From Paragorgia papillata (Eukaryota; Cnidaria; Anthozoa; Scleralcyonacea; Coralliidae), in NCBI GenBank assembly GCA_035771165.1, contig JAWNZC010000238.1, forward strand, positions 1,494,001-1,558,000: a stretch of 64,000 bases of DNA, given 5' to 3'. Of this stretch, positions 1-64,000 are shown piece by piece; the first letter of the stretch is position 1; each line of letters begins with the position of its first letter. The position numbers were made by a program, and so were the translations under genes. The notes below the pieces were generated by a model. It was not told the DNA's origin and made no database searches. It saw only the letters and a list, made by a program, of their open reading frames with translations.

Positions 1-89
1 AATGATAATAAGCTAAATCCTTTGTTTATGCTGATTTGCATTAGGTTCGGCGCATGAGAAGAGCGACGTTTGACCTAAGCCTTATTTTT

Positions 90-2390
90 TGACTTAAGAG
101 GTGCATAGCTGACAGTCGGCCAATTATAGAGAACTGTCTTCCGGTGGAGTTGAGTATAGGATTCCACTAGATTCTCGTAAAAAGACAAGGTACTGCAATA
201 CAAACTTGCGCCCTTTTTGTTTTGGCTAAACCACTGTTTTTAATTTTTAGAAGAAAATATTTTTTTCTGCATGGAATTACCAATTAACGTACAAAGGTAC
301 AAGATTAAGTTTTGCATTTCCTTCAGCTCCAGAAGTTGATATTGACATAGCCAAGTGCCTTATTAATTTGCATTTGTAATTGTGCTTTGAGTTTGCAAGA
401 AGATCTATTTAGTTTGACTTGAAAAGTAGATAACAGCGAGCATTAAAAAACTGTCTTCAAAATTTATTATAGGATTCACTAGATTTTGTCGTAAAAAGTT
501 AAAATTTTTAGAAGAAAACCATTATTTGGAAATTCCAAAAGTATAGGAGATTATTAAAGTTGTCTTCATTCTTAGTTAGCCTGATATTAAATTTTGTCGT
601 AAAAAATCTGTGTACTACTGTATAAATTTGTGCAGTCAGTCTTGTCTTTTGTTCAAGGCGGTTGTTTAAGATCAGTTTATTAGATATGAGTAATGACCAA
701 GAAACATTTGCTTCCAAAAATACCATGTAATTAAATATACATGTCAGTGAATTCAGAGACTGAGATTCTGATTATTGCGAAAGTCCTTGCCTGCATGAGT
801 TTGAGCTTATTCTGGTTTATAAAATATAGCAATAATAGAACTTAACTATATTTATCGATTTTGTCTTTCTGTAGAACTATATATGAACTTAATTACATTC
901 TATTTTGGCTAACCCCAGACGATTTATTTTGTCTGGGAGAAGCATCGTCTTGAACCAGAAGTTTAAAAATTTTTCATCAACTCTTTCTCATCCGATGTGG
1001 TCTTGATTTTTTTTGGCCACATATAAGGCCAAACCATTTTATTCTGGCTATATAATGCCAGACCATCAGTTTAGTTCAGGGTAGAAAAGAAGTCCCAGAC
1101 GAGAAAGAATTCAGGCTTTCTAAAGTGGAGTTCAAATAGGAATACATAAACTTAATGTTGAGGAAGTTTATTTATATACTCCTTTTTTGAGAATATCTTT
1201 GAACACTGCAAATAAATAGAGGCTATTACACGGCGGTGCGACGATATGCGGGATTTTATCTTCGAGTGCTACGCTCATTTGTAAAATATTGTTCTCACCG
1301 AATGAGTAAAATATTAATTTCACCACGGGAGAAGATAATATATACGCCACGGTATGTCAATAAATTTTGTCGTAAAAAGTCTGCAGTAGTACTAGTATCA
1401 CAAACTTTTTCAGTCTCTTGTTTTTGTTCAACGGACTGTACTACTTTGGTTATGATTTACATATACATAATTTTAAATTCTTAGAAAAAACCCATTTTTT
1501 GAGATGTAAAACAATACGAGATCTATACAACTTCACAATTGTCATCGTTTGGCCTGCATAATATACAACGTAATGGAATAACAACGTAAATGCAGAACTT
1601 ATAAAATCAGATAGATACATGAAGGAAATTGTATTTATAACATCTTTTTCATTCTATTGCAAACGCGCCAATATATGTACGCTCCTTCACTTCGGTGTTG
1701 TTGAGCACTCTGTGAAGTTGCCGTGTGTACCTATTAGCGATAATGCAACGCTCACTACCCTTGTGGAAGTTTGAGCACTCTGGGCCCATGCGCACTTCAC
1801 GCTATCTGAATGTACTTCACCAATGCTGTCCCACATGCGGTTGTCACCGACGATCGCATGTGTATAAGTAATTGATGAAATTCATTCAGATTGTTCCAAG
1901 CTACACTGATGAGCTGTAGTACAGCGAAACACCGCTGTGTATATATATATATATATATATATTTCGGCGTTTCGTATCTGAAGTTAAAAACGATCTTATT
2001 TCTACTCTTTCTTGTCTGTAGTCTGCTTTGTAATTAATTTTCAGGTCTAAAATTAGACAATTTATTCTTAGCGCCAGACGCTTCTGTGTGGCGCATATAG
2101 GGAAGAAGTGCCAGACGATAAAGAATATATTCTCCAAAATGAACTCAACGTAATACATAAAATAAATACCAATGGGGTTCATGTGCATATATACTCCCTT
2201 CTAAATCCTTCTTATCTTTATGTATAGCTTTATATGAAAAAATTTAAATCTTTATGTTTTGAGCTTGTATACTGTGCCTATTTTGTTTATGTAGATTAGC
2301 ATGAATATTTTTCAGAATGTCTAGCTCAGACATAATTTAGCATATTCTAAATTAAGTGGATTTTCTTTCACAAAAGAAGAAGTATTCATC
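90..2390. repeat. Tandem duplicated non-coding unit, copy a
   Basis: This AT-rich stretch matches 2840-4204 in the same orientation and order, with many small indels. Shared landmarks are the segment around 130-260, the segment around 1560-1640, the GC-richer segment around 2060-2135 and the segment ending near 2386. No coding sequence is recognisable except a short open stretch described separately at 1687-1882. Confidence 0.6.
1687..1882 (-). other. Short GC-richer open stretch, unrecognised
   Basis: On the minus strand about 64 codons are open, ending in TGA at 1687-1689. The stretch is clearly richer in G+C than its surroundings and is absent from the paired repeat unit at 3650-3760. There is no start codon in a good context and no obvious splice acceptor. 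It could be a relic exon or part of a small transposon. I do not recognise the predicted peptide. Confidence 0.15.
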
Positions 2391-2515
2391 AAGTTTTCCT
2401 TGACGACTATACACACGAACAAATTTCCTTGTTCAAAAGCTGGCGTGACCAGCTTTGAACACCGTTCCTTGTCAAGGAAAAACTTGTCAATTTGTGTCGT
2501 ACACACGAACAAATA
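2386..2515. repeat. Small imperfect foldback
   Basis: Two arms carrying TTGTTCAAAAGCTGG and its near complement CCAGCTTTGAAC meet around 2440-2460, and the outer parts (ACACACGAAC, CTTGTCAAGG) recur around them. The segment is missing from the paired unit near 4204, so it is probably a small insertion. Confidence 0.4.
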
Positions 2516-2839
2516 AAACTTGTCAAGGAAAACTTGGTCGTCTGTGCGGGGCTTAAGACCCTTCGTCCGGAAACATTCGATCTCTATGTTCCCTGTTCGG
2601 CAATATTCCGATTTGTGTTTCTACACTGCGTACGCAGCACACTACTTTGATTTCATGTGGACCATTGGTCCTATTGGACCCATGGTCCATATTATGGGAC
2701 CCATGGTCCTATGGTAGAACTCTCAGAAGAGAAGCATGTATTATAGTTTGCTTCAGCTCCAGAAGTTGATGTTGACTAAGCCAAGTGTCTTGTTTGCCTT
2801 TGTTGGTTTAAGCTCAAATAGAGACTAAGACATCTTTTT

Positions 2840-4204
2840 AACTTAAGAGGTATACATATATAGCTGACAGTGAGTCGATTAGAACTAGTCTTCAGAGTCG
2901 AGTGGGATTCCACTAGATGCTCTTAAAAAAGCATTGTACTGCAATACAAACGTGTGCCCCTTTTCGTTTTTGCCTAACTGTTGTTTTAAATTTTTAGAAG
3001 AATTTTGGAATTGCCGATTAAGGTACAAAAATACAAGAAATTTTACTTTTTCCTTCAGCTCCAGATGTTAATGTTGACAAAGCCAACTGTCTTGTTAATT
3101 TGCATTTGTATATGTTGCTTTGAGTTTGGAAGGAGATTTGTTCAGTTTGACTTAAAAAGTAGATTTCAGTAAGCATTAGAAAACTGTCTTCAGAATTGAT
3201 TAAGATTCACTAGAATTTCTCGTAAAAAACTTTAAATTGTTGGAAGAAAACCTTTTTTGAAATACCAAAGTAGGAGATTAAGTCTGAATACATACGCCAC
3301 GATATGTCAATAAATTTTGTCGTAAAAAGTCGATCTGCCGAGTAGTACCACAAACTTTTTCAGTCTCTTGTTTTTGTTCCGAACTGTGTACTTTGGTTAT
3401 GATTTACATAGATATCATTCTAAATTCTTAATAGAAGAAAACTTTTTTTTTGGGATGTAAAACAATACGAGATCAGTCTACAAGTTCACAATTGTCATTC
3501 TTTGATCTGCATAATATATCATGTCAGAGAAATTTAAGCTGAGATTATGATCTTTGAGAAGATATATCTTTGTTTTAGTTTTAGCGTGTTCTAGATCATT
3601 CTAATGTTTGGTACGTAAAACTGAGATAACAACGTAGATGCTAAACTTATAAAATCAGATAGGTGCATGCATGAAGGAAATCGGGTGTATTTATAGCACC
3701 ATTTGCATTCTATTCTGTGTAAACGCGCCAATATATTTCATTCTGTTTTGCGCGTTTCGTATCTGGGGCCGTAAGAACGATCTTATATAACTACTCTTTT
3801 TTCGTCTGTAGTATGCTTTGCAATTAATTTTCAGATCTAAAATTAGACAATTTCTTCTGGTTGTTATCGCCAGACGCTTCTGTGTGATGCATATATACAG
3901 AGAAGAAGTGCCAGACGATAAAGAATATATTCTCCGAAATGAAACTAAATAATTATAAAACATAAAATAATTACTAAATGGGGCTCATGTGCATATATAC
4001 TCCCTTCTAAACCCCTCTTATCTTAATAAAAAATAATTTAAATCTCAGTTATGTTCTGAGCTTGTACTGTGTGCCTATATTTTGTTTATATGCAGATTAG
4101 CATGAATATTTTTCAGAATGTCTCATAATTTAGTGACACAATGTGACATATTTTAGCATATTCTAGATTAAGTGGATTTTCTTTCACAAAAAAAAAGAAG
4201 TATT
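2840..4204. repeat. Tandem duplicated non-coding unit, copy b
   Basis: Second copy of the 90-2390 unit. It is shorter, because material equivalent to roughly 600-1300 of copy a is missing. No gene is visible. The stretch from 4205 to 4630, between this unit and the copy 1 duplicon, holds nothing I recognise. Confidence 0.6.
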
Positions 4205-4995
4205 TGCAGCTTCTATGTTTGTTTTAATGGGCATGATAGATGACACTATGTTTTTTGTTAGAGCTGATCGGAAACTCGCAGTGTTGATGAGACGCAGCTT
4301 TTTATCTAAAAACACAGTTTAGTTGTGGTGAGTTCTTGTATATAAAAATAGTGGTTTTGCTCTTGGCGTAGAATAAAGTTCCGATTTAGAGAAGCAATCG
4401 TTTTTATTTATTTTCAAAGATTTGTCAGACAAGTACACACATACAAATAAGAAAACTTAAGTATAATTAACACGAAGCAAAGACAAAAGCATGGAGGGAC
4501 GACTGCCGACCACGGATTTAAAACCTCCAGTGGGCATGCAATATAAATAAACGGAGTCTATAGAACAGTTTTGGTCTAACAATTACGTCTAGATTGTAGA
4601 AACGCGCTGTGCCGAGTGGCTATAGCTAGTGTGCAAAAATATAGGGAAGTCTGGTGACATGCTTCTTCGAGAAAATTCTGAAATTCAGTAGAGTCCTTGA
4701 ACTGTCATTTTCTGCATTTTAGCAAAATATTTTACAGAATCCTGAAAATTACATGTTATATTTTAATTTAAGCCAAATGAAAAACTTGATCAAAATTTTT
4801 TTTAACTTGATCTGAAAATACGGCACTGGCAAGTGTGGAGTGAACGATTTGTGGACACTTGACATCTTTGCTAATTATGGTAAACCATTAAATAAATAAT
4901 TCTGTAATCCTATTGCCAAAATTACTTTTGGTTTCAGCAAATTTCTGAAACCCTTCACTGCCTTCAGTACTTGTTTTCGAATAGCTAAGTTTTGT

Positions 4996-5023
4996 CATGT
5001 GAGCAATTAAGAGAGTTTAAAAG
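4996..5023 (+). promoter_or_regulatory. Putative promoter of copy 1: E-box CATGTG and TATA-like TTTAAAAG
   Basis: CATGTG lies at 4996-5001 and TTTAAAAG at 5016-5023, 118 bp before the ATG at 5134. The same pair with almost the same spacing is found upstream of all four paralogues. Transcription would then start around 5045-5055, giving a short 5' leader. The role is inferred from position and conservation only. Confidence 0.5.
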
Positions 5024-5133
5024 ACGAACGTCTGCAGCAGAGCATTCACTTCGAGTTGGAAACCTCCGAGAAAGTTGGTTAAGATCAAGAAACCCGAAGT
5101 TCTGAGAGAAGAAAACAGTGTGAACATTTTATC

Positions 5134-5842
5134 ATGAAGTGTCTTGGTGTTCTCGCAGTTATTGCTTTGGCATTTGTTTGCTTACATGCAGGTATTTTTA
5201 CACTATATTATTGTAACTGAGTTGTTGTAACATCCTGAGAACGTTTTACATTACGCATCTTATTAACCGCGTTAACCATGTATAGAATGTACGGAGTTTG
5301 AAAAATCCTTGGTCACTAGTTTTTAACTTTCTATTGTGAAATTTTACTGAATGTTATAACTCTTATTGTATGCAGATGGAGCTGAGACCGATGTCGTTCG
5401 TGTGTTTGACCCAAAAGTGAACGTACAGTCTAAAAAAGAAATGCTCAATATTTTGAAAGAGGCAAACTTGGAAAAGTTTGGTTTCAAAAAGACCGTGGAA
5501 AGCTCCATTGAAACCGACGAAAATGGAGACAAGAGAGTGAAGAAAACGATCTACTACATGGTGATTGCTAAGTGTTCAGAAGCTGCTTACTGGGAAGGCG
5601 TTTTAGAGGAACGCTTACACGTCGACTTTCTCTCATCTAAACTCAGGCGAAAATTCGTTCGAGAAGTTCAAAGTCGCATCAAGGGACGTGGCACAAAGTA
5701 TTGCAAAATTGGAATGGAAATTCACCCGGATCGATTTGGTCAAGATTCTACGGTCAGTAACGTAGCAAAAAGAGGTATAGAGGGATCTCTGATTTCTAGC
5801 CGTCGGCATTGGTGGTGTTGTTATGCTAAAATTGTGTACTAG
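5134..5842 (+). CDS. Small secreted Cys-containing protein, family copy 1 (two exons)
   Basis: Exons 5134-5191 and 5376-5842 join across a 184-bp phase-1 intron with GT and AG ends, giving 174 residues. Residues 1-19 (MKCLGVLAVIALAFVCLHA) form a typical signal peptide, with the mature protein probably starting at DGAE. Residues 42-60 (MLNILKEANLEKFGFKKTV) look helical. The core CSEAAYWEGVLE is at 86-97, and RKFVREVQSRIKGRGTKYCK is at 111-130. Lys151-Arg152 could be a convertase site freeing a 22-residue tail with WCCY near its end. Cysteines outside the signal peptide are 86, 129, 167 and 168. The ATG is chosen because it is identical in position in all paralogues. It is predicted secreted, through the endoplasmic reticulum. 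I do not recognise the family; immune effector, recognition peptide or hormone precursor are all possible. The gene model is well supported, the function is not. Confidence 0.8.
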
Positions 5843-5926
5843 ACTAGCATGATTTTAGGAAAGTCCAAGTTTGTAAATTCATGCTGGATTATATTTAGAT
5901 GTAATAGATGTTTGGGTTTTAACTTA

Positions 5927-5932
5927 AATAAA
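5927..5932 (+). terminator. Polyadenylation signal AATAAA, copy 1
   Basis: AATAAA lies 85 bp after the stop codon, followed by a T-rich stretch near 5965. Its position is conserved in the other three copies. Confidence 0.6.
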
Positions 5933-6136
5933 TCTTTCATTGGGCATTAACGACGATATATGTCTTTTGCTTTTTTTATATTTATCTAATTTTATCAGTC
6001 CAAACTAATTGAGTTATAATTAACAATTTATTGCGTAAAGCTGCGAAGTGTCTTGATATAATTTACTGTTTCACTTTCTAAGAGTTTTTAATTAATGTAC
6101 ATTTGCTCAGTTTCCGTTTATTTTTGAAATTAATCG

Positions 6137-6232
6137 TCATCGTCATCATCATCGTCATATCGTCATCATCGTCGCCATCATCATCATCATTATCATCATC
6201 ATTATCATTATCATGATTCTTATCATCATCAT
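6137..6232 (+). repeat. (ATC)n microsatellite
   Basis: Imperfect ATC/GTC trinucleotide run. Its inverted counterpart in the copy 4 duplicon is at 36720-36838. Nothing gene-like is seen from here to 7440. Confidence 0.9.
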
Positions 6233-6892
6233 CAGTTCTTGGCATAAACTCGCTCAATGTTTTTGTTTAGTTCAATGTCTTTTCTTTCTTTGCCGCATAA
6301 GAGGTTGTCTTCAGGTTTCCGCATTCCTATATTAAGAGATTGCGTGAAATATAACCTCAGTGTAGTTTAGACTTGGCTTTTAATTAAAAAACTGGCGAGT
6401 GTATTGTTGTCGGCTAACAGACTGGGATCAAAGGGAATCAAAATGGCGTACGAATAAAATTTACCTTGCAAATTATGGATATTTTTAATGGACATTTATT
6501 TTTTTACAGTTTATTGTCTCTACGGTTATTTTTTTTATTGATTGGGGATATGAGTCTATCTTTGAAGTTGATCAGCAGAATTTTAGTGAGAGATTTTACT
6601 GAAGTATTTTGCTTTCTCAGTCAGTATAACAGCCGTATAATTTACATTTGTCCCACTAGTAAAAATATACTTTAAACGCTTGTGAACCAATACTTATCAT
6701 ATAGTTCTGTAGATATTTTATGGCTAAATCAGCTCACCTAATCCCAAACATTGTTGAATTAACTAGAAATAGAATGGTTGTATCCGGCATAGAAATATTT
6801 GAACTGATAAATTCCAAAATATAGCCTTTTTCAGTCAAACTACATAAACTTAGGGGCTACTAAGATATTATAGCAAATTTCAATAAATTTAT

Positions 6893-7094
6893 TAGCCCTT
6901 TGAGGCCTGGACTTCTGTGCTGAATAAAATCGTCTGGCGTTAGCTATAGATAAAATACTAAAGACTCGTCTTCAGGCTTCAAAGTGTTAAAGAGATAGGT
7001 TTTAACACTTTGAGACCTGGACCTCTCTCTGTGCTGAATAAAATCGTCTGGCGTTAGCCAGAAAAAATACTAAAGACTCGTCTTCAGGCTTAAA
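6893..7094. repeat. TTAACACTTTGAGGCCTGG foldback repeat, two tandem units
   Basis: Each unit of roughly 110 bp starts near TTTGAGGCCTGGACC and ends with the near-complement CAGGCTTCAAAGTGTTAA. The middle contains AATCGTCTGGCGTTAG. Related units occur at 9952-10192, 26036-26136, 27411-27628, 35890-36058 and 63652-63900. It is a dispersed short foldback family that tends to occur in tandem. Confidence 0.7.
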
Positions 7095-7722
7095 AATCAA
7101 GTGTTAATATTGAACAGTGATACACTATAGCTGCGGACGAAAAAGCGTTGCATAATACTATAATTTTTAAGGTCACGTAACAATCTCCATAGCAACATAT
7201 CAGGTAAAAGGTAGCGCCAAACTATATCAACAATTCCTGCAAAATATTGTGAAGATTGAACCAAACGATAGATTTGTATTCGATTTTTTTGTCATTTTCA
7301 GCCCAAAACAAGGTAGAGTCAATGAGACAATCAGTTATTATTTAAGTCTGCCTGTGTACGTACAATAAAAATACAGCAAAATGCCCGTACAGTCTAAGGC
7401 GATTCGTTAAAATGATAGACCATGACGTCCTTAACGTTATTCGCGGGTCGACTTGTCTTCACCTTAATTAACATGTCTATATTTTAACACCTCAATCGCT
7501 CTTGTTGATTATAGGGTAGCTTTTATAGATCTATTTCGAATTTGGCTTAATTATTGATTTAAGCAAAAAAAGAAGTCGAATAAATTTACAAATATGATTA
7601 CAGGTTATGAAAAATATCATGATAGCCAGTACAGTTACTATATAAAGTAGTATTTTTTGAAATATGCTAAATGAGATATCAAATTATTTGTCAAAATTTA
7701 TATAGTGTATGCAATATATTGC

Positions 7723-8372
7723 TTTAGTGTAAACCAACAGTGGACTATTACAAACCTTGCATTCTGATTGGCTGTCTATATAATTGGTAATAAAACACTA
7801 ATAGTGAAAGACTTAAGTGCTTATGAAACGAAAATTAACTTTGTCTTATTTGAAAGTAATTTTGAGATGACAGAGTAACATATTTTTCAGTTTTTTGTTT
7901 CCTTGCTTCGTTCTTGAGATATTTCAGTTCGTTTGATATATGTGAAACTAACGACCAGTGACATCACAACGTGCATAATATGACTTACTGGGAAAGGTAA
8001 GGTTATATATTATCTTTGCGATTATTAAACGGAATCAGTTGAAAATGTATATTTTTGTTGTTGTAAGGGAAAACCACACACACAATTGCTTCGAAGTGAT
8101 TCCGTCTGATAATAGCAAAGATATATAACCTTTCCCGGTAAGTCATTATACATGTTGTGACGTGATATCTTAAAAACAAAGCAAGGAAACAAAAAACAGC
8201 AAAAGATGTTACTTTGTCATTTTAAAAGTACTTTCAAATAAGACAAACTTAATTTTCGTTTTAGAAGCATTTTAAGTTTTAAATGCAAAATTATGGCAGA
8301 AAACTTGCTGAGGTTTCAGTTTGTTTCTTTAAAATAATACTTTGTCCAACTGTAGTTGGTTTATACTAAAAT
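7723..8372. mobile_element. Large foldback element, arms about 250 bp
   Basis: The left arm (around 7800-7920, with CTTATTTGAAAGTA and TTTTTTGTTTCCTTGCTT) is repeated as its reverse complement around 8175-8290. The outer ends (GTAAACCAACAGTGGA and TCCAACTGTAGTTGG) also pair. It encodes nothing. A second copy, split by other insertions, lies in the inverted block at about 30640-31850. It is probably a non-autonomous DNA transposon. Confidence 0.6.
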
Positions 8373-8933
8373 AAATAAACAATTCGTCCTCGTTTTGTCG
8401 GCTTTCGGGCTCGTTGTCTATAATTGTTAAGTATATAATATACCCACTCTATTATATAAATGAGGTCAAATGTATGTTATAAATTTGTCATTAAAGAATA
8501 CCTCATAAATTAGTTTGATACGCTATCTGTCGGACTTCAAGAAATTCAAATCAAAACAATTTACTTACTGTTGAGTTAACGAGCAGTTTTTTCTGCCGAA
8601 TACCGTTATTGCTAGAGCAAGATTTTTCTTAACTTCATTATGTGGATGTTGTATTGAATCATTTTACGCTAGTATGGTAGAGCTATTGTATCCACAAAAG
8701 AGTAAAATTAACACAAAGTGACAAAGCAAAGATAAAATCCCACCTTGTTTGCGGTTATAAAGTGGAATGAATATCATAATTTATTTATGCACAAGTACAA
8801 CAACCTGGCAGAGGATATACTGCCACACATGTAACATAATTATAACATGTTTCAGCCGTTGTTTTTGCCGTACAAGCTGTTGTAAGTAGTTAAACTCAGA
8901 AAACTCTGAGCTATACAAATCGAAATATTGTTA

Positions 8934-9013
8934 GTTTCTAACGTTTCGAGCGAAGGCCCTTCGTCAGAGAGAAACGTGACGAAGTAGGGCCTTCGCTCAA
9001 AACGTTAGAAACT
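8934..9013. mobile_element. Foldback with CTAACGTTTCGAGCGAAGG arms, hammerhead-like family
   Basis: The two arms meet around 8970, each reading GAAGGGCC..CTCGAAACGTTAG outwards. On the minus strand the left arm contains CTGACGA and GAAA separated by a short hairpin, a hammerhead-ribozyme-like core. Other family members are at 9478-9545, 28020-28130, 28740-28800, 29585-29714, 34640-34780 and 44615-44755. Confidence 0.55.
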
Positions 9014-9060
9014 ACGTTCAATAATAATTTCGGCAACGGTATACTCAAACCTTACTATAT

Positions 9061-9945
9061 TTCGATTTGTATTTCAACACTGCCTATACGCAGCACCCTA
9101 TTTTTATTTCACTGTCTCACTGAGCTATATACAGACGGGGAAACTCAGAAGTTCCTGAGTGTTCGGCAACTTACAACAGCTTGTATATATAGTAAATACA
9201 ACTGAACCTTTACTGACAATCTTGAGCTGAAAACGCTATAAACACTAACGTGTAAAATAGTTTTAGTATGCGTGGAAGCTTTGAAATCCAGTATCTTTGA
9301 AATGCCATTTTGGAGAAGGTTTTACAAAATTCTGAAGTTTAGGAAACTGTTATGTATATTAGTCAAAATAACATTTTTCAGGGTTTTGAATAAATTTATC
9401 AGTCTATTTGATTTCATATAGTGAAATAAAAGTAGCGTGCTGCGTACGTGTAGGCAGTGTTGAAACAACAATCGAAATATGGTAAGGTTTGATATACTGC
9501 CGAAACAGAGAACGTAGGAGTCTAACGTTTTGAGCGAAGGCCCTTCGTCATTCTAGAGCAAAGTGAAAAGGTGGTTTAAACTCCCGAGAGTAGTTTTGAT
9601 AATGAAATACTGACGTTTCGATGCCTTTATCAGAGTAAAATGTGATAAAATAAAATAAAACAGAGCCGCTTATATGTCTAAAAGTCGACGTAAATAAAAA
9701 TAGCCAATCAAATGTTGGGAAGGTAAGCAAACTGAATCAAGTCTAGCAGTACCGTTTACTCGTTCGGTTAATAGTATGTTTTGTATAGCTAGTCCATAAA
9801 TAAATTTAGCTAAATTTGAACGGTCTGCTTATATACGTACCGGAGTATAGAAAACTGTTAAAAAATGAAAAATGTTTTGATTCAGGACATCCATTCCAGT
9901 TAGTTACATAAATGTAGTAAGATTTTATAGCAAATTTTAATAAAT
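9061..9945. repeat. Repeat-rich block shared in pieces with 27195-28740
   Basis: 9240-9440 and 9548-9740 match 28100-28330 and 27836-28030 in reverse. 9735-9860 matches 27199-27275 directly. A hammerhead-family arm lies at 9478-9545. No gene is visible. Confidence 0.5.
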
Positions 9946-9951
9946 TTATTA

Positions 9952-10192
9952 ACACTTTGAGGCCTCATGGACCTCTCCCTGTGCTGAATAAAATCGTCTG
10001 GCGTTAGCCAGAATAAAATACTAAAGACTCGTCGTCAGGCTTCAAAGTGTTAAAGAGATTTTAAAGAGGTTTTAACACTTTGAGATCTGGACCTCTCCCT
10101 GTCGGCCAAATGAAATCGTCTCAGTGGCGTTATTCCAGACTGCCAGAATAAAATCAATAAATCTTAAAGACTCGTCGTCAGGCTTCAAAGTT
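9952..10192. repeat. TTAACACTTTGAGGCCTGG foldback repeats, two units
   Basis: Two tandem units of the same family as 6893-7094. The second is interrupted at its end by the 224-bp MITE at 10194. Confidence 0.7.
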
Positions 10193-10193
10193 A

Positions 10194-10417
10194 AGCCCTA
10201 ATCAAACGAGAACGCAAGTCGTCGCAAGTTGGCAGTCACGCTATCTCAGCCAGCCGCTCTGAACAGTTTCCCGAAAATATCATGTACCGTGACAAAGTTA
10301 AAACTTGTTTAAAACACTCATGAAACCTTTATTTTGTTAATTTGGGTGTTCGAACGACCGCCACAGAAATTCTGACTGCCAACTTGCGATGACTTGCGTT
10401 CTCGTTTGATTAGGGCT
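10194..10417. mobile_element. PIF/Harbinger-like MITE, TIR AGCCCTAATC, TSD TTA
   Basis: This 224-bp element has long inverted ends (AGCCCTAATCAAACGAGAAC) and is flanked by TTA at 10191-10193 and 10418-10420. The uninterrupted repeat elsewhere (27620-27630) supplies the empty site. A second copy at 25511-25732 is flanked by TAA. A 3-bp TTA/TAA target duplication is the known hallmark of the PIF/Harbinger superfamily. There is no transposase inside. Confidence 0.75.
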
Positions 10418-10539
10418 TTAAAGAGATACATTCCTCATTGCGCTACATTAAGTTCTTTCTTTAAAAAGTCTAAATATACTGCTGGCCATACTTTTTGCAT
10501 TTCTGTATCAAAGAAAACAAAACTTTTTTAAGGGGACAG

Positions 10540-10633
10540 AATCCGCGAGGGGGGACAATATCCGCGTTGCGTAGCGGATTGTGTCCGGGGGGACAGTTTT
10601 TGCGGGGACACTATCCACTGGGACACCGGCACC
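10540..10633. repeat. GC-rich GGGGACA repeat, inverted partner at 63435-63530
   Basis: Degenerate GGGGACA/GTCCCC motifs with internal symmetry. The block 10495-10900 is found in reverse at 63305-63565, but there it lacks the 168-bp insertion that follows here. Confidence 0.6.
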
Positions 10634-10639
10634 GTCCGG

Positions 10640-10807
10640 GGTTATTACTCGCTGTTTCGCGCACGAATATGCATTAGGGTTAGGGTTAGGATTGAGGTTA
10701 GGATTAGGGTAAGGATTGGGGTTGGGATCAGGGTTAGGATTAGGGTGTTTTCAGGGTCAGGGTCAAAGAATAACAAATTCGTGCGCGAAACACAAAGTAA
10801 GCACCCA
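10640..10807. mobile_element. 168-bp MITE carrying degenerate TTAGGG repeats, TSD GTCCGG
   Basis: Inverted ends contain TGTTTCGCGCACGAAT (left) and its complement (right). The element is flanked by GTCCGG at 10634-10639 and 10808-10813. The paralogous site near 63415-63425 has one GTCCGG and no insertion. The loop (10674-10751) holds about a dozen imperfect TTAGGG units, the animal telomere motif. It is therefore a mobile element with a telomere-like loop, not a chromosome end. Confidence 0.75.
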
Positions 10808-10899
10808 GTCCGGCTAAATGGCGATTCATTAAAATTATAGACTAATAACGTCCATACCGTTATTACGCCGCCATGTTTGTTTCTATTTAAAAAGATCTT

Positions 10900-12190
10900 A
10901 ACTAAGTAGAGGGCAAAAAGCATTTATAGTGAACTTGACTTATATATATTTTAAAACTGTTCTTCGCAGTACTTTGTACTTATCCAGACTAGAAACTGAT
11001 GATTTTTAAATATTTTTTGCTTATATATTAATTTTAGTTTTTATTAATTATTTATATTCTCTTGGTAGCTGAAGTTAATTGGGACTACGCCCCGTTCAGC
11101 CACTTATTGCCACTATATGGTATTAAAGTGATTAAAACAAAACAAAATTTTGTTATCTACTTTTTTCTTAATAATTTGGATTTCACATCGGCAAAGTGAA
11201 AGTGACGCCAAGAAGTTTGCATGCATTTCTCGAGCTACAAAGATGAACATTCAAATCAAAAGAGCAATGAACCAACTAGAAATACAGTACATGAGTACAC
11301 AAATGGTGAATCCATAAGTATAAATGTTCTAATTTTAATATTGAAATTAGAATGTTTAGACTAGAGGGGGCTTATTGATTTTAAGCCAAAAGAGAGTGCC
11401 TTATTAATAGAGGGAGTGGTATACAGTATTTAAGGCAGGGGCATAATAGAGTGAGCGACCATAATATAGGGAGATTTATTTAATTTTCCAACTCAGAGAG
11501 GTGTGTGTGTGTGGGGGTGGGGTGGGGGGGGGGGGGGGGGTGGTGGTTAACCATATCTTAAACTTCAATCATTTTCAAAAGTCTTGGGAAATTTGCGTCC
11601 TTTTTCGGTTTTCCAACTCCCCCGCCCCCCTGTTCAATGTTGTATACTATGTTTACGGTGAATTTTGCCGGAATTGTTAATTTGTTTCATTAGACAACAT
11701 TGTAAAGGGAGGGGGAGGGAGGGATTGTGTACATATCGCAAAATAGACGATGTTGAACGAGTATATTTAGAAAAGCTCAAGTGTCCCAACTACTTTTGAA
11801 ATTGATTGTTGAGCCTTGGTCTTCTGTCAGTGTCATGCCTCCCTACCTCGATAGCATGCTTGTACCTTTAGAACTATTTTGTCATACCGTAAACTTCCCA
11901 TAATAACATAATACTACCTATAGCACAGAATAGCTGAAAACGAGTCGTCCTTTTCTTCGTTGCAGTTATTTACATCGGACACAGATTATATATCTATTCT
12001 GTGACTTGGAGCAGTAACTTCATATAAATTATTTCCTCTAAAACTTAATTTGGGACTTAATCCAAAAACGAACTTCCCCCAAAGAATCTACTGACCAGTG
12101 CAAGACTTTTGCATTAAACTTTCAAAATTTTAAAACTATTACCATCTGTTCTGATAACATAGATATAATTCTGTATATTATAGTAATAAT
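10900..12190. other. No recognisable gene
   Basis: AT-rich DNA with a G-run at 11511-11545 and a G/A-rich purine tract at 11700-11725. I see no open frame with coding character and no repeat family I can name. Confidence 0.4.
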
Positions 12191-12329
12191 TAACGAATTA
12201 TTTTTCGATGAATACACTTCTTTGCCAGAATGCTAGCATTATTGATTCTCAGTGCTTTTTCGTTGCCAAAATTGCTCAAAATAATGCTAGCATAATGTGC
12301 AAAAGTGAAAAGCCTAGCCACGTTTTGCA

Positions 12330-12480
12330 TGTGAGTTCATTCGCTCGTTGCGTTCGTTCGTGCTATGGTTCGCGCTCGTGCGAAATCAATAGCAAGCAAC
12401 ATTTTTGACGCGACATTTTTAACGCGCTGATTTGAACGCGATAGGGCACCGCTTTTTAGCACTGTGTCTGGTTTTATTTT
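12330..12480 (-). repeat. GAAC/AACG-type MITE fragment
   Basis: The part with ATAGCAAGC, ACGCGACATTTTTAACGCG and GGGCACCGCTTTTTAGCACTGTGTCTGG is the reverse of 45124-45218, where it is followed by a long (GAAC)n run. Here that run is represented only by a few imperfect GTTC units at 12340-12361. Confidence 0.5.
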
Positions 12481-12498
12481 TAATCTCTTAGTCGCTGC

Positions 12499-13140
12499 GT
12501 ATAAATTACTTTGTTTACAGTTGAACATTCGTTTCGTAGGCTGTCCTATATGCAGAATTTAACAAGGAATCTAATGCAGTTTGCAGAATCTCCGTCTACC
12601 GTAGCCTGCTCGTAGCCCGAAATTTCTTCTAAACCCGGAAATTACGTAATTTTCGGGTTTAGAAGAAATTTCGGGCTGCGAGCAGGCTACGTCTACCGAT
12701 CAAAAAATATTTTGTTGGCAAATCAAGGTGTCATTTGATCTGAGTCAGCAAGCACGCGCTAAGTTAGGAGCTCATATTAAAAAATATAAATAAATTACTT
12801 TGTTTACAGTTGAACATTCGTTTCGTAGACTATCCTATGCAGAATTTTACAAGGAATCTAATGCCGTTTACAGAATCCCCGTCTACCGTGAAGAAAATAT
12901 TTTGTTGGCAAATCAAGGTGTCATTTGATCTGAGTCAGCAAGCATGCAAGCGCTAAGTGATGGTCATATTAAAAAAATATAAATAAATTACTTTGTTTAC
13001 AGTTTAACATTCGTTTTGTAGACTGTCCTATGCAGCATTTTAACAAGGAATCTAATGCCGTTTACAGAATCTCCGTCTACCGATCAAAAAATATTTTGTT
13101 GGTAAATCAAGGTGTCATTTGACCAGCAAGCGCGCGTTAC
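12499..13140 (+). repeat. Three tandem copies of a 193-bp unit
   Basis: Units start with ATAAATTACTTTGTTTACAG near 12499, 12790 and 12983 and share CCGTCTACCG and AATATTTTGTTGG. The first is lengthened by the 88-bp foldback at 12602. No coding content is seen. Confidence 0.8.
12602..12689. mobile_element. 88-bp near-perfect foldback MITE, 9-bp TSD, Mutator-like
   Basis: The arms TAGCCTGCTCG..AGCCCGAAATTTCTTC and their complement fold almost completely. The 9-bp CGTCTACCG is at both 12593-12601 and 12690-12698. The third tandem unit (13074-13082) shows the empty site with one copy. A 9-bp target duplication is typical of Mutator-like transposons. No coding capacity. Confidence 0.75.
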
Positions 13141-13349
13141 AAAATAGATGTTCAGAAAATTTAGAAAAATAATTGAAATTACATATTTAATATCACTAGA
13201 GGTAGAATTGTATAAGGAATCGAACGGTATATTTGGATTCGCGATCTACCGAGCAGAAAATTATTTAGATGGAGTGCGGCTTGTTTGTTATTATCAATCA
13301 ATCAACAACTTTATTAATGTGTCTGTCTTCTAGCGCACCACCACAAGTG

Positions 13350-15125
13350 GTGTACTAATCGAGATTATCGTTTTTTGGCGGATCGAAAACAAGTGCTCCA
13401 GGGTTTCAGCGAGTTTCAGCAATTTGCTGAAACCAAAAATAATTTTGGCAATGGGATTAGAGATTATTAATATGGAGGGAAATGATATTAAAGTCTAGCA
13501 TTCTTAATTTGACTTGAAGAAATGTAGTTTGTACGAACGTAAATGTCCTAAATTATCGACAGTAAATTATTATTTTGTGTTAAAGATGGATTGAACGAGT
13601 TAAAAGACCGGCGAAACATTATTCTGCGAAGCAGAGCTAACTTCACGCGGGGTTCCAATGAACACTTTAATTATTACCACACCTAGAATATTGAAGCCCA
13701 TTGCTGATAGGAATAAGCAAAACACTACGGTTGAAAAAGCTAATCCGACTACGGTTTAAGACCATTATTAAATGAATCGACGTAATAATGTTAGCTACGA
13801 ATCAGTCCTGAACTTACTAACTTAGCCTCTATGCGCTCACTGGAGCACAGACGTCTTGAACAATCATTAATCATACAGGTGGCCGCTTAATCACCAGAGT
13901 GACACCAACAATGGGTCTTGGGTGTGGTCAAATGTCCTTTTATTCAATTCTAAAACACTGATAACAGTAACAAGTAGACTTTGAAACGAATAACAAAAAT
14001 GCCACATGTTCGATGCATGTATACTGACGCCTAGCAAGTTATGTTCGCTTAAAATAGTTATCAATGTGCATCTGTCGCTGCGGTGCACTGAGTTTCAAAG
14101 CGCAAAGCAAGTCATTTGTCTTAGTTGAAATTGATAGAGCTAGCTCCTCATATCCATGATAAGTGACATGCGAAATTCCGCAGAGTCTCAGCACCCAAAT
14201 CCCTGCACAAGGAAGGATTTGACGCAAAGTAAAGAGTAGTGTTTCTCTGCACCGGACATGCAGATATTTTTATTACCGACAATGTTTTTGAATTTGATTA
14301 CATGTAAACTTGAGGCATGAGGTTTCAAGTGACATGTGTTGAATGAAATACATGTACTTACTGACAACAACTAAGTGTTCTATGGTCCCTTATTTAGCTC
14401 AAATTTTAGTTTCGGTTCTCTTGCGGTAAAAATTGTGCCTAAGATAAATTAAGCTGGCCGTTTAATACAGGCGAAAAACGTGGCCACTGAATGGAGGAGG
14501 CCGTTTAATAGAGGGGTAATCTATAAGTAAATCATATACAGGGAATATTTTAGGGGTTTTGACAAGTGGCCGTTTAATAGAGGGCCGCTTAATAGAGGTT
14601 CGACTGTATTTTTTAAGAGTTTTAAGCAAAGTGTTCCAACCTATATATTTCTAGCTTTTTTAAACCCCGTATAGTAACGGTCATAATGTAGTACATGATT
14701 CCTATAATAGTCGCATCATGCATAATTCTTATACGTATTAACGTATACCATTTTCTCATATCTGGAATCAGTTGCCATTATCTGCCAAATCTGCTCTAGT
14801 TTTCTTTACGGTTTTCGAAGTTCACTTTGCTAGTAATGTTAGTATTTCACGAGCTGTTTAGCTCTAAAACGGTGAAATAGCTAAGTTGCCTTACTGATTA
14901 ATATTACCATAATTTGCGGCGATTTGCGGCGCTTTGTATAAATATTATCGTGGGCTCTATTAACTATGATATTATATAAAGAAAAATAAGTAAGATTTGG
15001 GTTTGGCTGCATCTGAAATATATGCTACAATTTATGAGGGGTGACTACCGTCAAAAACTCGATTTCAAATCACTTGTATCACTCATCTAGACGTAGGTCA
15101 CTGTCACTCGAGCTTACTTGCATGT
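13350..15125 (+). repeat. Duplicated non-coding block, partner at 20411-22850
   Basis: The block runs collinear with 20411-21605, and its last 50 bp (from about 15075) match 22797-22850. Differences are mostly insertions in one or the other copy, such as the 137-bp MITE at 20547 and the 1.2-kb element at 21606. Small open frames here are broken in the partner, so I call no gene. Confidence 0.7.
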
Positions 15126-15436
15126 TTAAAAATTTTTTTAAAAAAATGAATATTTTAATCTAGTTCAGCCGGTTTGTGTATATTTTATGTTAATTACACA
15201 AGCAGACATGTACAAAAGATGCTCCAAACGTTTCAGACACAAATTATGAAGTGGAAGAGTGATACAGTTGTTGGGCAATGTCTCTGTTATTAACGAACTC
15301 GCTCTTCGGCATAATCGACGGAATCTGCCGGAAATTTGGTTAGTCGCTTACTGAACAAATGCTGAAACTGATCTGTCGTCGATATTTCAAATAAGGTTAT
15401 TGGATAATCGAGCTATTTGCGCTAAGGAAGCGGGGG

Positions 15437-15738
15437 CAGGGGCGGATCTAGAATTGTTGAAAGGGGGGTGGCCGAGGGCGAAGCTCGAGCCTTCTAGGGG
15501 GTGCGGGGTATGCTCCCCCGGAAAGTTTTGAGTTCTTGGGTCGCTGAAATGGCATTCTCCGCATTTTGAGAGCCATTTGAGGGCACGTTTGAGCACTCCG
15601 CAGTATAGAAAAAAAGGTTATATTTTTCAGTCACTTGTACTTACAGTATAATTATATTTAGCGTCTTTTATTAATTTTTTCTAGACCAAAGAGGGGGGTG
15701 GCTAGCCAACCAGTCCACTCACCCTAAATCCGCCCCCG
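15437..15738. mobile_element. MITE with CAGGGGCGGAT ends
   Basis: The left end CAGGGGCGGATCTAG and right end CTAAATCCGCCCCCG form imperfect terminal inverted repeats about 300 bp apart. The inside contains a G-rich segment of a type seen again near 46970 and 58690. A lone right end of the same type lies at 44009-44026. Non-coding. Confidence 0.6.
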
Positions 15739-15759
15739 GGGGTACTGGCATACTTGAAA

Positions 15760-17530
15760 CCCGGACTCGGACTCAAAAAGTCATAAATTTTGTAATTCGT
15801 AAGCCTTTAAGGTGGTACTGGAGGCTAAAGTCAACTTCTCCGATCTTAACAGTTTTTGGTCTGTTGAAACTATATAGTAACAATAAGTTTGTATGCCAAT
15901 TTTGACAGCGTTGCTTTATATACTTTTCGAGATTTGTGCGATCAAACTTTGGTATCTAAGGATGAATGTTCGCGCCAAAACAGCAGATGAAACTGAAAGA
16001 CGATGCGTTTGTCGGCTCTCCTACAGCGAGTTTTGACAGAATTTACACCTTGAGCTTGGTGTTGTGATTTGATATGCCGCGATTTTGCGCTTTTTTTCAC
16101 ACTCGCTTTTCTGTCAGTGACAAAGGAGCATTTATAGTCTTGTCCTTAATTGTCCGAATGGTTCATTATGTCCTCATTTTGATTCTGGACATTCTCCCAA
16201 AGACCATTTTCTTTCAGATGTCTAATTTCCACATCTTTTCCCGACTTGAATTTCTTCCCAGACGGATCTATGAAGGAGACCATTGCTCGTTTCCGTTCGC
16301 CGCTCGAACTCTGTCATCCATGCGCTACAAGCTAAGCTTGTCTTTGTTGAAATCCAGTCTAGAACCGATCCCATTTTTTAGAAAGCTATTCAAATTACTT
16401 CCTGCAATCGAATCTTTCATATTCGTAGCCATGTTGCTTCAACTTGCTTGAATATTTCGAAAATAGCAACTATCGAGTCTCAAGCTGTGATCAATTGCTG
16501 TGATCCAAGATGGCGTAGTTGTCATTGCTCAAAAAGGTGTTGTTGCTAAGCATTCGATTTCGCGGCAAAATTCTCGAGCTATTTATGGACATAAAGTACT
16601 TATATGGGGGCCAAATTCTAGCTATCAGCCACTGACCTTTTACTGTTGGCTCACAAGAATAAAGAAAAATCTTTTGACGACAGGAAAAAGACGATTTTTT
16701 TAAAAATAAATGCTTTAAATCGAGATAATATTGCCAAAATGTGATCAATTTATACCAGAGGAACATGTGAAAGTTCCATATCTTTGTCTCTTTTCAATGT
16801 ATTTCAACAAAATTTGGCACACAAGACTGCAACAAACAAATTATCTCAGTGTCCGCAATTGTGCGCCTTATTACTTTCGGTTGAGAATTTTTTGTATATC
16901 TGTCATCGTTCAAAATAAGGCAACGCTTATAGTTCAGAAACAAATACTCGAGTGATGGCGGACACTGGGATTAAATCCTCGTATTGATACATAAAGTAAG
17001 TCCTCTTTGTTTCAGCTCCGTCAACAAGTTCAAAGCGAAAGCTGCAATCAATGATCAAAGATGGCCATTTTCGGAATCAAATTTCAGTTCCCACACCCCC
17101 TGGACTCAAAACGATTTTTTACTGACACATGCTGGCACCAACAACTTAGACAACCATAAACCTTTCTAAATACCAATTTAAAAAAATAGTAAAATATAAA
17201 ATATTATAAAACTGTAAGACATGACCCAAATATTGTGACAAAATGAAACAACATGTGGTCTTTCGCGGAAAACACACTCAGACCACTATAGTTAAACACA
17301 AGTACACAACTTCTGTTGGATCGTCCTATATTTAAAGAAGGTAAATAATAATGGTTGTAACACGGCACATTCAGTTTGCGCATCCCCTTTTGTTATGAAA
17401 GTATATGAGATGATGAGTCTACCATATTACCTTCCAACGCAAAAGATAATGTGATTAACATCACCTCCATGTTTCGTTTGGTCACTATTTGGGTCAGATT
17501 TTCACAGTTTATTATTAAAACTTATAATCT
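15760..17530. other. Largely unique DNA, no firm gene
   Basis: This stretch does not match other parts of the window. A plus-strand open frame at 16074-16451 (125 codons) looks hydrophobic and random. On the opposite strand lies the MBD-like scrap described at 16146-16313. I cannot support a complete gene. Confidence 0.35.
16146..16313 (-). pseudogene. Fragment with similarity to a methyl-CpG-binding domain
   Basis: A 55-codon open stretch, stop TAA at 16146-16148, contains ERKRAMVSFIDPSGKKFKS followed by a short acidic segment. The (Y/F)xxPSGKKF(R/K)S pattern is the C-terminal half of the MBD fold in proteins such as MBD2/3. The N-terminal half is missing, and the frame just upstream is shifted. 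It may be an isolated exon or a relic. The match is short, so this is a tentative call. Confidence 0.25.
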
Positions 17531-17539
17531 ATATAATAT

Positions 17540-17650
17540 ATATGTACTATTTATAAACCGCGCAGGAGGGCTTTATCGGATATAAAACACGAGGCGATAG
17601 CCGAGTGTTTTAGAGCCGATAAAGCCCGTACTGCAAGGTTTTTAAATGGC
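17540..17650. repeat. Small foldback, GGGCTTTATCGG arms
   Basis: GGGCTTTATCGG at about 17569 pairs with CCGATAAAGCCC at about 17616, and AAAACAC with GTGTTTT inside. Probably a short MITE. Confidence 0.5.
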
Positions 17651-18038
17651 TTCTAAAAAGAATCACTTCATACGTTCATTGGCGTAGTAATTTTGAAAAT
17701 TAAGCTTATCTCAGCCGTTAAAAACCAGCGAGAAACTTAGAGCGAGTCTATATCACATATATAGATCCGATACGCTCATGATTTTTCTTTGTGTTTTCCT
17801 CATGAATTATTAATGAATTTTAGAAATATATATATATATATAGTCTTTTTTTATCTCTCTCGACTTCTTTGTCTCGACTCTCAACTTTTTAGTCTCGACT
17901 CACTCGACACTCGACTTTTGGTTACACTCAGAGTCAGACAGTGTTACCGCTAAGAACAAGGTCAAACATTTTAATTTGATTTTGTCTTCTGAAACTCGCT
18001 GAAACCCTTGAGCACTTGCAGTCAATTATAAGTTTTGT

Positions 18039-18066
18039 CATGTGAACAACTAAGAGAGTTTAAAAG
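18039..18066 (+). promoter_or_regulatory. Putative promoter of copy 2: CATGTG and TTTAAAAG
   Basis: CATGTG is at 18039-18044 and TTTAAAAG at 18059-18066, 118 bp before the ATG, as in copy 1. Confidence 0.5.
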
Positions 18067-18176
18067 ACGAACCTCTGCAGCAGAGCATTCACTTCCAGTT
18101 AGAAACCTCCGCGAAAGTTGGTTAAGATCAAGAAATCCGAAGTTCAGAGAGAAGAAAACAGTGTGAACTTTTTATC

Positions 18177-18905
18177 ATGAAGTGTCTTGGTGTTCTCGCA
18201 GTTATTGCTTTGGCATTTGTTTGCTTACCTGCAGGTATTTTTACACTATATCATTGTAACTGAGTTGTTGTAACATTCTGAGAAAGTGATATACATTGCG
18301 CGATTAAAGCAGACCTGCATGCACTCGTTCGTTAACCTATAGAGTGTATAGTCCAGTTTGAAAAATTCTACTGTCTATTGTAAAATTTTACTGAATGTTA
18401 ACTCTTATTGTATGTAGATGGGGCTGAGTCCGATGTCATTCGTGTGTTTGACCCTGAACTGAAGTTATATAAAGAAGAAATGCTCAATATTTTGAAACAG
18501 GCAAACTTGGAAAAGTTTGGTTTCAAAAAGACCGTGCAAAGCTCCATTGAAACCAACGAAAATGGAGAGAAGACAATGAAGAAAACGATCTACTACATGG
18601 CGACTGCTAAGTGTTCAGAGGCTGCTTACTGGGAAGGCGTTTTAGAGAGTCGCTTACACGCAGATGTTCTCTCAAATAAATTCGGCCGAAAATTCGTTCG
18701 AGAAATTCAAAGTCGTATCAAGGGACGTGGCACAAAGTATTGCAAAATTGGGCTGGAAATGCACCTGATTGACCTGATGCGATGTTGTGAAGATTCCGAC
18801 ATGCCGGTCAGTAACCTAGTAAAAAGAGCTAAGCGGTCAGTGAAGGCAGCTACTGTCCGTCAGCATTGGTCTTGTTGCTATGCTAAAATTGTGTACTTAG
18901 ACTAG
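18177..18905 (+). CDS. Small secreted Cys-containing protein, family copy 2 (two exons)
   Basis: Exons 18177-18234 and 18418-18905 join across a 183-bp phase-1 GT-AG intron, giving 181 residues. The signal peptide differs from copy 1 only at residue 18 (Pro for His). The central core is the same as in copy 1. The region after the core carries Cys142-Cys143, which copy 1 lacks. Lys155-Arg156, with a second KR at 158-159, precedes a tail containing HWSCCYAKIVY. There are six cysteines outside the signal peptide. One extra T after the KIVY codons moves the stop and adds Leu-Asp. Most differences from the nearest relative, copy 3, change amino acids, while the surrounding DNA is nearly identical. 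The ORF is intact and probably functional. The function is unknown. Confidence 0.8.
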
Positions 18906-18984
18906 CATGATTTTAGGAAAGTCCAAGTTTGTAATTCCTTACTGGATGATATTTAGATGTAATAGATGTTTGGGTTTTAACATA

Positions 18985-18990
18985 AATAAA
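18985..18990 (+). terminator. Polyadenylation signal AATAAA, copy 2
   Basis: AATAAA 80 bp after the stop codon, in the same context as in copies 1, 3 and 4. Confidence 0.6.
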
Positions 18991-19072
18991 TCTTTGATTG
19001 GGCATTAACGACGATATATGTCTTTTGCTTTTTTATATTTATTTAACTGATTTTATCAGTCCAAACTTAATT

Positions 19073-20013
19073 ACTCGGGTCGGACGAGTCTAGGTTTCGG
19101 CTTTCTTTTTGGGGGGGAGGGGGGGGGGGGGGGTTCCACAAAATGGTAATTATTGCATCATCCCGTCAGGCCTTGCGAAACTGTAAGGCATGTCGATTTT
19201 CGATTTTTCGAGTTCTTTCTTTTCGACAGCTTTGCCTTTGAAAGAGTTGGGTTGATCATGAGGTGATTTCCGCGGTATTGGTGAATTCGTCAGTAGTTGA
19301 TCAGTAATGTTGCTGACAAGGTTTGTCCATGAAGACAGAATAGACGAGTATATTACAGACGGGAGAAAATGTTAAAAATGCCGTGTTGACATCAGTACCT
19401 AGGAAGCCTTGAGTTGAGGACTAGAGAATACAAGATAGAGCCACATAATATCAAAGAACATATACGTATTGTTTACCTAGTATTAAACGCCTTGCTGCTT
19501 GGTCCAACAACTACGAAACACATGTGGTAGGCACCGAATAATGCAAAAAATATGTTTTAGTCGTCTACAAGTCCCCCTATCATGAAGGTGTCGTATAATA
19601 CATTTGGGAATGTGTTTCAAAAATGCATGTTTAATCTGTTGGTACGATTTACATGAATTCTATATCGGAACCATCGATTGAATCTGCCGAATTTAGCACT
19701 ATAGGTTTTGTGGTTTTGTCTGGTCTACTGAAAGTATTATTAAGATCGTTTAATTCGACTAAACGGGCTTGTTGTCACCAAATTGCTTCATGGAACTAAG
19801 TACTTCATATTGGACCATATATAGATAATTTGTGTCGAGCGCCCTACTCGCAAATACATAACACTGCTTAATGATTGCTTCTGAGAGTTTTGTACTTTTT
19901 AACAGACACTTAATATGCACACGCTGTTCCTAAGGTTTTCTAGATGTGCGAAGACTGCGACAATATTTGCAGAAATCAGTAGCCCGAGTGAACGTCTGAG
20001 CAGGCGTCTTGTT
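19073..20013. mobile_element. About 940-bp insertion in the 3' flank of copy 2
   Basis: Copies 1 and 4 read straight through this point (compare 6005-6010), so this is an insertion. It starts ACTCGGGTCGGACGAGTC and ends with GAACGTCTGAGCAGGCGTC; the ends are weakly inverted. The same insertion is at 24014-24949 behind copy 3, so it predates that duplication. A fragment of its end recurs at 62285-62332. A G-run at 19113-19134 is near the left end. Confidence 0.6.
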
Positions 20014-20335
20014 GAGTTATAATTAACAACTTATTTCGTAAAGCTGCGAAGTGTCTGTTACACTTTATGGGGCGCCAAGTGTAAATTTATTATTTAGCAA
20101 AATAGTTGTCATGTTTCCCATTATAAACAAATAAGTGATTGAAAAGAAACGCTTATTTATATATAATAAATTTAAACGGGCTTCATTACTTACAAATAAT
20201 TAAGTTATTTATTGTTTCACAGTTTCAGTGTCTCTACGGTTATTTTCTTTTTATTGATGGGGATATGAGTCTATCTTTGAAGTTGATCAGCAGAATTTTA
20301 GTGAGAGATTTTACTGAAGTGCTTTGCTTTCTCAG

Positions 20336-20400
20336 GGGCTGTTTACATGAGCCGGGCTAGCCCGGCTAACCGGGCTGACACGAAGTGAGATTATCATAAA
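20336..20400. mobile_element. Truncated end of the GGGGCTGTTTAC MITE
   Basis: GGGGCTGTTTACATGAGCC and GGGCTAGCCCGG match the left end of the complete 225-bp element at 25273. The rest is lost at the duplication breakpoint. Confidence 0.6.
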
Positions 20401-20410
20401 TAATCACACA

Positions 20411-21605
20411 TGTGAGATTATCGTTTTTATTAGTGGCGAATCGAAAACAAGTGCTCGAGGGTTTCAGCGAGTTTCAGAGTTTGCTGAAACCAAAAATAAT
20501 TTTGGCAATAGGATTAGAGGATTATTAATATATTATAGCATTCTTAGGCTACGTCCACACGTACGTATACCTTTTCGTAGCGTTTTCATATTGTTTCAGG
20601 TAAGTAGACCATTGTTTTCTATTCCCTTGAGGACGGAGAACAATATGAAAACGCTACGAAAACGTATACGTGTGGACGTAGCCTTAATTTGACTTGAAGA
20701 AATGTAGTTTGTACGAACGTATAAAATGTCCTAAATTATCGACAGTAAATGATTATTTTGTGTTAAAGTTGGATTGAACGAGTTAAAAAACCGGCGAAAC
20801 ATTATTCTGCGAACTGAAGCAGACTGCTGCTCGACCGCCCTCCCATGAACACTTTAATTATTACCACACCTAGAATATTGTAGCCCATTGCTGATAGGAA
20901 TAAGCAAAACACTACGGTTGAAAAAGCTAATCCCTACAGTTTAAGAACATTAATGAACCGACGTAATAATGTTAGCTACGAATCAGTCCTGAACTTAGCC
21001 TCTATGCGCTCACTGGAGCATATAGACGTCTTGAACAATCATTAATCATATTTTTAAAGAGCTTTTAGCAAAGTGGTCCAACCTATATTTCTAGCCTTTT
21101 TAAACCCCGTATAACTCCATATGCCTTAAGAAGTAATGGTCATAATGTAGTACAGGATTCCTATAATAGTCGCATCCTGCATAATTCTTATACGTAGAGC
21201 ATTTCTCATATCTGGAATCAGTTGCCATTATCTGCCAAATCTGCTACAAAATCCTGGAAATCAGGTATGATTATCGATTTCAATAACTTCAGCTGTTTGT
21301 AGTTGTATAGTTCTTTAGATTATGACAGTTCCACTATACATACAATTATTTTATAAATAGTGCTCTAGTTTTCTTTACGGTTTTCGAAGTTCACTTTGCT
21401 AGTAATGTTAGTATTTTACGAGCTGTTTAGCTCTAAAACGGTGAAATAGTTAAGTTGCCTTACTGATTAATATTACCATAATTTGCGGCGATTTGTATAA
21501 ATATTATATAAAGAAAAATAAGTAAGATTTGGGTTTGGCTGTCTGAAATATATGCTACAATTTACGAGGGGTGACTACCGTCAAAAATTCGATTTCAAAT
21601 TACTT
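20411..21605 (+). repeat. Duplicated block, partner of 13350-15075
   Basis: Direct partner of 13350-15075, with the MITE at 20547-20683 as an extra insertion. No gene is visible. Confidence 0.7.
20547..20683. mobile_element. 137-bp MITE, TIR GGCTACGTCCACACG, TSD TTA
   Basis: Long inverted arms (GGCTACGTCCACACGTA, then GTAGCGTTTTCATATTGTT) with flanking TTA at 20544-20546 and 20684-20686. The paralogous site near 13500-13507 has a single TTA and no insertion. The 3-bp duplication suggests a PIF/Harbinger-type source. Confidence 0.75.
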
Positions 21606-21906
21606 GTTGCTGCCCCCTGGCGGGGGCAGCAACACTAATCTTGACGTGCCTTTGCGTTCACTCGTGCCCAGTCTTTTGGCCGAGCTATGTATAGTCGACA
21701 ATATCTCGATCTCTTTGGATTTTTGGATGTGGATGGATGGATGGATGGATGTGTCGGCAATTGCGCAATCTCTAGATTCTCTAAAGTGGCTTAGTGCGCA
21801 TGTTCGGCTGATAGCCTGACACGTTTCACGTTTTCGAAGATATTTTCAAAGAAGTTCAGCTTTGTCTTCTTTGTCAGGAAATTCACGGTAAGAACAATTC
21901 ATAAAT

Positions 21907-22197
21907 ATGTCTTTACTTTCACGGGGAAGTATTCATCAAGGCCATGAACGTTTCAGTGGCGATTCTCGAGGAAAGCAGTGCTCTTTCATGAGTTTGTCAG
22001 CGCTGTTGACAGCACAAGCTATTTCAGTCGATAAATGGGACTCGACAATCATCGACCATGTCTTAGTTGAAGGAGACAAGATGTACCTGAATGCCTACAA
22101 CAATGGTCTCATCCCACGTGAAGAATTGTTGTCGTTGAACAACTTACCAACTGTCCAAACATACAAATTGCTAGATGTGGAACTGCTGACTGTGTAG
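21907..22197 (+). CDS. Transposon-type C76/OTU-like cysteine protease domain fragment
   Basis: This 96-codon frame starts at an ATG. It contains HQGHERFSGDSRGKQCSF, then SLSALL, then W-DSTIIDHVLVEGDKMY. The pattern F..SRGKQC..MSL..L....W....ID.VL..GD.MY is known from N-terminal papain-fold (peptidase C76-like) domains of proteins encoded by animal transposons, often joined to PIF1 helicases. The Cys in GKQC would be the nucleophile. A catalytic His is not covered by this short frame, and no helicase or Rep domain is present. It is likely a non-autonomous remnant. Its last codons and 3' flank are repeated at 22301-22424. Confidence 0.45.
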   Translation: MSLLSRGSIHQGHERFSGDSRGKQCSFMSLSALLTAQAISVDKWDSTIIDHVLVEGDKMYLNAYNNGLIPREELLSLNNLPTVQTYKLLDVELLTV

Positions 22198-22424
22198 TCT
22201 AACATTCAGAACACTATCATCTTGCAAACTATTAATTATGTTATTGTTCCTGTTATTTTTAAAGAAAAATATATTTTCTCACTATTACCATAATGATACA
22301 CAAACATACAAATTGATAGATGTGGAACTGCTGACTGTGTAGTCTAACATTCAGAACACTATCATCTTGCAAACTATTAATCATGTTATTGTTCCTGTTA
22401 TTTTTAAAGAAAAATATATTTTCT
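22158..22424 (+). repeat. Tandem duplication of about 122 bp
   Basis: 22158-22280 and 22301-22424 are nearly identical. They cover the end of the protease-like frame, its TAG stop and the A/T-rich 3' flank, separated by about 20 bp. Confidence 0.85.
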
Positions 22425-22984
22425 ATTTGTTTTGTCCCATTGATCTATCTGCATTTGTTGATTTGATATATCAAAAAATATGTATAATTATTACTATAGC
22501 CGGCACCAGAAAATCTTAATCCTCAATGTTTAATCTTTCCTGCCTGAAGGTCATTTGAGAAAAATGTAGTAAGTGGGTCTTCTGACCCTAGCAAGTGAAA
22601 GTTACTGCTACTAGCAACCTTGAAGCAACATGACTCTGCACTGCACCACTCCTGTTTGTGGCCGCCAGGCCCTGGTGTTGACCTACTGTACTATACTATA
22701 AGTATAAAATCAGAGTATATCCAGAATTTTTCAGTAGCATATTAGGACTCCATTTGGTCCTTCAGGCAGCACTTTCCTTGCGATAGTAACTTCTAGTATA
22801 TCACTCATCTAGAGGTAGGTCACTGTCACTGTCACTCGAGCTTATGTCTCAACTCTCGACACTCGACTTTTGGTTACACTCGGACAGTGTTACCGCTAAG
22901 AACAAGGTCAAACATTTTAATTTGATTTAGTCTTCTGAAACTCGCTGAAACCCTTGAGCACTTGTTTTCAATTATAAGTTTTGT

Positions 22985-23012
22985 CATGTGAACAACTAAG
23001 AGAGTTTAAAAG
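22985..23012 (+). promoter_or_regulatory. Putative promoter of copy 3: CATGTG and TTTAAAAG
   Basis: CATGTG is at 22985-22990 and TTTAAAAG at 23005-23012, 119 bp before the ATG. Confidence 0.5.
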
Positions 23013-23123
23013 ACGAACCTTCTGTATCAGAGCATTCACTTCCAGTTAGAAACCTCCGCGAAAGTTGCTTAAGATCAAGAAACCCGAAGTTCTGAGAGAA
23101 GAAAACAGTGTGAACTTTTTATC

Positions 23124-23856
23124 ATGAAGTGTCTTGGTGTTCTCGCAATTATTGCTTTGGCATTTGTTTGCTTACCTGCAGGTATTTTTACACTATATTA
23201 TTGTAACTGAGTTGTTGTAACATTCTGAGAAAGTGATATACATTGCGCGATTAAAGCAGACCTGCATGCACTCGTTCGTTAACGGTTAACCTATAGATTG
23301 TATAGTCCAGTTTGAAAAATTCTACTGTCTATTGTAAAATTTTACTGAATGTTAACTCTTATCATTATATGTAGATGGGGCTGAGTCCGATGTCATTCGT
23401 GTGTTTGACCCTGAACTGAAGTTATCTAAAGAAGAAATGCTCAATATTTTGAAAGAGGCAAGCTTGGAAAAGTTTGGTTTCAAAAAGACCGTAGAAAGCA
23501 CCATTGAAACCAACGAAAATGGAGAGAAGTCAATGAAGGAAACGATCTTCTACATGGCGACTGCTAAGTGTTCAGAGGCTGCTTACTGGGAAGGCGTTTT
23601 AGAGGAACGCTTACACGCAGATTTTCGCTCATCTAAATTCGGCCGAAAATTCGTTCGAGAAATTCAAAGTCGTATCAAGGGACGTGGCACAAAGTATTGC
23701 AAAATTGGGCTGGAAATGCACCTGATTCACCTGCATCGATGTTGTCAAGATTCCGCCATGGTCAGTAACGTAGTAAAAAGAGAAGTGCGGTCAGAGAAGG
23801 GAGGTCATTGGTCTTGTCGGTGTGCTAAAATTGTGTACTTAGACTATATAGCATGA
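23124..23856 (+). CDS. Small secreted Cys-containing protein, family copy 3 (two exons)
   Basis: Exons 23124-23181 and 23375-23856 join across a 193-bp phase-1 GT-AG intron, giving 179 residues. The signal peptide has Ile for Val at residue 9 compared with copy 2. The core block is identical to copy 2 over RKFVREIQSRIKGRGTKYCK. Cys142-Cys143 are present. Lys154-Arg155 precedes a tail with HWSCRCAKIVY, a different cysteine spacing from copies 1 and 2. There are six cysteines outside the signal peptide. The C-terminus is extended to LDYIA by the extra T seen in copy 2 plus a 4-bp TATA insertion. Intact and probably functional. The predicted product is secreted and its role is unknown. Confidence 0.8.
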
Positions 23857-23930
23857 TTTTAGGAAAGTCCAAGTTTGTAAATCCTTACTGGATTATATTT
23901 AGATGTAATAGATGTTTGGGTTTTAACATA

Positions 23931-23936
23931 AATAAA
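23931..23936 (+). terminator. Polyadenylation signal AATAAA, copy 3
   Basis: AATAAA 75 bp after the stop codon, same context as the other copies. Confidence 0.6.
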
Positions 23937-24013
23937 TTTTGATTGGGCATTAACGACAATATAGGTCTTTTGCTTTTTTATATTTATCTAATTTTTTCAG
24001 TCCAAACGTAATT

Positions 24014-24949
24014 ACTCGGGTCGGACGAGTCTAGGTTTCGGCTTTCTTTTTTTTTTTTTTGGGGGGGGGGGTCCACAAAATGGCAATTATTGCATCATCC
24101 CGTCAGGCCTTGCGAAACTGTAAGGCATGTCGATTTTCGATTTTTCGAGTTCTTTCTTTTCGACAGCTTTGCCTTTGATCGAGTTGGGTTGATCATGTGG
24201 TGATTTCCGCGGTATTGGTGAATTCATCAGTAGTTGATCAGTAATGTTGCTGACAAGGTTTGTCCATGAAGACAGAATAGACGAGTATATTACAGACAGA
24301 AGAAAATGTTCAAAATGCCGTGTTGACATCAGTACCTAGGAAGCCTTGACTTGAGGACTAGAAATACAAGATAGAGCCACATAATATCAAAGAAAATACA
24401 CGTACTGTTTACCTAGTATTAAACGCCTTGCTGCTTGGTCCAACAACTACGAAACACATGTGGTAGACACCAAATAATGCAAAAAATATGTTTTAGTCGT
24501 CTACAAGTCCCCCTGTCATGAAGGTGTCGTATAATACATTTGGGAATGTGTTTCAAAAATGCATATTTAATCTGTTGGTACGATTTACATGAATTCTATA
24601 TCGGAACCATCGATTGAATCTGCCGAATTTAGCACTATAGGTTTTGTGGTTTTGTCTGGTCTACTGAAAGTATTATTAAGATCGTTTAATTCGACTAAAC
24701 GGGCTTGTTGTCACCAAATTGCTTCATGGAACTAAGTACTTCATATTGGACCATATATAGATAATTTGTGTCGAGCGCCCTACTCGCAAATACATAACAC
24801 TGCTTAATGATTGCTTCTGAGAGTTTTGTACTTTTTAACAGACACTTAATATGCACACGCTGTTCCTAAGGTTTTCTAGATGTGCGAAGACTGCGACAAT
24901 ATTTGCAGAAATCAGTAGCCCGAGTGAACGTCTGAGCAGGCGTCTTGTT
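24014..24949. mobile_element. About 936-bp insertion in the 3' flank of copy 3
   Basis: Same element as 19073-20013. On its minus strand an 80-codon frame (24087-24329) contains NSPIPRKSPHDQPNS and KAVEKKELEKSKIDMPYSF. In the copy 2 version its upstream part is interrupted by a stop. It may be an element-encoded or captured exon, but I do not recognise it. Confidence 0.55.
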
Positions 24950-25272
24950 GAGTTATAATTAACAACTTATTTCGTAAAGCTGCGAAGTGTCTGTTACACT
25001 TTATGGGGCGCCAAGTGTAAATTTATTATTTAGCAAAATAGTTGTCATGTTTCCCATTATAAACAAATAAGTGATTGAAAAGAAACGCTTATTTATATAT
25101 AATAAATTTAAACGGGCTTCATTATTTACAAATAATTAAGTTATTTATTGTTTCACAGTTTCAGTGTCTCTACGGTTATTTTCTTTTTATTGATGGGGAT
25201 ATGAGTCTATCTTTGAAGTTGATCAGCAGAATTTTAGTGAGAGATTTTACCGTGAAGTATTTTACTTTCTCA

Positions 25273-25497
25273 GGGGCTGTTTACTGAGCCGGGCTAGCCC
25301 GGTTAGCCGGGCTGTCACGAAATTCTTTCCTTGGCCACAAAAACAGATTTTAATCAACGTTAGGATTCGTTTACATCTAAGCTAAATCGATTCTTCTTTG
25401 TACATTTAGTTTACGCGAGTTTCAAATCCACAGTGAGATCCTAATTAATCGCGGGAGCCCAGTTAACCGGGCTAGCCCGGTTCATGTAAACAGCCCC
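25273..25497. mobile_element. 225-bp MITE, TIR GGGGCTGTTTAC, TSD TCA
   Basis: The ends GGGGCTGTTTAC..GAGCC and GGTTCATGTAAACAGCCCC are inverted, with GGGCTAGCCCGG beside each. TCA flanks both ends (25270-25272, 25498-25500). The empty site is at 6617-6622 in the copy 1 duplicon. Non-coding. Confidence 0.75.
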
Positions 25498-25510
25498 TCA
25501 GTCAGTATAA

Positions 25511-25732
25511 AGCCCTAATCAAAACGAGAACGCAAGTCATCGCAAGTTGGCAGTCACAAATTTCTGTGGCGGTCGTTCAAACACCCAAATTAACAAAATA
25601 AAGGTTTCATGAGTGTTTTAAACAAGTTTTAACTTTGTCATGGTACATAATATTTTTGGGAAATTATTCAGAGCGGCTGGCTGAGATAGCGTGACAACTT
25701 GCGATGACTTGCATTCTTGTTTGATTAGGGCT
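25511..25732. mobile_element. PIF/Harbinger-like MITE, second copy, TSD TAA
   Basis: 222 bp, same family as 10194-10417 but with the interior in the other orientation. TAA at 25508-25510 and 25733-25735. The empty site in the copy 1 duplicon is at about 6625-6630. Confidence 0.75.
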
Positions 25733-25733
25733 T

Positions 25734-26457
25734 AACAGCCGTATAATTTACATTTGTCGTACTAGTAAAAATATACTTTAAACGCTTGTGAACCAATGCT
25801 TATCATATAGTTCTGTAGATATTTTATGGCTAAATCAGCTCAACTAATCCCAAACATTGTTGAATTAACTAGTATATACGGCATGGACATATTTGTACTG
25901 ATAAATTCCAAAATATAGCCTTTTTCAGTCAACTAACTATTTTTATTCCAAATGTTTTGATTCAGGACATCCATTCCAGCTACTTACATAAACTTTTAGG
26001 GGCTACTAAGATTTTATAGCAAATTTCAATAAATTTATTAACCCTTCGAGGCCTGGACCTCTCTCTGTGCTGAATAAAATCGTCTAGCGTTAGCTAGATA
26101 AGATACTAAAGACTCGTCTTCAGGCTTCAAAGTGTTAATATTGAACAGTGTTAACACTATAGCTGCCGACGAAAAAGCGTTGCATAATACTATCATTTTT
26201 AAGGTCACGTAACAATCTCCATAGCAACATATCAGGTAAAAGGTAGCGTCAAACTATATATCCACCTTCCTGCAAAATATTGTGAAGATTGGACCAAACG
26301 ATAGATTTGTATTCGATTTTTTTGTCATTTTCAGCCCAAAACAAGGTAGAGTCGATGAGACAATCAGTTATTATTTATGTCTGCTTGTGTACGTACAATA
26401 AAAATACAGCAAAATGACCGTACAGTCTAAGGCGATTCGTTAAAATGATAGACCATG
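25734..26457 (+). repeat. Downstream part of the family duplicon
   Basis: Direct match to 6628-7440 and inverted match to 36310-35580. Contains one TTAACACTTTGAGGCCTGG unit at 26036-26136. No gene. Confidence 0.75.
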
Positions 26458-26459
26458 CA

Positions 26460-26890
26460 TACATGACGTTTCGTAAGCTGTGAAATGTCAATAATATGTT
26501 TTCTTGTGAAATGTGAAATGTGAAATGCTAGATTTTTGTGTCATGAAACGTGATTTACATCACAGTCGTGAGCTTGTCGATAATAAATGTTGTTTACTAT
26601 GAATTAAGTTCTCAGTTTGTCGTGAACTGTGATTTTCCTTTATACCGATTACCTTAAACTCAAGACTCGAGTTATACTGTATAATAAGACGTAATAAAAT
26701 TGAAATATTGCCAATGTTTTTATATGAAACGTAAAATGGCCATTTTCAATTCTCACTCGTGAAATGTGAAATAATTATTTTATTGCTTATGAAACGTGAT
26801 AAACACATGCACCCCCCTCTTTATTCCTCTCTATAGATACAAGCTTCTCGATGTCATTTTTAAAGATACCAATGAAAATGCCAGTTTAGA
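26460..26890 (-). repeat. TTTCAC-motif repeat element, copy 1
   Basis: About 430 bp rich in GTGAAATG/TTTCAC motifs, with a GTGATTTACATCACAG segment. Two further copies are at 35160-35540 and 62865-63320 in the other orientation. Non-coding. Confidence 0.65.
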
Positions 26891-26932
26891 CTTAAGTATT
26901 GGATTTCCCAGTATTGAGTATTAACCACTTAC

Positions 26933-27195
26933 GTTTTAGTTTTAGTTTTAGTTTTAGTTTCAGTTTTAGTTTTAGTTTTAGTTTTAGTTTTAGTTTTAGT
27001 TTTAGTTTTAGTTTTAGTTTTAGTTTTAGTTTTAGTTTTAGTTTTAGTTTTAGTTTTAGTTTTAGTTTTAGTTTTAGTTTTAGTTTTAGTTTTAGTTTTA
27101 GTTTTAGTTTTAGTTTTAGTTTTAATTTAGTTTAGCGGTTTAGTTTAGTTTAGCGGTTTAGGTTTAGTTTAGTTTAATTTAGTTTAGTTTAGTTT
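26933..27195 (+). repeat. (TTTTAG)n hexanucleotide array followed by (TTTAG)n
   Basis: About 32 nearly perfect TTTTAG units to 27125, then TTTAG units to about 27195. One frame reads Phe-Ser repeatedly for 78 codons only because of the repeat. Confidence 0.95.
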
Positions 27196-27410
27196 ATCAA
27201 GTCTAGCAGTACCGTTTACTCGTTCGGTTAATAGTAAATTTGAACGGTCTGCTTATATACGTACCGGAGTATAGGTAAGTAGCTATTTCTAGTTAAAATA
27301 ATTTAGTAGCTATAGTCTTGTTCACTGCATGAGCAACGCTTAGCCCAATTTTGTTGGATGTGATCTAGAACAGCATTGATATCAATATTATAGAAAGGCT
27401 GTAAGTTTAA

Positions 27411-27628
27411 CACTTTGAGGCCTGGAGCCCTGGACCTATCCCTGTGCTGAATAAAATCGTCTGGCGTTAGCCCGAATTCACCTTAAAGACTCGTCGTCAG
27501 GCTTCAAAGTGTTAAAGAGATAGGTTTTAACACTTTGAGGCCTGGACCTCTCCCTGTGCTGAATAAAATCGTCTGGCGTTAGCCGGAATAAACCTTAAAG
27601 ACTCGTCGTCAGGCTTCAAAGTGTTAAA
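27411..27628. repeat. TTAACACTTTGAGGCCTGG foldback repeats, two units
   Basis: Two nearly perfect tandem units of the family at 6893-7094. The second ends CAGGCTTCAAAGTGTTAA. Confidence 0.75.
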
Positions 27629-27639
27629 TAGTTTTAAGA

Positions 27640-28740
27640 AAAAACTGTATAAAACATTTTTGGATGCCCAGAAAATATTATCGCTTTGAGGCGTTCCAAA
27701 GATTAAATGAATTTAAACCTAAAACAAAAGATGTGCACGGTGTAAGGTACGGTTCAACATAAAATCCCAGCTCATTATAGGCGCTTTGAAGTTTGCCGAG
27801 TTCCCAGACCATATCTCGATTGACTACGACTTGGTTCAGTTTGCTTACCATCCCAACATTTGATTGGCTATTTTTATTTACATCACACTTTTAGACATTT
27901 TACCGATTTTGTTTTATTTTATTTTATCATATTTTACTCTGATAAAGGCATCGAAATGTCAGTATTTCATTATCAAAACTACTCTCGGGAGTTTAAACCA
28001 CCTTTTCACTTTGCTCAGAATGACGAAGGGCCGGCTTCGCTCGAAACGTTAGACTCCTACGTTCTCTGTTTCAGCAGTATATCAAACCTTACTATATTTC
28101 GGTTGTTGTCTCAACACTGCCTACGACGCATCACGCTACTTTTATTCCACTATATGAAATCAAATAGACTGATAAATTTATTCAAAACCCTGAAAAATGT
28201 TATAGTATACATAACAGTTTTCTAAACTTCAGAATTTGTAAAACCTTCTCCAAAATGGCATTTCAAAGACACTGGATTTCAAAGCTTCCATGCACGCATA
28301 CTAAAACTATTTTACACGTTAGTGCCAAAAAGCGCGTGGGCACTGTGGCGGACTCTCGTTTTTTTTAAAATCCCCTGCCACAGTCCCCTGCGCCTCTTTC
28401 GAGTCCAGTCCGCCACAGGTGCCCACGCGCTTTTTGGCATGACGAATTGCCAAGATGACAAAATTTCCGCTTTGAAAAAATAAAACCCTAAGGGGTAATT
28501 CATGACGAATTTTCCGCTTTTTGGCTCCCTGTGGTTAGTGTAGTGTTTTCAGCTCAAGATTGTTAAAGCTTCAGTTGTTTTTACTCGACAAGCAGAAGCT
28601 GTCGTAAGTTGTTATCAGAAGTTCCTGAGTGTTATAGGAGTTTTCCCATCTGTATAGCTCAGTGAGACAGTGACATAAAAGTAGTGTGCTGCGTAGGCGG
28701 TGTTGGAATACAAATCGAAATATATAGTACATTACTCAAC
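27640..28740 (-). repeat. Block with inverted homology to 9061-9740
   Basis: 27836-28330 is the reverse of pieces of 9240-9740, including the TGATAAAGGCATCGAAA motif and a hammerhead-family arm at 28020-28130. A frame of 121 codons at 27860-28225 spans these repeats and is not a gene. Confidence 0.55.
28322..28537. mobile_element. Foldback insertion with CCAAAAAGCGCGTGGGCAC arms
   Basis: Arms at 28324-28352 and 28409-28438 pair almost perfectly. The insertion interrupts sequence that is continuous at 9240-9265. GTTAGTG, present once at that empty site, flanks the insertion on both sides, suggesting a 7-8-bp target duplication. Confidence 0.6.
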
Positions 28741-28904
28741 GTGGTTTCTAACGTTTCGAGGGCCTCCGCTCGAAATGTTAGAAACTATACGTTCAATTTA
28801 ATTTCGGCAGAAAACTCTCGGCAACATCTCATATGCAAACGCTACCACTTAGGAGCACATATGACTATGAATTTGCAACCTGAATTTGCAACCTCCATCT
28901 GAGC

Positions 28905-29095
28905 CCCAGTGGCCCAATGGTTAGAGCGTCTAACCGGTCACTAGAAGGTTGCAGGTTAATCGAACCCTGTCTGGGCTCTCAGAAATCTTTTCTGAGTAAT
29001 TGAGCTTGACGAACGTCCACCGAACGTCTGTCACATATTACACCAAGTTCGCAAACGCACCACATGCACTACATGTATACGTACAACTTATCATG
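28905..29095 (+). mobile_element. tRNA-derived SINE, copy 1
   Basis: GAGCCCCAGTGGCCCAATGG with TTAGAGC is an A-box-like start. GGTTAATCGAACCC is a B box widened by two bases. The ends (GAGCCC, GGGCTC) could form an acceptor stem, but the anticodon arm has a 9-nt loop, so it is not a working tRNA gene. A tRNA-unrelated body (TTTTCTGAGTAATTGAGCTT) follows. The body recurs at 29755-29870 and inverted at 45535-45715. Confidence 0.7.
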
Positions 29096-29215
29096 TCACT
29101 TTAACAACATCTCATATGCAAACGCTACCACTTAGGAGTACCTATGACTATGAATTTGCAACCTAGCCTTAGCTCTCCATCTGAGCCTCAGTTGCTCAAT
29201 GGTTATTTATACAAT

Positions 29216-29562
29216 ACCCTGGTTGCTATGCGTGTTTTCATTGGTTGTTGCCCATGATCTATTAGAGGACAGACACATGGATCACGTCAGATCACGTCAG
29301 CTGACTTGCTTTTTTCTTTCTTCACGCCCCAAAATCCGGCAAGAAGCATTGTGTAACTTTTATATTGTATAAAACAAATAGATTCCATTTTTTTGTTGTC
29401 TGTTCAGTTATAGATGCACAGAGGACGTCATAACGTGGTAAGAACATCAGTGACCCACTCGACTGCGTCTCGTAGGCCACTTTTTTGTTCTTACCACGTT
29501 GTGACGTCATCTGTGCATCTATAACTGAACAGACAACGGCAAAATGGAATCTATTTGTTAAA
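29216..29562. mobile_element. Foldback insertion in the SINE, TSD TA
   Basis: The inner part (29367-29560) has arms ACAAATAGATTCCATTTT and TTGTCTGTTCAGTTATAGAT with their complements, about 80 bp each. The outer part starts TTTATACAATA. TA flanks both ends. It may be two nested elements. A TA duplication fits Tc1/mariner-like or related MITEs. Confidence 0.6.
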
Positions 29563-29584
29563 TAGAGCGTCAAACCGGTCATTA

Positions 29585-29715
29585 AACCTGACGAAGGGCC
29601 TTCGCTCGAAACGTTAGATTCCTACGTTCTCTGTTTCGGCAGTATATCTAACCTAAGTTACTCTATTTCGATTGTTGTTTCGACACTGCCTACGCAGCAC
29701 GCTACTTTTATTTCA
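29585..29715 (+). mobile_element. Hammerhead-like 130-bp repeat inserted in the SINE, TSD CATTA
   Basis: CATTA is on both sides (29580-29584 and 29716-29720). It contains CTGACGA (29588-29594), a GGGC/GCTC stem and GAAA (29608-29611), then ACGTT. It continues with CTGTTTCGGCAGTATA and ends CTACTTTTATTTCAC. Because it has one clear insertion boundary, it gives the best ends for this widespread family. Confidence 0.6.
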
Positions 29716-29879
29716 CCATTAGAAGGTTGCAGGTTCGAACCCTGTCTGGGGTCTCAGAAATCTTTTCTGAGTAATTGAGCTTGACGAACGTCCACCGAAC
29801 GTCTGTTAAAGCTCGCAAACGTACGCGCATGCACTACATGTATACGTACACGTAGAACTTATCATGTCAGTATATTCAA

Positions 29880-32060
29880 ACCTTACTATATTTCGATGTA
29901 TATATAGCTCAGAGTTTTCTGAGTTTAACTACTTACGACAGCTTGTACGGCAAAAACAACGGCTAAAACATGTTGTAATTATGTTACATGTATGGCAGTA
30001 TATCCTCTGCCAGGTTGTTAACTTGTGCATAAATAAATTATGATATTCACTTCACTTCACTTCATAACCGCAAACAAGGTGGCATTTTATCTTTGTCACT
30101 TCAGTGTGCATGTTTATTTTACTCTTTTGTGGTACAATAGCTCCACTAGGCGTAAATGATTCAATACAACATCCATATAATGAAGTTAAGAAAAGTAGTA
30201 GTAAGTTAACTCAACAGTAAGTAAATTGTTTTTATTTGAATTTCGTGAAGTAATTGGAATATGATAAACGAGTATTTATAGATGAAATTAAGAATTTATT
30301 TATATAAGAACATATAAGAATATAAGAACCTACCCCACGCTGATTTGGTAAAATGTAGGTTCTTGTTAGCGGTTTTTTACTGTATATCAGCTCATGCATA
30401 TAGTCAACTCGGGCTCGTTGTCCAATTGTTAAATAACGCTATATATACCCACTTTATATAAATGAGGTCAAATGTATAATGCTATAAATTTGTCACGATT
30501 GAGAATACATCACAAATGAGTTCGACACGTTAGCCTGAGGTTCTTGTAGTAATTGAAGGTTCTTGTTAGCGGGTTTTTACTGTAGTCTACGAGGCGCAGT
30601 CGAGACTAAACGAAGGACGAGTTATTTATTTATTTTAGTATAAACCAACTATAGTTGGATAAACTATTATTTTTAAGAAACAAACTGAAACCTCAGCAAG
30701 TTTTCTGCCATAATTTTGCATTAAAACTTAAAATGCTTATAAAACGAAAATTAAGTTTGTCTTATTTGAAAGTACTTTTAAAATGACAAAGTAACATCTT
30801 TTGCTGTTTTTTGTTTCCTTGCTTTGTTTTTAAGATATCACGTCACAACATGTATAATGACTTACCGGGAAAGGTTATATATCTTTGCTATTATCAGACG
30901 GAATCTCTCTCCTCCGATTCGAAGAGCCGGAATCACTTCGAAGCAATTGTGTGTGGTTTTCCCTTACAACAACAAAAATATACATTTTCAACTGATTCCG
31001 TTTAATAATAGCAAAGATATAACCTTTCCCAGTAAGTCATTTTATTATATGGCTGGGTTTGATTTCCGGTCCGTACACAAAACGACGCACGCTGATTTGT
31101 TCCCGAGAGGTCGGGATTTTACCGGATATTGACCTCCGCGGTCTGTGTCCAGGTCAATACGCTTTTTCCTCGGCCCTGCAAGTTTTGGCGAGAACATTTC
31201 TCAGTTGATTTGAATACAAATAAAGGAGAACTGGTTATCTTTATCCAAATATTCTGAACAATAAAATGTGTTGGAACATTACTGCTGGTTTTCTTTAAAG
31301 CTGTTTATCTAAAAACATGACAAATAAAAGCCGAACTGGTGTAAACAAGAAGGCCAAGAGCGACATGAAAAAGTTAACAGGTAAGGTAAACAGCATACTC
31401 CAAAGACGAAAACAACGCTCGAAGCTTAAAAATAAAGTGAACCAATAGCCATATAATAAATTCCTTATTAACCTCGTTTGCTCGGTCTGTATACCGGAAA
31501 GTATTTGCCCTCGGTTCGGTCCCGTACAGACCTCGCACTCGGTTAATAAGTCCTTAATATGCACGTTGTGATGTCAGTGGTTATAGTTTCACATATCAAA
31601 CAAACTGAAATATCTCAAAAACGAAGCAGTGGAAGCAAGGAAACAAAAAACTGAACAAAAGATGTTACTCTGTCATTTCAAAATTAAGACAAAGTTAATT
31701 TTCGTTTCATAAGCACTTCTTGAGTCTTTCACTATTAGTGCTCTACCTACTTTGTTGCTTTTTGAGAATTTCAAGAAAGCCTTTTCACCAATTATAGACA
31801 GCCAATCAGAATGCAAGGTTTGTAATAGTCCACTTTTGGTTTACACTAAAGCAATATATTGCATACACTATATAAATTAATTTTGACAAATAATTTGATA
31901 TCTCATTTAGCATGCATATTTAAAAAAATACTATTTACTGCATAGCTATCATGATATTTTTTCATAACTTGTAATCATATTTATAAATTTATTCGACTTT
32001 AGAAAATTAAGATTGCAACTGTAGACAAGCGTTTTAAATCAATTAAGCCAAATTCGATAT
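29880..32060 (-). repeat. Inverted partner of 7535-9060
   Basis: Reverse match to 7535-9060 with added segments, notably 30290-30640 and 31040-31565. The second of these starts with a purine/GC-richer piece and ends in a TTATTAACC/GGTTAATAA foldback. The plus-strand frames of 64-102 codons here are inside repeats. Confidence 0.65.
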
Positions 32061-32401
32061 ACCGTAAAGTTCCCAAACGGTAACAACCCCCCGAAAGTTA
32101 CGATTTCAAACAAAAGTCAACTTGTTGTTTTTTAACAAGATACGAAATAAATGTATTACATTGTCTCATGTTTAACTTTAATATTTATACACAATTCGAG
32201 TTAATTATGAAACGTTATAGTATAAAAAGTTATATAAGCTTGTTCTAATTATTTGCACGTTTATAGGGTAACAACAGAAACCTCAAGAAAAACAACTCAA
32301 CTAAACACTAACACTCTTAGAAACAATTTGCTAAATTTACTATAAGTAATTGTGCATGTCTTAATATTCAGTCGTGTCGATCGTTTCTAATGAATACGCA
32401 T

Positions 32402-32998
32402 TTTTACCATCCGAAAGTAACGACCCCCCGAAAGTAGCGACCCCCCGAAAGTAACGACTCCCCGAAAGTAACGACTCCCCGAAAGTAACGACTCCCCGAA
32501 AGTAACGACCCCCCGAAAGTAACGACTGCCCGAAAGTAACGACCCCCAAAAAGTAACGACCCCACAAAAGTAACGACCCCCCGAAAGTAACGACCCCCCG
32601 AAAGTAGCGACTCCCCAAAAGTAACGATCCCCCGAAAGTAGCGATCTCCCAAACGTAACGATCCCCGAAAGTAGCGACCCCCCGAAAGTAGCGACCCCCA
32701 AAAGTAACGATCCCCGAAAGTAACGATCCCCCGAAAGTAGCGACCCCCAAAAAGTAACGACCCCCCAAAAGTAACGACCCCCCGAAAGTAGCGACCCCCC
32801 AAAAGTAACGATCCCCGAAAGTAGCGACCCCCCGAAAGTAGCAACCCCCCGAAAGTAACGACCCCCCGAAAGTAACGACCCCCCGAAAGTAACGATCCCC
32901 CGAAAGAAGCGACCCCCAAAAAGTAACGACCCCCCGAAAGTAGCGACCCCCCGAAAGTAGCGACACCCCGAAAGTAGCGACCCCCCGAAAGTAGCGAT
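32402..32998. repeat. 17-bp minisatellite (CCCCCCGAAAGTAACGA)
   Basis: About 35 units of 16-17 bp, varying at GTAAC/GTAGC and at the C-run. A single related unit sits upstream at 32085-32101. All three minus-strand frames stay open for 104-222 codons and read the same SLLSGGRYFRGVVTFGG-type repeat, because 17 is not a multiple of three. I regard these frames as non-coding. Confidence 0.9.
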
Positions 32999-33243
32999 AT
33001 GAATGGCTGTTGATCATATCCGATAGCATGCTATATAATAATTAGGTGTTAATTAAATTTATCAGTCTATTTGATTTCAGTTTGATAAACCGTACCTTAC
33101 ACCGTGCACATATTTTGTTTTAGGTTTAAATTCATTATTTTAATCTTTGGAACGTCTCAAAGCGATAATATTTTCTGGACATTCAAAAATGTTTTATACA
33201 GTTTTTTCTTAAAACTATTTAAACTTACAGCCTTTCTATAATA

Positions 33244-33314
33244 TAAACTAAACTAAACTAAACTAAACTAAACTAAACTAAACTAAACTAAACTAAACTA
33301 AACTAAACTAAACT
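33244..33314 (+). repeat. (CTAAA)n array, continued at 34625
   Basis: Pentanucleotide array split by the element at 33315-34624. Its continuation AAACTAAACTAAACTA is at 34625-34640. Confidence 0.9.
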
Positions 33315-34624
33315 ACACTGTTATTTTGAAGGTGTTAATTTAACACAAAAAGAGGTGTTAAATAAAAAGGTACAAAATAACACCATTTTAGGTGTTAATT
33401 TAACACTACCACTGACGGTGTTAAATTAACACCAATTTTGGAGTTGTTCTAACACTCAAAATGGGCTGTTAAAATAACACCTAATATGGTGTTATATTAA
33501 CTCTTTGATAAGAGTTGTTTCAACACCCAAAATAGTGCAAGTAACAATGGATCAGAATGATTAAATAAAATGGAGTTATATAAAAACATAACCCATACCC
33601 CTTGATGAGACATAGAAACAAAGTCACAAACTTATAATTTAAAAATTATTTTCATTACATTAGTTACATATATTGAAAAATATTTCACACCAACATTAAC
33701 ACCTTTAGTTATAAATATATATAAAAATAAATAAATAGTATAAACTAATGTGCACCAATAAAACAAATATACATTTGCTACAAGTGAAAGTTTCAGCCTT
33801 CCTGGCAAATAGTTAAAACACTAATCGATGGATGTAGCAACTGTAATGTGGTACTTGTAAACTTTATGTCATTTATATGCATTTAGTTCTTTGATGTATC
33901 TCTGCACTGAAATTCTCTTCTTCGCCTGGTGAGGGTTGTCCAACAGGACTTCCTCTAAAAAGGCATAAACACTGGAACCATTTACCATACAACCAAATCA
34001 AACCATTTAATTCTCAAACAAGGTCAAAATATGTTTGCTTGAGATATGAAAGTGATCTGGATTGATATTGACACTCTAACTTATAAAACCAATTTTTGTA
34101 ATTTCCTTCTTCTAATTCCAATAAAAAATACCATGTAAGCTGTATTCAATTATTCAAATAAACATTTTGTCATTAAATGCCTGTTTGTGCATAATAATTT
34201 GAATTTAGAAATTGACAACTCTCAGTGTGACAACTCGAGCAACGGTGCTAGTTAACACTATCCGATCACTAGGGTTGTTTAAAATCCCAAATTGTTTCAC
34301 GCCTTTTGTACAGTTAATTGAGCTCCCAGAATCCAAAAGGGTGTTAGTTTAAAATTTACCCAGTAAAATAGGTGTTAATATAACACCAAATAATCCAGGT
34401 GTTAAATCAACTCTTTTATGATTCAAGACTGGTGTTAAATCAACACTTAGTTTGGTGTTAGAATAACACTCCCAAAATAACACCACTTCGTAGTGTTAAT
34501 GTAACTCCTACAAAGAGGTATGGTGTTAAATTAACACCGACTTTAGTGCTAAAGTAACACCACCTGTTGGTGTTAATTTGACACTTGTGTAGGTGTTATT
34601 TTAACACCTCCAAATTAACAGTGT
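33315..34624. mobile_element. 1.3-kb element with ACACTGTTA ends and GGTGTTA subterminal repeats
   Basis: Inverted ends ACACTGTTATTTTGAAGGTG and CACCTCCAAATTAACAGTGT. Roughly 250 bp next to each end are filled with degenerate palindromes of the form GGTGTTAAATTAACACC, perhaps transposase-binding sites. It is inserted in a (CTAAA)n array. The middle is AT-rich and carries one exon-like segment on the minus strand. Confidence 0.7.
33869..33954 (-). other. Exon-like segment inside the GGTGTTA element
   Basis: On the minus strand a pyrimidine run and AG (33955-33956, or two bases later) are followed by an open frame reading EVLLDNPHQAKKRISV then QRYIKELNAYK and a TGA stop (33869-33871). It looks like a 3'-terminal coding exon, more GC-rich than its surroundings. 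It could be a piece of the element's own spliced gene or a captured host exon. I do not recognise the protein. Confidence 0.35.
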
Positions 34625-34639
34625 AAACTAAACTAAACT

Positions 34640-34780
34640 AAGGTTTGATATACTGCCGAAACAGAGAACGTATAGGGGTCTAACGTTTCGAGCGAAGGCC
34701 CTTCCTCTGCAACGAACGGGACCCTTCGCTCGAAACGTTAGACTCCTACGTTCTCTGTTTCGGCAGTATATCTAACCTTA
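34640..34780. mobile_element. Foldback of the hammerhead-like family
   Basis: Two head-to-head arms read AGGTT(T/A)GATATACTGCC, GAAACAGAGAACGTA and TCTAACGTTTCGAGCGAAGG, meeting near 34710. Confidence 0.7.
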
Positions 34781-34924
34781 GTACCTTACTATATATTTCG
34801 ATTGTTGTTTCAACACTGCCTAGGCAGCACGCTACTTTTATTAAACTAAACTAAGCTCAGTTAATACGTCGACGGCCGACTGCATGGCTAAGCCAAAATA
34901 GAACACTTTACAACGTGTTTTACT

Positions 34925-34951
34925 CTGATGAAGGGCTTTGCTCGAAACGTC
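34925..34951 (+). ncRNA. Hammerhead-ribozyme-like core
   Basis: CTGATGA (34925-34931), then A, GGGC-TTT-GCTC hairpin (34933-34943), GAAA (34944-34947), and GTC (34949-34951) as a possible cleavage triplet. ACT before the core can pair with AGT after GTC. The extra A before stem II is not canonical, and stem III would be only A-C with G-U, a minimal form reported for retroelement hammerheads that act as dimers. Sequence resemblance only. Confidence 0.35.
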
Positions 34952-35159
34952 AGTCTATATTTCGTTCCCACAAATTTCTGCAGTTCACTACCATTTTGCT
35001 TTGCTCTATCAATGCAAAACATCCTTTAATATACACAGTTCACAACACGTTTCTTTGTCAAAAGTGTTATCTCAGTTAGTGCTGTACAAGCTGCCGTAAG
35101 TGGTTAATACTCAATACTGGGAAATCCAATACTTGTCTAAACTGGCATTTTCATTGGTA

Positions 35160-35540
35160 TATATCTTTAAAAATGACATAGAGAAGCTTGTATCTATAGA
35201 GAGGGATAAAGGGGGGGGGGGGGGTGTATGGATCACGTTTCATCAGCATTAAAATAATTATTTCACATTTCACGAGTGAGAAAACGGCCATTTCACGTTT
35301 CATATAAAAACATTGGTAATATTTCAATTGTATTACGTCTTTTACAGTATAACTCGAGTTTAAGGTAATCGGTAACGGAAAATCACAGTTCACGACAAAT
35401 TGAGAACTTAATTCACATTTAAGGGACATTTATTATCAACACTCACGACTGTGATGTAAATCACGTTTCACGGCACAAAAATCTAGCATTTCACAAGAAA
35501 ATATATATTGGTATTTCACGGCTTACGAAAATACTCTATA
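35160..35540 (+). repeat. TTTCAC-motif repeat element, copy 2
   Basis: Reverse of 26460-26890. A G-run at 35211-35223 lies near its start. Confidence 0.65.
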
Positions 35541-37036
35541 CCGCACCCTCTTTATACTTAGTTAATATAGGCGTATAATAACGTTAAGGACATCAAGGTC
35601 TATCATTTTAATGATTCGCCTTAGACTGTACCGACATTTTGCTGTATTTTTATTGTACGTATACACACAGACATAAATAATAACTAATTGTCTCATTGAC
35701 TCTATCTTGTTTTTGGCTGAAAATGACAAAAAAATCGAATAAAAATCTATCGTTTGGTCCAATCTTCACAATATTTTGTAGGAAGGTGGATAAAGTTTGG
35801 CGCTACCTTTTACCTGATATGTTGCTATGGAGATTGTTAATTACGTGACCTTAAAAATGACAGTATTATTCAACGCTTTTTCGTTGGCAGCGCCAGACGA
35901 TTTTATTCAGCACAGAGAGAGGTCCAGGCCTCAAAGTGTTAAAACCTATCTTTTTAACACTTTGAAGCCTGAAGACGAGTCTTTACGGTATTTTATCTAG
36001 CTAACGCCAGACGATTTTATTCAGCACAGAGGTCCAGGCCTCAAAGGGTTAATAAATTTATTAAAATTTGCTATAAAATCTTAGTAGCCCCTAAGTTTAT
36101 GTAGATTGACTGAAAAAGGCTATATTTTGGAATTTATCAGTTCAAATATTTCTATGCCGGATACAACCATTCTATTTCTAGTTAATTCAACAATGTTTGG
36201 GATTAGTTGAGCTGATTTAGCCATAAAAATATATGTACAGAACTATATGATAAGTATTGGTTCACAAGCGTTTAAAGTATATTTTTACTAGTACGACAAA
36301 TGTAAATTATACGGCTGTTATACTGACAACTGAGAAAGCAAAATACTTCACTAAAATCTCTCACTAAAATTCTGCTGATCAACTTCAAAGAAGGACTCAT
36401 ATCTCCAATCAATAAAAAAAATAACCGTAGAGACAATGCAATAAACTGTGAATAAACAAATGTCCATTAAAAATATCCATACATTGCAAGGTAAATTTTA
36501 TTCGTCCGCCATTTTGATCCCAGTCTGTTAGCCGACAACAATACACTCGCCAGTTTTGAAATTGAAAGCCAGGCCTAAACTATACTGAGGCCATATTTGG
36601 CGCGATCTCTTAATATATGAATGCAGAAATTTAAAGACCAACAACCTCTTATGCGGCAAAGAAAGAAAAGACATTGAACCAAAAAAAAACATTGACCGAG
36701 TTCATGTCAAGAACTGATCATGATGATAATAATAACGATAATGATGATGATATGATGATGATAATGATGATAATGATGACGACGATGATGACGATGATGA
36801 TGATGATGATGATGATGATGACGATGACGGTGACGATTAATTTCAAAAATAAACGGAAACTGAGCAAATGTACATTAATTAAAAACTCTTAGAAAGTGTA
36901 ACAGTAAATTATATCAAGACTCTTCGCAGCTTTACGCAATAAATTGTTAATTATAACTCAATTAGTTTGGACTGATAAAATTAGATAAATATAAAAAAGC
37001 AAAAGACATATATCGTCGTTGATGCCCAATGAAAGA

Positions 37037-37042
37037 TTTATT
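37037..37042 (-). terminator. Polyadenylation signal AATAAA, copy 4
   Basis: TTTATT on the plus strand, that is AATAAA on the coding strand, 88 bp after the stop codon. Confidence 0.6.
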
Positions 37043-37129
37043 TATGTTAAATCACAAACATCTATTACATCTAAATATAATCCAGCATGGATTTACAAAC
37101 TTGGACTTTCCGGCTAAAATCGTGCTAGT

Positions 37130-37846
37130 CTAGTACACGATTTTAGCATTCCAACAAAGCAAACACCAGCTACAACCCTTAACTCCCCGCACATTTCTTT
37201 TTGCTAGGCCACCGACTATGGAATCCCGACGACACCGATCCGGGTGAATTTCCAGCCCAATTTTGCAATACTTTGTGCCACGTCCCTTGATACGACTTTG
37301 AATTTCTCGAACGAATTTTCGGCTGAGATTGGATGAGAAAATATCACGATCGGCGTATACTAAGCGTTTCTCTAAAACGCCTTCCCAGTAAGCAGCCTCT
37401 GAACACTTGGCAGTCACCATGTAGCGGATCGTTTCCTTCACTCTCTTGTCTCCATTTTCGTCTGTTTCAATGGCGCTTTCCACGGTCTTTTTGAAACCAA
37501 ACTTTTCCAAATTTGCCTCTTTCAAAACATTGAGCATTTCTTCTTTAGATAACTTCAGTTCAGGGTCAAACACACGAATGACATCGGTCTCAGCCCCATC
37601 TACATACAATAAGAGTTAACATTCAGTAAAATTTTACAATAGATCAACAGTAGAATTTTTCAAACTGGACTATACACTTTATAGGTTAACGAACGAGTAC
37701 ATGCACGTCTGCTTTAATCGCGCAATGTATATATAACTTTCTCAGAATGTTACAACAACTCAGTTACAATGATATAGTGTAAAAATACCTGCATGTAAGC
37801 AAACAAATGCCAAAGCAATAACTGCGAGAACACCAAGACACTTCAT
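37130..37846 (-). CDS. Small secreted Cys-containing protein, family copy 4 (two exons)
   Basis: On the minus strand, exons 37846-37789 and 37599-37130 join across a 189-bp phase-1 GT-AG intron, giving 175 residues. The signal peptide is identical to copy 1. The mature region shares TDENGDKRVK and HPDR with copy 1. It has three extra residues before RKFVREIQSRIKGRG. A single Cys142 replaces the Cys pair of copies 2 and 3. Lys153-Arg154 precedes a tail with GCSWCLLCWNAKIVY, giving six cysteines in a C-x2-C-x2-C pattern not seen in the others. It ends at KIVY as copy 1 does. Intact and probably functional. Predicted secreted, function unknown. Confidence 0.8.
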
Positions 37847-37956
37847 GATAAAAAGTTCACACTATTTTCTTCTCTCAGAACTTCGGGTTTCTTGATCTTA
37901 ACCAACTTTCTCGGAGGTTTCCAACTGGAAGTGAATGCTTTGCTGCAGACGTTCGT

Positions 37957-37984
37957 CTTTTAAACTCTCTTAATTGTTCACATG
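37957..37984 (-). promoter_or_regulatory. Putative promoter of copy 4: CATGTG and TTTAAAAG
   Basis: On the minus strand CATGTG (37984-37979) and TTTAAAAG (37964-37957) stand 118 bp before the ATG at 37846, as in copy 1. Confidence 0.5.
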
Positions 37985-38345
37985 ACAAAACTTATTCGAA
38001 AACAAGTGCTGAAGCCAGTGAAGGTTTTCAGAAATTTGCTGAAACTTAAAATAATTTTGGCAATAGATTAGAGTTATTTATTTAATGGTTTACCATAACA
38101 AATAATATGTCAAGTGTCCACAAATCGTTCACTCCACACTTGCATGCCAGTGCCGTATTTCAAATCAAGTTAAATTATTTTTTTATCAAGTTTCTCATTA
38201 ATTTTGGCTTAAATTAATGTAATTTTCAAGATTCTGTAAAATATTTTCCCAAAATGCAGAAAATGGCAGTTCAAGGACTCTACTGAATTTCAAAATTTTC
38301 TCGGAGAAGCATGTCACCAAACTCCCCTATATTTTTGCGAACTAT

Positions 38346-40450
38346 ATCCATTCGAAACTGCCCCCCCCCCCCTCTTCCTTATGGCGGGTGAAGTGTGTCA
38401 AAATTAAATAACACATTTGGCAATGATCGCGGTGTAACATTTGGCTATCGGTTCTAACCATTTCATGGCAACAACAAGACGTTTGTTGGCAATAACACAA
38501 CATTCAATGACAAAAATATCGTTGTATTCCACCTTTCTGACCCTGGGGGGTCCACGTGACACTTCTCAGAACGATTTAAGGTGCTGTCCATTCCGTTATG
38601 CGCATGATCCGCATCTTTGTTTTTGAGGACCCTCAAACATGACATTCGTAGATAATTACATGAAGTAGGCTACTCAGTTCAATGTAAACCGTTAGAAGCG
38701 ACATGGCAGAAAACCAAGCGATTCGGTGAGGATATCTCTTCGGATTTCTTCTATTTCTTCTGAAAATGTTTTGTTTTGGGTACAAGTAATGAAGAGGAAG
38801 CAAGAAAAGCTTACAATCTTCAATAAGGTATCAGAAAATATTTTTATAAACGAAGAAGTAAACATTAGTTTTGTACATGCGGAGAACGAACTGGAGGGCA
38901 CCTTTAAACATAAAAGAAATAGCAGCTACAGCTATAGTAGAGAAAATGTAAGTCAAAATTTGTAGATTTTTTTTAAACGCGACAATTATGATTAGTGTCT
39001 TCCCATGTTTGAACAGGTTATATTTATGCGAATGTTGTAGTTGTATAGCAAGCGAGAGTCAGCGACAAACAAGAAAGCGCATGGCGAATGATTTACAACA
39101 CATCACGAAAAATCTACTGTGGAACCATTGTTGATGCCCATACATTTAACGTTCGGTTTGATAATTCAAACAAAAAGCACACCAAAAAATAAACGCCGCG
39201 GGATACAATGTTGTTGTGATGATGGCAGTTCAAGAAGAACTGATCGCAGTAGTTGTTCGTGAAAAGAGCACTTCACCTCAATCCCTGCATGATACCCAGG
39301 CAATGGAAGCTTGGCTGGTATATCGTTGGATGTGCCACTGTGCGGGCAAGTTTGATGACGTTGACGCTTATTAAATCGCGCATATTTCTAATATAACAAT
39401 CTGCGTAAAGGCGGGAAACTTAACGATTATAACCATATATCATGATCGCGTCTCATCAGTAAATCTACAAATTGTAACTTACGTATACCACCATAGTTGC
39501 TGTTAGGGTTGGATTTTTTATCGTTAGGCCATGTTGACGCATGAACCGAAGTCTGTAGATGTACAGTAGATGACTTTCACGCCAACGAATTTAATACGCT
39601 TTTAATATATTTTAACGCTTTTAATATATAAAGCATTATCCAACTGTTTCTCCGTTCTCTACATTTTCGCTGCTGAAGAAACGGTGAAACATAGCAGCCT
39701 AGTCTTGTCTTTTCTCTTTAGCTTTTCTGGGTGTCGAGAATCACTTTTACAGCACTCTAAGACCATCTTTTAACCACTCTTATTGTGCGGTTTTCTCAGT
39801 GTCCGAATGTTCCATCTGAGATTGTTTGTCCGAAAAGTGTCACGTGGACCCCCTAAGGACCCAAGGGGGGCAACAACATATCGTTATTTGGCAACGAACG
39901 AGCAGGGGTTGGCAGTGCCACTTGCACGAGAGGACCGCACGAGAAGACCCCTATACACGAGAGCACCCCTACCATATATGGTTCGAAGGTTATCAATATG
40001 GCGCCTTCGTCAGTTTTCTTGACTCTTGTCCACTCTCGAGGGATTTCTGGTGAAGAAAAATTTCGAGTTTGTCTGCTATCTAGGGGACAGTGGTTTGTGC
40101 ATAACAGAGAGTAAAAATTGATCAATTTAGAATAGCGCTTTCCTCCAAACGACAAACGTTGACCTCCTCGGATGACTTGGCGTCGGAAATATTGAGTATC
40201 GCCTCGGAACAAATGTTTTATACAGGTATTAAGCTTATAAAGCATTTTTATAGTACTGAAGCGTCTGTGTAGGAAATGTACGTTTATTTTAGCCAGACTA
40301 TTTTATTCTTCTTGTGGATGTTTCGGAGACAGAACTGAGAAGATTTGACTGAAATTTACAGTGTTATTAAAATTTTACTCTTGCCTCTACTGACAGTCTG
40401 TATACACTATTTACATGTATATATAAATATATTTCTGAAACTCATTAATA
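38346..40450. other. No firm gene; scattered repeat pieces
   Basis: 38440-38520 is the reverse of 53780-53900 (ATTGCC/GGCAAC repeats). A C-run lies at 38361-38373. Frames of 79 codons (38726-38965), 51 codons (39219-39374, starting MMAVQEEL) and up to 130 codons (39853-40245, minus) are not recognisable, and I call none of them. Confidence 0.35.
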
Positions 40451-40497
40451 ATTCATGAGGAAAATTCAGAGGTTTAATCAATGTCTGTTCACCCCGA

Positions 40498-40605
40498 TAC
40501 AGAACTGATATCAGTGCCTCTAAATGTGATACAGAACTGTTTAACAAAAGATCAGTTCTGTAGCACATTTTATACAGACACTGATATCAGTTCTGTAGCA
40601 ATTTA
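40498..40605. repeat. Small foldback with ACAGAACTGATATCAGTG arms
   Basis: ACAGAACTGATATCAGTG (about 40500) pairs with CACTGATATCAGTTCTGT (about 40580). TCTGTTCTGTACCGGGATAC at 40901 may be the outer end of the same element. Confidence 0.55.
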
Positions 40606-41006
40606 TAGTGTACAGACACTTTGCTTTCAACTATCTTGAGTGAGGTACGCTGGTAGCATCCTCATACAAAATGAAGATGCAAACATTTGGTGAACAACAA
40701 CATTTGTTGAAAAACAAGTGATGATCAGAATGGTTATTTATGGTACATCACTTAGAATATAAAATGTAGGACTAATGCTAAATCAAAGCGCATCACTAAT
40801 TTATTAATCGTAGCCTATTAAACCTTACCTCGAAGGTTTATCAGCTCTTAACATGATGTAACTTAAAACGTGTTTTAGAAGTAATTTATAGAATTTGTGT
40901 CTGTTCTGTACCGGGATACATACAGGTTCTTGGCTTCACCTCATGTTTATATACCCCCAATACAGAATGGCCACTCATTCTGTAAATAGTACATATACAT
41001 TATACA

Positions 41007-41041
<35 letters not shown>

Positions 41042-41103
41042 TGAGTTTTGGTTCACGAAATGTTAGAGAGTGCTCAATACCATATATAAATAGAACAAAA
41101 TAC

Positions 41104-41244
41104 AAAGTATGAAGTATAGTTTTACCTTAAAGTCTTCGCTACCAGAGGTTTCACCCTAAACGGGATCCTAAACACCTGATGATCCTGTTTAGGGTGAAAC
41201 CTCTGGTAGCGAAGACTTTAAGGTAAAACTATACTTCATACTTT
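41104..41244. mobile_element. Foldback with about 65-bp arms, between AT runs
   Basis: AAAGTATGAAGTATAG and CTTCGCTACCAGAGG on the left pair with their complements on the right, with a short central loop near 41175. (AT)n runs lie at 41008-41038, 41245-41269 and 41310-41360. Confidence 0.75.
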
Positions 41245-41329
41245 ATATATATATATATATATATATATACATACTGTACACTAGTATACACTAGAGGCAA
41301 GAGTAAAATTTATATATATATATTATCTA

Positions 41330-41360
<31 letters not shown>

Positions 41361-41361
41361 A

Positions 41362-41990
41362 ATGGGGTCACCACTTAATCCTTTAACTCCCACCATGTCA
41401 GACGGTCTTTCCCTGATGAGTAAAATCATCTGGCATTAGACAGAGTAACATGTAAAAAATAGAAAGTGCCAAATGGCACCAATGGGAATGAAATGGTTTA
41501 AATGTGGATATCTTCCCAAAATTAATAAGATTTCATGTACAGTACATGTAATTTGTATAGAAAAATAGGGTCACCACTTAATGTGGGTATCTCCCTGAGA
41601 TTAAAATTATTGACAAATGGGGTCACCCCTTACATGTACATGTAATGTGGGTATCACCCTGAAATTAAAATTATAGGAAAATGAGGTCACCACTTAACCC
41701 TTTTTCTACTAGGTCACCCTAAACCAGCCACTTTGTTATTTAACTCTGTCTAACACCAGAAGATTTTACTCATCAAATGAGAACCCCTAGGAGGGAAAGG
41801 GTTAATGTGGGTGTCTCCACAACATTAAATAAGTGCAGAATGATATCAAAATATTGAGTCACCACATAGATTGGGTATCTCCCTGAAATTAGAATTATGA
41901 AGAAATGGGGTCACCATATCTCCCTGAAATTAAGATTATGGGAAAATGGTGTCATTTAATGTGGGTACAGTATCTTCTGGAAATGAAATA
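41362..41990 (+). repeat. Degenerate tandem repeat of about 60-70 bp
   Basis: Repeated GGGGTCACCACTTA and GTGGGTATCTCCCTGA(A/G)ATTA motifs, at least six units. Interrupted at 41386-41450 and 41740-41805 by pieces of another repeat (AACACCAGAAGATTTTACTC). Confidence 0.7.
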
Positions 41991-42135
41991 TATGAGAGAC
42001 TCAACATTTTGACACAAGGTTTTTATCCAGTTAGAATGGTTGATAGTTGGGCCTGTACAGTATTTATATTTGTGTGTGTGTCTAATTACCACAACACAAT
42101 TTCTGTTGCTACAGTATGTAAAGGGGATATTACAC

Positions 42136-43360
42136 ATAGTGAAATATGGATTCTACGAGTGTTTTAGTTGCTAGAAAAAACTCTTCTCCATATAATAATT
42201 AAACTGTAATATCCACTTTAATTAGTATGTATCTAATCTACATTAAGTGGTGACTCCATTTTTTTATAATTTTAATTTTGAGGAGATATCCACAAGTTTT
42301 GTCAGTGGTTACCAGGGTTTATAATGACAGTTTTTTTATTTAATCCCAAAGTAAAAATATATGCCACATGTGTCTTATCCTTGACATGGTTGCCTGCAAA
42401 AACTGTTTTGAAACAATTTTATATTGAACAAATTTTTAGATTTTTAAAAAGGATTTATATATATTCTCTATAAGTATTAAGCTTAAATTGTATTATGGGC
42501 ATGTAATAATTATGTAAATACACCACTCGCTTCCCGGGTGTAGTGAAATATCGATTCTACGAATGTTTTAGTCATACATGTCCAACATAAGCATCGGATG
42601 ACGGATCGTAACGATCGGTAAAAGGGCGTTGCAGATCACACGTACCGTATACCATCTGTATTCCGATAGTCACGGACCGACATCACGTGATACAGATGGT
42701 AGACACTTAGTAAATATATACGTTTTCAGATGGTACGGATCGTACGGACCGTGACATCTGCATTCGGATGGTCATCCGAATACAGATGCCACGGTCCGTA
42801 CGATCCGTACCATCTGAACCATCTGCACTATCATACATACAACATCTGAGAGCAGCGTATATTTACTAAGTGTCTACCATCTGTATCACCTGATGTCGGT
42901 CCGTGACCATCGGAACACAGATGCTACGGTACGTACGATCTGCAACGCCCTTTTACCGATCGTTACGGTCCGACATCCGATGCCTATGTTGGACATAGCT
43001 CGTTTTAGTTGCTAGTAAAATACTCTTCTCCGTATAATAAACTGTAATATCCATTTTAATTAGTATGTATCTAATCTACATTAAGTGGTGACTCCATCTT
43101 TTCATAATTTTAATTTTGAGGAGATATCCACAAGTTTTGTCAGTGGTATGGTACGTAACCAGAGTTTATAATGACAGTTTTTTTATTTAAACCAAAGTAA
43201 AAATATACGCCATGTCTTATCCTTGACATGGTTGCCAGCAAAAACTGTTTTGAAATTTATATTGAACAAATTTTTAGATTTTTAATAAGGATTTATATTA
43301 TATATTCTCTATAAGTAATAGCTTAAATTGTATTATGGGCATGTAATAATTATATATATA
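42136..43360 (+). repeat. Tandem duplication of about 400 bp around a foldback
   Basis: 42136-42535 is repeated at 42540-42572 plus 43002-43360. The second unit is split by the 429-bp foldback at 42573. Confidence 0.75.
42573..43001. mobile_element. 429-bp foldback with nested palindromes, TSD GTTTTAGT
   Basis: The outer arms (ATGTCCAACATA) and long inner arms fold along most of the length, and the centre (42761-42786) is a further palindrome. GTTTTAGT at 42565-42572 and 43002-43009 is an 8-bp target duplication, the size typical of hAT elements. The first tandem unit gives the empty site. No coding capacity. Confidence 0.75.
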
Positions 43361-44610
43361 ATTTGATCATGTGTAATATACAGTAAAGAGCCTTTTTCAG
43401 GGAATGACATTTGTCCTTGTACACCACCAACGCGGGGGTTATCACGTCAAGTGAAAATGATGTATTTGTGTTATTCTAGTTAAATTCTGGCCAATTGTAA
43501 CTATACTAAGTTCTATTTCTTTCTTTGTTTTGTTTTTTTCAGTTCCTTAGTACTTTCCATCATTTGGATTAAATGATACTCAATCTGCTTTACTACTGTC
43601 ATAGTTTTCCTATTGACTTATTTTGAAGACGTCGGTGAATTTACTTTTGAAAGACCAAAATATAAGGAAGAGTGCTTCAGTGCATGTTATATTGCCAAAT
43701 TCGAGAGCTTGATACTGACGTTTTTAAGCAAAAACCATCGTCGGAGTAAACGGTTGATCAGAGTGAACATGCATGGTTTATTCTTGCAAATTGTGTGTAT
43801 TAATTGTATATTTACGATGGCCCGCAATGGTAAAACACAACTCCAAAATTTCGATGTTGACTGCTCATAAATAGATTATTTGCCTACAGTACAAACAAAA
43901 ACTGTTGCTTTTACTTATTACATGTATATCCAACTACAGTAGGGGAAATACATAACATCATATTCTCTTTCAATGATAGAAGAGCAAGTGGGCCTAAGGT
44001 GAAAAAAATTCTAGATCCGCCCCTGCAGCACCCCCCCTGCAGCACCCCCCCTGCAGCACCCCCCCCCCCCCTACCAGATCAAGCTAGATCCATCACTGCA
44101 CCAATCTTGCTTTCATCTTGGAGTAATCTAATAGCGTACCGTCCAGCTGCTATTAATAGCACAAAAAGCGGACAAACAAAGCAAAATTGACTTTCAAATC
44201 ATTGAAAATGAGCCATTATCCATTGTTCGAAGTGCAAGAATTGTGGGTAAAAGCGGACAAACATCAATCCTGACGTCATCACGACGGAGTGCTAGTGAAG
44301 CCCAACCAATAAAAACACTTGCCTAACAGATTTAGCCCCCTAACAGATTTATAGTAATCGAAATATATAGAGAATAATACATGAATGCGCGGGTCAACAC
44401 GAGAAATAAATTTCATATTTCCAAGCATTCATGTATTGTTCTGTTTATTATATAAAAAACAGTCCTTTTCCCCCACAAAAATAGAGCAGTAAACTCTAAT
44501 ACGTTTCACGATAATCGACACATGTGAGATTATCATGAATAATCACATGTGAGATTATCGTTTTTATTAGTGGCGGAAACATCAATAAAACACCGCTCTA
44601 TTTTATATAA
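43361..44610. other. No firm gene
   Basis: An 85-codon frame at 43613-43870 is not recognisable. At 44009-44075 a MITE end (TTCTAGATCCGCCCCTG) is followed by repeated CTGCAGCACCCCCC units. 44517-44575 resembles 20395-20435. Confidence 0.35.
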
Positions 44611-44614
44611 TAAA

Positions 44615-44755
44615 GTAAGGTTAGATATACTGCCGAAACAGAGAACGTAGGAGTCTAACGTTTCGAGCGAAGGCCCTTCCTCTGCAGAGAGAAGGGTCTT
44701 CGCTCGAAACGTTAGACTCCTACGTTCTCTGTTTCGGCAGTATACCCAACCTTAC
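44615..44755. mobile_element. Foldback of the hammerhead-like family
   Basis: Nearly perfect head-to-head arms, the same layout as 34640-34780. Followed by an (AT)n run at 44776-44818. Confidence 0.75.
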
Positions 44756-44775
44756 TATATGTACTATGTACTATA

Positions 44776-44821
<46 letters not shown>

Positions 44822-44925
44822 GGTTGCGTCTTACGCACGCTGTGATTGGTCAGTTACCGTGTTTATATCAGGCTATGTAAACACGGTTGTGATGTCACGG
44901 CACATTTTTTAGCCTTATTTCATAA

Positions 44926-45115
44926 AAGAAATAGAAAATGGATGCCCTGTGTTTATATAACCTGATGCAAACACTCGAGTGAGTTGGGAGAATTCGAAAG
45001 TACTTATGTAAACCCTCGCCTACGGCTCGGGTTCACATAAACTTTCGAATTCTCCCAACTCACTCTCGTGTTTGCATCAGGCTATATAAACACGGGCGGC
45101 CATTTTCTATTTCTT
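44926..45115. mobile_element. Foldback MITE with AAGAAATAGAAAATGG arms
   Basis: Arms of about 75 bp (AAGAAATAGAAAATGG, GTTTATATA, CCTGATGCAAACACTCG, GAGTTGGGAGAATTCGAAAG) pair across a loop near 45020. Non-coding. Confidence 0.75.
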
Positions 45116-45218
45116 AAATATAACCAGACACAGTGCTACAAAGCGGTGCCCTCACCCTGTGGCGTTCAAAACATCGCGTTAAGAATGTCCCGTCAAAAAT
45201 GTCGCTTGCTATTGATTA

Positions 45219-45326
45219 CGAACGAACGAACGAACGAACGAACGAACGAACGAACGAACGAACGAACGAACGAACGAACGAACGAACGAACGAACGAACG
45301 AACGAACGAACGAACGAACGAACGAA
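45219..45326 (+). repeat. (GAAC)n tetranucleotide array
   Basis: About 27 perfect GAAC units. Frames reading NERT repeats are produced by the array. Confidence 0.95.
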
Positions 45327-45534
45327 GTCACAAGCGGTGTGAAAGTTAGCTGCGCCCGCAAGCTAACTTTCAAGGCACCGCAATATTTTAACAGGGAGCC
45401 CATGTCACCAAAGTGTTTTTCAATAGGTACCTATAATAACAATAATACGGGGTAACATAAATGAAATATGAAGTAAATACAAGATAACAAGATATGGTTA
45501 TATATATATATATATATATAGACGTTATATATAA

Positions 45535-45715
45535 TAGACGTTTGGTGGTCGTTCGTCAAGCTCAATTACTCAGAAAAGATTTTAGCGTTTGCATGAGAAT
45601 AAGATGTAGTTAAAGTGATATGATAAGTTGTACGTATACATGTGCATGTGGTACGTTTGCGAACTTGGTGTAATGTAACAAACGTTTGGTGGACGTTCGT
45701 CAAGCTCAATCAGCC
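45535..45715 (-). mobile_element. SINE body fragments, inverted
   Basis: GACGTTCGTCAAGCTCAAT and CTCAGAAAAGATTTT are the reverse of the SINE body at 28985-29030. Two partial copies. Confidence 0.55.
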
Positions 45716-46177
45716 CGGGGGCCGTCTTCTTCGTGATAAATTAATTTATGTTTTCCCCAGTTAGTCTTACCTTTAGGTAAGTGGAATTTGGTGTTGTTTC
45801 TAGTATGGTATCGGTGGAAATTGCTATTTGGTATAGTAGATCAACTTTGAATCAAAAACGTTGTTCAGACATTTAATGTTACTGTAGACCTTCGGGTTAC
45901 GTTTTAGGGAAAAACATAGCGCTCCGTCCATTTATTGCATATATACCAAAACCTAGCTACACATTCGAAAGCTGATATATACTGGGCTACAAGACTGCAT
46001 CAAAACACATTTGGTAATTTAGTTATGAACGCAAACAAAAAATAGCGCTTCTGTTTATAAAGGTTTTCATTCCAATTTGAAATATACTATATACTATAAG
46101 TGAACAACTAGGTAGATAAATATCATAGCAAAAAAAGGGTGTCCGGGTTTGTAAAAATTCCAAATACTTTTAGAGTT

Positions 46178-46343
46178 ATAATTGTCAGTTGTTTGCTGTA
46201 CAAGCTGTGTTAGTTGGTAATACTCAGAAAAACTCTGAGCTCTAAGCGGGACTCGAACCCAGCTCAGAGTTTTTCTAGAGCTCAGAGCTCTTCTGATTAT
46301 TACCAACTAACATAGCTTGTACAGCAAACAACTGACAATTATT
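46178..46343. mobile_element. Foldback enclosing a B-box-like sequence
   Basis: Arms ATTGTCAGTTGTTTGCTGTA, AAGCT and ACTCAGAAAAACTCTGAGCT pair around GCGGGACTCGAACCC. The last could be a relic of a tRNA-derived promoter. From here to 47000 no gene is seen. A short G/C-rich MITE scrap is at 46965-46995. Confidence 0.55.
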
Positions 46344-47000
46344 ACTAACATCAAGCTGCAATTTCTGAAACTAACTTTTAGAGTTATCGAATTTTCACTA
46401 TCACAGCTAACACAGGAGGTTGAATGGGCTTGCATAAAAGGCCGTAAAAAGATAACTATTGAAAATTTTACAATTCCCAGACACACTTGTCACCAGAATG
46501 TTAAGTTACTCGAATACAATTTTTAGACGATTCTGATAAAATTTGTGTTCACTTATAGCCTTTTAAATTTCTTACTTTAGTTCAAAATATTTCTTTCAGG
46601 AAAAGCCGTGTGAAAGAAACCTCTTGTCACTTTTTTCATTGCTTAGAAATAAAAAAAACATTTCCGGAATCTGAAAGCCCTCATAAAGTGCTTCACTTTC
46701 AGCGAATAAAAAAATTAAAAACACTATGGTTTGGAGGTCTACAGTAACCCTAAAAATACAGTTACAGCGATGCTCGTGACGTCGATCGTTTATTCAAGAG
46801 TATACAGAATTATATTAATAATATTACAGAATGTTTTGATATATAGTATAAAGGTTACCAATCAGCCTGAAACATTTGAATTCAAAATACTATTATTAAT
46901 TAACGGATGCATGACAGCTACTTTGTATCAAATTACGAACTTAGAGTTCCCGAAGAGGAACTCTTCTAGGGGGGTCCGGGGGCATGCCCCCCCTGGAAAA

Positions 47001-50000
47001 TATATAACACCTTTAGCCGAAAATACCCCATTTTTGGAAAAGATGGAAGGAATGAGTTAAATTGTCTGAAATTTTCAGATTAGTCTACTTTTACCAAGAT
47101 AAAGCGTTAGTTAAAATATCAAGAGAAACCATTAAGTCAAACAATGTGAACCAACACACCGCTCCATATATACGGCTTATACTCTCTCTATATATAACAC
47201 CTTTAGCCGAAAATACCCCTTTTTGGGAAAAGATGGAAGAAATCTGTCAAATGGCCTGAAATTTTGAAATTAATCTACTTTTACTAAGTTAGAACTATGG
47301 TTAAAATATAAAGAGAAACCATGAAGTCAAACAATGTGAACCAACACATCACCCCATATATGCGGTTTTTACTCTCTCTATATATAACACCTTTAGCCGA
47401 AAATACCCCATTTTTGGAAAAGATGGAAGGAATGAGTCAAATTGTCTGAAATTTTCAGATAAGTCTACCTTTACCAAGATAAAACTTTAGTGAAAATATC
47501 AAGAAAAATTATAAAATCAAACAATGTGAACTGAGAGACATTATTCAAGGGAGACTATTTAGTCTCCCCTGCATGGAAAGGGAGACTAATTAGTCTCCCT
47601 TCAGATTTTAGACTTGTCGTTTGCATGGGACAAATTTGGAACACAATTAACAAGTGCCAAGTTAAAAGTATGGTTAAAGTATCATAAAAAATTATAAACT
47701 GATAAAGTCAGACAATGTCAACCAACATATACGCACTCCGTGATATGCCGTTCATGCTCTATATATAACACCTTTAGCCGAAAATACCCCATTTTTGGAA
47801 AAGATGGAAGGAATCAGTCAAATTGTCTGAAATTTTCAGATTAGTCTACTTTTACCAAGATAAAGCGTTAGTTAAAATATCAAGAGAAACCATTAAGTCA
47901 AACAATGTGAACCAACACATCGCTCCATATATACGGCTTATACTCTCTCTATATAACACCTTTAGCCGAAAATACCCCATTTTTGGAAAAGATGGAAGAA
48001 ATCTGTCAAATGGCCTGAAATTTTGAAATTCATTTACTTTTACTAAGTTAGAACTATGGTTAAAATATAAAGAGAAACCACGAAGTCAAACAATGGGAAC
48101 CAACACATCACCCCATATATGCGGTTTTTACTCTCTCTATATATAACACCTTTAGCCGAAAATACCCCATTTTTGGAAAAGATGGAAGGAATGAGTCAAA
48201 TTGTCTGAAATTCTCAGATAAGTCTACCTTTACCAAGATAAAACTTTAATTAAAATATCAAGAAAAATTATAAAATCAAACAATGTGAACTGAGAGACAT
48301 TATTCAAGGGAGACTATTTAGTCTCCCCTGCATGGAAAGGGAGACTAATTAGTCTCCCTTCAGATTTTAGACTTGCCGTTTACATGGTACAAATTTGGAA
48401 CACAATTAACAAGTGCCAAGTTAAAAGTATGGTTAAAGTATCATAAAAAATAATAAACTGATAAAGTCAGACAATGTCAACCAACATATACGCACTCCGT
48501 GATATGCAGTTCATGCTCTATATATAACACCTTTAGCCGAAAATACCCCCATTTTTGGAAAAGATGGAAGGAATGAGTCAAATTGTCTGAAATTTTCAGA
48601 TAAGTCTACCTTTACCAAGATAAAACTTTAGTGAAAATATCAAGAAAAATTATAAAATCAAACAATGTGAACTGAGAGACATTATTCAAGGGAGACTATT
48701 TAGTCTCCCCTGCATGGAAAGGGAGACTAATTAGTCTCCCTTCAGATTTTAGACTTGTCGTTTGCATGGGACAAATTTGGAACACAATTAACAAGTGCCA
48801 AGTTAAAAGTATGGTTAAAGTATCATAAAAAATTATAAACTGATAAAGTCAGACAATGTCAACCAACATATACGCACTCCGTGATATGCCGTTCATGCTC
48901 TATATATAACACCTTTAGCCGAAAATACCCCATTTTTGGAAAAGATGGAAGGAATCAGTCAAATTGTCTGAAATTTTCAGATTAGTCTACTTTTACCAAG
49001 ATAAAGCGTTAGTTAAAATATCAAGAGAAACCATTAAGTCAAACAATGTGAACCAACACATCGCTCCATATATACGGCTTATACTCTCTCTATATAACAC
49101 GTTTAGCCGAAAATACCCCATTTTTGGAAAAGATGGAAGAAATCTGTCAAATGGCCTGAAATTTTGAAATTCATTTACTTTTACTAAGTTAGAACTATGG
49201 TTAAAATATAAAGAGAAACCACGAAGTCAAACAATGGGAACCAACACATCACCCCATATATGCGGTTTTTACTCTCTCTATATATAACACCTTTAGCCGA
49301 AAATACCCCATTTTTGGAAAAGATGGAAGGAATGAGTCAAATTGTCTGAAATTCTCAGATAAGTCTACCTTTACCAAGATAAAACTTTAATTAAAATATC
49401 AAGAAAAATTATAAAATCAAACAATGTGAACTGAGAGACATTATTCAAGGGAGACTATTTAGTCTCCCCTGCATGGAAAGGGAGACTAATTAGTCTCCCT
49501 TCAGATTTTAGACTTGCCGTTTACATGGTACAAATTTGGAACACAATTACCAAGTGCCAAGTTAAAAGTATGGTTAAAGTATCATAAAAAATTAAAAACT
49601 GATAAAGTCAGACAATGTCAACCAACATATACGCACTCCGTGATATGCCGTTCATGCTCTATATATAACACCTTTAGCCGAAAATACCCCATTTTTGGAA
49701 AAGATGGAAGGAATCAGTCAAATTGTCTGAAATTTTCAGATTAGTCTACTTTTACCAAGATAAAGCGTTAGTTAAAATATCAAGAGAAACCATTAAGTCA
49801 AACAATGTGAACCAACACATCGCTCCATATATACGGCTTATACTCTCTCTATATAACACCTTTAGCCGAAAATACCCCATTTTTGGAAAAGATGGAAGAA
49901 ATCTGTCAAATGGCCTGAAATTTTGAAATTCATTTACTTTTACTAAGTTAGAACTATGGTTAAAATATAAAGAGAAACCACGAAGTCAAACAATGTGAAC

Positions 50001-51340
50001 CAACACATCACCCCATATATGCGGTTTTTACTCTCTCTATATATAACACCTTTAGCCGAAAATACCCCATTTTTGGAAAAGATGGAAGGAATGAGTCAAA
50101 TTGTCTGAAATTTTCAGATAAGTCTACCTTTACCAAGATAAAACTTTAGTTAAAATATCAAGAAAAATTATAAAATCAAACAATGTGAACTGAGAGACAT
50201 TGTTCAAGGGAGACTATTTAGTCTCCCCTGCATGGAAAGGGAGACTAATTAGTCTCCCTTCAGATTTTAGACTTGCCGTTTACATGGTACAAATTTGGAA
50301 CACAATTAACAAGTGCCAAGTTAAAAGTATGGTTAAAGTATCATAAAAAATAATAAACTGATAAAGTCAGACAATGTCAACCAACATATACGCACTCCGT
50401 GATATGCAGTTCATGCTCTATATATAACACCTTTAGCCGAAAATACCCCCATTTTTGGAAAAGATGGAAGGAATCAGTCAAATTGTCTGAAATTTTCAGA
50501 TTAGTCTACTTTTACCAAGATAAAACGTTAGTTAAAATATCAAGAGAAACCATTAAGTCAAACAATGTGAACCAACACATCGCTCCAAATATACGGCTTA
50601 TACTCTCTCTATATATAACACCTTTAGCCGAAAATACCCCTTTTTGGGAAAAGATGGAAGAAATCTGTCAAATGGCCTGAAATTTTGAAATTAAGCTACT
50701 TTTACTAAGTTAGAACTATGGTTAAAATATAAAGAGAAACCATGAAGTCAAACAATGTGAACCAACACATCACCCCATTTATGCGGTTTTTACTCTCTCT
50801 ATATATAACACCTTTAGCCGAAAATACCCCATTTTTGGAAAAGATGGAAGGAATGAGTCAAATTGTCTGAAATTTTCAGATTAGCCTACTTTTACCAAGA
50901 TAAAACTTTAGTTAAAATATCAAGAAAAATTGTAAAATCAAACAATGTGAACTGAGAGACATTATTCAAGGGAGACTATATTTAGTCACCCCTGCGTGGA
51001 AAGGGAGACTAATTAGTCTCTCTTCAGATTTTAGACTTCATGTCGTTTACATGGTACAAATTTGAACACAATTACCAAGTGCCAAGTTAAAAGTATGGTT
51101 AAAGTATCATAAAAACTGATTATAAACTGATAAAGTCAGACAATGTCAACCAACTTATGCGCACTCCGTGATATGCAGTTTATACTCTATATATAACGCG
51201 TTTATTAGCCGAAAATACCCCATTTTTTGAAATGATGGAAGAAAACTGTCAAATGGTCTAAAATTTTGAAATGAATTTACTTTTACCAGTTAGAACTATG
51301 GTTAACATATCAAGAGAAACCATGAAGTCGAAGAATGTGA
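47001..51340 (+). repeat. 190-bp satellite with ABCD higher-order repeat
   Basis: About 22 monomers. Monomers A, B and C start TATATAACACCTTTAGCCG and are spaced 188-191 bp. The fourth, D, is marked by twin hairpins GGGAGACTAnTTAGTCTCCC (around 47548, 48307, 48690, 49449, 50208, 50972). The order is ABCD, ABCD, CD, ABCD, ABCD, ABCD, with a period of about 759 bp, then a decayed unit. Equivalent monomers in different units are almost identical, while A, B, C and D differ clearly. The repeated 67-codon frames inside are by-products. Confidence 0.9.
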
Positions 51341-51656
51341 ACCAACACATATATAAAACCTTTAGGCCTAAAAAACACTTTTAGGAAATATTGAATAAAT
51401 TAGTCAAATTTCCCGAAATTTTGAAAAGAGTCCACTTTTACCAAGTTACTGACTTTTACCAAGTTAGAACTTTAGTTAAAATATCAAGAAAAATTATGAA
51501 GTCAGACAATGTTGACCATGCACCACAGTTATATGTAGTTTATACTCGCTATACAAAACATTTAGGTCAATATGTACCTATTCGAAATCGAAGGCGTTTT
51601 CTTGTTGAAAATGATACAACAGTGTTGGCATGACCACATGATCATTATTATCGTCG

Positions 51657-51661
51657 CCATT

Positions 51662-51708
<47 letters not shown>

Positions 51709-51840
51709 TATCGTCATCATCCCATCCTGAATGTTACCGTCATTGTCATCGTCGTCATTATCATCTTACTTATGATAATTTCATCCTAGCTATTCATTAT
51801 CATTATCATTATCATTATCATTATCATTATCATATTATTA

Positions 51841-51898
<58 letters not shown>
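51657..51898 (+). repeat. (ATC)n and (ATT)n microsatellites
   Basis: ATC-rich run at 51657-51720, mixed runs, then (ATTATC)n and (ATT)n at 51800-51898. Confidence 0.9.
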
Positions 51899-53050
51899 GA
51901 TTATGATTGTTGTTGTTGATAGATATATACATTTAATATATTTAGATAATGCGCTATAAAAATCTGTATGCAAGTATATTGTATACACAAAGATTATATT
52001 AGCAAGAAAGACTATATTATATAGACTATATAATATTATATTATATATAGTAATAGTAATTATTATATTATATATAGTAATAGTATATATTGTATACACA
52101 AGATTATATTAGCAAGAAAGACTATATTATATAGACTATATAATATTATATTATATGACTATATAATAATATATTCTTTTAATGAAGGTTACTTAAAAAT
52201 ATATTTGCCACTGATCGTTCTCAGAAAATTGTATTTAGGTGCTTGGTTATTTAACTTTATACGGTTGTCGCTATATATAAATTATAAATTATAAATGGTA
52301 TATATTTTTAGAATTCTCAGTAAAGCATGACACCCAGACAGTCATCCTGAATAAATATTCGGTGCAGGTCTGAGACAGCATGACTGCTTCTTAAAAGACT
52401 TTTAATACGCGTCGAACCCGACCGTTTCAGACCTTCAGAGAATGTTGATTATCATTGCGCGCGTATTCCGTAGTGAAGTAAAGCGCTTGATTTATAAGCT
52501 TGCCTAATATATTATATTTTCAGAGTATGAGAGTTCACGCTCAGACTACATGCACTAGTTATCAAGCTACGCTTAGACTTAGATATCTTGACTTATTATG
52601 CATTTATCCTCTCTTGTTATATTAAACACGCAGTAACTTAAAGAAATCGATTATTGAGTGGCAAGTTGTTTCAATTTGTATCACCCTTACTGAACTCATA
52701 TACTTCAACTCATCAAGTCTTGATCAAGACATCAACTTTTTATATAAATTCCAAAAGCAAATCCAAAGATTTTGTGCTCTTTACCGATCTTATATTATAG
52801 CCGATGCGATTGAGAAGTGTCAATATAATCGAAAGGTCGTATTACACTTGCTATGAAGAACATATAAGGCGATATATGCCATATATGGCATGGGCCCTCT
52901 CGTGTATTTGGGTCCTTCTCATGTGTATCTTCTCAGGTACTGGCACTGCCAAGTATAATAGCAACGAACAGCATTTGGCAACAACAATCCCGTGATGCAA
53001 ATCGGGCGTCAATGTGATCTCGTACCCAGGGTCTTCCCTGTTTTCAAATT
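51899..53050. other. No firm gene
   Basis: AT-rich. 51975-52085 is repeated at 52090-52190 (GATTATATTAGCAAGAAAGAC). 52320-52800 is unlike anything else in the window and has no long open frame. Confidence 0.35.
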
Positions 53051-53091
53051 GAAAACAAACACGAAATTGTTCGCGTGTTATTTCAGTAAAC

Positions 53092-53274
53092 ATGGCGGGA
53101 AATGAGAGAGATTTTTCGCGTACGGCGACATCTGAAATTCAGTCATCTTTGGTACAGGCTAGAGATATTATTGTACAACTACTGGATGGTGTAGGTACTT
53201 CTCCTCAAAATTCAAGAACTGTCACAACCAGCAATCCCACCGTAACCACTAGAGCAACATATCGTGCCAAATGA
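53092..53274 (+). other. 60-codon frame in a strong start context, unrecognised
   Basis: The start is AAACATGGCGGG, close to the animal consensus for translation starts. The frame reads MAGNERDFSRTATSEIQSSL and continues with a Thr/Ser-rich end. Facing it on the minus strand, a second frame has an ATGGCGGAACAAG start at about 53435. Either could be a first exon from a gene or transposon. No downstream exon can be identified. Confidence 0.2.
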
Positions 53275-53483
53275 ACCGGAGAGGGTATCCAACAACCGGG
53301 CAATCGAGGAGCATCGTCGTCTGTTTGGGTTTTCTGGGCAATCTTGCAATACATTCCGTTAGCTCAGTCAATAACATTTGTAAACGAGTTGTAAGAGCAG
53401 TTCGTATTTCATTTTCAAAATCTTGTTCCGCCATCTTGATCTTGTGTATAAAACGTGAGACCACTGCGTACGGGATTGTTGTT

Positions 53484-53737
53484 GCCAAATGAAACGTTTG
53501 TTGCCAAATAACGATATGTTGTTGCCAAATGAAACGTTTGTTGCCAAATAACGATATGTTGTTGCCGAATAACGATATGTTGTTGCCGAATAACGATATG
53601 TTGTTGCCAAATAACGATATGTTGTTGCCAAATAACGATATGTTGTTGCCGAATAACGATATGTTGTTGCCGAATAACGATATGTTGTTGCCGAATAACG
53701 ATATGTTGTTGCCAAATAACGATATGTTTTTGCCGAA
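53484..53737 (+). repeat. 18-bp minisatellite (AACGATATGTTGTTGCC-A/G)
   Basis: About 12 units; 18 is a multiple of three, so both strands have long open repeats (MLLPNND and TYRYSAT). The same sequence family occurs singly at 38440-38520, 39878-39900 and 52965-52985. Confidence 0.9.
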
Positions 53738-53899
53738 TTGTTGTCAGTGTTCTGATAGCCCAATTAATGTTTTATTGGTGCCAAACGATATTTTTGTCAT
53801 TGAATGTTTTGTTATTGCCAACAAACGTCTTGTTGTTGCCATGAAATAGTTAGAACCGATAGCCAAATGTTACACGATTGTTGCCAAATGTGTTATTTC

Positions 53900-54700
53900 A
53901 TTTTGACACACATCACCCGCCATAAAAATGCAACATTAAGGCTTTCTGGTTCGGAATCAAACTCGCGACCCAGAAACATTTTATTCGGCGCGACGATAAT
54001 TCGACGTGTAACTCGAACAGGCATTATCGTCGCATTATCCGTCTGACTCAGACGAATTTAATTGCTGAGACGAATTCGATTTAATTTGTGTGTCGAATTT
54101 AATTCAGTTATGCACCTGTCAATGTCTTCCCCGCGGGGAATGAGGGGAATACACAGGGGAATTTGACATTTTCGGTTTCCCTCCTGTCAAATGGCCCCTC
54201 CAAAATCACATTGTGCTGGACAAAAATTGTCAAATCACCCCACCCGGGGTTCAAAATCTCCACTGACAGCAAGCACACGTTCATTAAATGTGTACTTTGT
54301 CTATGTTTTCTAGTGACTTCAAATCAACTATACCGGACAGGAGAGGGTAGCTCTTTATCTAGCTCAGTTTGCCCTGCACATCGTTTTTCCTTTGCGAAAT
54401 TAAGTACAGTGGCAATTTCTATTTATAGGTGACAGTTATACTTGAATGGCGGTTATATTTTATGAGAACATTGTTTTAATCAAATGCTCACAACATCAGT
54501 AACTTCAGTGCACAATCAACAACATGCATCTTAATCCTGATGCTCAACAAATTAAGGATAACATTTTGTGTATAGCAAGATAATAGAATTCCCGTCCAGT
54601 TTCAAGATACAGTACCCACTTGTTCCTTAGACTTAAAGAGTGTAGCGAATTCGCCAACAAATGTTTTCTGTCCTCAGCGCTTTCTCTGCCACTTATTTTA
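53900..54700. other. No firm gene
   Basis: TGCAACATTAAGGCTTTCTGG at 53928-53948 recurs at 62687-62707, so it belongs to a dispersed repeat. A few GC-rich palindromes occur (CCCCGCGGGG at 54130). An 89-codon frame at 54163-54432 is not recognisable. Confidence 0.35.
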
Positions 54701-54701
54701 A

Positions 54702-54703
54702 CC

Positions 54704-54798
<95 letters not shown>

Positions 54799-54829
54799 TA
54801 ATAATAATAAATAATAATAATAATAATGG
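54702..54829 (+). repeat. (AAT)n microsatellite, 3' tail of LINE A
   Basis: Directly abuts the 3' end of the minus-strand LINE at 54830. Confidence 0.9.
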
Positions 54830-57299
54830 AAACTTTATTAAATGATTTTTCTTTTCTACATATACAATTATAAATCTCGCTTATTAAGGTAATTTACAAT
54901 TGGCTACTTGAATCACAACTAATAATATATAATAACAACTAATGACTATATAATAAAACATGCAAATTTATATACAAATATTTCAAAAAGCTAATAATTC
55001 GGGATTTCCCCATTCCTTATTTCGGCAGCAGAAAATGTAATACGTAGTTCTGATAGCAATAGTCATCATTTTCCTTACGCAGTACATTTGGTGCTTGTTA
55101 TCAAGACCAACCTTATCTAGCATATCTAAAAAAGTAGAACACTCATTCGCAAAAACACCTATAGGCAGCTCATGGAGAGATTTATAAATTTTACATCATT
55201 AAAATGTTCACTTTGCTGTTTTACTAGTTCACTATATTTATCTTCTTTCCATTTGACGTTGTTTTGGAGGTTTGATTCAAAACCAACAGTAAGTTCGAGA
55301 ACATAAAGACGGCCGTTTGAACAATGCAATAGCAAATCTGGACGATACGTGTCACCAGTTAGGATAGATGGGCTTTTGAATCCAGGCAGATCGACAAAGA
55401 GGTTTGAACCGTTAACAGTTTGTAAGGTATTTGCAAGAAAGTTAAGAATTGAATTGTGCCTCCATGTAAAGCGTTCAAGATACGATTGACAACCAGCAAC
55501 AACGTGTAGTAGTGTTTCTGGGCTCAGACAAAAGGAGCATTCTGGACTTGAAGATATTCCCCATCTGTGAAGGTTTTTGCGTGTCGGAGTAGAATTGTTC
55601 ACATAACGTATAGTAAAGTTATAAATGTTTTTTGGCAGTTTTGATTGAGCAGTTGATCACACCTTGTTAAGCTTTGATAAGGAGAACTTTGTAACGTTAG
55701 AGAAAAAGGATCCGTGACAAGTCAAGTGGTTTTGAAGTCTATCTTCATGCCCAGAATGGAAATCTTTCAGAACTTCTTTAGTAGAGTTATAGACGTCGTA
55801 TTGAATATTAGTATGATTATTAGTGGATTTCCACAGTTCGTTAATTGCTTCATTTGGAGAATATTTTAAGGCTTTGCGTAGAGCAGCTTGGCATTGAATA
55901 AATTTTACTGATGGAGGATAGATACTTTGACCAAATTTGTTACGTGTTAGATATATAGTACTTAGTGTTCCTGGTATTGGTATTTCAAGCCATTTACGGA
56001 TGTATTGGTTGATTACAGAATCAATATTTTCAGAAATCCAAGTTTTGGACAGTGTAGCAACGGTGAAATGCCAGGATAATTTGGATAAGACGTAGCGACT
56101 ATACAGGAGAAGTTTATTTTTTGGGTGAAGTGGTTTTGAGTCAATGTCAGACATTAGTTCATCAACGAGAGTAGTCAGCTCAGTCTTATGATTTTGATTC
56201 GACATGTCAAAATCAAAGTAGCATCCTAAGTATTGAAATGATTCTCCAATGTTGATTGCTGGTATAAGATTTTGGTTGATAAGGAGTTTCGGCAAGTATT
56301 GTACTGACTTTGTAATGGCTTTCTTGATGCCAAAAGTGCTACATTTATCAACCCGGATTAACATATTCGACCATTGGCACCAGATGGAAAAACGATTTAA
56401 AAGATGCTGGTTTTCTGACTCTTGACCAGTAATTACAGCAGCATCATCAGCAAACTGGAACCAGTGAATTGGATTTAATAGTTTGAAAGAAAAGCTAAAT
56501 TGACTGTACTTGTCAGCTTTAATATGTTGAATAAACGTGTTAAAGCACATATTGAACAGAAGGGGACTCAGACAATCTCCTTGCAATACGCCACGGCCAA
56601 CAGATATAAAAGGAGTGCGGAATTCAGATGTAATTATCGAAGTCTTAAAATCTGTGTATAAACTTTTTATAACAAAATTAATGTGGTCAGGGATATGGTG
56701 GTAATCAAGTACGGATTGAATTAGGTTGGGGTGGACTTCGCCAAAAGCGTTTTTGAGGTCAAGTAGCGTGATGACAAGAGAGCGTTGATTGATCCGGGCT
56801 TTATTAATAATGTGGGCCATTTGCGCAGTATGTTCTAAAGTGCCAGACAAATTAGGTGTGAAGCCTTTCTGTATGTTATGTTCGATGAAGTTATTTGATG
56901 TAAGGAAGGAGTATATTGCGTTTCGAAGACAAGATGTAAATACCTTTAAAGGTATTGTCTCGAGTGTTATGGGACGAAAGTTCGAGGGGACATTTGTGTT
57001 GCCTTTCTTATGGATTAGTATGGTACATGCTCTTTTCCATTCAGTTGGGATAGTTCCAGATAACCAAATATCGCGTATTAGTTCAGTGAGGTGAGTTCTC
57101 AGAAAAGGACATCGTTTGGAATCCAGCTGGGAATATGAAACAGTTTATTAGGATTAATTTTAGCCATAGCTTGAGAGAAATAAGCAAGGCAGTCTGCCAT
57201 GTTAAAGGATGGTAATACTGCTTCTTTTCTGTTTATAACATTTTTAACATAGCCCCAAAAGTTTCGCCCGAGATATTTGTCGTGGTTGAATGAGTCCAA
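54830..57299 (-). pseudogene. LINE A: non-LTR retrotransposon with restriction-like endonuclease, truncated and broken
   Basis: Minus strand, 5' truncated. Reverse transcriptase: WKRACTILIHKKGN and FRPITLE near 57060-56980, LLDLKNAFGEV near 56770, GVLQGDCLSPLLFN near 56580, and the catalytic FADD near 56450. It then has a CCHC knuckle, C-x2-C-x7-H-x4-C (CSFC..H..C), near 55530-55480. The endonuclease follows, with RPD, then LYVLELTVGFE 13 residues on, and a Lys-rich KWKEDKY. RT plus CCHC plus an RPD..E..K endonuclease at the C-terminus is the layout of R2-type LINEs. Defects: an in-frame TGA at 55657-55659, a frameshift near 55170-55180 and one near 57120-57140. The pre-RT part reads FWGYVKNVINRK. 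Dead copy. Confidence 0.8.
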
Positions 57300-57735
57300 T
57301 AATAATGGAAACCTTATTTGTTTATGATTTACGTATACTACAATGATAAACCTCTCTTTTACAGGTAGTTTACCAATGTCTACTTGAATTAACACTATAT
57401 TGTATAAAAATATTAGTATGACATTAAAGTCGGGTCATCCCATTCTTTGTTACGTTTACAAAATATATAGTAAGAGGTCCTTATGCAAGTGTTCATAATT
57501 TTCTGAGTATAGTACTTTCTACATCGTTCGTCAAATTTCAGGTCTTTCAGCATTTCAATAAAGTCTACAGCTGACTGATTAAAAACTCCAAGCGAACTGA
57601 TAGATAAATTTATAAATTTTACTTTTTCATAATTTTTGTGCTGTTCGTTAATAAGTTCTAGATATTTATGTCTCTTACGAGTTGCATTAGTAAGAATATT
57701 AGATTCAAATCCAACAGTCAGTTCGAGTATGTAGA
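57300..57735 (-). pseudogene. LINE B: second 5'-truncated copy of the same LINE type
   Basis: It starts in the endonuclease (YILELTVGFESN) and runs to a natural stop after CKRNKEWDDPTLMSY. The frame is open throughout the fragment. Its 3' end (CCATTATTATTGG on the minus strand) abuts the truncated 5' end of LINE A. It shows how LINE A should end, confirming the frameshift there. It differs from LINE A substantially, so it is a separate, related lineage. Confidence 0.75.
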
Positions 57736-57736
57736 T

Positions 57737-57766
57737 GTAATAATAATAATAATAATAATAATCATC

Positions 57767-57832
<66 letters not shown>
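57737..57832 (+). repeat. (AAT)n microsatellite at the 5' side of LINE B
   Basis: The truncated 5' end of LINE B joins this array directly. 57833-58220 beyond it holds no recognisable feature. Confidence 0.9.
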
Positions 57833-57834
<2 letters not shown>

Positions 57835-58222
57835 TTTATTTTAAACTGTAAGACTCTTTCGGCTGTAAGTATAACGTACTGTTGTTTTCTTCTATTTTTA
57901 GGTGTATATTGGTGTGGGTTCATTGTGTTTGCACTGATCAGCATTCTGACCAGAAGCTACTATCTGCATGCTTGTGTGTATTTTGACTTAATATACAAAT
58001 TCTGCAAAATAATCTGATGGGCTCAATGGTACATTGCTGTATAATTTTATTAAAGCTCTAGATTTGTCAAAACACATTAAGCACTTGGAATTGCATTGAC
58101 AGTTTTGCCACAGCATATTTAATAGAGGCAAGAGGCATGATTATTTAATATTTGTATATTAATTGTGTGTATGCATGTATATCCTGTCAAAACCCTTATT
58201 TATAGTAACTTACATAATGATA

Positions 58223-58765
58223 GGCGGCGGAAGCGGGGTTTACCCCCCCCCCCCCCCACCTTTGTAAAAGTGGGAAAAAGGGGGGCTGAGCCCCCCTGCC
58301 TTTGCGCCGAAGGTAAGGGTGATTATATGTTAAATATTTATACATCTTCGATATACAGCATTTTGAAAATTCCATATCACTGCAGGGTGACAATCGTAAA
58401 AAAAATCGTGTCGTGTGATAGCTCAAAACTCATTTCATGAAGTACTCTACGTATTAGCATTTGATGACTGCTGACCAGAAGTATTATGAATGAGCCATAT
58501 CGAAATGTCTCTCAAAGTTTGAGCAATGAATTGCCGTTTTCGTCTGAGCCAAGAATTAAGAAATGCCAAAAAAATGAAGAATAATGAAAAAATTGTTGTG
58601 GGCGGTAAAGGTTTTATAACGTTTAGGATTCTGTAAAATCTTCCCCCAAAACGCAGGAAATGCCATTTCAGAGACCCTAGCCGATTTCAAAATTTTCCGG
58701 GGGACATGCCCCCGGACACTCCTAGAGGTTTTAGCCCCCCCCTACCAAACCTATCTTCCGCCGCG
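58223..58765. mobile_element. MITE with GGCGGCGGAAG ends
   Basis: GGCGGCGGAAG at 58223 and CTTCCGCCGC near 58754 are inverted. Inside lie a C-run (58241-58258), a G-rich segment and the AAAATTTTCCGGGGG type of sequence also seen at 15520 and 46990. Non-coding. Confidence 0.6.
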
Positions 58766-58894
58766 TATGGTAACTTGTAGTTTTCAATCTTATAATTAAA
58801 AAATATAGAAGAAATGTGTAAAATAAAAATACTCTGTCTATTCTAATTAATATTAAATTTTTGGACTTTCCAGCCTCCTTTGCAGGCAACTCTG

Positions 58895-59372
58895 TGGATG
58901 GAGTGGGTAAACTCAGGTGGAGTGGGCAATCTTGGGTGGAGTGGCCAATCTCAAGACAGTGGAGTGGGCAAACTTGTGGGTAAACTTAGGTGGAGTGGGC
59001 AATCTTGGGTGGAGTGGGCAATCTTGGGTGGAGTGGGTGATCTTGGGTGGAGTGGGTGATCTTGGGTGGAGTGGGTGATCTTGGGTGGAGTGGGCAATCT
59101 TGGGTGGAGTGGGTGATCTTGGGTGGAGTGGGTGATCTTGGGTGGAGTGGGCAATCTCGGGTGGAGTGGGCAATCTTGGGTGGAGTGGGCAATCTCGGGT
59201 GGAGTGGATAATCTCGGGTGGAGTGGATAATCTCGGGTGGAGTGGATAATCTCGGGTGGAGTGGGCATTATCTCGGCCGGTGGAGTGGATAATCTCGGGT
59301 GGAGTGTGTAATCTTGGGTGGAGTGGGCATTATCTTGGGTGGAGTGGATAATCTCAGGTAGAGTGGGCAAGG
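58895..59372. repeat. 20-bp minisatellite (GGGTGGAGTGGGCAATCTTG)
   Basis: About 22 units with GGGCAA/GGGTGA/GGATAA variants. The array lies between GCAGGCAACTCTGTG (58880) and its near-complement ATAGAGTTGCCTG (59399), and then reaches the CTTGCGATAGTAATTTCTAG end shared with the 21606 element. Minus-strand frames rich in Pro, Thr and His are by-products. Confidence 0.85.
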
Positions 59373-59582
59373 GGGGTGTCACATTGACCACAGACTACAT
59401 AGAGTTGCCTGTGGAGTAGACTAAAGGTTTTTGTCCCATTTGAGGGCAGCATTTCACTTGCGATAGTAATTTCTAGTTTAAATAAAACCAGAGAGTTTAC
59501 AGGCAAACTTAATAAGTTTGCCAAAACATGTTTACATTGAAAAAAAATTGTAGTTTATTTCAGAGCCCCTATTATTTCAGAG

Positions 59583-59685
59583 CCCCTATTTCAGAGCCAC
59601 GCCGCCACTGCTGTAGATTGAACTCTCTATATATATATATATAGTTCAATCTACAGCAGTGGCGGCGTGGCTCTGAAATAGGGCC
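59583..59685. repeat. Perfect palindrome around an AT run
   Basis: Arms of about 43 bp (CTATTTCAGAGCCACGCCGC, then CACTGCTGTAGATTGAACT) pair around (AT)n at 59626-59642. A partial third copy of the outer part lies just upstream at 59560-59582. Confidence 0.85.
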
Positions 59686-59879
59686 CGGGAAATCACATTC
59701 CAGGGCCCACTTTCAGGGGTCATCATAGGAAGAATTTAGAACTGCCGGCATCCTCCCCCAGAAAATTTTTGAAATTTGGGTGACTGAATTGAAATTTCCT
59801 GCGTTCCGACAACACCTTTTAGCAAAATTTTAAAAGTTTAAAAACAGAAAAACAACGATACAATATTTATAGTCTAACG

Positions 59880-60657
59880 TGTACAGTAGTTGCATGCTTT
59901 TATTGGTATTGTTTTATTGTTTTATTGATGAGTGTTTGATGTGGGATGATCATATTTCGAAGATTACTTCAAAAGTGGCCAAAGTAATTGGAGTACTAAG
60001 GAGATTAAAATCATTTCTCCCACGTCCAATCCTAATCTTAATCTATAAATCCTTAATTCAACCACATTTCGACTATTGTAGCAGTGTCTGGGGTAACTTA
60101 GGTAAAGGTCTGGGACAAAAACTCCAACGACTACAAAATCGGGCCGCTCGTATTATCAATGGATCTGATTATAGTGTTCGGTCACATGAAATTCTGACCG
60201 AATTAAATTGGCCCAATCTAGAAGAAAGACGGTCTCAGCAATTCAGAACGCTCATGTAATAAAACAATCAATAAAATGGTACCAGAATATCTTTCTAATA
60301 AATTTACTTCGGTTAATTCGGTTCATAGTCATAATTCACGAGGTTCAGATTCTAAACTATTTGTTCCGAGACCTTTAACTGAGGCACTCAAGAAAAGCTT
60401 TACATATCGAGGAACTGTTCTGTGGAATAGCTTACCTGTGGAGGCAATTAATGCTAAATCAATTGCTGAATATAAATCATTTATTTAATATTACTAACCT
60501 TAACGTGAATGTGTATAATATTTTTAATTAGTTATGTATTATTTTTATTAGTTATCTTGTATTAGTTAGTTAGTTTATACACGGCTCCAGGGAAGAGCAC
60601 ATTATGTGAATTGGACTCCGTGTTCTAAATAAAGTCTTAATAATAATAATAATAATA
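59880..60657 (+). pseudogene. 3' end of a CR1/L2-like LINE, frameshifted
   Basis: The first frame (to 60259) contains WDDHISKITSKVAKVIGVLR, then LIYKSLIQPHFDYCSSVWGN, then LQRLQNRAARIINGS. The second frame (60261-60488) reads KTINKMVPEYLS and VLWNSLPVEA. This is the classic C-terminus of CR1/L2-clade reverse transcriptase proteins. The two halves are in different frames, with the break near 60250-60260. The element ends with AATAAAGTCTTAATAATAAT at about 60628-60655, a typical tail for the group. Only the last fifth is present; no catalytic domain. Dead copy. Confidence 0.8.
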
Positions 60658-60739
60658 AAATTGTTTGTGATGCTATGTTTTGGAAGCAACCAGTAAAGAT
60701 GTATGTATAGTATGTGATATTGTTCAAATTGGTAATACA

Positions 60740-61175
60740 TGTATTTAGCATATACCTCGCAGGTGAATAGTGCTTTTCGCGCAATCTGATTGGGACAAGA
60801 TGGCGACCAGTTTTGCTTTGTTTACCGAGGCAGGAGATTTTGTTGATAAACAAGGGTGGTGTAGTAGAATAACGAGAAAAGTCAACAAAATTAAGTAGAA
60901 GAGTGTCCACAGGTATGTTTCTTTACAATTTTCTAGCCATTAATATATTCAAAAGCTGTAAAAACTGTTTTGTCGACAAATAATTGAGTACACCGAGTTG
61001 CTGGCGGCCGACGGCGACGGCCGTGTCTTGTTTATACTCTTGTATAAAAATACCGAAAAATATAAGAATGTTAAACTTGTTATCGGTGTCGGTGAATAGT
61101 GTGGATATTCACCTCGCCGAAGCGGCTCGGTGAATATCCAGCACTATTCACCTCCACTTCGGTGAATAATTGTTA
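60740..61175. mobile_element. Repeat with GGTGAATAGTG ends, with a 32-codon frame
   Basis: GGTGAATAGTGCTTTTCGC at 60763 and TCGGTGAATATCCAGCACTA at 61128 belong to one repeat. A short foldback (GGTGAATAGTGTGGATATTC and complement) is at 61090-61160. At 60799 an ATGGCGACC start opens MATSFALFTEAGDFVDKQGW and ends TAG at 60895-60897. This resembles first exons carried by some animal DNA transposons but is too short to assign. Confidence 0.4.
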
Positions 61176-61760
61176 ATTATTATGTGGCAGCAGCGCTGAG
61201 AGGTCCGAATACGGAAATCCTGTAATTTGATTGGTTCATAAGCGGTCGGATATTTCCCGTATCCTCCCGCTCAGAGCGGAATCTGCCGTTCGGGACCGTA
61301 AGTTAATTTTATAAACAAAATGGCAGTCATGTCAGTATATCAGAAACAAGATGGATTATAATTTCAGAACTAACTCATTGTTGAAATATATCGTGCAGGT
61401 ACGTTGTTAGAAATTTTATAAGCTTTCATTTGATGTATAGTTCGAGTTTCCACGTTTTGTGAAAGTTTTTAAAATGTCCAAAACGTTCGTAACATTGTTC
61501 GTAAATTAACATTTACTTCTCACAAGTATTAGAATTCCAGATGATTTTTTATTCAAACTACTTAACGTACGATCTTGAGCAATATGTCAAACAAAAGCAA
61601 TTGAAAATTACTATTTGAGGTAGAAAGTTCAGGATTCTAGCTCAACGGAAAGTACTTCAAAAATTGGAAAATGTCTGCCATTTTCGTTTAGTTCGCAAGA
61701 AAGATCTAGATGGGTCGAGTTTTCACAGAACGTTCACAACATTTATGGCCATATAATAAC

Positions 61761-61921
61761 CTACTTATTGACCTCGCTTGTTCGGTCTGTACTAGTGAAA
61801 TATCGGACCTCTGTTTTTTGCACAGACCTCAACTCGCTGCGCTCGTCTCGGTCCGTACTAAAAAAACATCGGTCCGATATTTCACTAGTACAGACCTCGC
61901 GCTCGGTCAATAAGTAGTTAA
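61761..61921. mobile_element. Foldback MITE with TTATTGACCTCGC arms
   Basis: CTTATTGACCTCGCTTG and AGTGAAATATCGG pair with their complements at the right end. A related but more diverged element is at 31460-31555. 61176-61760 has no gene. An (AT)n run follows at 61921-61947. Confidence 0.7.
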
Positions 61922-62109
61922 TATATATATATATATATATATATATAAGATGATTTAAAATAACTATCAATTTCTTTGTGTCTCTGTGCTATTCACGCAC
62001 TTTTCTGCGTTGCTTCTTAAATCTCTATATCTCTTTCTGTGGTTAACAGCGGTAGTCACATGTACACATTGCGTACCTATTTTCTAGCTAGGTGAAGGCT
62101 TCGCCAATA

Positions 62110-62280
62110 GAGCGTTTTCATCTGACGTCACGGCGGCCATATTGGTGTACCAAAACAATGAAATGGCGGCCATATTGGTGTACGGTATGGGAATTAGCTC
62201 TTTCTTATTCAAATATTTTGTATTGTTTCACCACCCCAATGGGGCCACCGATCACGTGAGTGAAAACGGTCTATTGCAGA
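62110..62280. mobile_element. MITE-like repeat, AGAGCGTTTTCA and TGAAAACGGTCT ends
   Basis: AGAGCGTTTTCATCTGACGTC on the left and ATCACGTGAGTGAAAACGGT on the right are weak inverted ends. GGCGGCCATATTGGTGTAC is repeated twice inside (62131, 62165). It is followed at 62285-62332 by an end fragment of the 19073 element. No gene from here to 62860. Confidence 0.45.
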
Positions 62281-62864
62281 ATTAGTAGCCCAAGTGAACG
62301 CTTGAGCAGGCGTACGCGTCTTGTTCTATAAAGTATAAGTTGGTCATCTTATTCCTTGCCTATAAGATAAGAACCAACTATGGAAAATTGAATTGAAGAA
62401 ATTAAAAATCTCAGGAATACTTAAAATTACACAAATTTGATAAAAGATTACTAACTTAGTTAAGCAAATGCTGGCTAAGTAAGATTACGACTGCTTACAG
62501 GTATAGCTAGGTATTATAATAATAATAAACCTGCTGCACTAGCTAATTGAGGGCACTATGATTATTCACTATGAATATGGTATTTCACCTGATTAAATTA
62601 CATGTTCTGAAGGGTTTTTTGCTGAAGGAAAATTTGCAGTGTAAGAATATATACATTTTAAGATTAAACTGGGACCAGTTACGAAAATGCAACATTAAGG
62701 CTTTCTGGCTCGGAATCAAACACGTTTCGCGGGCCAATGAATCTGATAGAGGGCAACCTATTACGTCACAAAAGTGCGAATACATAGTGTCCGCCAGATG
62801 TCTCTGTACGCGTACATAATTAACGTTACTACTTTTGCGTCTACGTTGCTCGTAGATGCAAAAA

Positions 62865-63320
62865 TGAAATCGAGAAGCTTGTATCTAGAGGGCGATGAAG
62901 AGGGGTGTATAGATCACGTTTCACAAGCAATAAAATAGTTATTTCCCATTTCCCATTTCATACATTTCATAACAAAATATTGGCAATATTTCAATTTTAT
63001 TACAAAATCATACTTCTGACCTGATTTATAATAAAATCAAATTAAAATATATTGCCAATCCACGCTTTGCATCGTCAGTATATAACTCGAATCTTGAGTT
63101 TAAAGTAATAGATAAAGCAAAATCACAGTTCACGATAAATTGATGACGTAGTAGAATTGATAACTTTATTCACATTTAATGGATAAATATTATCGACAAT
63201 CACGGTTCACGTCTGTGATGTAAATCACGTGCCGTTTCACGACACAAAAATCTAGCATTTCACATTTCACAAGAAAATGTATTGGCATATCACGGCTTAC
63301 GAAAATACTCTTTACCACCC
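62865..63320 (+). repeat. TTTCAC-motif repeat element, copy 3
   Basis: Same orientation as 35160-35540. Confidence 0.65.
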
Positions 63321-63565
63321 TCTACTTAGTTAAGATCTTTTTAAATAGAAACAAACATGGCGGCGTAATAACGGTATGGACGTTATATAGTCTATAATTT
63401 TAATGAATCGCCATTTAGCCGGACTGTGCCGGTGTCCCAGCGGATAGTGTCCCCGCAAAAACTGTCCCCCCGGACACAATTTGCTAGCGACGCGGATATT
63501 GTCCCCACTCGCGGATTCTGTCCCCCTAAAAAAGTTTTGTTTTCTTTGATACATAAATGCCAGAA
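63305..63565 (-). repeat. Inverted partner of 10495-10900, lacking the telomere-like MITE
   Basis: Reads GGACTGTGCCGG across the site where the 168-bp MITE sits in the other copy, so it provides the empty site. A GTCCCC-rich segment is at 63435-63530. Confidence 0.7.
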
Positions 63566-63651
63566 ATATGGCCAGCAGTATCAGTTTAGACATTTTAAAG
63601 AAAGAACTTAATGTAGCGCAATGAAGAATGTAAAAACATTATTAAAACCTA

Positions 63652-63900
63652 TCTCTTTAACTCGTTGAAGCCTGACGACGAGTCTTTAAGGTTTATTCTG
63701 GCATGGCTAACGCCTGACGATTTTATTCAGCACAGGGAGAGGTCCAGGCCTCAAAGTGTTAAAACCTATCTCTTTAACACTTTCAAGCCTGACGCCAGAC
63801 GATTTTATTCAGCACAGGGAGAGGTCCAGGCCTCAAAGTGTTAAAACCTATCTCTTTAACACTTTCAAGCCTGATGACGAGTCTTTAAGGTTTATTCTGG
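63652..63900. repeat. TTAACACTTTGAGGCCTGG foldback repeats, reverse orientation
   Basis: Three partial tandem units of the family at 6893-7094; one is shortened between 63785 and 63800. The last 100 bp of the window hold nothing recognisable. Confidence 0.7.
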
Positions 63901-64000
63901 CTAATGGCCCAATGATCAGGTAGTTTCGGCAAATAATAACGTGATTCGGTTGCGGAACCACAAAAAAATATCTCAAGAAACTCAGAAAGCATGACAACAC

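Follow-up and report, generated by a model that had tools for sequence, protein, structure and literature searches.

Evidence for positive selection on two tandem gene copies of the octocoral Paragorgia papillata, in a cluster with apparent gene conversion

Accelerated evolution is said to have been described by Nakashima in 1993 for the phospholipase A2 isozyme genes of snake venom glands, whose coding exons reportedly change faster than their introns and untranslated regions, at dN/dS above 1. The small cysteine-rich proteins of corals (SCRiPs) carry eight cysteines in the mature domain, and cathelicidins consist of a cathelin (cystatin-like) pro-domain and a C-terminal antimicrobial peptide that is set free past a protease site. 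In the viperid three-finger toxin genes of the ASSET account, a toxin multigene family, introns are conserved and exon segments divergent, according to the part of that account considered here (PMC2474615). For the octocoral Eunicella singularis, the portion of the source used here (PMC11896702) describes novel putative toxins that are small, secreted and cysteine-containing, some of them in expanded families and with 28 unknown proteins in the set, and gives the acrorhagin-like cysteine-rich superfamily of octocorals as intronless.

We analysed a window of 64,000 nucleotides from Paragorgia papillata (contig JAWNZC010000238.1, positions 1,494,001 to 1,558,000), in which four paralogues, c1 to c4, all have a predicted phase-1 GT..AG intron (Table 1). 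They belong to a tandem cluster of ten gene copies within about 95 kb, and the signal exon is conserved, differing at 0-2 of 58 bases among seven close copies. Copies c2 and c3 are free of signs of decay, since their frames are open, their splice sites are GT..AG and the 3-bp and 12-bp indels between them keep the frame; they are young tandem duplicates within an octocoral family of probably secreted, cysteine-containing proteins. A Pfam match for the c1-c4 family was not found. A database search with c2 returned five proteins (E 3.9e-39 to 1.6e-32; P0005 is LOC114525219), and a profile search returned 114 at E<=10, the worst at 1.3e-6, of which 91 together with the four window copies make up set A2. 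Homology to the LOC114525219 family spans domain and tail, and the family's named members are octocoral (Dendronephthya gigantea LOC114525219 and others, and Paramuricea clavata hypothetical proteins).

Table 1. Features of the paralogues in the window (positions counted from its first letter).
Feature	Position	Strand	Basis or comparison
c2 exon 1, phase-1 junction; MKCLGVLAVIALAFVCLPA, by eye a likely signal peptide	18177..18234	+	spliced frame open, GT..AG intron
c2 intron (predicted)	18235..18417	+	vs c3: 3/183 bases differ
c2 exon 2: domain, loop, C-terminal strand, stop	18418..18905	+	vs c3: 33/473 differ; Nd 30.7, Sd 2.3
c2 basic site RAKR, furin-like motif (putative cleavage site)	18825..18836	+	translation
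c2 C-terminal segment SVKAATVRQHWSCCYAKIVYLD; strand predicted at residues 150-160	18837..18902	+	translation, AlphaFold2
c3 exon 1	23124..23181	+	
c3 intron	23182..23374	+	
c3 exon 2	23375..23856	+	
c3 basic site REVR, RxxR motif (putative cleavage site)	23779..23790	+	
c2 duplicon, aligned extent	17889..20380	+	BLAST + MAFFT vs c3
c3 duplicon, aligned extent	22842..25330	+	BLAST + MAFFT vs c2
c2 duplicon 3' block, zero differences vs c3: probable gene-conversion tract	19630..20187	+	0/558 vs 44/1340 other non-coding columns; 0/20,000 permutations
c1 paralogue: exon 1 5134-5191, exon 2 5376-5842	5134..5842	+	
c4 paralogue: exon 1 37846-37789, exon 2 37599-37130	37130..37846	-	

The first-pass annotation of this DNA had counted more divergence between c2 and c3 in exon 2 than in its surroundings, and its counts hold for exon 2 and the intron but not for the 3' flank. 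Over the exon-2 core, where it gave about 16 bases in some 117 codons, 16 of 350 aligned bases differ; 13 codons are changed, 12 by replacement and one silently, against the about 13 replacements and one silent change it had reported. The tail is indeed the more divergent part (17/123, with the codon-sized 3-bp and 12-bp indels), and a third indel, of 4 bp, lies at the stop codon. Across the whole exon (33/473), NG86 counting gives Nd 30.7/373.5 and Sd 2.3/97.5. The intron, put at about two bases plus indels, differs at 3 of 183 bases and by two indels (10 bp), and the signal exon, described as fixed, is nearly so, with one of its 58 bases changed (Val/Ile).

The 3' flank, said to hold about three differences in ~800 bp, instead differs at 23 of 685 positions (3.4%) from the stop to 19629, with the poly-G/T tract 19104-19136 masked in this as in the other c2/c3 flank counts; the 5' flank and UTR differ at 11/280 (3.9%) and positions 20188-20380 at 7/192. 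Quiet sequence is confined to 19630-20187 (0/558; 5/730 over 19601-20330), and the flank had looked quiet because this stretch without differences had been selected. A difference-free run of 559 columns was reached in none of 20,000 permutations, and the 558-bp block was likely homogenised by gene conversion. With the block set aside, non-coding DNA differs at 44 of 1340 positions, silent divergence (2.4%) is in line with that of the flank, and replacement divergence (8.2%) is 2.5 times the flank value (p=2e-4). The replacement excess comes from the tail, whose rate ratio to this non-coding DNA is 5.0 (p=2e-6); that of the core is 1.63 and not significant (p=0.12).

Positive selection on c2 and c3, as the annotation had proposed, is supported by tests of dN/dS, whose p values for this pair are optimistic because it was chosen for its extreme look. 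Pairwise maximum likelihood gives omega 6.6 (LRT 5.96, p=0.015), and the observed LRT was reached in 5 of 400 parametric bootstrap replicates under F3x4 and 11 of 400 under equal codon frequencies. On an eight-gene tree the c2 and c3 tips have omega 10.7 and the background 1.28 (foreground vs 1, p=5.6e-4). Site models M1a and M2a over eight paralogues yield p=1e-13, with 24% of sites at omega 7.3 under M2a, a kind of signal that recombination can inflate and that recurs here for core and tail separately and with one gene per recent pair. The c2-c3 core alone is not significant in the pairwise test (p=0.13); simple counts of replacement against silent change give p=0.03 for exon 2, 0.15 for the core and 0.09 for the tail. 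The other young pairs are without the c2/c3 pattern (gB-gC, Sd 0 and Nd 3; gE-c1, Sd 3 and Nd 3; tails identical in both). Codon counts exclude g0, C95 (two copies) and C314, and gA enters the close-copy codon counts and is excluded from the branch and site models. GC-biased conversion was rejected as a source of the c2/c3 changes: among 24 that could be polarised, 7 are W>S, 3 S>W and 14 neutral, nine further changes not being polarisable.

That a spare copy merely drifted under relaxed constraint, or that the scarcity of silent changes is luck in a short exon, seems to us unlikely. Chance has some room, in that the expected silent share is just 20-28% of 33 changes and the probability of two or fewer silent changes runs from 0.027 to 0.002 depending on kappa (up to 0.08 for three or fewer), and a background omega of 1.2-1.3 would suit relaxation. 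Relaxed constraint, however, moves omega to 1 and never beyond, the frames are intact, and the tail stands 5-fold above the neutral rate.

Among older members of the cluster the contrast between exon and surroundings has a different character. In seven of 21 close-copy pairs, silent sites of the exon-2 core are more divergent than near non-coding DNA (p<0.05), clearly so in gB-c4 (4e-4), gC-c4 (1.6e-4), gE-c4 (4e-4), c1-c4 (6e-4) and gC-gE (6e-4) and more weakly in gB-gE (p=0.009) and gC-c1 (p=0.011); the remaining 14 pairs do not fall below p 0.05 in this comparison. Where gE or c1 was set against other copies, the non-coding reference did not include the intron. For gB-c4 the silent core differs at 9/72 and near non-coding DNA at 12/504, and the profile runs from 16/190 at -500 to -300, through 4/547 from -300 to the intron end, to 58/461 in exon 2. 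The near 5' part of the older copies has apparently been homogenised by gene conversion, and because of this a quiet intron is by itself weak proof of selection. Flanks homogenised around an exon that was not, which the annotation had named as evidence against its own reading, are thus found in part, in the 558-bp block of c2/c3 and in these seven pairs.

Exon-limited exchange, in which exon 2 is replaced, or spared amid homogenised surroundings, and silent and replacement sites both look fast, suits such older pairs, with the gB-c4 counts and its quiet 5' tract as the example. For c2 and c3 we consider it quite improbable: silent divergence is no higher than that of the flanks (2.3/97.5 against 44/1340), 23 of the 25 differing codons have a private state, and an imported tail would be expected to add silent changes (tail dS is 0.06-0.42 among the older close copies of the eight, against 1.2/27 in c2-c3). 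Of the annotation's two readings for this pair, positive selection has support and exon-limited import lacks it.

The AlphaFold2 model (pLDDT 82) predicts that the C-terminal 'peptide' closes the domain as its last strand (150-160, confident), after a disordered loop with the basic site (122-147, below 50), and 13 of the 20 M2a sites cluster at residues 121-154, in the loop region. Architecture and cysteines were counted in 108 of 123 proteins, 15 having been dropped for an unrecognised junction or a tail below 25 aa. The C-terminal segment has three cysteines in 62 of the 108 and five in 18; c4 has three, the commonest number, and c1, c2 and c3 have two. There are two linker cysteines each in c2 and c3, and six cysteines in the whole c2 exon-2 product. 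Linker and tail parity covary (76/4 vs 6/13, Fisher 8e-9) in 99 of the 108 rows, nine with domain cysteines other than two having been dropped, the rows being related by descent and the linker boundary redrawn after a first try (74/3 vs 7/15).

Release of the segment as a cysteine-rich toxin or antimicrobial peptide, with the domain only a pro-region as in cathelicidins, is possible but doubtful. It would fit the basic motifs past the domain (KR/RR in 107 of 108 full-length members, KR/RR or [RK]xxR in all 108) and the arginine-rich tail of the distant copy g0 and of P0110, but AlphaFold2 makes the segment a confident strand of the domain, and an odd tail cysteine number accompanies an odd linker number, suggesting a tether.

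The reading we hold to be fairly likely is that c2 and c3 encode a secreted arms-race protein whose scaffold was kept. After duplication, both copies would have retained signal peptide and scaffold, amino-acid changes outpaced the neutral rate (the step shown statistically), chiefly in the C-terminal loop and following strand, and gene conversion among cluster members would have evened out flanking and 5' sequence. Conversion is well supported for the older pairs and likely for the c2/c3 3' block, and the exon/flank contrast is exaggerated because it homogenised the flanks. The signal peptide would export a small folded domain. A furin-like protease may cut the disordered loop, which carries RxxR/KR sites, and the C-terminal strand with its cysteines would stay packed on the domain, probably disulfide-tied. 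The hypervariable loop and strand would face a partner that itself changes fast, most likely some pathogen, prey or competitor molecule. The family may function in defence or venom, and the 'venom, immune or gamete' role of the annotation is a guess, since no known family matched. Speculatively, the protein may have a new fold and two chains, with loop and final strand as a recognition or protease-bait surface kept diverse by selection, and promoter region, signal exon and intron kept uniform by conversion. Many sites at omega above 1 in tandem copies would be atypical of skeletal matrix or housekeeping secreted proteins, and such a role without an arms race is very unlikely here, even though lineage-specific matrix proteins such as scleritin exist in octocorals, according to the part of the source considered (PMC7853314).

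The protein of c2 and c3 has changed faster than neutral DNA, as those of venom and immune genes do, and part of the extra quiet of the flanks apparently comes from copies overwriting one another. One cluster here separates real positive selection (c2/c3) from its look-alike by homogenised flanks (gB/c4), a large unnamed octocoral family can be added to the likely arms-race genes, and the model offers a map of a putative contact surface (loop 122-149, strand 150-160).

Relatives by sequence are the Dendronephthya and Paramuricea proteins, with which c1-c4 share the domain, the basic site and the C-terminal cysteine segment. Membership of the SCRiPs was rejected on cysteine number (mostly three or five in the C-terminal segment and six in the c2 exon-2 product, not eight), and membership of the acrorhagin-like superfamily on the predicted phase-1 GT..AG intron of c1-c4, as far as the consulted portion of the source describes that superfamily. 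As regards cathelicidins, basic sites lie past the domain, and the strand packing predicted by the model speaks against release of a peptide. Like the Eunicella singularis putative toxins, as partly consulted, these are small, predictedly secreted, cysteine-containing octocoral proteins. As in the ASSET genes, within the part of that account used, introns are conserved and exon sequence divergent, but c2 and c3 differ by private point changes rather than switched segments, and several other pairs involve homogenised 5' parts. The protein is unrelated to venom phospholipase A2, and the quietness of intron and flank here stems partly from likely conversion tracts. Of the venom-type features, c2-c3 show dN/dS significantly above 1 in the mature part of the protein and the other two pairs of young duplicates do not, and a conserved signal exon in a tandem multigene cluster is present; as is reported for the venom phospholipase A2 genes, exons of a tandem multigene family outpace introns and untranslated regions at dN/dS above 1.

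Replacement divergence between c2 and c3, two of the four gene copies in the window (plus-strand c1, c2 and c3 and minus-strand c4), is 2.5-fold above that of the flank (p=2e-4), and at silent sites the two copies diverge about as much as the flank does (ratio 0.73, p=0.62; NG86 Sd 2.3/97.5, Nd 30.7/373.5). The replacement excess over flank is 5.0-fold in the tail of exon 2 (p=2e-6) and 1.63-fold in its core (p=0.12), and the same simple test of replacement versus silent divergence gives p=0.03, with 0.15 in the core and 0.09 in the tail. The dN/dS well above 1 that the first-pass annotation anticipated over exon 2 is borne out for the whole exon, where maximum-likelihood pairwise omega is 6.6 (p=0.015; bootstrap 5/400 and 11/400 replicates; 1.92-unit interval with its lower end between 1.3 and 1.5 and its upper end still open at 100), and for the tail (p=0.02), but not for the core alone (p=0.13). 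Fitted to an eight-gene tree, model M0 puts omega at 1.62 (p=0.016), with 2.46 in the tail (p=0.007) and 1.33 in the core (p=0.26); the c2 and c3 tips take an omega of 10.7 and the background one of 1.28 (p=0.006 for the contrast, p=5.6e-4 for the tips against 1), for a pair selected because it looked extreme. Comparison of M1a with M2a places 24% of sites at omega 7.3 (p=1e-13), and analyses restricted to the core, the tail, either half of the core or a single gene from each recent pair give concordant results, although recombination affects such site models. Counter-evidence comes from the young pairs gB-gC (Sd 0, Nd 3) and gE-c1 (Sd 3, Nd 3), which lack the pattern; g0, gA, gB, gC, gD and gE label the six cluster copies outside the window. 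Because 23 of the 25 differing c2/c3 codons carry a state not found in six other copies compared, the changes look, from these alignments, like new mutations on both lineages rather than imports from those six; 13 of the 24 polarised bases changed on c2 and 11 on c3, with 9 not polarised.

The base counts behind this contrast are 33/473 in exon 2 (core 16/350, tail 17/123), 1/58 in exon 1, 3/183 in the intron and 11/280 in the upstream flank. The roughly 800 bp of almost unchanged 3' flank described earlier does not hold: c2 and c3 differ at 23/685 positions from the stop to 19629 (poly tract masked), at 0/558 beyond it and at 7/192 in the next stretch. Since a difference-free run that long arose in 0/20,000 permutations of this flank, the 558-bp block probably records a recent conversion event; the remaining non-coding columns together differ at 44/1340 (3.3%). 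About 0.95 kb of the 3' flank of both copies (19066-20012) is absent from c1 and c4, which suggests an insertion predating the c2/c3 duplication.

If flanks were homogenised while the exon was not, silent exon sites should also exceed nearby non-coding DNA. This second reading of the first-pass annotation fits some pairs, but not c2/c3. Divergence at silent core sites is above that of the adjacent non-coding DNA in gB-c4, gC-c4, gC-gE, gE-c4 and c1-c4 (p<=6e-4) and in gB-gE and gC-c1 (p about 0.01), the other 14 of the 21 pairs, c2-c3 included, not falling below 0.05; these comparisons are not independent of one another, and where gE or c1 was paired with one of the remaining copies the non-coding reference omitted the intron. 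Between gB and c4, differences number 16/190 from -500 to -300, 4/547 from -300 to the intron end and 58/461 in exon 2. Because wide-flank profiles of three excess pairs with c4 or gE differ by 7-12% beyond -300, near the exon 2 silent rate, the near 5' part looks homogenised in these pairs, as does the 3' flank of gE-gC (3' differences of 2-3% in gE-gC, 3-9% in gC-c4 and c1-c4). A quiet intron alone cannot show a fast exon. In the c1 (5192-5375) and gE introns, both ends match the five other close copies and the middle is unlike them, with about 17-19% raw difference plus gaps.

A search of the 618-Mb genome returned 13 matches, ten of them within about 95 kb on contig C238 (JAWNZC010000238.1), where the window occupies 1494001-1558000. 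In all four window copies a 58-bp exon 1, which from its sequence probably encodes a signal peptide, is predicted to be spliced across a GT..AG phase-1 intron to an exon 2 that encodes a domain, a basic site and a C-terminal segment ending in AKIVY or shortly after it. In c2 and c3 one extra T (about 18897 in c2) lies at the stop-codon place of c1 (5840) and c4, adding LD to both proteins; c3 gains a further YIA. The distant copy g0 (L014, C238:1433000-1440500, locus 3521-4225) keeps the conserved domain, and a long arginine/glycine repeat plus a RIRVRVRVRI stretch replaces the cysteine segment. Two distant copies on contig C95 (L015, L016), similar to each other and separated by about 320 kb, have a tail of poly-isoleucine (VVIIIIIIPTTMKGVIEY). 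The closest named relative of the c2-type protein in the database search is LOC114525219 of the octocoral Dendronephthya gigantea, and the 12 of 119 related proteins bearing an organism name are from Dendronephthya (10) and Paramuricea (2), nothing else.

Database searches matched the c2-type protein to no protein family or solved structure, and a fold search of its model gave no match above noise. Of the 123 proteins compared (nine cluster copies and 114 from a profile search), 108 count as full length, having a recognised junction and a tail of at least 25 aa; KR or RR follows the domain in 107 of these, and the domain has two cysteines in 99. Linker and tail cysteine parity, scored in 99 of the 108, is linked: odd linkers go with 76 odd and 4 even tails, even linkers with 13 even and 6 odd (Fisher 8e-9, optimistic because rows are related; 74/3 and 7/15 under the first linker/tail split). 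AlphaFold2 on 95 sequences (pLDDT 82.2, pTM 0.74) predicts strand, helix, two strands, two helices, strand, loop and last strand, with the loop (122-147) below pLDDT 50 and the last strand (150-160) confident. The loop's basic site is RAKR in c2, and the corresponding place in c3 reads REVR. Eight of the 25 c2/c3 codon differences lie within this 26-residue loop, and 13 of the 20 sites whose M2a posterior exceeds 0.9 fall within residues 121-154.

Other features of the window
Feature	Position	Strand	Remarks
Open frame between c2 and c3	21907-22197		Weak Herpes_teg_N (Pfam) match, below cut-off, E 3e-5
Minisatellite	32411-32997		17 bp; smaller than the 47000-51342 array
Large tandem array	47000-51342		Unit 190/381 bp
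Reverse transcriptase fragments	55159-56850	minus	RVT_1 E 2e-18; zf-RVT just under cut-off
Minisatellite	58895-59367		19 bp; smaller than the 47000-51342 array

We infer a secreted scaffold that may display two elements: a flexible loop, possibly cut by a furin-like protease (from the motif only), and a strand with cysteine that would stay attached. The changing surface would point to a changing partner, be it prey, pathogen or competitor. Across a protein alignment (91 of the 114 profile-search proteins plus the four window copies), pairwise identity averages 0.62 over the domain (residues 20-116) and 0.39 over linker and tail, as expected for a surface facing such a partner. Venom, antimicrobial defence and recognition cannot be told apart from these data. 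Fast exons with quiet introns are described for three-finger toxins (PMC2474615). A description of this octocoral family was not found in the literature searched, which is not proof of absence; the family is apparently unnamed, and its mode of evolution is of a known kind. Snake venom phospholipase A2 genes combine fast exons with quiet introns.
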